Assembly (NCBI GenBank): GCA_945861615.1
Contig: CAMAVH010000012.1
Location: 1 to 37,411, forward strand
Source of the DNA: Rhizobium sp. Q54
Lineage (GTDB): Bacteria > Pseudomonadota > Alphaproteobacteria > SMXQ01
DNA length: 37,411 nt
Direction: 5' to 3'
In this document: in pieces, positions 1 to 37,411 of the stretch
Layout of the letters: each line of letters starts with the position of its first letter
Numbering within the stretch: position 1 is the first letter of the stretch
Translations under genes and position numbers: made by a program
The notes under the pieces: model-generated
Seen by the model: the letters and a program-made list of their open reading frames with translations, nothing else
Database searches by the model: none
Told to the model about the DNA's origin: nothing

Positions 1-1479
1 CTCGACCGAAAGGCCCAGTTCGGCCAATTCCTCGGACCGCGCCAAAAGCCGCGCTGCCGAGCGTTCATCCAGCTCGACCACCTCGGGGATCAGCAGCATC
101 TGGCGCGCGACGCCCTTGGCCGATAGCGCATGTTTCATGCGCTCATAGACCAGGCGCTCATGCGCCGCATGCTGATCGACGATGACGAGGCCCGTGCGGG
201 TCTGCGCCACGATATAGGTTTCGTGCAATTGGCCGCGCGCGACGCCGAGCGGATAATCCAGGGCGTCATCGGGAAAGGCCGTATCTTCGGCCCGCGCCAT
301 CGGCGCGGCCTGCATCTGCAGCGCCTCGCTGCCGAGCGGCGCCTGCCAGGCGGCGGCCGTTTCGGCAAGACCACGATTCCAACCACCGCCGCTCGGCCGC
401 CCATAGGGCAAGGCAGGCCCTGTTCCGCCAGGGCGGAATGCGCCGAGCGCCGCCTCGGAGACCGTCGTCGAAGCGCGGTGGCCCTGCGCCGCCAAACCAT
501 GCTTGAGCGCGCCGACGATCAAGCCGCGCACCAGGCCCGCGTCGCGAAAGCGCACCTCGGTCTTGGCCGGATGGACGTTGACGTCGACCGTCTCGGGCGG
601 CGATTCGAGAAACAAGGCGACGACCGGGTGGCGATCGCGGGCGAGGAAATCCATATAGGCGCCGCGCACGGCGCCCTGCAGCAGGCGGTCGCGCACCGGG
701 CGGCCATTGACGAAGAGATATTGATGCTGCGCCGTGCCGCGCGAATAGGTCGGCAAGGCGGCATAGCCGGTGAGCCGCAGGCCTTCGCGCATCGCATCGA
801 TGCTCAGCGCGTTCTCGCCGAAATCGCGGCCCATCACGCTCGCGAGCCGCGCCAATCGCGCCTCGAACAGATCGCCGGTCTCGGCTTCGAGCGACAATTT
901 GCGCTCGCCGTCGCTGGTCACCGTGAAGGAGATGTCGGGATGGGCCATGGCGAGGCGCGTGATGCTGTCAAGCACATGGCCCTGCTCGGTGCGCACCGCC
1001 TTCATGAATTTCAGGCGGGCCGGCGTGGCGAAGAACAGATCGCGCACCTCGACGCGCGTGCCGCGCGCCAGCGCCGCCGGAACGGGCGCAGACTTCGCGC
1101 CGGCCTCGACGGAAATCTGCCAGGCGCTCTCGGCGCCGGGCTTGCGCGAGGCGATCGACAAACGGCTGACCGCGCCGATCGACGGCAAGGCCTCGCCGCG
1201 AAAGCCGAGGGTGCGGATATCGACGAGATCGTCGTCGGGCAATTTGGACGTGGCGTGGCGCTCGACCGCTAGGGTCAATTCGACCGGCGTCATGCCCTGG
1301 CCGTCGTCGGCCACGGCGATGAAACTGAGGCCGCCGTCGCGCAGATCCACTTCGATGCGCGACGCGCCGGCGTCGATGGCGTTCTCGACCAGTTCCTTGA
1401 CGCAGGCAGCCGGTCGCTCGATCACCTCGCCGGCGGCGATGCGATTGACCAGTCCCCCCGGAAGTAGCCGGATCGTCAC
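1..1479 (-). CDS. mutL: DNA mismatch repair protein MutL (3' end cut by window edge)
   Basis: MutL couples mismatch recognition by MutS to strand incision and removal. The first 493 codons are present. The GHL ATPase motifs are in order: [10 protein letters not shown] (about residue 34), DDGQGM (about 63) and GFRGEAL (about 92). Further on is the ring of the N-terminal fold ([22 protein letters not shown]) and then a variable linker. The C-terminal part includes [13 protein letters not shown], which fits the metal-binding DQHA-x2-E-x4-E signature of endonuclease-type MutL, so this copy probably nicks DNA itself, as expected where MutH is missing. The GTG start at 1479-1477 is chosen because it opens directly on [18 protein letters not shown] and overlaps the pgi stop as GTGA, implying translational coupling. 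The reading frame is open to the window edge. Confidence 0.96.
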
Positions 1480-2858
1480 GCGGGTTTGGCGCCGGCGAGC
1501 ACGGCCGGCGCCGTGGTCGGCACAGCGGGCCCCATGGCGGCGAGATATTGACGCGCCAGCACCTTGCCCTCCTCGACCTTGGGCTGGTCGAACGGATCGA
1601 CGCCCAGGAGATCGGCAGCGATGATCGTCTCGAGCATGAAATGCATCATCAGCGCGCCCATGCTCTCCTCGCCGATCGAGGCGACGCGCAGCACGCGGGT
1701 CGGCCGGCCGTTGCGCGCCAGGGTTTCGGCGGTGGCGCGCTGTTCGGCATCCAGCAGATCGCCCATGGTGCGGCCGACGAGATAGGAAAATTCCGGCTCG
1801 GTGGCCAGATTGGGCATCACCATGTCGCCGGCGCCTTCGGCCGGTCCGAAGATCAGCGTGTAGAGCTTGTCCTTGGGGCCGCCGAGATAGAGCTGCACCT
1901 GGCTATGCTGATCGACGGTGCCGAGCGCGTTGATCGGCGTGGTGCCTTTGCCGTCCTTGCCGAGGCTTTCGGCCCACAGCTGGCGGTACCAGAAGGCGAA
2001 GGGCGCCAGGCGGTCGACATAGGGCATCAGCACCGACTGGCTAAGACCCTGGCGCGACGCAGCGACGGCGAGCGCTGCACCGACGGCGGGCGCGGAGTCG
2101 GCGGCTGTCTTCGCGGCGAGCGCGGCATCGAGCGCGGCCTGGGCGCCGTCACGCACCTTTTTGGCGTCGAGGCCGGCGATCATCGCCGGCAGCAGACCGA
2201 CATTGGTCAGCGCCGAATAGCGCCCGCCGACGCCGGGATCATGTTCGAACAGCGGAATGCCGAAACGGCCGGCCGCGCGGCGCAGCGGATTTGCCTTGCC
2301 GTTCACCGCCGGCTCGGTGATCGCCACCATATGTTTGGCGAGCGAGTCCTTCCCGAGGCGCTCGATATAAGCATCGGCCAAAGTGAAGAACTGCATGGCG
2401 GTTTCCGCCGTCGATCCCGACTTGGACACGACGATAACGCCAGTGCGGGCCAGATCGAGACTGCCATAAATCCGGCCGAAGGTCGCCGGGTCGATATTAT
2501 CGAGGAAATGCAGACGCGGGCCGCTGCCGGTCTTGCGCGGCAGGCCGACCGGCCAGTGGGCAAGGGCGCAGAGGGTCTGGCCGCCAAGGCTGGAGCCGCC
2601 GGTGCCGAGCACCAGCACGTCGTCGAAGCTGCCGCGAAAGCGCGACGCAACATCCTTGAGCGCGGTCAGGTCGCTGCGCGCCGAAGGCACCGCCAGCAAG
2701 GGCAGGCTACCGGACGCGCGCGGATCGCGGGCCTGGCCGCGCAAACGGTCGAGCGCCCGGCCCGTCGCGACAATGGCCGCTTCGAGTTCCGCTTCGGGAA
2801 TGCCACCCTCGCCGATGCGACCGGCGAGGCAGGTGGCGATGTCTTGGTCGAAATGCAT
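1476..2858 (-). CDS. pgi: Glucose-6-phosphate isomerase
   Basis: Interconverts glucose 6-phosphate and fructose 6-phosphate in the cytoplasm. The 460-residue product shows two SIS-type sugar-phosphate regions: [14 protein letters not shown] and the phosphate-binding [10 protein letters not shown], then [13 protein letters not shown]. The catalytic-base region is [11 protein letters not shown], the conserved His lies in [12 protein letters not shown], and the C-terminal Lys in [12 protein letters not shown]. It is shorter than the roughly 550-residue E. coli enzyme and closer in size to the compact bacterial form. The start ATG at 2858 has no strong Shine-Dalgarno sequence. The stop overlaps the mutL start. 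An EcfG-like promoter match lies about 100 bases upstream (2961-2986). Confidence 0.95.
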
Positions 2859-2960
2859 GGGGGGAACTCTAGCAGAGAGGGAGAGAGGCGGCCAACCGAT
2901 GGAAATCGGCCAAGCCAGCTTGGCGGCGCACTATGGCGGTTCCAAGGCGGCCGGGAACGT

Positions 2961-2986
2961 AACGTCTTCATGACGCAGGGCGTTCC
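2961..2986 (-). promoter_or_regulatory. Putative EcfG (general stress sigma) promoter upstream of pgi
   Basis: On the minus strand GGAAC (2986-2982) is followed after 17 bases by CGTT (2964-2961), matching the alphaproteobacterial EcfG consensus GGAAC-N16/17-CGTT. It points at pgi, whose start lies about 100 bases downstream. At equal base frequencies roughly 0.6 such matches per window would occur by chance, so this is suggestive only. Confidence 0.4.
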
Positions 2987-3052
2987 GCATATCCCTCTGT
3001 CATAGCCGGACGCCCGGTTTTTGCCGCTTGCGCCGCCGCTGACCTTTCAGGC

Positions 3053-4444
3053 TCAGTCCTCGATGGGCGGAGCCGGCGCCGTGGCCATCACGCCCTTTGG
3101 CTGCCCGACGACAACGAAGGTCAACTTGGCCGGGTCGAGCAAGCGCTGCGCCACGCGCCGGACATCGTCCTGACTCACCGCTTCTATGAAGCCGTTGCGC
3201 TTGTCGAGATAGTCGATGCCGAGGTTCTCGAGCTGGATACCGACCAGCAGGCTTGCCATGCGGCCGGTCGAGTCGATGTTGGTGAGGAAGGAGCCGGTGA
3301 GATAGGTCTTGGTGTCGGCCAGTTCCTCGTCTGTCAGGCCGGCGTCGCGCAGCTTCGCCCATTCCTTGCGGATGATGTCGATGCTTTCGCCGACGCGGTC
3401 GTTCTGAGTGGCGACGCCGCCGGTGATCAGCGCCGAACGGTCATAAGGCGCCAGCGAGGTGTTCACGCCATAGGCGAGACCGCGTTTTTCGCGCACCTCC
3501 TCCATCAAGCGGGAGGTCAAACCGCCGCCGCCGAAGGCCTGATTCATCACATAGGCGATGTAATAGTCGGGATCCTGGCGCGACAGCCCCGCCTGGCCGA
3601 AGGTCACCACGCTCTGCGGGATCTTCTTATCGATGACGAAAACCTGACCGGCCAGCGCCGGCGCCACCTGGGGCAATTCGATTGGTCCGGACGAGGACGA
3701 CAAAGCGCCGAACACCGCATCGAGGCGCGGCTTGAGTTCCTCCGCCGTGATGTCGCCGACGACGCCGACCACCAGCCGGTCGCGCACGAAGCGCCGCTTC
3801 ACATAGGCCTCGAAATCCGCCGGCTTCAAGCTCTCCACGCTTTGGCGAGTGCCCTCGGCCGAGCGGCCGTAAGGATGATCGCCGAAGGCCGTGCGCGCCA
3901 GTACCCGGCCGGCGATACGCCGCGGATTTTCCGCAGCGCCCGACAGCCAGGCGCGCGTCTGCGTCTTGACCTTCTCGACCGCCGATTCATCGAAGCGCGG
4001 CACATTCAATGCTAGGCGCAACAGGTCGAAAGCCATGGTTTCGTTGCGTTTGAGCGTGCGCAAACTGCCGCCGACGCTATCGACCGAAGAATCGAATCCG
4101 AGCGACACCGAATTGTCTTCCAGACGGCGCTGGAATTCCTGCGAATTGAGACTGCCGGCGCCCTCGTCCAAGAGGCCGGCGACGAGGTTGCTCAAGCCCT
4201 CCTTGCCGGCGGGGTCGAGAGCCGAACCGCCGCGAAAGGCGAATTGCATGGAGACGACGGGCACACTGCGGTCGCGCACCAGCCAGGCTTCGACGCCCTT
4301 GGCGCTGACGACGCGCTCGATGGCCACCGCTTCGGCCGGTGCGGCCATGAAGGGAGACAGCGTCGCCGCGACGATGGCGGCGGCGGCAACGACGGCGGAG
4401 CCGCACAACCGAGACTGGCGCAGGACGGGCATGGAAAAGCGCAT
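3053..4444 (-). CDS. M16 family peptidase, non-catalytic partner subunit (exported)
   Basis: 463-residue insulinase/processing-peptidase family protein. A signal peptide is visible (basic start, hydrophobic residues about 16-35, cleavage near APAEA). Where the active subunit has the zinc motif HxxEH, this protein reads GLSNLVAGLLDEGAG, without histidines, so it should be catalytically dead. The C-terminal half keeps the GGLTSRLMEEVREKRGLAYG segment with the Arg and Tyr that line the substrate groove in M16 partner subunits. It starts three bases after the stop of the active M16 gene at 4448, consistent with a heterodimer made from one transcript in the periplasm. The natural substrate is unknown. 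Confidence 0.9.
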   Translation of the reverse strand: MRFSMPVLRQSRLCGSAVVAAAAIVAATLSPFMAAPAEAVAIERVVSAKGVEAWLVRDRSVPVVSMQFAFRGGSALDPAGKEGLSNLVAGLLDEGAGSLNSQEFQRRLEDNSVSLGFDSSVDSVGGSLRTLKRNETMAFDLLRLALNVPRFDESAVEKVKTQTRAWLSGAAENPRRIAGRVLARTAFGDHPYGRSAEGTRQSVESLKPADFEAYVKRRFVRDRLVVGVVGDITAEELKPRLDAVFGALSSSSGPIELPQVAPALAGQVFVIDKKIPQSVVTFGQAGLSRQDPDYYIAYVMNQAFGGGGLTSRLMEEVREKRGLAYGVNTSLAPYDRSALITGGVATQNDRVGESIDIIRKEWAKLRDAGLTDEELADTKTYLTGSFLTNIDSTGRMASLLVGIQLENLGIDYLDKRNGFIEAVSQDDVRRVAQRLLDPAKLTFVVVGQPKGVMATAPAPPIED

Positions 4445-4447
4445 CGG

Positions 4448-5812
4448 TCAGCTCCGCGACGGACGAGGCGCCGGCAACAGCGCGCCGGTCACCGAGTTGA
4501 CGGCATTGAAAACAAGGCGCGCCGCGGCATTGACCTGCTCTGGCGTCACCCCGCCGATACGTTCGGGCCAGGCTTCGACGTCGGCGACGGTCTGGCCGGT
4601 GGTCAACGCGGTGCCGATCGCCATGGCGCCGCGGCGCAGCGAATCGCGGGCATAGTCCGCGCTGGAGACCAGTTGGTTCTTGGCGCGCGAGACTTCATCC
4701 GCCGTCACGCCGTCCTTCAAGAGGCGGGCGATTTCGAGATCGATCGCCTCTTCCAGCTTGCTGAGCGGCACGTCGGCGCGCGGCTGGCCGCCGACCGAGA
4801 TCGTGCCGTAATCGAGCGCGCTCGGTTCATAAGATACCCAAGCCGAGACGGCGATTTTGTCTTCTTCGACCAGCTTACGGTACAGCCGGCTGGTGGCGCC
4901 GCCCGAGAGGATCGTCTCCAGCACCTGCAGAGCGTAGGCATATTGCTTATCGCCGGTGGTGTAGCTCGGAGCGAGATATTCGCGTGTGAGGCGCGGCTCG
5001 CGCACGCGATCGCTTTCCAACACGATGCGGCGCGCGGATGTGTGCAGGGGCTCGCGCAAGCGCACGCGCGGCGCGATGTCGCGGCGCGGGATCGGCGCGT
5101 AATATTTCGCCGCAAGGTCACGCACCTGCTCGACGGTCACATCTCCCGAGATGATGAGGATGGCGTTGTTCGGCGCGTAATGGCGCCGGTAGAAATCGAG
5201 CGCGTCCTTTTGCGTCAGAGTCGCCATCTCATGCTGCCAGCCGATCACCGGAATGCGGTAGGGATGATTGAGGAACAAGGTGGCGTTCATCTGCTCGTTG
5301 AGCAGCGCGGCGGGGTTGTTGTCGATACGCGACCGCCGCTCCTCGATGATGACCTGGCGCTCGGGCGTCACCACGTCGTCGGTGATGGCCAGATTGGCCA
5401 TGCGGTCGGATTCGAGCTTCATCACCAGTTCGAGCCGGTCTGCGGCGACGGTCTGGTGGTAGCCGGTGTAATCCCAACTGGTGAAGGCGTTGTCGCGGCC
5501 GCCGTTGCGTGCGACGGTGCGCGAGAATTCGCCCGGCGCGATCGTGCCGCTGCCGCGAAACATCAGATGCTCGAGGAAATGCGCGATGCCGGACTTGCCT
5601 TGCGGATCGTCCGCCGCGCCGACCTTGTACCAAACCATCTGCGTGACGACGGGCAGGCGATGATTCTCGATCACCACGACATCGAGCCCATTGGGCAGCG
5701 TGAAGGTCTTGGGATCGAAGACAGCGCCCCAGCTGGCGCTAGGGGCAGCGCCGGCCCACAGCAGCAGTCCGACGACGAGCGCCGCGCGCAAAGGCTTCAA
5801 ACGGGGGAACAT
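4448..5812 (-). CDS. M16 family zinc metallopeptidase, catalytic subunit (exported)
   Basis: 454-residue exported metallopeptidase. After a hydrophobic signal peptide (about residues 8-30) the NGLDVVVIENHRLPVV strand leads to the inverted zinc motif HFLEH (His78, Glu81, His82); the third ligand is probably a Glu in VIIEERRSRID about 75 residues later. The C-terminal half has GGATSRLYRKLVEEDKIA, typical of the family. The start ATG at 5812 follows an excellent AGGAGG ribosome site 4 bases upstream. The inactive partner follows directly. Paired active/inactive M16 proteins occur widely in bacteria as PqqL- or mitochondrial-processing-peptidase-like dimers; the target peptide is not known. Confidence 0.93.
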   Translation of the reverse strand: MFPRLKPLRAALVVGLLLWAGAAPSASWGAVFDPKTFTLPNGLDVVVIENHRLPVVTQMVWYKVGAADDPQGKSGIAHFLEHLMFRGSGTIAPGEFSRTVARNGGRDNAFTSWDYTGYHQTVAADRLELVMKLESDRMANLAITDDVVTPERQVIIEERRSRIDNNPAALLNEQMNATLFLNHPYRIPVIGWQHEMATLTQKDALDFYRRHYAPNNAILIISGDVTVEQVRDLAAKYYAPIPRRDIAPRVRLREPLHTSARRIVLESDRVREPRLTREYLAPSYTTGDKQYAYALQVLETILSGGATSRLYRKLVEEDKIAVSAWVSYEPSALDYGTISVGGQPRADVPLSKLEEAIDLEIARLLKDGVTADEVSRAKNQLVSSADYARDSLRRGAMAIGTALTTGQTVADVEAWPERIGGVTPEQVNAAARLVFNAVNSVTGALLPAPRPSRS

Positions 5813-5980
5813 CGCACCTCCTGATCGCCGGCGCCCTGCCGGACGCCAAACGTGACCACGCCCATGATTATTCGGGGCTCAGTATGGCGCTTCCGTGGCA
5901 GCGGCGCGGTCGGAAAAGATCACGAAAGCGCGAGGCGCCGCGCGGCCGGCGCGATTTCCGGCAGGGCGGCGGCTAGGCTT

Positions 5981-6583
5981 TTAGAAAATGCCGCTGAGGA
6001 TGCCGCTTTTGAGACCATCGCCGCGGCGGCGGATGATCGGCGTCTCGCCTTCCGTCGGCGCTTTCCCGAGGGCGGCGTTCTCGCGTAGGCGGCGCGCTTC
6101 CTTGTCGGCATCGACGATGGTGCCGGGCGCATTCGCCGACTGCCAGAACATCAAGCTGTCGACGAAACCGGTTTCGGCTTCGGCCAGCACCGAGCTTTCG
6201 CGATTGACGGTGGCGCGGATATTGGGGTCGGCATTGGCGGCGCCCGCCAAGCGCAACAGGGCCGCTTCGCCGGGATCGCGCCCCTGCAGGATGGGGCTTT
6301 CTTGACGCACCGCGCCGCTATCGCGATCGACGACGATCTGGCGTGCCGTCTGGCGGATATCGGTTTCCTGCGGACGCTGCGCACCCGGTTGCGGTGCCGT
6401 CAGGCCATAGTCCGGCGGCAGGCTCAGCGGCGCCCGCGAGACGACGCGGAACTCGTCGGGCGGCGTCTTGTCGGCCCCGAGGATGCTGCCGATATTCGAG
6501 CAGCCCGTCAGCGCCAGGGCGAACAGCGCCACGGGCGCGGCGATGCGCCAGGAAGAGAGAGCCGAACGAGAAAGCGAAGTCAT
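5981..6583 (-). CDS. DUF3035 lipoprotein, BamF-like outer-membrane assembly subunit
   Basis: A 200-residue lipoprotein. The chosen start at 6583 gives MTSLSRSALSSWRIAAP followed by a hydrophobic stretch and the lipobox LTGC, and has an AAGAGGA ribosome site; the longer open frame upstream overlaps lspA and is not needed. The mature start contains DKTPPDEFRVVSRAPLSLPP, the conserved segment that DUF3035 proteins share with BamC-type lipoproteins. DUF3035 has been linked to the beta-barrel assembly complex of alphaproteobacteria (BamF in Caulobacter); that function is taken from family knowledge. It lies 22 bases after lspA, whose product processes such lipoproteins. Confidence 0.82.
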   Translation of the reverse strand: MTSLSRSALSSWRIAAPVALFALALTGCSNIGSILGADKTPPDEFRVVSRAPLSLPPDYGLTAPQPGAQRPQETDIRQTARQIVVDRDSGAVRQESPILQGRDPGEAALLRLAGAANADPNIRATVNRESSVLAEAETGFVDSLMFWQSANAPGTIVDADKEARRLRENAALGKAPTEGETPIIRRRGDGLKSGILSGIF

Positions 6584-6605
6584 GAGCCAGTCCTCTTGGG
6601 CCAAA

Positions 6606-7121
6606 TCAGCGCAATGATTCCTTGCGCCCGATGAGGGCGTCAAGAACCAGTAATAGCACGCCGACCACGATCCCGGCGTCGGCCAAGTTGAAGGCCGGCC
6701 AATGCCAGCCAAAGGCATGAAAATCCAGGAAATCCGCCACCGCGCCCCAGCGCAGGCGATCAATCACATTGCCGATGGCGCCGCCGATCACCAGGCCGAG
6801 CGCGACCAGCACCCAAAAATGGGCGGCGCGCCACAGCCAGCCGATCAGGATGATGACGATCACCAGGGCCAGGGCGGCGAACAGCCAGCGGCCCCATGCG
6901 ACATTGTTGCCGATGCCGAAGGTGACGCCTTCGTTCCACACCATCACGAGGTTGAAAAACGGCGTCACTTCGATGCGCCGCGGCGGGTTCATCAGATGGC
7001 CGACGACCCACCATTTGCTGATCTGGTCGAGAACCACAAGCAGCGCGGCGATGCCCAGCCCGACGGGCAGGCGATAGCGATGCGGCGGGAGAACGGGCTC
7101 GGTTATGGCGCTCTCGGTCAT
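6606..7121 (-). CDS. lspA: Lipoprotein signal peptidase (signal peptidase II)
   Basis: Inner-membrane aspartic peptidase that removes the signal peptide from diacylglyceryl-prolipoproteins. The 171-residue product has four hydrophobic segments (about residues 20-35, 75-95, 102-120, 145-163). The family signature is clear: VLDQISKWW in the first segment, FFNLVMVWNEGVTFG, then the two catalytic aspartates in GNVIDRLRWGAVADF and FNLADAGIVVG. It begins three bases after the ileS stop, so it is translationally coupled, and no separate strong ribosome site is seen. Confidence 0.96.
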   Translation of the reverse strand: MTESAITEPVLPPHRYRLPVGLGIAALLVVLDQISKWWVVGHLMNPPRRIEVTPFFNLVMVWNEGVTFGIGNNVAWGRWLFAALALVIVIILIGWLWRAAHFWVLVALGLVIGGAIGNVIDRLRWGAVADFLDFHAFGWHWPAFNLADAGIVVGVLLLVLDALIGRKESLR

Positions 7122-7124
7122 GAT

Positions 7125-9971
7125 TTAGGCAACCGTCAAACTGTCGATGGCATCGGCGCAGCGGACGCAGGTGTCGTCATGCTTGGGATGCTGGCCGACT
7201 TCCTCCAGCACCCGCCAGCAGCGCTGGCATTTGGCGCCGTCGGCCAGTGCGACGACCACGGCGACGCCGGGCACGTCGGGCAGGCGGAAGGCATCCGCCG
7301 CGCCCCCACCTTCAAGAATGGCGCCGTCGAGCAAGGCGATGTCCGAAGTGATCGCTATTTCGGCAAGATCGAGGTCGGCGAGCGCCGCGCGATAGCTGGC
7401 GTCGGCATAGACCTTGGGCGAGGCCTGCAGGCTCGACCCGATCGTCTTGTTGGCGCGCGCCAGTTCCAGCGCGCCGGTGACGACGCGGCGCAGCTTGCGG
7501 ATGGTCTCCCACTTGGCAGCCAGGGCATCGTCCTGCCAGGCGGCGGGAATCGCCGGGAACTCGCGCAAGTGGACGCTGTCCGTCTCGCTCGGAAAGCGCG
7601 CCAGCCAAGCCTCTTCCGCGGTGAAGCAAAGCACCGGCGCGAGCCATGCGGTCAGGCAATTGAATAGCGTGTCCATCACCGTGCGCGCGGCGCGGCGGCG
7701 GATGCTGGTCGGCGCGTCGCAATAGAGCGCGTCTTTACGCACGTCGAAGTAGAAGGCCGAGAGATCGACGGCGCAGAAGCTGTGCAGCGCGGCGAAGAAA
7801 TTATGGAACTCGAAGCTGTCGCAGGCGGCGCGCAGCTGCTTGTCCATCAGCGCCACCTGGTGCAGCACCAGGCGCTCGAGCTCCGGCATCTGCTCGACCG
7901 GCAGGCGTTCGGCTTCGCTAAAGCCATCGAGCGCTCCTAAGAGGTAGCGCAGCGTGTTGCGCAGGCGGCGATAGGTGTCGGCCTGATATTTGAGAATCTC
8001 GGGGCCGATGCGCAGATCGTCGGAATAATCCGAGGCGATGACCCACAGGCGCAGGATGTCGGCGCCGAACTCTTCCATGACCTTCTGCGGCGCGACGACA
8101 TTGCCGAGCGACTTGGACATCTTGCGGCCCTGCTCGTCGAGCACGAAACCGTGGGTCAGCACGTTGTCGTAGGGCGCGCGGCCGCGCGTGCCGCAAGATT
8201 CCAAGAGCGACGACTGGAACCAGCCGCGATGCTGGTCGGAGCCTTCGAGATAGAGCGCGGCGGGCGAGCCAAGCTCGGGGCGCGCTTCGAGCACGAACGC
8301 ATGGGTGCTGCCCGAATCGAACCAGACGTCGAGGATGTCCTTCACCTGCTCGAAGTTCGCCGCGTCGTGCTCGGGCGCGAGGAAGCGCGACGGATCGGCG
8401 CTGAACCACACATCCGAGCCTTCGGCCTCGACCGCCTCGACGATGCGCTGCATCACTTTGGGATCGCGCAGCGGCTGGCCGCTGCGCTTGTCGACGAAGA
8501 CCGTGATGGGCGCGCCCCAAGCGCGCTGACGCGAGACGCACCAGTCGGGGCGGCCCTCGACCATGGCGCCGATGCGGTTGCGCCCGGCCGCCGGCACGAA
8601 GCGCGTGTCGTCGATGGCTTTCAGCGCCTTCTGGCGCAGCGTCTGGTTCTCGCCGATTGCCGGCTGATCCATGCCGATGAACCATTGCGGCGTGGTGCGG
8701 AAGATCAGCGGCGCCTTGGAGCGCCAGGAATGCGGGTAGGAGTGTACCAGCTTGCCATGTGCCAGCAGCGCGCCGACTTCGATCAGCTTCTCCAGCACCG
8801 GCTTGTCGGCCTTGAAGACATGCAGGCCGGCGAATAACGGCACACGCGGATAATAGGTGCCGTCCTCGGCGACCGTTTCCGGCACTTCGAGCTTGAACTT
8901 CTGGCCGACGACGAAGTCCTCGGCGCCATGGCCCGGCGCGGTATGGACGAAGCCGGTGCCCGCTTCGGTGGTGACATGGTCGCCCGGCAGCAATGGCACG
9001 TCGAAATCGTAACCCTGCCCGCGCCAGGGATGGGCGCAGACCGAGCCTTCAAGCTGCTCGCCCGTCAGCGTCGCGGCGATCTTATGGCCGGTGATCTTGG
9101 CCGAGGCGAGCAAACTGTCGAACAATTCGCGGACGACGAGGATCTTTTCGCCGACCTTGGCCAGGCTGCCCTCGCCTGCTTCGGTCACTTCGACGACGAG
9201 ATAGTCGAAGCTCGGGCCATAAGCGATGGCGCGGTTGCCCGGCAGCGTCCAGGGCGTCGTCGTCCAGATGACGATCGAGGCGCCCTTCAATTCGGCGAGC
9301 GACGTTTTCACCACGGGGAAGCGCACCCACACCGTGGTCGAGGTGTGATCGTGATATTCGACCTCGGCTTCGGCCAGCGCGGTCTTCTCGACCACCGACC
9401 ACATCACCGGCTTCACGCCTTTATAAAGCAGGCCGTTGAGCAGGAACTTGCCGAGCTCGCGCACGATCGACGCCTCGGCGGCGTTGGTCATGGTGGTGTA
9501 GGGATTGGCCCAGTCGCCGGCGACGCCGAGGCGCTTGAACTCCTCGCGCTGAATGTCGATCCACTCGGCGGCGAAGCGGCGGCACTCGTCGCGGAAATCG
9601 ATGATCGGTACCGCGTCCTTGTCTTTGCCCTTGGCGCGGTACTGTTCCTCGATCTTCCATTCGATCGGCAGGCCGTGGCAGTCCCAACCCGGCACGTAGG
9701 GCGAGTCGTAGCCGAGCATGCCGCGCGTGCGGTTGATGACGTCCTTCAGGATTTTGTTCAGCGCATGGCCGATGTGGATATTGCCGTTGGCGTAAGGCGG
9801 ACCGTCGTGCAGCACGAACTTCGGCCGGCCCTTGGCGCGGGCGCGCTGGGTCTCATAGAGGCCGATCTTGGCCCAGCGGGCGAGCAGCTCGGGCTCGCGT
9901 TGGGCGAGCCCTGCCTTCATCGGAAAGCCGGTCTTCGGCAGGAAAACGGTGGATTTATAGTCGGCGGCCAT
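7125..9971 (-). CDS. ileS: Isoleucyl-tRNA synthetase
   Basis: Class I aminoacyl-tRNA synthetase, 948 residues, the usual bacterial length. The HIGH motif is in GPPYANGNIHIGHALNK (His66-His69); KMSKSLGN lies near residue 616. The editing (CP1) domain carries WTTTPWTLPGNRA. The C-terminal zinc knuckle is present, with Cys pairs in CQRCW and CVRCA, typical of the bacterial type sensitive to mupirocin rather than the resistant eukaryote-like type. The ATG at 9971 has no clear Shine-Dalgarno sequence, but the N-terminus (DYKSTVFLPKTGFPMKAGL) matches the family start. The lspA gene follows after three bases. Confidence 0.98.
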   Translation of the reverse strand: MAADYKSTVFLPKTGFPMKAGLAQREPELLARWAKIGLYETQRARAKGRPKFVLHDGPPYANGNIHIGHALNKILKDVINRTRGMLGYDSPYVPGWDCHGLPIEWKIEEQYRAKGKDKDAVPIIDFRDECRRFAAEWIDIQREEFKRLGVAGDWANPYTTMTNAAEASIVRELGKFLLNGLLYKGVKPVMWSVVEKTALAEAEVEYHDHTSTTVWVRFPVVKTSLAELKGASIVIWTTTPWTLPGNRAIAYGPSFDYLVVEVTEAGEGSLAKVGEKILVVRELFDSLLASAKITGHKIAATLTGEQLEGSVCAHPWRGQGYDFDVPLLPGDHVTTEAGTGFVHTAPGHGAEDFVVGQKFKLEVPETVAEDGTYYPRVPLFAGLHVFKADKPVLEKLIEVGALLAHGKLVHSYPHSWRSKAPLIFRTTPQWFIGMDQPAIGENQTLRQKALKAIDDTRFVPAAGRNRIGAMVEGRPDWCVSRQRAWGAPITVFVDKRSGQPLRDPKVMQRIVEAVEAEGSDVWFSADPSRFLAPEHDAANFEQVKDILDVWFDSGSTHAFVLEARPELGSPAALYLEGSDQHRGWFQSSLLESCGTRGRAPYDNVLTHGFVLDEQGRKMSKSLGNVVAPQKVMEEFGADILRLWVIASDYSDDLRIGPEILKYQADTYRRLRNTLRYLLGALDGFSEAERLPVEQMPELERLVLHQVALMDKQLRAACDSFEFHNFFAALHSFCAVDLSAFYFDVRKDALYCDAPTSIRRRAARTVMDTLFNCLTAWLAPVLCFTAEEAWLARFPSETDSVHLREFPAIPAAWQDDALAAKWETIRKLRRVVTGALELARANKTIGSSLQASPKVYADASYRAALADLDLAEIAITSDIALLDGAILEGGGAADAFRLPDVPGVAVVVALADGAKCQRCWRVLEEVGQHPKHDDTCVRCADAIDSLTVA

Positions 9972-10074
9972 GGGACGGCAAATTTCGCTGAAAAATCAAA
10001 GGGTGGACGCGGAAAGCCTGCATAGGGGCCGCACTGTTCTCTATCGGCGGCGGCGCGTCAACCGCGCAGAACGC

Positions 10075-11049
10075 CTAGCCGAGCTTGAAGCCCGGGGCGG
10101 CGAAACGGGCCGCATCGGCGAGCACGGCACGGGCCTCGGCGGAGTCTTTCTGCATCTGGGCGATCAGCGGCTCGATGCCATCGAATTTGCGCTCCTCGCG
10201 CAGATATTCGATCAGGGCGACGCGCAGATGTTTGCCGTAGAGATCGCCGGAAAAGTCGAACAAATGCGCCTCGAAGCGCAAATCCCGGCCGGCGAAAGTC
10301 GGGCGCCAGCCGAGCGAGGCGACGCCGTCGCGCCACACCGTCTGTGCGCCCTCGTCGATGCCGGCGCGAATGGCGTAGATGCCGGCCTTGGGGCGCTGAT
10401 AATCGCCGAGCGGCAGATTGGCGGTGGGAAAACCGAGGGTGCGGCCGACGGCATCGCCATGCTCGACACGGCCGCCGATCTCCCAATAGCGGCCGAGCAG
10501 CTTGGCGGCCTCGGCCGGCTTGCCCTCGATCAGCAATTGGCGGATGCGGCGGGAGGCGATCACCGTGCCGTCGGGCTCGCGCTGGGTGAAGACGCGGGTG
10601 ATCTGGAAATCGAAGCGCCGCGCCAGCTCGCGCAGCAGTTGCACGTCGCCGGCGCGCTTATGGCCGAAGACGAAGTCCTCGCCGACGACGACATGACTGA
10701 CGCCGAAGCCGCTGACCAGAATGTCGATGACGAAATTCTCCGCCGGAATCTCGGCGAAGGCCTTGTGGAACTGCATGACGTAAAGGCAATCGACGCCGAG
10801 CAGCTCCATCTGATGAGCCTTGGTGCGCAGCGAACTAAGCCGGAATGGCGGCGCGTCGGGCTGGAAGATGCGTTTGGGATGCGGCTCGAACGTGAGAACG
10901 CCAAGCGGCTTGCCGGTGGCGCGGGCGATATCGCCGGCCGCACCGATGACAATGCGATGGCCACGATGCACGCCGTCGAAATTGCCGATAGCGACGACGG
11001 CGCCGGTGGCGTCGGGCGGCAAACCGTCATAATGGCGAAACAGGCGCAT
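10075..11049 (-). CDS. ribF: Bifunctional riboflavin kinase / FAD synthetase
   Basis: Makes FMN from riboflavin and FAD from FMN. The 324-residue protein has the N-terminal nucleotidyltransferase domain (AIGNFDGVHRGH at about residue 20, like the HxGH loop of this superfamily; TFEPHPKRIF) and the C-terminal kinase domain with GRTLGFPTANL and the closing region RVALIEYLREERKF. Both activities therefore look intact. It lies 103 bases upstream of ileS on the same strand, a common arrangement in proteobacteria (ribF-ileS-lspA). Confidence 0.96.
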   Translation of the reverse strand: MRLFRHYDGLPPDATGAVVAIGNFDGVHRGHRIVIGAAGDIARATGKPLGVLTFEPHPKRIFQPDAPPFRLSSLRTKAHQMELLGVDCLYVMQFHKAFAEIPAENFVIDILVSGFGVSHVVVGEDFVFGHKRAGDVQLLRELARRFDFQITRVFTQREPDGTVIASRRIRQLLIEGKPAEAAKLLGRYWEIGGRVEHGDAVGRTLGFPTANLPLGDYQRPKAGIYAIRAGIDEGAQTVWRDGVASLGWRPTFAGRDLRFEAHLFDFSGDLYGKHLRVALIEYLREERKFDGIEPLIAQMQKDSAEARAVLADAARFAAPGFKLG

Positions 11050-11155
11050 CGGCGAACACTAGCGGTTATCGAACGGCGGCGGCGTCGGCAAATGACGCGC
11101 CGCCGTTATAACCTGGAAACGTCTGAATGTATTGAGGAATTCGGCTTGCTGCGGC

Positions 11156-11650
11156 TCAAGCGAAAGATTGCGCCTGCGGCAGCGGCGCGGGCGCCTGCTC
11201 GGCTTTCGACGGAACCATCATCATGGCGGTCCCTTCCAGCACGATCTTGTCGCCGACGTAGCACTTGGTGAGAAGCACGGCGCGCTTCTTTTCCGCGATC
11301 ACTTCGCTGACCGTCACTTCGGTGCGGACGGTATCGCCGATGCGCACCGGGGCCTTAAAGCGCAGATCCTGGCTCATGTAGATGCAGCCATAGCCCGGCA
11401 GCTTGGTGCCGAGCGCGGTGGAGATGAAGGCGGCGCTCAGCATGCCGTGGGCGATCTGGCCTTTGAACATGGTCTTGGCGGCAAAAGCGGCGTCCAGATG
11501 CACGGGGTTGTTGTCGCCCGACAGCTTGGCGAAGGCGATGATATCCGCCTCGCTGACGGTGCGGACATATTCGGCGCTCATGCCGACGCTCAATTCCTCG
11601 ATCGCATATCCCTGGTAGGCGCTTTCGGTGGCGAGAGTGGTCGCGGCCAT
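11156..11650 (-). CDS. MaoC-like (R)-specific enoyl-CoA hydratase
   Basis: 164-residue hot-dog-fold hydratase. The (R)-hydratase motif is plain: SGDNNPVHLDAAFAAKT followed by FKGQIAHGML, with the catalytic Asp and His inside it. Proteins of this type (PhaJ, MaoC) hydrate trans-2-enoyl-CoA to (R)-3-hydroxyacyl-CoA, feeding polyhydroxyalkanoate synthesis or acting in a degradation pathway. The ATG at 11650 has an AAGGAGA site, leaving no doubt about the start. A pair of 13-base direct repeats lies 60-95 bases upstream. The neighbouring SDR 11877-12620 on the same strand could act on the hydroxyacyl product, but 226 bases separate them. Confidence 0.85.
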   Translation of the reverse strand: MAATTLATESAYQGYAIEELSVGMSAEYVRTVSEADIIAFAKLSGDNNPVHLDAAFAAKTMFKGQIAHGMLSAAFISTALGTKLPGYGCIYMSQDLRFKAPVRIGDTVRTEVTVSEVIAEKKRAVLLTKCYVGDKIVLEGTAMMMVPSKAEQAPAPLPQAQSFA

Positions 11651-11709
11651 GGTCTTCTCCTTGCTCGGGCCGGCCCGAAATCGGGGCCGATCGGGGTGCC
11701 GCCAGGGTC

Positions 11710-11743
11710 ATGCTGCGGCGCACAAAATTTATGCTGCGGCGCA
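11710..11743. repeat. Direct repeat pair, operator-like, upstream of the MaoC gene
   Basis: The 13-mer ATGCTGCGGCGCA occurs at 11710-11722 and again, perfectly, at 11731-11743, separated by an AT-rich 8-base spacer. The 21-base period equals two helical turns, so both copies face the same side of the DNA, as expected for a regulator-binding site. It lies 60-93 bases before the MaoC start. Confidence 0.6.
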
Positions 11744-11749
11744 ATATAC

Positions 11750-11781
11750 CCCGCCGACAGGGCGGGCATCAAGAGCCCGCC
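11750..11781. other. Three-arm alternative hairpin region
   Basis: CCCGCC (11750-11755), GGCGGGC (11761-11767) and GCCCGCC (11775-11781) can form two mutually exclusive stems that share the middle arm. No T-run follows on either strand, so it is not a standard terminator. Confidence 0.35.
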
Positions 11782-11842
11782 ATGCCAGGGTTCATAAGGC
11801 TCAAAGATTAAGAAACCTGCCGAGAGCCATCCGCCGCACTGC

Positions 11843-11861
11843 GGTAGATGGTGAATCTACC
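11843..11861. other. Perfect 7-bp hairpin after the SDR stop
   Basis: GGTAGAT (11843-11849) and ATCTACC (11855-11861) form a perfect stem with a five-base loop, 16 bases past the stop codon of the minus-strand SDR gene. It lacks a T-run. It may be a 3' stabiliser, a factor-dependent end or an operator. Confidence 0.35.
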
Positions 11862-11876
11862 AGCGATTCAAGACGC

Positions 11877-12620
11877 TTATTCCATCATCACGGAATAACC
11901 GCCATCGACGAAGAGAAGGTCGCCAACGATGAAGTCCGAATCGTCCGACACCAGGAACAGCACCGCTTTGGCCAGATCGATGGGTTCGCCGTTGCGCCCG
12001 CGCAGGTTGGTGACCGGCCGGGTTGGGTCGAACGTGTCCTTGCCGACCGGCGAGCCGATCTTGTTGGGAATGACGCCGTTGACGCGGATGTTATGCGGCG
12101 CGAGCTGCATCGCCATGGAGCGGGTCAGGTTGGCGACGCCGCCCTTGGCCGAGGTATAGGCGATAGCGCGCGGCCGGCCGCGAAAACCCGAGGTCGAGCC
12201 GACATTGACGATTTTGCCGCCGTTACCCGCTTTGACCATGGCTTGCGCCACATGTTTGCCGACCAGGAACGGCCCGGTGAGCGTCACGGCGATGGTCTTG
12301 TCCCATTCGGCCTTGGTGATTTCGAAGATCGTCTTGTTGTCGGAATAGGCCGCGTTGTTGACCAGGATGTCGATGCGGCCCCATTTGGCCGTCACGTCCG
12401 CCACCAGCTTTTCGACCGCGGCTTCGTCCGACACGTCGGCGACGAAGCCGCCCGCGTCGCCGCCCGCCGCCCGGATGTCGGCGGCAACCTTGTCGGCCCG
12501 CCCCCGGTCCATGTCGACCACGGCGATGCGGGCGCCCTCGGCGGCCAGCAACTTCGCCGTCTCCTCGCCGATATTGCGTCCGGCGCCGGTGATGACGGCG
12601 ACCTGATCCTTGAGCTTCAC
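11877..12620 (-). CDS. SDR family NAD(P)-dependent oxidoreductase
   Basis: Classical short-chain dehydrogenase, 247 residues. Rossmann motif TGAGRNIGEE near the start, NNAAYS, the catalytic Ser in VNVGSTSGFRG, and YTSAKGG with the Tyr and Lys. The C-terminus closes with FIVGDLLFVDGGYSVM, typical of the FabG-like branch. I chose the GTG at 12620 because GGAGG sits five bases upstream and the next residues (KLKDQVAVITGAG) are the usual family start; the open frame extends to 12686 but without a ribosome site. The substrate is not predictable; a 3-hydroxyacyl or hydroxy-acid compound is plausible given the MaoC neighbour. Confidence 0.85.
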   Translation of the reverse strand: MKLKDQVAVITGAGRNIGEETAKLLAAEGARIAVVDMDRGRADKVAADIRAAGGDAGGFVADVSDEAAVEKLVADVTAKWGRIDILVNNAAYSDNKTIFEITKAEWDKTIAVTLTGPFLVGKHVAQAMVKAGNGGKIVNVGSTSGFRGRPRAIAYTSAKGGVANLTRSMAMQLAPHNIRVNGVIPNKIGSPVGKDTFDPTRPVTNLRGRNGEPIDLAKAVLFLVSDDSDFIVGDLLFVDGGYSVMME

Positions 12621-12788
12621 GACTGCCTCCTGCGATACTGTTTTTCTGTCGGCCGGCATTGAACCAGCCGGGCCCCCTTGGCGCAACTAGGCCGGCGCTA
12701 CGCGGCTTAGTGGTTTTTTAACAAGGCTGCGTTAAATGAAACGGTGGGGCAGAATGCTTTGTCCCTCGCACCCCACGGAGAGCAGGCC

Positions 12789-13010
12789 ATGGCCTTCGGC
12801 GCCGCCAAGATCCCTAAGATTCGCGAACATGCGGAGCTGACGCTCAGCGATGGCACCCATCTCGTCGGCCATGTCTTCATCGATGCGACTTCGCGCATCC
12901 AAGACCTGCTCAACGCCACGCCGCGCTTCTTTCCCTTCATCGACGACAAGAACCAGATCCACCTGATCAACAAGGATTGGGTGATGATGCTCAGGCCTTA
13001 TGACAAATAG
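12789..13010 (+). CDS. Small conserved hypothetical protein (DUF6812-like)
   Basis: 73-residue soluble protein. The start at 12789 (MAFGAAKIPKIREHAEL) has a GGAG site 11 bases upstream. The sequence alternates short strands: LTLSDGTHLVGHVFID, then RIQDLLNATPRFFPFID and NQIHLINKDWVMML. The pattern (DG..L.G.V, D.LN....F, hydrophobic strand ending in a positively charged tail) resembles small beta-barrel proteins grouped as DUF6812; this assignment is from memory and tentative. It is divergent from the SDR gene and precedes the decarboxylase-like gene by about 110 bases. No function can be proposed. Confidence 0.65.
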   Translation: MAFGAAKIPKIREHAELTLSDGTHLVGHVFIDATSRIQDLLNATPRFFPFIDDKNQIHLINKDWVMMLRPYDK

Positions 13011-13119
13011 ACCGGGCGAAAATAGACCTCCAGCGGATAAGGCGCGCGGTTGACGCCCGCCGCCGCCTAGACCACAGTTCCCCATAAGGCCGCATCAAGC
13101 GGCTTAAGGGAGAGCCGTC

Positions 13120-14100
13120 TTGTCCGACCTCACGCTGAGCATCGCGCTCGAACGCTACGACCGTCATTTCCCCTTTTTCGACGGCACGGTGAAGCCGCCG
13201 CCGGGGCTGCAGCTGAAGGTGCTCCAGGTCGGCCAGACCGCCGACTTGCGCGACGGCAACAACCGCCATGAGCGCATGATTCACGACAGCGCCTTCGACA
13301 TCTGCGAATTTTCCATGTCGACCTATCTGATGGCGAAGAACCGCGGCGTACCGCTGACCGCCGTGCCGGTCTTCCCGCGCCGCCTGTTCAGCGCCAGCCA
13401 GATGTTCGTCCATCGCGATTCGCCCCTTTGGGAGCCGAAGGATCTGATCGGCAAGAAGGTCGGCATCAGTTCGTTTCAAACGACGCTATCGCTGCTCGCC
13501 AAGGGCGATTTGAAGTTCGAGTACGGCGTACCTTGGGAGAAGATCCACTGGTTCACCACGACCGGCGAGAAGGTGAAATTCACCCCCAAGCCCGGCGTAC
13601 AGATCACCACCCTGCCCGCCGACACCGACCTCGGCGCGGAATTGGCGAAAGGCACCATCGACGCCTTCTTCCTGCCGCACCCGCCCCATTCTGTGATGTC
13701 GGGCCATGTCCCGGCCCGCCGCCTGTTCAAGGATACACGCGCCGAGGAGCTCCGCTATTTCCGCAAGACCGGTTATTTCCCGATCATGCATGTGCTGGCC
13801 TTCCGCGAAGATCTGAACGAGCGTCATCCCTGGCTCGCCGATGCGCTAATGGCCTGCTACGGCCAGGCCAAGGAGATTTCGGCGTCCTATTACGAAGACC
13901 CGAACTTCTCGCGGCTTCTCTGGGGCCGTCATGATTTCGAGGACGAGCGCGCGACGCTCGCCGCCGACCCATGGCCGATCGGCTTTAAAGCCAACCGGGG
14001 TAATCTCGTGCGCTTTATCGAATACTCGCACGATCAAGGGCTTATCAGCGAAGCCTACCCGCCCGAGCGGCTCTTCGCGGCGCAAAGCCTCAGCAGCTGA
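13120..14100 (+). CDS. 4,5-dihydroxyphthalate decarboxylase-like protein (PBP-II fold)
   Basis: 326-residue protein without signal peptide. It follows the 4,5-dihydroxyphthalate decarboxylase pattern along its whole length: IALERYDRHFPFFDGTVKPP at the start, FDICEFSMSTYLMAKNRG, PVFPRRLFSASQMFVH, DLIGKKVGISSFQTT, and FRKTGYFPIMHVLAF. The family has a periplasmic-binding-protein-II fold reused as an enzyme, and the missing signal peptide favours a cytoplasmic enzyme over a transport receptor. The TTG start at 13120 follows AAGGGAGAG. Family members are often annotated as ABC substrate-binding proteins, so the true role and substrate stay open. Confidence 0.7.
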   Translation: MSDLTLSIALERYDRHFPFFDGTVKPPPGLQLKVLQVGQTADLRDGNNRHERMIHDSAFDICEFSMSTYLMAKNRGVPLTAVPVFPRRLFSASQMFVHRDSPLWEPKDLIGKKVGISSFQTTLSLLAKGDLKFEYGVPWEKIHWFTTTGEKVKFTPKPGVQITTLPADTDLGAELAKGTIDAFFLPHPPHSVMSGHVPARRLFKDTRAEELRYFRKTGYFPIMHVLAFREDLNERHPWLADALMACYGQAKEISASYYEDPNFSRLLWGRHDFEDERATLAADPWPIGFKANRGNLVRFIEYSHDQGLISEAYPPERLFAAQSLSS

Positions 14101-14115
14101 GGGCCGTCGTCCCCG

Positions 14116-14952
14116 CTAGGCGCGCGGGCCGTCGACCGTTTTCGTCTCCAGCGTCTTGTGCGCGATGTAGCCGCCGTCGATCAGCAGGTCGGATGCGGTC
14201 ATGAAGGACGATTCGTCCGAGGCGAGGAACAGCGCGCCATAGGCGACCTCCTCGACCTTGCCCGGCCGGCCGAGCAGATACATCGGCCCGCGCGCCTTGC
14301 GCGCAGCCGCCAGATCGCCGTTGTAGCGCCAGAGCGCGCGCGGCGTGTCGATGGCGCCGGGCGACAAAGAATTGACGCGGATATTCTCCGCCGCATGATC
14401 GATCGCCATGGCCTTGGTCAACATGATGAGGCCCGCTTTGCTGCTGCAATAGGGCGAGCGCTTGGGCACCGCGAGCTGACCGAGCTGCGAGGCGATATTG
14501 ACGATGCTGCCGCCGCCGGCCTTGCGCATCTCCGGTATCGTGTGTTTGCACATCAGGAAGGGGCCCGACAGGTTCACCGCGAAAGCCTTGTTCCAATCTT
14601 CGAACGCCAAATCGACCACCGTGCCGTCCGGAATCACCGCCGCCGCGACATTCACCAAAATCCGGATGTTGCCGTAGGTTTCCGCCGCCAGCTTAACGGC
14701 GCGGGCGCAATCTTCCGGCTTGGAGACATCGGTGACACAAGGCGTCGCCCGGCCGCCGGCCTTGACGATCGCCGCCGCCGTGTCCGCGGCCTTGCCCGGA
14801 TCGACGTCGCAGACCAGCAGATTTGCGCCCTCCATGGCGTAGAGCCTGGCAATGGCACCGCCGATGGCGCCGCCTCCGCCGGTGACGAGGGCTGTGCGGC
14901 CTTTGAGCTTGCCGGTCGGCACATGCTGTTCCAACGGCTGCGCTTCGATCAT
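14116..14952 (-). CDS. SDR family oxidoreductase
   Basis: 278-residue classical short-chain dehydrogenase. Cofactor motif TGGGGAIGGAIARLYA (about residues 25-40) followed by an Asp at the end of the second strand (LLVCDVD), which favours NAD(H). NVAAAV stands in for the usual NNAG, the catalytic Ser is in VNIASQLGQLA and the YCSSKAG segment gives Tyr and Lys. The end of the protein has SDLLIDGGYIAH. The ATG at 14952 follows AGGAG. It converges on the decarboxylase-like gene with a 15-base gap and is divergent from the hydroxyacid dehydrogenase. The substrate is unknown. Confidence 0.88.
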   Translation of the reverse strand: MIEAQPLEQHVPTGKLKGRTALVTGGGGAIGGAIARLYAMEGANLLVCDVDPGKAADTAAAIVKAGGRATPCVTDVSKPEDCARAVKLAAETYGNIRILVNVAAAVIPDGTVVDLAFEDWNKAFAVNLSGPFLMCKHTIPEMRKAGGGSIVNIASQLGQLAVPKRSPYCSSKAGLIMLTKAMAIDHAAENIRVNSLSPGAIDTPRALWRYNGDLAAARKARGPMYLLGRPGKVEEVAYGALFLASDESSFMTASDLLIDGGYIAHKTLETKTVDGPRA

Positions 14953-15096
14953 GGGGCGGCTCCTCTAAAAGAGTGGCGGTCGATGCCGCAGCATAGGCGG
15001 TCCCGGGCGGCTTGTGCGAGCCCGCGTTCCTGGTTAGCGTTCAAGAAATCCGCGCGTCATGCCGCCTGCTGAAACTGTCCATAGGGAGAAACGGTC

Positions 15097-16062
15097 GTGA
15101 AGCTGATGTTCTTTCCGACGAAATACGGCCGCCTGATCGAGCGGATCGAACAGGCCTTTCCCGAGGTGGAAATCCTGCGCGTCGACAAGCCGGAAGACAT
15201 CGCCGCGAACCTCAAGGACGTCGAGGTCATGGTCACGTCCAACCGAATCTATTCGTCCGCCGTCGGCCGCGACATCTGCACCCACGGCACCGCGCTGCGC
15301 TGGATGCAATTCACCACCTCGGGCATCGACAACGCGCTCAAGGGCGGCGTGCCGCAGGGCATCCCGGTGACCAACGGCGGCGGCATGCACGCCCATAGCG
15401 TCGCCGCCCATGGCATGACCCTGCTCCTTGCCGTCATGCGGCGCCTCAACGATTGCATGGCCGCACGCCCGCAGCGCCGCTGGATTCGCGACGAGATCCA
15501 TACCTCGCTCAGCACGACGCGGGGCAAGACCCTGGCCCTGATCGGCCTCGGCGCAATCGGCCGGGACATCGCCCGCAAGGCCAAGGCCTTCGACATGAAG
15601 GTGATCGCCATAAGCCGCCAGGCGAACGCAGCCAACGTCGACGAGATCCGACCGCGCGAACAACTGCATGCCACGCTCGGCGAAGCCGATGTCGTCATAG
15701 TGGCCACCGCCCACGATGCGACGACCCATCATATGATCGATGCGAAGGCCTTCGCCGCCATGAAGCCCGGCGCGATTCTGGTCAATATCGCGCGCGGCGC
15801 CCTCGTCGACGAGCGGGCGCTGATCGACGCCCTGCAAACGGGGCCGCTCGCCGCCGCGGGGATCGACGTGACGGAAGCGGAGCCGTTGCCGGCCGACAGC
15901 CCGCTATGGGACATGAAGAACGTCGTGCTGACGCCGCATATCGCCGGCGCCGGCGCCGACAACAATGACGCCTTGTTCGATGTCGTCAGCCACAACCTGA
16001 AGCTGTTCCTCGCCGGCAAGCCGTTCGACCGCGTCGTTCACGGCCCGAACATCGGCGACTAA
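15097..16062 (+). CDS. D-2-hydroxyacid dehydrogenase (NAD-binding)
   Basis: 321-residue member of the D-isomer-specific 2-hydroxyacid dehydrogenase family, reducing 2-keto acids or oxidising D-2-hydroxy acids. The Rossmann motif is GLGAIGRDIA. The catalytic triad can be placed: Arg233 in NIARGALVDE, Glu262 in DVTEAEPLP and His281 in LTPHIAGAG. The N-terminal domain carries TSNRIYSSAVG and TTSGIDNALKGG, and VTNGGGMHAHSVAAH leads into the dimer helix. The GTG start at 15097 has AGGGAG upstream. It may work with the flanking SDR and decarboxylase-like genes, but is transcribed separately from them. Confidence 0.88.
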   Translation: MKLMFFPTKYGRLIERIEQAFPEVEILRVDKPEDIAANLKDVEVMVTSNRIYSSAVGRDICTHGTALRWMQFTTSGIDNALKGGVPQGIPVTNGGGMHAHSVAAHGMTLLLAVMRRLNDCMAARPQRRWIRDEIHTSLSTTRGKTLALIGLGAIGRDIARKAKAFDMKVIAISRQANAANVDEIRPREQLHATLGEADVVIVATAHDATTHHMIDAKAFAAMKPGAILVNIARGALVDERALIDALQTGPLAAAGIDVTEAEPLPADSPLWDMKNVVLTPHIAGAGADNNDALFDVVSHNLKLFLAGKPFDRVVHGPNIGD

Positions 16063-16080
16063 TCACTCAGAGCCTACCAA

Positions 16081-16146
16081 GCAGCGGTCATTCCACGCCC
16101 GACCGCGCAGCGGTCATTCGACGCCCGACCGCGCAGCGGTCATTCG
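16081..16146. repeat. 26-bp tandem repeat at the 3' end of the M29-like gene
   Basis: The unit beginning GCAGCGGTCATTC and ending GCCCGACCGC occurs at 16081-16106 and 16107-16132 with one mismatch, and its first 17 bases recur at 16133-16149, where they run into the last codons and stop of the minus-strand gene. The array fills nearly all of the short gap between two convergent genes. Confidence 0.8.
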
Positions 16147-17327
16147 ACGAAGGCTTCGAGCAGTTCGACCGGATCGCCGTATTTACTCGCCATCTCGACG
16201 ACCTGAGGGGCGCGCAATGCCATGAGAAAGCCGTTGTCGATCATCGTGCGGTTGCCGACCTTCACGGTGCTGTCCATCGTCACCAAGTCCATATGCTTGG
16301 GCGGCTCTTCCCAATTGGGCATGACGCGGCGGATGTAATTGCTCGGCGTCGCGTAATTGATGCCCCAATGGAGCGCCCCGGCGGCGTTCGAGCCGGCCGG
16401 ATAGATCGCATAGCGCGGCGCCTTCGGATTATGGCCGCAACCCAGTTCGGTGACTTTGCCGCCGACGATCATGTCGCGCAGGATGTCAGCCTCGCGCGAT
16501 TTGCCGTGGACCTTCATCACCTCGGTGTCTTTCCACTCGATGCCGATCTTCTCCTCGAACGGCTTGGGGAAGCCGATGGCCCATTGCGGATAGAGAATCC
16601 CCTCCATCTTGGCCACCGCGCCCGGCACGCGCTTGAAGGTCTCGCGGTCATAGATGTTCGGCCCGTGCGACGGCAGGTAATGCACGTAGCAGCCGGGCTC
16701 GTCGGCCATGGTCTTGCCGCGCCAGCGATTGCCGCTGAGCAGATTGTCGGTCATCTCGGCGGTGAAATGGATCGTCACGTCCGAGCCGCGCGCGTCGCTG
16801 AAATGCATGTCGAAGTCGGTGCCGCGCGGATAGGTCGCGGCATTGGCCCGCGTGATTTCGCCGACCAGCTCGACGGGAAAGCGCGCCTGCGGCGTCTGCA
16901 GCACGTCGAGATTGCGGAAATAGGTGATCTTCACCCAGCGCTGGCCCTTCTCTTTGCGCAGCTTCATGAACAGCGGCGCGTTGACCGAGGCGTACCAGCT
17001 GCCGATGACGAAAGTCGCGTCTTCGACCAGCGCGCGCGCCTCGTCCGGACAATCGGTCAGCTGCGTCGTCGGCGCCATGAATTCGCGGGTCTGCACGCCT
17101 CGCCCGCGGGCGATCCCGGCGATGGCATCGACCACGCGGCGATCGAGCAACGGATCGGTGAGGAAGAGGACTTTGTCATCCGGGCGGATGGCAAAGACCT
17201 TCATCATGTTATCGATCGCCTGGAAATAATTGCGCAGTGCGGTCTGCGGCAGGATGCGATCGGACGGCATGGCTTTGGCGGTCTTGCCGGCGAGAATGTC
17301 GGCGATGGTCGGTCCATGATGGGTCAT
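16140..17327 (-). CDS. M29 aminopeptidase / NicX-like putative metalloenzyme, copy 1
   Basis: 395-residue protein with no signal peptide. The start at 17327 (MTHHGPTIADILAGK) has AGGGAG seven bases upstream and matches the start of its paralogue at 22066-23259. I relate it to the M29 aminopeptidase fold, which also includes NicX 2,5-dihydroxypyridine dioxygenase. Possible metal ligands are Glu294 in TELGCGHNP, His320 in GALHWG, and the HxD pair His345/Asp347 in KHMDLV; all four are kept in the paralogue. In NicX an HxD pair and one further His bind Fe(II); here the position of that His appears to be a Glu, as in aminopeptidases. The assignment rests on motifs recalled from memory. It is divergent from a TctC receptor gene, suggesting joint function on an imported acid. 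Confidence 0.6.
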   Translation of the reverse strand: MTHHGPTIADILAGKTAKAMPSDRILPQTALRNYFQAIDNMMKVFAIRPDDKVLFLTDPLLDRRVVDAIAGIARGRGVQTREFMAPTTQLTDCPDEARALVEDATFVIGSWYASVNAPLFMKLRKEKGQRWVKITYFRNLDVLQTPQARFPVELVGEITRANAATYPRGTDFDMHFSDARGSDVTIHFTAEMTDNLLSGNRWRGKTMADEPGCYVHYLPSHGPNIYDRETFKRVPGAVAKMEGILYPQWAIGFPKPFEEKIGIEWKDTEVMKVHGKSREADILRDMIVGGKVTELGCGHNPKAPRYAIYPAGSNAAGALHWGINYATPSNYIRRVMPNWEEPPKHMDLVTMDSTVKVGNRTMIDNGFLMALRAPQVVEMASKYGDPVELLEAFVE

Positions 17328-17476
17328 GGCAAAACTCCCTGTGCCTGCGCGCCGGTTTCGACGCAATTGTTACGGCCATTGTCCGTAGCCGACGCATCGA
17401 TGTCCAGCAGGCCCATGAGAATCCTACAAAAACCCGTTCGACGGCGTGAATGCGTCACATCGACTGCCGTTAAGGT

Positions 17477-17506
17477 TTGACAGGCCGCCCCCCAGCAGGC
17501 CTAGAG
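17477..17506 (+). promoter_or_regulatory. Putative sigma-70-type promoter for the TctC receptor gene
   Basis: TTGACA at 17477-17482 is a perfect -35 hexamer; 18 bases later CTAGAG (17501-17506) is a weak -10. It lies about 75 bases upstream of the ATG at 17581 in the divergent region shared with the M29-like gene. Confidence 0.35.
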
Positions 17507-17580
17507 TTTCGCCAAGCGCAACAAGCGCGATGCGGCGCCCCTATAAAATCAAGGGCCCGCTCACAACTGGGAGCCTTGCC

Positions 17581-18666
17581 ATGCCGAACCTCGTCCCGCC
17601 CGCAGTCCGTTCCTTGTCAGGCCGCCTGTTCGCCGGCCTCGCCATCGCCGCGCTGGCCAGCCCGGCCGCCGCCGATCCGGTCGCCGACTTCTACAAGGGC
17701 AAGAGCATCGATCTCATCATCGGCTTCACCCAGGGCGGCGGCTACGACGTCTATGCCCGCACGGTGATGCGCTACATGGTCAACCATATCCCGGGCCAGC
17801 CGACCGTCGTGCCCAAGCAGATGACCGGCGCCGGCAGCCGCAAGGCCGCGGCCTACGTCTATACCGTCGCGGCCAAAGACGGCACCGTGATCGGCGCGAC
17901 CGACCAATCGATGCCGGTCCAGCAGGCGCTCGGCGAGCCGCTGCAGTTCGACAGCAACAAATTCAACTGGATCGGCAATCCGAACAACGACATCAACACG
18001 CTGGCCTTCTGGCACACGGCGGGCATCAAGACCGTCGATGACCTGAAAAACAAGGAAACCATCGTCGGCGCGACAGGCCCCAACACGTCGGCGCAATATC
18101 CGCAAGTGATGAACAACCTGCTCGGCACCAAGATGAAGATCATCACCGGTTATCCCGGCGGGGCCGATATCAATCTTGCCATGGAACGCGGCGAGGTGCA
18201 GGGCCGCGGGTCGAATGCCTGGGCATCGTGGAAGTCGACCAAAGCAGATTGGCTGAAGGACGGCAAGGTCGACATCATCGTGCAGATCGGCCTGAAAAAA
18301 GCTGCCGACCTACCGAACGTGCCCTTGCTGATGGATCTTGCCACCAACGCGCAGGACCGCGCCGCCTTGAAGCTGCTGTCGTCCGGCACCGCTATTGGCC
18401 GGCCGCTCTACACCACGCCGGGTGTGCCGCCCGACCGCGTCGCCGCCTTGCGCCGCGCATTCGATGCGACGATGGCGGACAAGCAATTTCTCGCCGACAC
18501 CAAGAAAATGGATCTCGACCTCAACCCGATGGGCGGCGAGGAACTGCAACAGGTCGTGGCCGAGGTGGTGGCAACGCCGCCCGCCATCGCCAAGCATCTC
18601 GTCGCCGCTCTCGAAGGCCATATCATGCGCGATCTGACGAAAGAACAAGGCGCCGCCAAGCGCTGA
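17581..18666 (+). CDS. Tripartite tricarboxylate transporter-type substrate-binding protein (TctC-like), copy 1
   Basis: 361-residue exported solute receptor. The start at 17581 has GGGAG and gives a signal peptide (basic SLSGR, hydrophobic core, cleavage near AAA-D at about residue 32). The mature part begins DPVADFYKGKSIDLIIGF, and continues GGGYDVYARTVMRYMVNHIPG, GATGPNTSAQYPQVMNNLLG, YPGGADINLAMERGEVQGRG and ASWKSTKADWL, all typical of the TctC/Bug branch that binds carboxylic acids in the periplasm. No TctA or TctB membrane genes are in the window, so it must share a permease encoded elsewhere or act otherwise. A paralogue lies at 32543-33601. A terminator follows. Confidence 0.85.
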   Translation: MPNLVPPAVRSLSGRLFAGLAIAALASPAAADPVADFYKGKSIDLIIGFTQGGGYDVYARTVMRYMVNHIPGQPTVVPKQMTGAGSRKAAAYVYTVAAKDGTVIGATDQSMPVQQALGEPLQFDSNKFNWIGNPNNDINTLAFWHTAGIKTVDDLKNKETIVGATGPNTSAQYPQVMNNLLGTKMKIITGYPGGADINLAMERGEVQGRGSNAWASWKSTKADWLKDGKVDIIVQIGLKKAADLPNVPLLMDLATNAQDRAALKLLSSGTAIGRPLYTTPGVPPDRVAALRRAFDATMADKQFLADTKKMDLDLNPMGGEELQQVVAEVVATPPAIAKHLVAALEGHIMRDLTKEQGAAKR

Positions 18667-18702
18667 TGAAGTTTTGACGCACCTCTCAGACAGCTTTTAG
18701 AC

Positions 18703-18729
18703 AAGGGCCGGGGCATTCCCGGCCCTTTT
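18703..18729 (+). terminator. Rho-independent terminator of the TctC gene
   Basis: AAGGGCCGGG (18703-18712) pairs with CCCGGCCCTT (18718-18727) around a five-base loop, followed by TTGCTTT. It lies 36 bases past the stop codon. Confidence 0.8.
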
Positions 18730-18793
18730 GCTTTGATCGCCCCGAAGAGCTATTTGGCTATCTTTCCTAATCGGCCGCCCCCGCGAAGCATGA

Positions 18794-18818
18794 GGAACGG
18801 CCATGGTCCGAGACCGTT
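18794..18818 (+). promoter_or_regulatory. sodB: Putative EcfG (general stress sigma) promoter of sodB
   Basis: GGAAC (18794-18798), 16 bases, then CGTT (18815-18818) match the EcfG consensus exactly, in the right orientation and in the intergenic region before sodB. The predicted leader would be about 125 bases. The same bases also form a GAACGG/CCGTTC dyad, so an operator is an alternative reading. Confidence 0.5.
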
Positions 18819-18949
18819 CATTGAATAGCCCCGTTGCTAGCATTCGCTTTGCGGATGTCGGGCGAGGGACCCCAGACCCCAACCTTTGACCAATGGCCTC
18901 TATGCGGGGTTCTCGGGTTCCTCTTTTTTCAGACGGCCAGGAGAGAGAC

Positions 18950-19810
18950 ATGCCCTTCAAATTACCGGCCCTGCCCTATGCGCAAGACGCGCTTGAGCCG
19001 CACATCTCAGCGCGCACGCTGCAATTTCACCACGGCAAGCACCACAAAACCTATGTCGAAACGCTGAACAAGCTGATCGAGGGCGGCAAGTTCGCCGACA
19101 TGAGCCTGGAAGAGATCATTCGCGCCACCGCCGACGCCAAAGATGGCGCCGAGAAGAAGATTTTCAACAACGCCGCGCAGGTGTGGAACCATGCCTTCTT
19201 CTGGCACTCACTGTCGCCGCACGGCGGCGGCGAGCCGGAAGGCGATCTGCTCGCGCGCATCGAAAAGGACTTCGGCGGGCTCGACGAATTTCGCGCCAAG
19301 TTCAAGGAAGCGGCCGTCGGCCAGTTCGGCAGCGGTTGGGCCTGGCTCGTTGACGACAAGGGCAAGCTCGCCATCGTCACGACCGCCAATGCCATGACGC
19401 CGATCGCCAAGGGCCAGAAGCCGCTATTGACCTGCGACGTCTGGGAGCATGCCTATTATCTCGATTATCAGAATGAACGACCGAAATTCGTCGAGACCTT
19501 CCTGCGCCATCTCGTCCACTGGCATTTCGCGGCACATGTTCTCGGCAACGACGATGTTCTGAATTTCACAACGATGGAGAGCCAGATGACCAATAGCAAG
19601 ATCGAAGGCGAAGGCAGCTATACGGCGGCGCGGGACTACAACAAGGGCGTAGCCAAATCGGTCGCCGCCGGCAAGAGCGAGGAGCAAGCCAACGACGCGA
19701 AGAAAGCGCTCGACGGCAAGGAAGGCGCCGAACTCAAACGCGCCGAAGCCGAAGGCAAAAGCCATTCGCACGGCGAGGATCCCAAGCTGCACAAAGCTGG
19801 CCGCGCTTAA
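18950..19810 (+). CDS. sodB: Fe superoxide dismutase with extra C-terminal domain
   Basis: Converts superoxide to hydrogen peroxide and oxygen. The first ~205 residues are a complete Fe/Mn SOD: metal ligands His27 (FHHGKHHKTY), His81 (AAQVWNHAFFW), Asp163 and His167 (CDVWEHAYYLDY). Gln77 in the AAQVWNH context indicates the Fe-dependent type. The ATG at 18950 follows AGGAGAGAG. SODs of this family normally stop near residue 200; here the frame runs on to 286 residues with a hydrophilic tail (GEGSYTAARDYNKG, EEQANDAKKALDGKEG, RAEAEGKSHSHGEDP). An internal ATG at 19586 with its own ribosome site could make this tail alone. A strong terminator follows. Confidence 0.95.
   Translation: MPFKLPALPYAQDALEPHISARTLQFHHGKHHKTYVETLNKLIEGGKFADMSLEEIIRATADAKDGAEKKIFNNAAQVWNHAFFWHSLSPHGGGEPEGDLLARIEKDFGGLDEFRAKFKEAAVGQFGSGWAWLVDDKGKLAIVTTANAMTPIAKGQKPLLTCDVWEHAYYLDYQNERPKFVETFLRHLVHWHFAAHVLGNDDVLNFTTMESQMTNSKIEGEGSYTAARDYNKGVAKSVAAGKSEEQANDAKKALDGKEGAELKRAEAEGKSHSHGEDPKLHKAGRA
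19576..19588 (+). promoter_or_regulatory. Internal ribosome-binding site and start inside sodB
   Basis: GGAG (19576-19579) lies six bases before an in-frame ATG (19586-19588, codon 213), exactly where the SOD fold ends. The 74-residue product beginning MTNSKIEGEGSYTA would be the tail domain alone. Confidence 0.5.
19586..19810 (+). CDS. Possible independently translated tail of sodB (GEGSYT small protein)
   Basis: If translation starts at the internal ATG, this gives a 74-residue, highly charged, mostly helical protein: IEGEGSYTAARDYNKGVA, then a Lys/Glu-rich helix EEQANDAKKALDGKEGAEL and a His-rich end (SHSHGEDPKLHKAGRA). The GEGSYTATR-YN...A-DALEG-EG-EL--AE-EGK pattern resembles small stand-alone proteins of unknown function that I recall from proteobacteria. 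It shares its frame and stop with sodB, so it may exist as a domain of SodB, as a separate protein, or both. Function unknown. Confidence 0.4.
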   Translation: MTNSKIEGEGSYTAARDYNKGVAKSVAAGKSEEQANDAKKALDGKEGAELKRAEAEGKSHSHGEDPKLHKAGRA

Positions 19811-19872
19811 CCCAGCTCCGCCTGAGAACTGGCCGCAATCAGCCATCGATCCTCCGGTCGGCTGCGGCCCCC

Positions 19873-19909
19873 AACACCCCCGAGCAACAGCTCGGGGGTG
19901 TTTCGTTTT
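19873..19909 (+). terminator. Strong Rho-independent terminator of sodB
   Basis: A perfect 13-bp stem, AACACCCCCGAGC (19873-19885) with GCTCGGGGGTGTT (19890-19902), loop AACA, followed by TCGTTTT. It lies 62 bases past the sodB stop. Confidence 0.95.
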
Positions 19910-19980
19910 GCGCCCCTTGCGATCTCGTGGCCTGCGCGGGATAGTCCCTTCGCGACAAGAGCAGGGGAGCGCCGCGCGCC

Positions 19981-20979
19981 ATGACGATCTTTCTCAACGA
20001 CGACCATATCCGCCATCTGCACGAGAGCGGCACCGTCACCATGGCCGATTATGTCGAAGCGGTCGAAGCCGCCTATCGCGATCAGGGGACCGGTGATTTT
20101 CAAATTCTGCCGCGGCAGAATTTCTGGATGGAGCGACCCGGCGAAAAGCGCCCCGGATCGCTCAAGCTCGGCGGCGGCCTGCTCAAGACCGTCGGCGTCA
20201 TGGGCTGCTCGATGTATTCGACGGGCTACGGCGGGGGCATGAATTTATGGATCACCGCCTATTCCGCCGTGACCGGCGATGTCGAGGCCATCCTGCATTC
20301 GGGACAGATCGGCCCGATGAAGACCGGCGCGACGGCCGCCATCGCCGCCAAGCATATGTCACGCGAAGATTCGGCCGTCGCCGCCCTGATCGGCACCGGC
20401 GATCAGGCTCGGACGCAGCTCATGGGCCTGATGGCGGTGCGGCCGCTCCGCGAAGTGCGCGTCTATAGCCGCAGCGCCGAGGGCCGCGACGCTTTCGCCG
20501 GCTGGGCGCGCCGGCTGTTTCCGCAACTGACCGTGCTGGCCGCGACGAGCGCGGAGGCCGCCCTGGCCGGCGCCGACATCGTCGTCACCGTGACCAATTC
20601 CAAGACGCCGGTGATCGAGGCGGATTGGATCGAAGCCGGCGCCCATTGCAATTTCATCGGCGCGCATTATCCCGAGCAACGCGAAGTGGACGAATCCGTG
20701 CTCAAGCGCGGACGCATCGTCGTCGACGATCTCGACCAGGCCTTTCATGAAAAGGGCGAACTGATCATTCCATTGAAAGCCGGCGCGATCGGACGCGACA
20801 TCGTGCTCGGCGACATCGGCTCGGTGATCGCCGGCCGGGTCAAACCGCGCAGCGCGGTGGACGACATCACCATCTTCCTGTCCGGCGGTACCGCGCTGGA
20901 ATATCTCGGCGCCAGCGCCATGCTGGCGCGCAAGGCCAAGGCGGCGGGGCTCGGCCAGACCCTGGACGGCGGGAATTAA
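19981..20979 (+). CDS. Ornithine cyclodeaminase / mu-crystallin family protein
   Basis: 332-residue NAD(P)-dependent enzyme family that includes ornithine cyclodeaminase, alanine dehydrogenase and ketimine reductases. The NAD loop is GTGDQA (Gly138-Gly140), preceded by the substrate-binding Lys114 in GPMKTGATAAIAAKHM. VVTVTNSKTPVIEADWIEAGAHCNFIGA and SAVDDITIFLSGGTALEYLGA follow, as in the family. GGGG is seen in the start (AGGGGAG, ten bases before ATG 19981). Ornithine cyclodeaminase itself cannot be distinguished from the related imine reductases by eye. It is separated from sodB by a terminator. Confidence 0.85.
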   Translation: MTIFLNDDHIRHLHESGTVTMADYVEAVEAAYRDQGTGDFQILPRQNFWMERPGEKRPGSLKLGGGLLKTVGVMGCSMYSTGYGGGMNLWITAYSAVTGDVEAILHSGQIGPMKTGATAAIAAKHMSREDSAVAALIGTGDQARTQLMGLMAVRPLREVRVYSRSAEGRDAFAGWARRLFPQLTVLAATSAEAALAGADIVVTVTNSKTPVIEADWIEAGAHCNFIGAHYPEQREVDESVLKRGRIVVDDLDQAFHEKGELIIPLKAGAIGRDIVLGDIGSVIAGRVKPRSAVDDITIFLSGGTALEYLGASAMLARKAKAAGLGQTLDGGN

Positions 20980-21149
20980 ATCCGCGATCCCATCGGGGGC
21001 GATGAATTACCCCATAGAATCAATCAGCCCGCCGCCATACCCAAATCGCAATACAGACCCGCGCAGATCGGCCTAGGCAGCCAAGCCAGCTGTGAGGAAT
21101 ACTTTCGGCAACGGGGAGTCGAAACGTCGCTTTTGTTAGGAGGGTGGGC

Positions 21150-21995
21150 ATGTCCATGCCGCCGCTGCTGCGCCGTCTCGCCATCTCGTCCGCCTTGTTC
21201 TTCGCCGCGCTCGCGCCCGCGTTCTCCGTCAACGGATCGGCGCAAGCCGCGCCGCTGCCCGTCGATCTCGAACTGATCCTCGCCGTCGACGTCTCCGGCA
21301 GCGTCGATGCCATCGAGGCCAGACTGCAGCGCGAGGGCTATATCGCCGCCCTAACCAGCGACACCGTGATGAAAGCGATCAAATCCGGGCCTTATCGGCG
21401 GATCGCCGTCGCCTATGTCGAATGGGCCGGCGAGCAATATCAGCAAACCCTCATGCCCTGGACGCTGATTGAAAGCCTCGAAGACGCGCAGAACTTCATG
21501 GGCAAGGTCGCCGATGCGCCCTATGTCGCCATCCGCTGGACTTCGATCAGCACCGCCATCGACTATTCGCGAGCCCTGTTCGAGCAGAGCCCCTTCGAAG
21601 GCACGCGCCGCGTCGTCGACATTTCCGGCGACGGCAAGAACAATCACGGCCGCGAAGTGGCGGACGCGCGCGCCGAAGCGATCGCCGCCGGCATCACCAT
21701 CAACGGCCTGCCGATCCTCAGCAGCCGTGCCGGCGCGGCCAACTCGACGACGCTCCGCGGCTGGCCGTCTGATCCGGATCTCGACGTCTATTACCAGACC
21801 CAGGTGATCGGCGGGCCCGGCGCCTTCATGGTGCCGGCCGAAAGCTTCGACACCTTCTCCGAGGCGGTCAAATCCAAACTGATGCGCGAAATCGCCGGCA
21901 TCCCGCCGCATATCCAGATCGAAGGCGACACGCAATTCGCCTACGGCCCGATCGACGTCAAAACGCAGGACGCGGCGGCGGCGATCGCCGACTAA
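21150..21995 (+). CDS. DUF1194 exported von Willebrand factor A-like protein
   Basis: 281-residue exported protein. The ATG at 21150 has a near-perfect AGGAGGG site five bases upstream; an in-frame GTG at 21144 overlaps that site and is rejected. A signal peptide covers residues 1 to about 33 (hydrophobic LAISSALFFAALAPAFSV, then AQA). The mature part begins VDLELILAVDVSGSVDAIEA, where DVSGS is the metal-ion-dependent adhesion (MIDAS) motif, followed by RRIAVAYVEWAG, SISTAIDYSRALFEQ and RRVVDISGDGKNNHGRE, the pattern of DUF1194. Family function is unknown; VWA folds usually bind proteins. A shared terminator separates it from the convergent M29-like gene. Confidence 0.88.
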   Translation: MSMPPLLRRLAISSALFFAALAPAFSVNGSAQAAPLPVDLELILAVDVSGSVDAIEARLQREGYIAALTSDTVMKAIKSGPYRRIAVAYVEWAGEQYQQTLMPWTLIESLEDAQNFMGKVADAPYVAIRWTSISTAIDYSRALFEQSPFEGTRRVVDISGDGKNNHGREVADARAEAIAAGITINGLPILSSRAGAANSTTLRGWPSDPDLDVYYQTQVIGGPGAFMVPAESFDTFSEAVKSKLMREIAGIPPHIQIEGDTQFAYGPIDVKTQDAAAAIAD

Positions 21996-22014
21996 GCCGC
22001 TCCGCCGGCAAAGC

Positions 22015-22047
22015 AAAGGGGCGCTCCCGCGGAAGCGCCCCTTTTTT
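22015..22047. terminator. Rho-independent terminator between convergent genes
   Basis: AAAGGGGCGCT (22015-22025) pairs with AGCGCCCCTTT (22034-22044) around an eight-base loop, followed on the plus strand by a run of six T (22042-22047). It ends the DUF1194 gene; on the minus strand the T-run is short (TTTGCTTTG), so it may also work for the M29-like gene. Confidence 0.88.
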
Positions 22048-22065
22048 ATCGGCAATTGGCAGCGG

Positions 22066-23259
22066 CTATTCCACGAAGGCTTCGAGCAGTTCGACAGGAT
22101 CGCCGTACTTGCTCGCCATCTCGACGACCTTGGGATCGCGCAGCGAGGTGAGGAAGCCATTGTCGATCAGCGTCGTGTTGCCGGCCTTCACCGTGGCGTC
22201 GAAGATCACGCAGTCCTGGTGGATATGCGGCTCCTCCCAGAACGGCACGACGCGCTGCATATATTCGCTCGGCCGGTTGCTGTCGGTGCCGAAATGCAGG
22301 GCGCCCGCCGAATTGGAGCCAGCCGGGTAGATGTTGTAGCGCGGCGCCTTCGGGTTGAAGCCGCAGCCCAGTTCGTGCAGCAGCGCTTCGCGGCCGACCA
22401 GCATGTCGCGCAGCACCTCGGCGTCGAGCGACCGGCCGTGCACCTTCTCGACGATGCCGTCCTTATATTCGATGCCGATCTTCTCCTCGAAGGGCTTGGG
22501 AAAACCCACCGCCCATTGCGGGAAGACCACGCCGCCCATTTGCGGACGGGCATGGGGATCGCGCTTGAATGCGCTATGGGCGTAGATGTTCGGCCCGTGC
22601 GCAGGCAGGTAATGGACATAGCAGCCATCGACGTCGCCGGTGTTCTCGCCGCGCCAGCGGTTATGCTCCAGCAGGTTCTTGGTCATTTCCGGCGTGAACT
22701 TGATCACCAGATCGGTGCCGCGCGCGTCGGCGAAGGTCATGTCGAATTCGCTGTCGCGCGGATATTGCCGCGCCGTAGCGCGGATGATCTCGCCGACCAA
22801 TTCGACGGGGAAGCGCGCCTGCGGCGAATTCAGCACGTCGAGATTGCGGAAATAGGTGATCTTGATCCAGCGCTGGCCCTTTTCCTTGCGCAGCTTGTTG
22901 AACAGGGGATAGCCGGTCGAGGCGAACCAGGTGGAGACGACGAAGTCCGCCTTCTCGATCAACGCCACCGCTTCGGGCGGCGGCTCGGTGATCTGACTGG
23001 TGTGGTGCATGAATTCCTTGGGCTTGCAGCCGCGCCCCAGCGCGATGCCCGACACCGCGTCGATGACGCGGCGGTCGAGCCCGGGATCGGTCAGGAACAC
23101 GACATTGTCGCCGGGTCGGATGGCAAACACCTTCATCATGTTGTCGATCGCCTGGAAGTAGTTGCGCAGTTCGGTCTGCGGCAACAGCTTGTCCGGCGGC
23201 ATGGCGTTGGCGGTTTTGCCGGCAAGAATATCGGCGATGGTCGGGCCGTGGTGAGCCAT
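22066..23259 (-). CDS. M29 aminopeptidase / NicX-like putative metalloenzyme, copy 2
   Basis: 397-residue paralogue of the protein at 16140-17327. The two share long identical stretches, for example HHGPTIADILAGKTA, LRNYFQAIDNMMKVFAIRP, ITYFRNLDVL and the last 20 residues. The proposed ligand set is conserved: Glu296 in HELGCGFNP, His322 in GALHFG, His347/Asp349 in IHQDCV. No signal peptide. The ATG at 23259 follows AGGGAG. It lies 55 bases after mmsA on the same strand and may be in its operon. A peptidase role is possible, but the pairing with acid-binding receptors and dehydrogenases in this window favours a small-molecule substrate. Conservation of the metal site in both copies suggests both are active. 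Confidence 0.6.
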   Translation of the reverse strand: MAHHGPTIADILAGKTANAMPPDKLLPQTELRNYFQAIDNMMKVFAIRPGDNVVFLTDPGLDRRVIDAVSGIALGRGCKPKEFMHHTSQITEPPPEAVALIEKADFVVSTWFASTGYPLFNKLRKEKGQRWIKITYFRNLDVLNSPQARFPVELVGEIIRATARQYPRDSEFDMTFADARGTDLVIKFTPEMTKNLLEHNRWRGENTGDVDGCYVHYLPAHGPNIYAHSAFKRDPHARPQMGGVVFPQWAVGFPKPFEEKIGIEYKDGIVEKVHGRSLDAEVLRDMLVGREALLHELGCGFNPKAPRYNIYPAGSNSAGALHFGTDSNRPSEYMQRVVPFWEEPHIHQDCVIFDATVKAGNTTLIDNGFLTSLRDPKVVEMASKYGDPVELLEAFVE

Positions 23260-23314
23260 AGCTATCTCCCTATCTGAACGGCGGGCCTCTCGCGGACCCT
23301 GGGCCGTGGTTAGT

Positions 23315-24805
23315 TTATTTCATCGTAGGCATTATGAATTCGGCGCCGGCACGGATGCCGGTCGGCCAACGCGACGTCACGGTCTTCAGACGCGTGTAAA
23401 AGCGCACGCCTTCCATGCCGTGGATATGATGGTCGCCGAACAGCGAGCGCTTCCAGCCGCCGAAGCTGTAAAAAGCCATCGGCACCGGGATCGGCACGTT
23501 GACGCCGACCATGCCGACCTGCACCCGGTTGACGAAGGCGCGCGCGGCGTCGCCGTCGCGCGTGAAGACCGCCGTGCCGTTGCCGTACTCGTGGTCGTTC
23601 ACCAGTTTGAGCGCTTCGTCGAAGCTCTTGGCGCGGACGACGCAGAGCACCGGCCCGAAGATTTCTTCTTTGTAGATACGCATGTTCGGCGTGACTTTGT
23701 CGAACAGCGAGGCGCCGAGGAAAAAACCGTCCTCGTAGCCCTGCAGCTTCATGCCGCGGCCGTCGACGACAAGTTCGGCGCCTTCCTGCAAACCGATATC
23801 GACGTAGGATTTCACCTTGTCGCGATGCGCGCCGGTGACCAGCGGGCCCATCTCGGCTTCGGGATCGTTGCCCGGGCCCACTTTCAGCGCGCGCACGCGC
23901 GGCGCCAGCTTGGCGATCAGCGGGTCGGCGGCCGCACCGACGGCGACGGCGACCGAGACGGCCATGCAACGTTCGCCGGCCGAGCCGTAGGCCGCGCCCA
24001 TCAGCGCGTCGGTCGCCTGATCGAGATCGGCATCCGGCATCACCACCATGTGGTTCTTGGCGCCGCCGAGCGCCTGGACGCGCTTTCCGGCGGCTGTGCC
24101 AGTGCGGTAGATATGTTCGGCGATCGGCGTCGAGCCGACGAAGCTGATGGCGCCGATGCCGGGATGGGCGAGAATGGCGTCGACCGCGTCCTTGCCGCCG
24201 TTGACGACATTGAGCACGCCCGGCGGGCCGCCTGCCTCGAGGAACAGTTCGGCCAGGCGCAGCGGGCAGCTCGGCACCTTCTCGGACGGCTTCAGCACGA
24301 AGGTGTTGCCGCAGGTCACCGCGACTGGGAACATCCACAACGGCACCATGGCCGGAAAATTGAACGGCGTGATACCGGCGCAGACGCCGATCGGCTGGCG
24401 CAACGAATAGCCGTCGACGTCGGTGCCGACGTTTTCGCTATATTCGCCCTTCAAAAGATGCGGAATGCCGGTGGCGAATTCGACGACTTCCAGGCCGCGC
24501 TGCAGCGATCCGAGAGCGTCGGAATGGACCTTGCCGTGCTCGTTGGTGATCAGCTTTGCCAGTTCGTCTGCATGTTTCTCGATCAGTTCCTTGAAACGGA
24601 ACATGACGCGGGCGCGGCGCAGCGGCGTGGTCGCAGCCCAGGCGGGAAAGGCCTTTTGCGCGGCGGCGACGGCAGCCTCGACCTCGGCCGTGCCGCCCAT
24701 GGCGACGCGCGAGGCGACCTTGCCGCTGGCCGGATTGAACACATCGGCGAAGCCGACGCCGCCCTTGGCCGATTTACCGTCGATAAAATGCTGAATATCC
24801 GCCAT
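23315..24805 (-). CDS. mmsA: Methylmalonate-semialdehyde dehydrogenase (CoA-acylating)
   Basis: 496-residue aldehyde dehydrogenase converting methylmalonate semialdehyde to propionyl-CoA (or malonate semialdehyde to acetyl-CoA) in valine, beta-alanine or inositol breakdown. The start is the typical [11 protein letters not shown]; then [17 protein letters not shown], the cofactor stretch [12 protein letters not shown], and the catalytic Cys in AGERCMA. As expected for this CoA-dependent branch, the general-base Glu of other aldehyde dehydrogenases is replaced ([14 protein letters not shown]). The ending [19 protein letters not shown] is diagnostic. No other valine or inositol genes are adjacent. 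Confidence 0.95.
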
Positions 24806-24967
24806 GGCGATCCGTGCGCGCTCCGTGCTGCGTGTGTGATGTTTTTATAGGCGGAAGTTTAGGGGCCGGAGGCAAAAAGGTCCAGCGAGCCGCTCTGCGA
24901 AATGAGCGCGGTTCATTCAATCGGGAATTAACGAAACGCCCGCCAATGCGCGAGGCGCTCCATGGCG

Positions 24968-26947
24968 CTAGATTTCGCGGAGAATACCGTCGCGCGTCCG
25001 CATGAAGAGCTTCACCTCGTTCTCGCGCATGGCGTAGTCGCTGTCGGCATGGAGTTTGATATCGCCGCCGTGGGCGATGGTGGCATTGTTGTTCGTGGCG
25101 ATGATGCGAATCTGCGCGCCATGGCCAATGCCCGAAAAGTCAGTGAAGCGCCGCTCGCTCGGCACGCTGAGATAGACCTCCTCGAACCCGTCGGCGGCGA
25201 TGACATTGCCGTCGATGACCTCCGCATAAGGCCGCGACCGGCGATCTTCGAAAGCGACTTCGCGCATCTTATCGCCGTCGCGAATCAAGGTGAGATAGAC
25301 GCCGGGCACGAGATAGCGCCCGACCCGGCAGGCATAAATGTCCGACGATTGCGGAATATAGACCGTGCGCTCGATATTGGCGTTGGTGAGCGAGATTTTC
25401 TGACCCTGGCTGTAATCGCTCGGCATCAGCCGCGGCACGAGCTCGCCGTCCCCGCGCCCGCTTTGCAGACTGATCGGCCCTTCGTTCTGCAGGCGGATCG
25501 GCTTCAAACCGTCGCTGATCGCCGTGGTGTTGGCGGCATCGTTGAAGCCGATCGCCTGATTGTCCCACATCAGCGGCATCGGGCCGCCTAACTCCGGCAA
25601 ATGCGCCAAGGTGTTTTCCACATGCCGCTGGGTGCGGAAGAAGATGTTCTTGCTGATGAAGACGCCATCGACATCGGCGCCCTTGATGTAGCTGTAAACG
25701 ATCGGCGCGAGGAATCGCAGGTTGCGTTCGATCGCCGGCCCGCTGGAGCCGATGAAGTTCTCGGAGACGACGATCGACTTGAGCTTGCAGCCGGCATCGC
25801 AGCCGATCGAGACGCCGACGCCGCCGTCCTTGGTCTGGCGGAGGATCGTATTGTTGCGGATCATCACGCCGTTGATGATCGGGCCGGACAAGCCCTTCTT
25901 GCCGGGGCTGAGCAAAATCGCCGCGTGATGCGGCAGGCCGTAGCCGCAATCGACGAAAGTGTTTTCGGAGATGAAGGTGGCGCCGTTTTCGATATTGAAA
26001 AACAGGCCGTACTCGCTGCAATCGGAGAATACGTTCCCCGATACGATGCAGGGGAAAGGACTATCCCAGGCCGTCTGGATATTGAAGCCGAAACGCGCCC
26101 GCTCGACACGGTTGTTGAGATAGCGGGCTTCCTTGGCGTAATGAAAGTTCTCCACGCAGGCGTGGGCTGCATCGTAAAGGTGATTGTCGCGGACCACCGC
26201 CGAGGCGCTGAAGGAAATGCAGTCGCCGTTGGTGGCGTGCAGTTCGCAGCCTTCGATCACCAGATCGTCGATGAACCGGCCGCCGCCATAGATGATCTCG
26301 CCACGGAAATCATGGGCATGGACATTGCGCACGACGATGCGCCGATGATGCTTGTCTTCCTGGATATAGATGCCCTTGTGGCTGATATCCCAGCCGCCCG
26401 GCGCGGTCTCGTTCGCCGGCCAGGTGCGGTCGCCGTTGTTGCCGGGCCGCACGCCGCCGTCGATCGCCAAATCCTCGATCGTGATGTTGCGGCGGGCGGT
26501 TTGCGCGCTCTCGCCGCCGACGATGAACAACGCGCTGCCGCGCCAGACGGCACGGCGGGCGTCGTCCTCGTACCAGCGGGAAAGCTCATATTGCGTCGTC
26601 GGATCGCCGCCGCCCAAGGTGCGGAACAATAGCTTGGTCAAAGCCGCGCCGTCGCCGCGCAAGGTCACGTTGTCCCAGGCGACATGCAGGGCGTGGGCCC
26701 GCAACCGGTCCACCGCGACGCTGGCCTGCGGCTGAACGCGATAATTGCCCGCCGGCAAATAGACGATGCCGCCGCCGGCCCGGCCGATCTCGTCGATGGC
26801 CGCTTGAATCGCCGGCGTGTCGTCGGCAACGCCGTCGCCCTTGGCGCCGAAGCCCTGCACATTGGCGACGGGGCCGGGCAAATGGCGGCGCAGCGCATCC
26901 TTGCTGACGGGACCGTTGGCCGGAAACAGGCTGTGCATGTCGGTCAT
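24968..26947 (-). CDS. Right-handed beta-helix (pectate-lyase superfamily) protein
   Basis: 659-residue repetitive protein. The N-terminal segment VQGFGAKGDGVADDTPAIQAAID followed by GGIVYLPAGNYRVQP is the classic Pectate_lyase_3 / GH28 opening. The middle (about residues 150-450) is made of short repeated strands with N, I, V and G spacing (for example IVVRNVHAHDFRGEIIYGGG, LVIEGCELHATNGDCISF), as expected for a parallel beta-helix. A compact C-terminal region follows from about residue 500. There is no signal peptide although such proteins usually act outside the cell; a tiny TAT-lipoprotein ORF ends 37 bases upstream. AGGGG precedes ATG 26947. The glycan substrate, if any, is unknown. Confidence 0.78.
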   Translation of the reverse strand: MTDMHSLFPANGPVSKDALRRHLPGPVANVQGFGAKGDGVADDTPAIQAAIDEIGRAGGGIVYLPAGNYRVQPQASVAVDRLRAHALHVAWDNVTLRGDGAALTKLLFRTLGGGDPTTQYELSRWYEDDARRAVWRGSALFIVGGESAQTARRNITIEDLAIDGGVRPGNNGDRTWPANETAPGGWDISHKGIYIQEDKHHRRIVVRNVHAHDFRGEIIYGGGRFIDDLVIEGCELHATNGDCISFSASAVVRDNHLYDAAHACVENFHYAKEARYLNNRVERARFGFNIQTAWDSPFPCIVSGNVFSDCSEYGLFFNIENGATFISENTFVDCGYGLPHHAAILLSPGKKGLSGPIINGVMIRNNTILRQTKDGGVGVSIGCDAGCKLKSIVVSENFIGSSGPAIERNLRFLAPIVYSYIKGADVDGVFISKNIFFRTQRHVENTLAHLPELGGPMPLMWDNQAIGFNDAANTTAISDGLKPIRLQNEGPISLQSGRGDGELVPRLMPSDYSQGQKISLTNANIERTVYIPQSSDIYACRVGRYLVPGVYLTLIRDGDKMREVAFEDRRSRPYAEVIDGNVIAADGFEEVYLSVPSERRFTDFSGIGHGAQIRIIATNNNATIAHGGDIKLHADSDYAMRENEVKLFMRTRDGILREI

Positions 26948-26983
26948 GGACTCAGCCCCTCTTTCGCGCGCGCGGCGGCATGC

Positions 26984-27139
26984 TCACGGGGAGAAATCCG
27001 TGCCGTCATCGAAGAAGGCCGTCGCGGGGGGCGCGGGCGGGCGCTCCGCCGCACATCCGGCCAGACCCGCGACCAAGAGGGCCCCCATGCTGCTTTGCAG
27101 CAGGGCGCGGCGGCTCAGGAGGCAAGAGCCGGAACCCAC
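26984..27139 (-). CDS. Tiny TAT-type lipoprotein ORF
   Basis: 51 residues from a GTG at 27139 (weak AAGAG site), or 76 from a TTG at 27214. A twin-arginine motif SRRALLQ is followed by a hydrophobic stretch (MGALLVAGLAG) and a lipobox LAGC. The mature part is only about 23 residues, rich in Pro and Ala and ending FFDDGTDFSP. It precedes the beta-helix gene by 37 bases on the same strand. It may be a real small lipoprotein, or the detached export signal of an ancestral beta-helix lipoprotein. The TTG start lacks a ribosome site, so GTG is preferred. Confidence 0.5.
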   Translation of the reverse strand: MGSGSCLLSRRALLQSSMGALLVAGLAGCAAERPPAPPATAFFDDGTDFSP

Positions 27140-27280
27140 AACGGGGCTCTTACCGATCCGCGATGGCCATAAGCGGTTCACAAAGACGGGCCTTTGAGAA
27201 TGGGCGATAGCCAAACTTGATAAGGCCGCAAGCCCCGCCTGTCAAAGCCGACGGCGACCCGCCACGACAAGCCCCTATCC

Positions 27281-28384
27281 TCAGGCGTCTGCCGACTCGC
27301 TCACATCGAGCGGCGCGACGAGTTTGACGCCGGCAATCTGTACGCCCTTGCCCGTGCGGCTGCTGCGCTGTTCGGGCGACACCACGCGTCCGTTCGGATC
27401 GTTCAGCCACAGGCGCAGAAGATGTCGTCTGCGCGACGCCTCGGGCCAATCCTCGTACCCTCGCCGGGTATGCAACATGACCCAGTTGTTGAGGAACTGG
27501 ATATCACCGCGCTCGAAGCCGATATCGACGGCGCATTCGTCGACCGTCTGGCGATAGAGCTCGACCGCCTCCTTTTGCGCCGTGGTGAAGGGCGGCACGC
27601 CGGGCAGCTTTTGCGCCTTGTCGATCACCGCGCCGACGCCGATGGCGCTGAAATAGCCTTCGGCAAAGGAAAAGATCGGCTGCTTGAAGTAGGGCAATTC
27701 GCCGGGATTGATCTCGCCCGTGCGCGAACGATAAAAATCCTCGGTCAGCACCTTCACCAGGTCCGGGCGTTGCGCCAGCATGCGGTTATAGACAGTGACC
27801 GAACTCACGACGCGGCTTTCGCCGCCCGATTTCGAGGTCTGCAGGCACAACAGGCCGACGTAATCGCAGCCGTCGGAATGGAAGCGCATCTCGGCGTTGG
27901 TCATATAGCCGCGGGTCTTCGCGTCGCTGTAATCGCCGCCGAGGTCTTTCACATGGCCGAGAATGTGACCGTGCTTGTTCTGCGACATCGGGTTGCCCAG
28001 ATAGCAGCCAAGGCCGAGATAGGCGATGGCGGTTTCCTCGCGGTCGAAGGCGTCGAGCGGAAAATGCCGCATCATGACGATGCCGCGCCCATCCAGCAGT
28101 TCGCGGCGAATGTCACGCAAGGTTTCCCCGAACGTCGCGAGAGGGAAATCCGCGCGCGAAACCGCCTCGATCGGCTTGCCGCTGCGCCGGAATGCCGCGA
28201 CGGCGGCCTGCAGCTCCGCGACGTCGGCGGCGGTGATGTCATAGCTCCAGGTCGAAACATTCCGCAGTTCGTTGGCGAGCCAGCCTGCCGGATCGACCAC
28301 AGGATCCATCGCCCGCGCCGGCATGCGCCGCGCCTCCAGATAGCTCCGAAAATTGTCCCGCGAACCGCTGGTCGAGATGTTCAT
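27281..28384 (-). CDS. TauD/TfdA-like Fe(II)/2-oxoglutarate dioxygenase
   Basis: 367-residue dioxygenase of the TauD/TfdA family. Iron ligands are His169 and Asp171 (FHSDGCDYVG) and the distal His305 in NNWVMLHTRRGYED, with a conserved Arg in RRHLLRLWLNDP that holds 2-oxoglutarate. The N-terminus (MNISTSGSRDNFRSYLEARR) follows GGGGAGG with five-base spacing, which sets the start at 28384 against a longer frame to 28492. Members attack taurine, aryloxyalkanoates, gamma-butyrobetaine and other acids; the substrate is not evident. A possible promoter with an overlapping dyad lies at 28418-28446. Confidence 0.87.
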   Translation of the reverse strand: MNISTSGSRDNFRSYLEARRMPARAMDPVVDPAGWLANELRNVSTWSYDITAADVAELQAAVAAFRRSGKPIEAVSRADFPLATFGETLRDIRRELLDGRGIVMMRHFPLDAFDREETAIAYLGLGCYLGNPMSQNKHGHILGHVKDLGGDYSDAKTRGYMTNAEMRFHSDGCDYVGLLCLQTSKSGGESRVVSSVTVYNRMLAQRPDLVKVLTEDFYRSRTGEINPGELPYFKQPIFSFAEGYFSAIGVGAVIDKAQKLPGVPPFTTAQKEAVELYRQTVDECAVDIGFERGDIQFLNNWVMLHTRRGYEDWPEASRRRHLLRLWLNDPNGRVVSPEQRSSRTGKGVQIAGVKLVAPLDVSESADA

Positions 28385-28417
28385 CTGCGCCTCCCCATTT
28401 TCCCTCAGCTTTATCCC

Positions 28418-28446
28418 ATAGCAGGCGCTATGCAAGACCCGTGCAA
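28418..28446 (-). promoter_or_regulatory. Putative promoter with overlapping dyad for the dioxygenase gene
   Basis: On the minus strand TTGCAC (28446-28441), 17 bases, then TGCTAT (28423-28418) resemble a sigma-70 promoter 34 bases before the ATG. The perfect dyad ATAGC-AGGC-GCTAT (28418-28431) overlaps the -10, as an operator would. Confidence 0.35.
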
Positions 28447-28530
28447 TGCAAAAAGACCAGCGACGGAACCATCCTTTAGAGGGATTCCGCATTCATATCT
28501 TTCGCTGATTGAAATGCTTGGGAATTCGCC

Positions 28531-30447
28531 CTAACGGGCCGCGCGGGCGAATGGCAGAACGGCGGACGTCGCTCCACTAGCGCGCGGCAAGGACACCAGA
28601 ACCGTGGTGCCGACGCCCGGCTCGCTGGCAATCTCAAGCTGTCCGCCATGCAATTCGATCAGGACCTTGGTCAAGGGCAGACCCAGACCCGTGCCCTCAT
28701 AGCGACGCGATAGAGAGCTATCGACCTGCCCGAATGGCGCCAAGGCGATCGGAATATCCTCGCGGGACATGCCGATGCCGCTATCGGCAACGCGAATTTC
28801 CAGACGCTCGCCCGCCACCTCGCGCACCGTCAGCGACAGGCTGCCGCCCGGCTTGGTGAATTTAACGGCATTCGACAACAGATTAAGGACGATTTGACGC
28901 AGTTTCGCCGTCTCGCCGAGCACCAACAGCGGCATGTCCGGGTAGGCGACGTTGAAAGTTAGATCTGCCGCCCGGCACTGTTCGCGGATCATCGTCGCCG
29001 AGCTATCCAGCACTCTGCGCAGATCGACCATCTCCGGCGTCAATTGCAGTTTGCCTGCATCGCTTTTGGCGAGGTCGAGCACACTGTTGATGATATCGAG
29101 CAAATGGCGACCGCTCTGCAGGATGTCCTCGGCATAACCGACATATTTCTGATTGCCCACCTCGCCGAGTATTTGGCCGGAGATGATCTCCGAAAAACCG
29201 ATGACGGCATTGAGCGGTGTCCGCAGCTCATGACTCATATTGGCGAGGAAATTCGTCTTGGCCATATTGGCCTCTTCAGCGTTACGCTTGGCCTCCTTGA
29301 AGTGCTCTTCGCGTTGCTTGATGTCGGTAAAATCGCTGAGAAACAGGAAGAAGCCGCCGTCCTGGGTCTCGCTGCGGCTAAAGCGAATCCAGCGTCCGTC
29401 CTCGAGTTCATATTCACCTGCCGCAAACAGCGCTTCGTCGTTGACAGGCTTATATCCCGCCATGCGCCCGGCGATTTTGGCCCGGATGAGCGACAACACG
29501 CCGGAGAAATCGGCGCCTTCCACCAGATAGGGCGCGACGGTGGGAAAAAAGTGAGCGATCCGGCTGTTCGCGACGACAATCTTGCCGTTGGCATCGACAA
29601 GCGCCATGCCTTCCTGAGAGCTTTCTAGCGCGTCGATCAGGCGATTTTGCGCCGAACGGCGTTGCGCCATCTCGCGCTCCATCATGATGCGGATGCTTTG
29701 CTGCATGAATGACATGGAGCGCAGCAAGGCTCCGGTTTCGTCCTTGCTGCCCACGGGAATCGGCATATTCAAATCGCCGCCGGCGATGCGGTCGGCGACG
29801 ACCCCCGCCGCCGACAAGGGCCGCAAAATACGACGTGCGAGCAGGAAGGCGATGATGGCCGACAGAACCAGCGCGAAAACCAGAGCGCCCATGCTATAAT
29901 ATTCGTAATTGTTGATTGCCCAGATTGCTTTGCGCCGCTCAACGAAGGTGTGGCCGGCAATCAGTTCGGTCAACACGTCGAAGCGTTCGACCAGCTTATT
30001 GCTCAGCCGTTGCAGTTCATCATCCGTGACTGGGTCACCGCCGGCCAGCCGATGCGCATTCCAGTCGGCGAACAATTGCTTGATCTCAGCAATGACGACG
30101 CGTTCGTTCGGCGCCAGGGCTCGCTCCTGGGCGACGGAGAGATCGTCGAGAAAAATCGCACTTAGTTCACCGATGAGATCGTCGATCTCGGCATAGTCCT
30201 CGGCCGGCGCGTTGGCACGGCGCAACAATTCCTTGTCCATGCGCGAAAAGCTGAGACTGGCCGAGCGGGCGAAATTGATCGCCATCAAGGGACCGTCGTA
30301 AGTCTGCACGACCAGCCTGGCGGCGGCGAATAGCACATAAAGGCCATATGCGCCGACCGCACCGGTGATCAAACCCATGGCGATGAACGCCGCGAAAATC
30401 GCGGTGCGAATCGAGTGGGCTTTCGATGTCGTGGCGTGCGACAGCAT
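28531..30447 (-). CDS. Membrane PAS sensor histidine kinase
   Basis: 638-residue sensor. Two membrane segments (about residues 13-37 and 188-210) enclose a ~150-residue helical periplasmic domain. Then come a HAMP linker (RRILRPLSAAGVVADRIAGGDL), a coiled stretch, a PAS-like domain (ALESSQEGMALVDANGKIVVANS, about 275-395) and the kinase core: phospho-acceptor His406 in SHELRTPLNAVIGFSE, the N box NLLSNAVKFT, G1 ADSGIGM, F box FGQVD and G2 GTGLGLPLTK. No response regulator gene is in the window. It lies downstream of the globin-cupredoxin unit behind a terminator-like hairpin; ribosome site AGGAA before ATG 30447. Confidence 0.93.
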   Translation of the reverse strand: MLSHATTSKAHSIRTAIFAAFIAMGLITGAVGAYGLYVLFAAARLVVQTYDGPLMAINFARSASLSFSRMDKELLRRANAPAEDYAEIDDLIGELSAIFLDDLSVAQERALAPNERVVIAEIKQLFADWNAHRLAGGDPVTDDELQRLSNKLVERFDVLTELIAGHTFVERRKAIWAINNYEYYSMGALVFALVLSAIIAFLLARRILRPLSAAGVVADRIAGGDLNMPIPVGSKDETGALLRSMSFMQQSIRIMMEREMAQRRSAQNRLIDALESSQEGMALVDANGKIVVANSRIAHFFPTVAPYLVEGADFSGVLSLIRAKIAGRMAGYKPVNDEALFAAGEYELEDGRWIRFSRSETQDGGFFLFLSDFTDIKQREEHFKEAKRNAEEANMAKTNFLANMSHELRTPLNAVIGFSEIISGQILGEVGNQKYVGYAEDILQSGRHLLDIINSVLDLAKSDAGKLQLTPEMVDLRRVLDSSATMIREQCRAADLTFNVAYPDMPLLVLGETAKLRQIVLNLLSNAVKFTKPGGSLSLTVREVAGERLEIRVADSGIGMSREDIPIALAPFGQVDSSLSRRYEGTGLGLPLTKVLIELHGGQLEIASEPGVGTTVLVSLPRASGATSAVLPFARAAR

Positions 30448-30459
30448 GAGGTTCCTAGT

Positions 30460-30490
30460 AAAACGAAACCGCCCGCGCCATCGCGAGCGG
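30460..30490 (-). terminator. Terminator or attenuator between the cupredoxin and kinase genes
   Basis: On the minus strand CCGCTCGCG (30490-30482) pairs with CGCGGGCGG (30477-30469; one U-G pair) around ATGG, followed directly by TTTCGTTTT (to 30460). Only 12 bases separate it from the kinase ATG, so kinase transcripts must read through it or start inside the cupredoxin gene. Confidence 0.75.
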
Positions 30491-30536
30491 CCACTATGTC
30501 AAAAGCGAAACCCCCGACCGGACAAGGGGCCAGACG

Positions 30537-30893
30537 CTATTTCACCGTCACCAGCAAAAGCATTTTCGGATGAATATGGCATCTCACTTCATATAAGCCG
30601 GGCGCCGTGAACTCGACGGGAATAACATGGCCGGGGTCGGATTCCGCCGAGTCGAATTTAAAGGCCCGCGCATCGATGAAGATCTGATGGATGAATTCAT
30701 CGTCGTTGTTAAAGCGTACCGTGTCGCCGCGATCGACAGACAACTCCTTCAGATTGAAGGCGCGCCCTTTTTGCGAGATGTCGTGGAAGCTTTTGGCGAA
30801 GGCCAGACTTCCGCTCAGCGTGAGGACGAAAACCGCGAAGGCGATCAGCGCTTCGCGCCAAAATGGAACGGACAAGCGAGAGAGACGGATCAT
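30537..30893 (-). CDS. Exported cupredoxin (methylamine-utilisation/plastocyanin-like)
   Basis: 118-residue small copper protein. A signal peptide covers residues 1 to about 33 (SLAFA cleavage). The mature part is a short cupredoxin domain: DTVRFNNDDEFIHQIFID contains the first copper ligand His69, and VRCHIHPKM supplies Cys105, His108 and Met111, the full type 1 copper set. It should carry single electrons in the periplasm. Its ATG overlaps the stop of the truncated haemoglobin gene (ATGA, 30890-30893), so the two are made together. The partner is unknown; pairing with a haem protein is suggestive of electron exchange. Confidence 0.88.
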   Translation of the reverse strand: MIRLSRLSVPFWREALIAFAVFVLTLSGSLAFAKSFHDISQKGRAFNLKELSVDRGDTVRFNNDDEFIHQIFIDARAFKFDSAESDPGHVIPVEFTAPGLYEVRCHIHPKMLLLVTVK

Positions 30894-31366
30894 CTAGTCA
30901 CCACATCGCGTTGCATCGCCGCGAGCAAAGCCATGAGGCGATTCTGCGTGCTGAAGGGAATGCCGACATCGTCCATAGCCAGCTGCAAGTTTTCTGCAAG
31001 CGCATTGAACTTCGCCTGGTTGAGATGCAGCCCCTTATGGGAGGCATACATGTCGCGGCCGGTATATTGGCAAGGGCCGCCCGCGATCTGGCATATCTGA
31101 TCGGAGATACGCGACTTCAGGCGGTCGAGATTAATGTTGTCGAATTCGTCGAGTATGCGTGGATCGGCAAGCCATTTTATCATCGCGACGTCGATCATCT
31201 TGACGATGTTGTCCTTGCCGCCAAGTCCGCGATAGAGCGAGTCGTCGGCGGCGTGGCTATGACGGGCAAAACCTGCTGCCAAGGTCGCGGCGGCGAGCAG
31301 CCCGATGAACGCGGCGCGCATCAAACGCGGCCATGACGAACGATGAGAAAAGGCGACCGTCGGCAT
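30890..31366 (-). CDS. Exported group 1 truncated haemoglobin
   Basis: 158-residue globin with an N-terminal signal peptide (Arg/Trp-containing start, hydrophobic residues about 18-33, cleavage near HSHA). The mature part matches the group 1 truncated haemoglobin pattern: SLYRGLGGKDNI, WLADPRI, then GGPCQYTGRDMYASHKGLHL, in which His110 is the proximal haem ligand. The B10 position, usually Tyr, appears to be Met62. Cys92 and Cys99 could form a disulfide outside the cytoplasm. Most truncated haemoglobins are cytoplasmic, so export is noteworthy. It overlaps both its neighbours by 1-4 bases (DUF3034 upstream, cupredoxin downstream). Confidence 0.88.
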   Translation of the reverse strand: MPTVAFSHRSSWPRLMRAAFIGLLAAATLAAGFARHSHAADDSLYRGLGGKDNIVKMIDVAMIKWLADPRILDEFDNINLDRLKSRISDQICQIAGGPCQYTGRDMYASHKGLHLNQAKFNALAENLQLAMDDVGIPFSTQNRLMALLAAMQRDVVTR

Positions 31367-32256
31367 CAGAACCCCGCCTGCAAAGAGACGTAAAGGCCGT
31401 TCTGGTCCTTCTGGGTCGCGATGTCGCCCAGCATGGTATAGGCGGCCGTGAGTGAAATATTCTTATTGAGGAAGAAGGCGATGAAGACATCGCCTGCATT
31501 TTCTTCCTTGGCGAAGGCGAGGTTGTCGGGCTTGGTGCGGTAATCCACGCCGAGCACCAACTGGCGCGACAGCAGATAGGCCACCGAGCCCTCGAACTGC
31601 AATTTGTAATCGTCGTTCTTACCGCCGCCGAAGCCGAGGATGCCATATTGATTGGCGCGCGTTTCTCGCAAGGTCACGTTGACCAGCAGGCTGTGGGCGA
31701 GGAACAGCTTGCTCGCGGCGATATAGTAATCGACGCCCTCATCATCCTTCGCGCCGATCGCGGTCAGCGTCCCATGCCGATCGTTGGCCTTATATTGAAT
31801 GCCGAAAGCGACCTGCGGCAGCCACCTGTCCTGATCGTAGATGGCGTCGCCGAACAGCCGCACCTTCGCCCCGACGATATCCTGGTGAAAGGTGAACCCT
31901 TGACCGAGGCCGAGCAGAATGCCGGTGTCTTTCGTGTTGAAGGCTTGGCGCGCATAGGAAAGCTCGACACGGTCGAACAGACCGATGGCAATCCCGCCGG
32001 TATTGAGATCAAAATCCGATAGGCCAACGAAGGTGTAATGAACGTTCGCACCAATGGCATCGCGCGTGCCGTAACCGGTGATGAGCGCCCACGGCACCAG
32101 GCCGCTGCCGCCGGCCCCTTCGATCTGCGAGACCCCGCCCGTTGCCAGCAGCTTGCCGCTATCGAACAGGTCGTCGGCGAGCAACGGCGATGCGCCTGCC
32201 ACAGAAACAACCGCGCCACAGAAGATCTCTCCCAGGCGGCGAAAAAAGGCAGACAT
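31366..32256 (-). CDS. DUF3034 outer-membrane beta-barrel protein
   Basis: 296 residues from the chosen start at 32256 (MSAFFRRLGEIF), which gives a clean signal peptide ending near LLADD; starts at 32295 or 32271 are possible, and none has a strong ribosome site. The mature start DDLFDSGKLLATGGVSQIEGAGGSGLVPW is the DUF3034 signature. The rest alternates amphipathic strands with aromatic girdle residues and ends in Phe (VSLQAGF), a C-terminal signal for outer-membrane barrels. Its stop overlaps the globin start (TGATG). Family function is unknown; it is the first gene of the envelope unit. Confidence 0.85.
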   Translation of the reverse strand: MSAFFRRLGEIFCGAVVSVAGASPLLADDLFDSGKLLATGGVSQIEGAGGSGLVPWALITGYGTRDAIGANVHYTFVGLSDFDLNTGGIAIGLFDRVELSYARQAFNTKDTGILLGLGQGFTFHQDIVGAKVRLFGDAIYDQDRWLPQVAFGIQYKANDRHGTLTAIGAKDDEGVDYYIAASKLFLAHSLLVNVTLRETRANQYGILGFGGGKNDDYKLQFEGSVAYLLSRQLVLGVDYRTKPDNLAFAKEENAGDVFIAFFLNKNISLTAAYTMLGDIATQKDQNGLYVSLQAGF

Positions 32257-32469
32257 CCTGTCGAATTCCATTCGAGAAAAGCCCCGTCGGCACACGAGGC
32301 TTCACTAGAAATCTTTTCCCTTAATTAACCCTTAAAAGCGCGCCACTGGAGCGGGCGGCAAGCCCTAGAAAGTCCCGCGGCGCTTGACTCATGGGCGAGG
32401 CTTGAGCATTTAGCCGTCACATTTTCCATAACGCATCAACCATACGTTTGTATTCCTAAGCGAGCGGCT

Positions 32470-32508
32470 TCAGACATAAGAAAGGCCCCGCACAGCGGCG
32501 GGGCCTTT
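32470..32508 (-). terminator. Rho-independent terminator of the second TctC gene
   Basis: On the minus strand AAAGGCCCCGC (32508-32498) pairs with GCGGGGCCTTT (32491-32481) around a six-base loop, followed by CTTATGT. It lies about 35 bases past the stop at 32543. Confidence 0.8.
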
Positions 32509-32542
32509 CCTTGCGGCCGGCGATTGCTGGCCTCAGTCTCGG

Positions 32543-33601
32543 CTATTTGCCGACTTGCTTCTCGCCGGAACCGCCGGTGCGGAAGGCGTTCACGCGCTCG
32601 ACGATTTCCTTCGGCGTTTCATAGAGGCCCACCAGCAAATCGGTGATCTCTTGACCACTAATCGTGTCGATCTCGACGTTCTGCTTTTTCGCGTCGGCCA
32701 AGAGAGCAGGATCCTTGACCACATCCTGGAAGGCCTTTCGTAAAGCGGCGGCGCGGTCGGCCGGGATGCCCGGAGGCGCGGCGAAGGGACGGCCCATTTC
32801 CTGGGTGGCGAAGACCAGTTCGAGCGCACGCTTGTCTTCCGGTTTTTGCACCAAGTCCATCATCAGCGGCACGTTGGGCAATTCCGGATGCGCTTTAAAG
32901 GAGAATTGCGCCAGCATGTTGAGCTTCTTCTCCGTGATCCAATCGGGCCGCGTCGTCTTCAGGCTGGCCCAGCCGAAACCACAGCGTCCTTCGACTTCGC
33001 CGCGCTCTATGGCGAGCATGATATCGGAACCGCCATAGCCGCGAATGATCTGGAATTTGGTACCGAGCATGGCATTCATCATGCGCGGCATGACCGAGTC
33101 GGACGCGGCGGCGGCGCTAGCGCCCACCGGAATGCTCATGGCCTTGGCGTCGGCCACGCTCTTCACCTTCGATTCGTGCCAAGTGAAGCAAACGCTCGTC
33201 TGTGTCGCCATGCTGCCGATCCAGGTGAACTTACGGCCGTCGAATTGCGTGCCGCGCGGGGCAACCAGCGGCTCGAGACCCATTCGCTCATGGAAGATGC
33301 CGAAGGCCAGGCCATCCTTCGGCGCCACATTATAAAGGAAGTTGGCGAGGGTCAGGCCGGTGCCCCCTTCCATGATTTTCATGACGGTCGTGGGATTGCC
33401 GGGAATGTACTTGCTGATATGCATCTCCAGCAGACGAGCGTAGACGGAGTAGGCGCCGGCGGCGGAATGGCCGCTGTAGATCGTCAGCGTCTTGCCTTTG
33501 TAGAAGTCGGCGACGGATTGCGCCCGCGCCTCCCCGCCGATCAAACTGGCGGCGGCTATGAGTGCGAACGTAGTTGTGGCGGTAACGAGTTTGAAGGTCA
33601 T
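32543..33601 (-). CDS. Tripartite tricarboxylate transporter-type substrate-binding protein (TctC-like), copy 2
   Basis: 352-residue exported receptor paralogous to the one at 17581-18666. Signal peptide of about 28 residues (TTTFALIAAASLIGGEARAQ). The mature part starts SVADFYKGKTLTIYSGHSAAG; shared segments include MMNAMLGTKFQIIRGYGG, AIERGEVEGRCGFGWASLK and PELPNVPLMMDL. GGGAG precedes ATG 33601. Two cysteines (VCFTWHESK and GRCGFG) are absent from copy 1. No permease genes are near. It is divergent from an amidohydrolase gene with 194 bases between, suggesting that the bound acid is a substrate of that enzyme. Confidence 0.85.
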   Translation of the reverse strand: MTFKLVTATTTFALIAAASLIGGEARAQSVADFYKGKTLTIYSGHSAAGAYSVYARLLEMHISKYIPGNPTTVMKIMEGGTGLTLANFLYNVAPKDGLAFGIFHERMGLEPLVAPRGTQFDGRKFTWIGSMATQTSVCFTWHESKVKSVADAKAMSIPVGASAAAASDSVMPRMMNAMLGTKFQIIRGYGGSDIMLAIERGEVEGRCGFGWASLKTTRPDWITEKKLNMLAQFSFKAHPELPNVPLMMDLVQKPEDKRALELVFATQEMGRPFAAPPGIPADRAAALRKAFQDVVKDPALLADAKKQNVEIDTISGQEITDLLVGLYETPKEIVERVNAFRTGGSGEKQVGK

Positions 33602-33795
33602 CGGTCATCTCCCAGAGGGCGGCTGATTCGCCGCGCCCAGTTGCAGGCGTTTTATTGACAGCGCGCAGCGCCGCGATGATCATTCGATCTTGGGGCGTGC
33701 GAGCGCACTGCTGATTGTCGGCCGATGTTAGCCGCCCCGCAGTTTCGCGCCCACTCAAAATAACGGCATCAAAGCCGGCCACAGGGGAAAACAGC

Positions 33796-34803
33796 ATGGC
33801 GGCGACGCTGAGCGGCAAGACTTTCGGCGGCGAAATGCGGGTGATCGACATTCACGGCCATCTCAACGTGCCCGGCGCGCGCGGGCTGCTCGCTCCCGAG
33901 AGCAGCCAGCCGAAGAAGGCGCATGCCACGCCGGGGGGCATCAGCGACCCGGCGCGCACGCCGATCCTGCACGACATGGCCGCGCGGCTCGCCGATATGG
34001 ACGCCACCGGCGTCGATGCCATGGCCCTGTCGCCGACACCGCAACCGGGGTTTTACAAAGCCAACCGGGCTCTCGCGCAAAGCGTATCGGCCTTGCAAAA
34101 CGACCATGTGGCTCGCGTCGTCGCCGACCACCCCGGCCGTTTCATCGGCCTCGGCATGGTTCAGCTGCAGCATGTCGAAGATTCGGTGAAGGAGCTGGAG
34201 CGCGCCGTCACGCAGCTCGGGCATAAGGGCGTCTTCGTCGCGGCGCATATCGCCGAGCATGAATTGGGCGATGCGCGCTTCGATCTCTTCTGGGCCGCGG
34301 CCCAGGATCTCGGCGCGCTGATCTTCCTCCATCCCATGGGCTTCACCGAGCCGAAGCGGCTCGAACCCTATTTCATGACCAATGTGGTCGGCCAGCCGTT
34401 GGAAACGACCCTGGCGCTTGCCCAGATGATTTTCGGCGGCGTCTTCGAGCGGTTCCCGCGCCTCAAGGTCCTGGCGGTACATGGCGGCGGCTTCCTGCCG
34501 TTCTATCTCGGCCGCTTCGAACAGGCCTTTCGCGAGCGCAAGGAATGCCGCGTCCATATCCAGCGCCCGCCCAAGGACTATGTGAAGCAGATCTATTTCG
34601 ACACCGTGGTCTTCGAGCCGGAGGCCATCGCCTATCTCGTGGCGCTTGTCGGCATCGACCATGTGCTGATGGGCTCCGACCGTCCCTTCGACATGGGCGA
34701 CAACGACCCGGTCGGATTGGTGCGCCGCGTGCCGGGCTTGAGCGCGAGCGATCAAGCCAAAATCCTCGGCGGCAACGCCGCGGCATTGCTCGGCTTGGAT
34801 TAG
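33796..34803 (+). CDS. Amidohydrolase, ACMSD/decarboxylase-type (Amidohydro_2)
   Basis: 335-residue TIM-barrel metal enzyme. The metal-binding motifs are in order: DIHGH (His20, His22), His179 in IFLHPMGF, His229 in AVHGGGFLPF and Asp295 in MGSDRPF. This Amidohydro_2 branch includes aminocarboxymuconate-semialdehyde decarboxylase, 5-carboxyvanillate and gamma-resorcylate decarboxylases, which remove CO2 from aromatic or muconic acids. The start at 33796 has AGGGGAAAA upstream; the longer frame from 33715 overlaps the divergent promoter region. The likely role is decarboxylation of an acid brought in with help of the adjacent TctC receptor. Confidence 0.85.
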   Translation: MAATLSGKTFGGEMRVIDIHGHLNVPGARGLLAPESSQPKKAHATPGGISDPARTPILHDMAARLADMDATGVDAMALSPTPQPGFYKANRALAQSVSALQNDHVARVVADHPGRFIGLGMVQLQHVEDSVKELERAVTQLGHKGVFVAAHIAEHELGDARFDLFWAAAQDLGALIFLHPMGFTEPKRLEPYFMTNVVGQPLETTLALAQMIFGGVFERFPRLKVLAVHGGGFLPFYLGRFEQAFRERKECRVHIQRPPKDYVKQIYFDTVVFEPEAIAYLVALVGIDHVLMGSDRPFDMGDNDPVGLVRRVPGLSASDQAKILGGNAAALLGLD

Positions 34804-34819
34804 CCGATGACATTTCGGT

Positions 34820-34857
34820 GAGCGGCGCCAGGGCGCTTTACCGCGCGCCGGCCGCTC
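34820..34857 (+). other. Two-tier hairpin after the amidohydrolase gene
   Basis: GAGCGGC (34820-34826) pairs with GCCGCTC (34851-34857), with an inner GGCGC/GCGCC pair (34832-34836 and 34845-34849). It has no T-run, so it is at most a weak or factor-dependent terminator. Confidence 0.3.
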
Positions 34858-34907
34858 CCCTATTCTGCTGTTTGCCGTCGCATGTCGTGACCACATGGGA
34901 GGCTTCG

Positions 34908-35285
34908 ATGATCCGCAGACCGTTTTACGTTCCGGCCTTGGCCGGCAGCCTGATTGCCTTGACCGGACTGTCACTGACCGCAGCCGGCGCCCTCGCGCAC
35001 CACGGCTGGAGCAGCTACGACACCGCCAAGGTGCTCGCCATCACCGCGCCGGTAGTGGAATTGCGCTATCAAAATCCGCATGGCGAGCTGTGGCTCGAGC
35101 ATGGCGGCAAGCGCTGGACCATCACCCTGGCGCCGACCACGCGCATGAACGCGCGCGGCCTCAGCGCCGCCGACATCGCCGTCGGCAAGACCGTCACCGT
35201 CGAAGGCTATCCGAGCAAAGTGCAAGACGCCGAAATGCGCGCCGAGCGCATCACCGTAGCGGGCAAGACCGTCGAGTTGCGCTGA
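34908..35285 (+). CDS. DUF6152 exported protein
   Basis: 125-residue exported protein. The ATG at 34908 follows GGGAGG. The signal peptide ends near ALA-HH, so the mature protein begins HHGWSSYDTAKVLAITAPV. Conserved features match DUF6152: LRYQNPHGELWLEHGGKRW, LAPTTRMNARGLSAADI, VGKTVTVEGYPSK and the end MRAERITVAGKTVELR. The mature N-terminal His pair could bind a metal, since an amino-terminal His can chelate copper; this is a guess. Its stop overlaps the next ATG (TGATG), so the two proteins are made together. Function unknown. Confidence 0.85.
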   Translation: MIRRPFYVPALAGSLIALTGLSLTAAGALAHHGWSSYDTAKVLAITAPVVELRYQNPHGELWLEHGGKRWTITLAPTTRMNARGLSAADIAVGKTVTVEGYPSKVQDAEMRAERITVAGKTVELR

Positions 35286-35773
35286 TGCATCATCCGCACG
35301 GGCCAGCCTGGGCGGAAGCCATCGAAGACTCGGGACTCGGCATGGTGATGCGCGAGAGCCTGCTCGCCTATCCCGCCGCCAATCTGCTGCATATCCTCGG
35401 CCTGGCCCTGCTGGTCGGGCCGATCATCGCCCTCGACCTGCGCCTGCTGGGTCTCGCCCGCGCCGTGCCGGTAGCGGCGGCCTCAAGATTGCTGACGCCG
35501 ATCGCCGTCGCCGGCTTGGCGATGCTGCTGATCAGCGGACCGGCGTTGTTCGCCGCCGATGCCGGGCCTCTGGCGCTTCATCCGCTGATGCAGATCAAGA
35601 TCGCGCTGGTCGTCATCGCGATCGCCAACGCCCTAATGTTTCGCCGGCTGTGGCAGCCTCGCCTGGTCGATTGGGATGCCGCCCCGCCAGCGTTCGGCCG
35701 CGCCCAGGCCGCCGGCTCGATTCTGCTGTGGCTGCTCGCCGCCGCCTGCGGCCGCCTGATCGCCTATATGTAG
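35285..35773 (+). CDS. DUF6644-like integral membrane protein
   Basis: 162-residue membrane protein with about four hydrophobic segments (residues ~33-54, 63-85, 99-116, 140-160). Features: YPAANLLHILGLALLVGPII near the first segment, DLRLLGLAR, LMQIKIALVVIAIANALMF and LLWLLAAACGRLIAYM. Single His residues at the membrane boundary (LLHILG and ALHPLMQIK) are reminiscent of haem ligands in small membrane cytochromes, but this is not proof. The ATG overlaps the DUF6152 stop. The pair probably works together in the envelope; the family role is unknown. Confidence 0.75.
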   Translation: MHHPHGPAWAEAIEDSGLGMVMRESLLAYPAANLLHILGLALLVGPIIALDLRLLGLARAVPVAAASRLLTPIAVAGLAMLLISGPALFAADAGPLALHPLMQIKIALVVIAIANALMFRRLWQPRLVDWDAAPPAFGRAQAAGSILLWLLAAACGRLIAYM

Positions 35774-35850
35774 GCTGGCGCGGCCGGCTTATTCCGCCGG
35801 CTGAGGATGTGCTAAAGATCGCCGGGACAGCAAGGACAGGTCACGGCGCG

Positions 35851-36627
35851 ATGCGCAAAATCTTCATCATCGGCATCGGCGCCGGCAATCCCGACCATAT
35901 GACGGCGCAAGCCGTCGCCGCGCTGGCCCGCGCCGACGTCGTGTTTCTGCCGGACAAGGGCGACGACAAGGACGGGCTGCAGAAGCTGCGCCGCGACATC
36001 TGCGCGCGCTTCATCGGCGACAAGCCTTATCGCTTCGCCGAGATGCGCTTGCCCGAACGCGATATCCGCGCGACCCCCGATTACAAGGCCAATATCGAAG
36101 CCTGGCGCGCCGGCGTGACGGCGAGGTACGAGCAGTTCCTGCGCGCAGAACTGGCGGACAACCAATGCGGCGCCTTTCTCGCCTGGGGCGATCCGGCGAT
36201 CTATGACGGCACCATCCTGATTCTCGACGCCATCCGCGCCAAGGGCGATCTCGCCTTCGACTATGAGGTGATCCCCGGCATCAGCAGCGTGCAAGCCTTG
36301 GCGGCGGCGCACCGCGTGCCGCTCAACCGCATCGGCGAATCGATCCTGATCACCACCGGGCGCAAGCTCGCCGCAGGCTGGCCCGCCGAGGCCGACAATG
36401 TCGTCGTCATGCTCGATGGCCAGCAAGCCTTCAAGGCCCTGCCGCCCGACCTGGGCCTCGAAATTTTCTGGGGCGCCTATATCGGCACCGGCGACGAAAT
36501 CCTGATCGCCGGACCGCTGGCGGACGTGGCCGAAAAAATTTCTGCCGCGCGCGAGGCGGCGCGCCAGACGCATGGCTGGATCATGGACAGCTATCTCTTG
36601 CGCCGGATGTCCGTCAAAACTCCGTGA
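35851..36627 (+). CDS. cobF: Precorrin-6A synthase (deacetylating)
   Basis: SAM-dependent methyltransferase of the aerobic cobalamin (vitamin B12) pathway, methylating C-1 of precorrin-5 with loss of acetate. The 258-residue product opens MRKIFIIGIGAGNPDHMTAQAV, the CobF variant of the tetrapyrrole methylase start, then DVVFLPDKG, FLAWGDPAIYDGTI and the motif YEVIPGISSVQALAAAHRVPL. The ending WIMDSYLLRR is as expected. It is alone here; other cob genes are not in the window. The ATG at 35851 has only a distant AAGGA. Confidence 0.93.
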   Translation: MRKIFIIGIGAGNPDHMTAQAVAALARADVVFLPDKGDDKDGLQKLRRDICARFIGDKPYRFAEMRLPERDIRATPDYKANIEAWRAGVTARYEQFLRAELADNQCGAFLAWGDPAIYDGTILILDAIRAKGDLAFDYEVIPGISSVQALAAAHRVPLNRIGESILITTGRKLAAGWPAEADNVVVMLDGQQAFKALPPDLGLEIFWGAYIGTGDEILIAGPLADVAEKISAAREAARQTHGWIMDSYLLRRMSVKTP

Positions 36628-36901
36628 GCTGACGCATCCCGTAAGGATTTGCGACGTTTACCGCTTGAAAGCCTTGTCTGCCGCCTTAGATAGGGTTGAA
36701 CGAGAGATCCGGGCCCCTCTGGCGATCCGATAGGGTCGCGATGTCGGACTCTTCCACCTGAGCGATGGCTGACGCCATCCGCCGATTGGGAGACCGACCC
36801 TTGGCTTGCGACCCTCATTGCCTTTCCCTCCCCGTCAAACGCACCTCGCCTCGGCGCCATATCCGCGCCAATTCCTCGTTCCGCAATTGAAGGACACCCC
36901 C

Positions 36902-37411
36902 ATGTTCGACGCAAAACGCCTGCTTGATCAATTTCTCGGCGCGCAGACCGGCGGCGCGGGCCTAGCCGGCGGCGGCGCGGGCGCATCGCTCGGCGACATT
37001 GCCAAGAATCTCGGCGGCCAGCTTGGCGGCGGCGGTCTCGCCGGCGGCGCCTTGGCGGGCGGACTTGCCGGATTGATGCTGGGCACCAAAACAGGCCGCA
37101 AGATCGGCGGATCCGCCCTCAAGGTCGGCGGCATGGCCGTGGTCGGCGCCCTCGCCTACAAGGCCTATCGCAATTGGCAGGATGGCAAGAAGCCGGTGGC
37201 CGAAACGGCCCCAGCGACGCCCATGTTGCCGCCGCCGTCGGGAACTCCCTTCAATCCGGTCGGGGAAGCCGCTCAGCAATCGCTCGGCCGCACGCTGTTG
37301 CGCGCCATGATCTCGGCCTCGAAAGCCGACGGCCATCTCGACGCCGCGGAGCAATCCAAGATTTTCGCCGCCATGGACAAGTTCGCCCTCGACGCCGACG
37401 ACAAGGCTTTC
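36902..37411 (+). CDS. DUF533 (YebE/TerB-like) protein, 3' end cut by window edge
   Basis: The first 170 codons are present. The N-terminus MFDAKRLLDQFLG is followed by a Gly/Ala-rich stretch (about residues 16-63), a hydrophobic glycine-zipper segment (GGMAVVGALAYKAYRNW, about 76-92), a proline-rich linker and the start of a TerB-like helical domain (RTLLRAMISASKADGHLDAAE, about 130 onward) with the acidic DG.LD.AE pattern. This is the domain order of DUF533 proteins such as YebE, probably inner-membrane-associated, of unknown function. AAGGA lies eight bases before the ATG. Confidence 0.85.
   Translation, partial: MFDAKRLLDQFLGAQTGGAGLAGGGAGASLGDIAKNLGGQLGGGGLAGGALAGGLAGLMLGTKTGRKIGGSALKVGGMAVVGALAYKAYRNWQDGKKPVAETAPATPMLPPPSGTPFNPVGEAAQQSLGRTLLRAMISASKADGHLDAAEQSKIFAAMDKFALDADDKAF

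Follow-up and report, generated by a model that had tools for sequence, protein, structure and literature searches.

The locus raises the question of whether a tiny lipoprotein with a twin-arginine signal and the signal-less beta-helix protein encoded immediately after it are independent products, pieces of a broken gene, or partners in export. Both genes lie on the minus strand of the window, which is the whole 37,411-nucleotide stretch analyzed here from Rhizobium sp. Q54 (contig CAMAVH010000012.1). The small ORF (positions 26984 to 27181) encodes a 65-amino-acid Tat-type lipoprotein precursor, ends in a TGA stop (26984 to 26986), and has an orthologue in a sister species, Rhodospirillaceae bacterium MAG CANJIM010000034.1 (genome G001, locus L022). 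A full twin-arginine motif, a lipobox, and about 23 mature residues had been described in the original prediction, and all three were found on the minus strand. The twin-arginine motif reads SRRALLQ (27095 to 27115; SRRAMLQ in the sister species) and forms part of an extended motif, SRRA(L/M)LQSS, common to the small proteins of both species. The signal peptide is closed by LAGC (27053 to 27064) or, in the sister species, LSGC, the feature by which a bacterial lipoprotein is recognized, and both tetrapeptides are lipoboxes under the general lipobox rule. The mature part consists of 23 residues, CAAERPPAPPATAFFDDGTDFSP, with the C-terminal tail FFDDGTDFSP (26987 to 27016; FFDDGSNFAP in the sister species), which may serve in docking. 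As a motif match only, SRRALLQ and SRRAMLQ both satisfy the Tat pattern RR-X-[FGAVML][LITMVF] as it is quoted in PMC2758597. A strict pattern combining Tat motif and lipobox occurred once in the window, compared with 4 of 200 first-order Markov simulations (mean, 0.02).

The original prediction had placed the start of the small ORF at GTG 27139, which is not conserved in the sister species. GTG 27181 appears to be the better start, as it is shared between the two species: both proteins begin with MNRL, an AAGG-type site lies 8 to 9 nucleotides before the GTG (AAAGG at 27191 to 27195, resembling a Shine-Dalgarno [SD] sequence, with GAAGG in the corresponding position of the sister sequence), and the same promoter-like arrangement is present upstream in both. 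This arrangement (27217 to 27245, minus strand) comprises TTGACA (27245 to 27240), a 17-nucleotide spacer, and TATCAA (27222 to 27217); it was not reported by a consensus scanner because that program accepts only a -10 element ending in T. The 51-amino-acid form of the small protein matched no Pfam or NCBIfam family.

Several other features of the surrounding sequence were recorded. The TauD-type dioxygenase encoded upstream (27281 to 28492) belongs to an expanded family, with up to 11 matches (E value of 1e-30) in G010, a genome of the family. Besides its syntenic counterpart, the segment at positions 9688 to 10877 of the sister locus has a further match in the window, at 74.5%, which suggests that positions 16140 to 17366 and 22066 to 23259 are two related stretches under minus-strand frames of approximately 400 codons, neither of which gave a Pfam match. 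A globin-type protein (PF01152) with an N terminus that looks signal-like by eye is encoded at 30890 to 32295, adjoining a DUF3034 protein.

Comparison of the two species indicates from the substitution pattern that the small ORF is a real gene under protein-level constraint. The proteins, of 65 and 67 amino acids (the latter in the sister species), share 57% identity over the alignment, and the dN/dS ratio over 65 aligned codons was 0.27, with 17, 16, and 31 differences at the three codon positions. No stop interrupts the alignment, in which 37 of 65 aligned residues are identical; when the 64 substitutions were placed at random, at least 37 residues were kept in 0.22% of 10,000 trials, and an in-frame stop arose in 59% of trials. 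Both versions keep exactly 23 mature residues, ending in FFDDG(T/S)(D/N)F(S/A)P, although with only two orthologues the tail motif FFDDGxxFxP rests on one comparison. Gene order, the promoter-like site, and the length of the gap between the two genes are all retained in the sister species.

That gap (26948 to 26983, minus strand) measures 36 nucleotides, one fewer than the 37 bases originally given. The two ORFs share a reading frame; in both species one stop and 12 sense codons lie between them, with no further stop, and the gap contains an SD-like GAGGGG. It had been proposed that the signal was split from the enzyme by mutation, and that an alignment of orthologues might show the two fused. 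The sister species has two separate ORFs and no fusion, with the same stop and an equal 36-nucleotide gap. Separate, unfused orthologues had been named in advance as the refuting outcome, and against the split reading this outcome was obtained: the identical layout rules out both a sequencing error and a split of recent date. An ancient version of the split, in which a TGA interrupted a fused Tat lipoprotein/beta-helix gene prior to the divergence of the species and the downstream part came to be translated from its own ATG, survives on the shared frame and single stop as an improbable explanation. The same frame, single stop, and 12 intervening sense codons in both species are what such a history would leave behind, and fused Tat signals do occur on other PF12708 proteins. 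Against it, a gap that keeps the frame is expected one time in three by chance, the small ORF is still constrained and its mature part has stayed at exactly 23 residues, as would not be expected of a remnant in decay, no fused relative was found among overlapping samples of 116, 385, 398, and 298 genomes, and the nearest of the more distant beta-helix relatives show no visible signal. An ancient split does not conflict with a present-day role of the small protein in carrying its neighbor.

The preserved in-frame layout with one stop is also what would be expected if readthrough of the TGA, or insertion of selenocysteine there, yielded a lipid-anchored beta-helix protein as part of the product, which we regard as very improbable. 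The gap diverges like noncoding DNA and lacks codon periodicity, with four differences at each codon position and 4 of 12 residues matching, whereas a third-position excess is present on both sides of it: the final 12 codons of the small ORF differ 3, 1, and 5 times by codon position and the opening 12 codons of the beta-helix gene 2, 1, and 4 times (third positions account for 5 of 9 and 4 of 7, respectively). SD-like sites precede the beta-helix ATG in both species, and the RNA fold after the TGA was not unusual (z = 0.90). Searches with RF01852 and ARAGORN confirmed no tRNA-Sec in the genome; the RF01852 match over the cutoff was a tRNA-Ser and the remaining matches fell below it. This tRNA-Ser (contig C130 of genome G000, locus L057) scored 51.8 bits against a gathering cutoff of 47 and is a false-positive trap for such searches. 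Given the absence of codon periodicity in the gap and the identity of that match, the small ORF and the beta-helix gene are best read as separately translated.

The downstream gene (24968 to 26947, minus strand, with its ATG at 26947) encodes a 659-amino-acid right-handed beta-helix protein in which PF12708, PF13229, and PF05048 all exceeded their cutoffs, PF12708 (Pect-lyase_RHGA_epim) with 55.7 bits against a cutoff of 27. The original prediction that it lacks an export signal held, as inspection of its N terminus, MTDMHSLFPANGPVSKDALRRHLPGP, by eye revealed none, and the stretch before the beta-helix (locus L073) has a low hydropathy maximum of 0.22. The protein is 93% identical between the two species (dN/dS, 0.064), and sequence conservation rises sharply at the ATG, from which it follows that the protein starts there, without a signal. 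A first structure model, built from two sequences, had a pLDDT of 30 and was unusable. The second, built from 16 sequences, had a mean pLDDT of 53 and was confident only over approximately residues 20 to 330, to which statements on the fold are limited. The best solved matches were the A-modules of the mannuronan C5-epimerases AlgE6 and AlgE4 (Z score of 28.1 over 332 and 325 residues, 3.1 Å), followed by the RbmB lyase (Z score of 26.7 over 309 residues, 3.0 Å) and the Sf6 tailspike (Z score of 24.2 over 304 residues, 3.1 Å); polygalacturonases and tailspikes were also among the best matches, which spanned Z scores of 24 to 28 and 2.6 to 4.0 Å overall. With AlgE4 and AlgE6, identity over the aligned part is 21 to 22%, and the likeness is one of fold. 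Foldseek applied to the whole model gave low TM scores (TMq of 0.16 to 0.40 among the matches listed), and the fold statements therefore rest on the structural alignments with Z scores. As the model aligns best to glycan enzymes and tailspikes, the protein probably acts on polysaccharides, as an enzyme or a binder.

To establish how widespread the pair is, 11 genomes of the family were searched, also for gene order. Both genes were found in 2 of the 11, the same two in each case, and no occurrence of the pair outside this genus was seen. A class-wide search with the two small proteins gave matches in 7 of 289 genomes, the genome analyzed here included; the sister genome was absent from these matches and seemingly lies outside that sample. 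The other six matches covered only the signal stretch, fell within frames 212 to 396 codons long, and were rejected. Farther afield, the beta-helix protein has its closest relatives in genomes of another family of the same class (f13), found first in genome G614 and then in 17 of 298 genomes. Of 20 f13 matches, L113 is a further segment of the G614 protein, which left 19 loci for inspection. None showed a visible signal, and no fused Tat form was found in this branch; loose RR-type stretches lay upstream in five of the 19, but by eye none of these has a plausible small ORF or a lipobox. Of 16 loci examined further (L112, L114, and L115 were left out; 14 entered alignment A4), 15 have an unrelated open frame of 149 to 266 codons that ends by overlapping the beta-helix start in an ATGA-type arrangement. 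The upstream partner in G614 matched nothing in Pfam, PHROG, or PDB. In three genomes (G614, G1008, and G883; loci L094, L116, and L117) the module, in which a partner of approximately 150 amino acids overlaps a gene for a 650-amino-acid signal-less beta-helix protein, lies near gyrB among ordinary genes. The f13 two-gene module may be a spike module derived from a gene transfer agent (GTA) or phage. A survey of PF12708 in the class left 25 further proteins (28 rows less the window's own locus, L073, and two second matches in one protein, counting L074 with L082 and L086 with L060); by eye, three carry an RR-type signal, fused to the protein (L076, L077, and L085), four a Sec-type signal, and 18 no visible signal.

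These relatives bear on an explanation that ranks just below the one favored here and is almost as likely, namely, that the two genes make independent products: a stand-alone lipoprotein of the size class of the entericidins and, beside it, a tailspike-type beta-helix protein without a signal that stays in the cytoplasm or is released by lysis, as phage and GTA spikes are. It agrees with the signal-less f13 loci and their unrelated overlapping frame, and PHROG matched the beta-helix protein almost exclusively to tail spikes or fibers. Moreover, the tailspike TspA (Rcc02623) of RcGTA, as described in PMC13420450, is an alphaproteobacterial beta-helix spike that is encoded outside the main virion cluster and degrades biofilm; it differs in having 763 residues and an N-terminal carbohydrate-binding domain and in being virion bound. 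However, the lipoprotein and beta-helix genes remain neighbors and are found together in the same two genomes, and no phage gene was found in the scanned part of the window, where 9 of 20 frames in one set had no Pfam match. No viral relative was confirmed in viral_contigs; 17 matches in phage records were partial, none reaching 80% coverage, and plasmids gave one partial match, with none for the small protein. Tat would also be an odd route for an unfolded 23-residue peptide, which on its own would have little need of it; such a signal would be sensible mainly if a folded partner were carried.

The main explanation, which we favor tentatively and at less than even odds, is that the minimal Tat lipoprotein serves the folded beta-helix protein as both escort and anchor. 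In this two-gene unit, the first gene would supply the lipoprotein and the second the beta-helix protein, which would fold in the cytoplasm and be bound there by the 23-residue mature peptide with its FFDDGxxFxP end. The twin-arginine signal would then take the complex through the Tat translocase, the beta-helix protein traveling as a hitchhiker, and signal peptidase II and lipidation would turn the peptide into a membrane anchor. Under the Lol rule, Ala at position +2 directs a lipoprotein to the outer membrane, and the Ala found here suggests that destination. We infer that the genes form an operon and that their products form a complex that is co-exported, anchored, and enzymatically active.

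In favor of this proposal, the constrained small ORF has kept its lipobox, its Tat motif, and a mature length of 23 residues; the gap length, the promoter-like site, and the order of the genes are conserved, with both genes in the same 2 of 11 genomes; and the beta-helix protein starts without a signal in genomes that both encode TatC. Three marks of a Tat hitchhiker pair can be read from the sequences: a partner with a twin-arginine motif, a cargo with no signal visible by eye, and neighboring genes conserved together; a complex of the two proteins and cargo export that depends on Tat and on the partner would complete the set. The fold further resembles mostly extracellular glycan enzymes, which must reach glycans outside the cytoplasm, and beta-helix proteins are known to use Tat, as judged by eye for the three PF12708 proteins above and as described in PMC7949094 for WceF of Pantoea stewartii, a tailspike-like trimeric beta-helix protein in which the signal is fused to the enzyme. 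Partnering of this kind, the second reading offered in the original prediction, also fits the conserved adjacency and has experimental precedents. In Streptomyces, the helper MelC1 bears a Tat signal and exports the signal-less tyrosinase MelC2 (PMC2758597), a layout like that of the present gene pair, with the helper gene upstream and the enzyme gene downstream; MelC1 differs in that it also loads copper, it is not described as a lipoprotein in the cited passages, and no sequence relation is claimed. In the Escherichia coli PaoABC and HybOC systems, one partner with a Tat signal likewise carries signal-less partners, with PaoA taking PaoB and PaoC out (PMC4273604), but these carriers are subunits of redox enzymes, whereas here the carrier would consist of 23 mature residues and a lipobox.

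Several observations weaken the proposal. The Tat signal is called from its motif only, and Sec lipoproteins may also carry arginines. Known Tat escorts are larger folded subunits and not 23-residue tails, and MelC1 too is larger than the present small protein. The small protein (57% identity) evolves much faster than the beta-helix protein (93%), only two orthologues are available, and the promoter scanner reported no site. As the closest distant relatives have no visible signal or Tat partner, proteins of this branch may ordinarily lack a signal.

It is more doubtful still that the 23-residue lipidated tail represents the smallest natural Tat escort and anchor, making an envelope glycan enzyme of a phage-type spike; "smallest" here is relative to known escorts and to literature searches in which no paper was recognized as describing so small a lipoprotein in the role of Tat escort. 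If the proposal is true, a short, detachable, separately encoded peptide would suffice to export and anchor a large folded protein, and annotation would overlook such escorts and label their cargo cytoplasmic. The peptide would provide a compact tag for Tat export, and the pair would represent a route by which a bacterium brings a tailspike-type protein that lacks a signal into its envelope.
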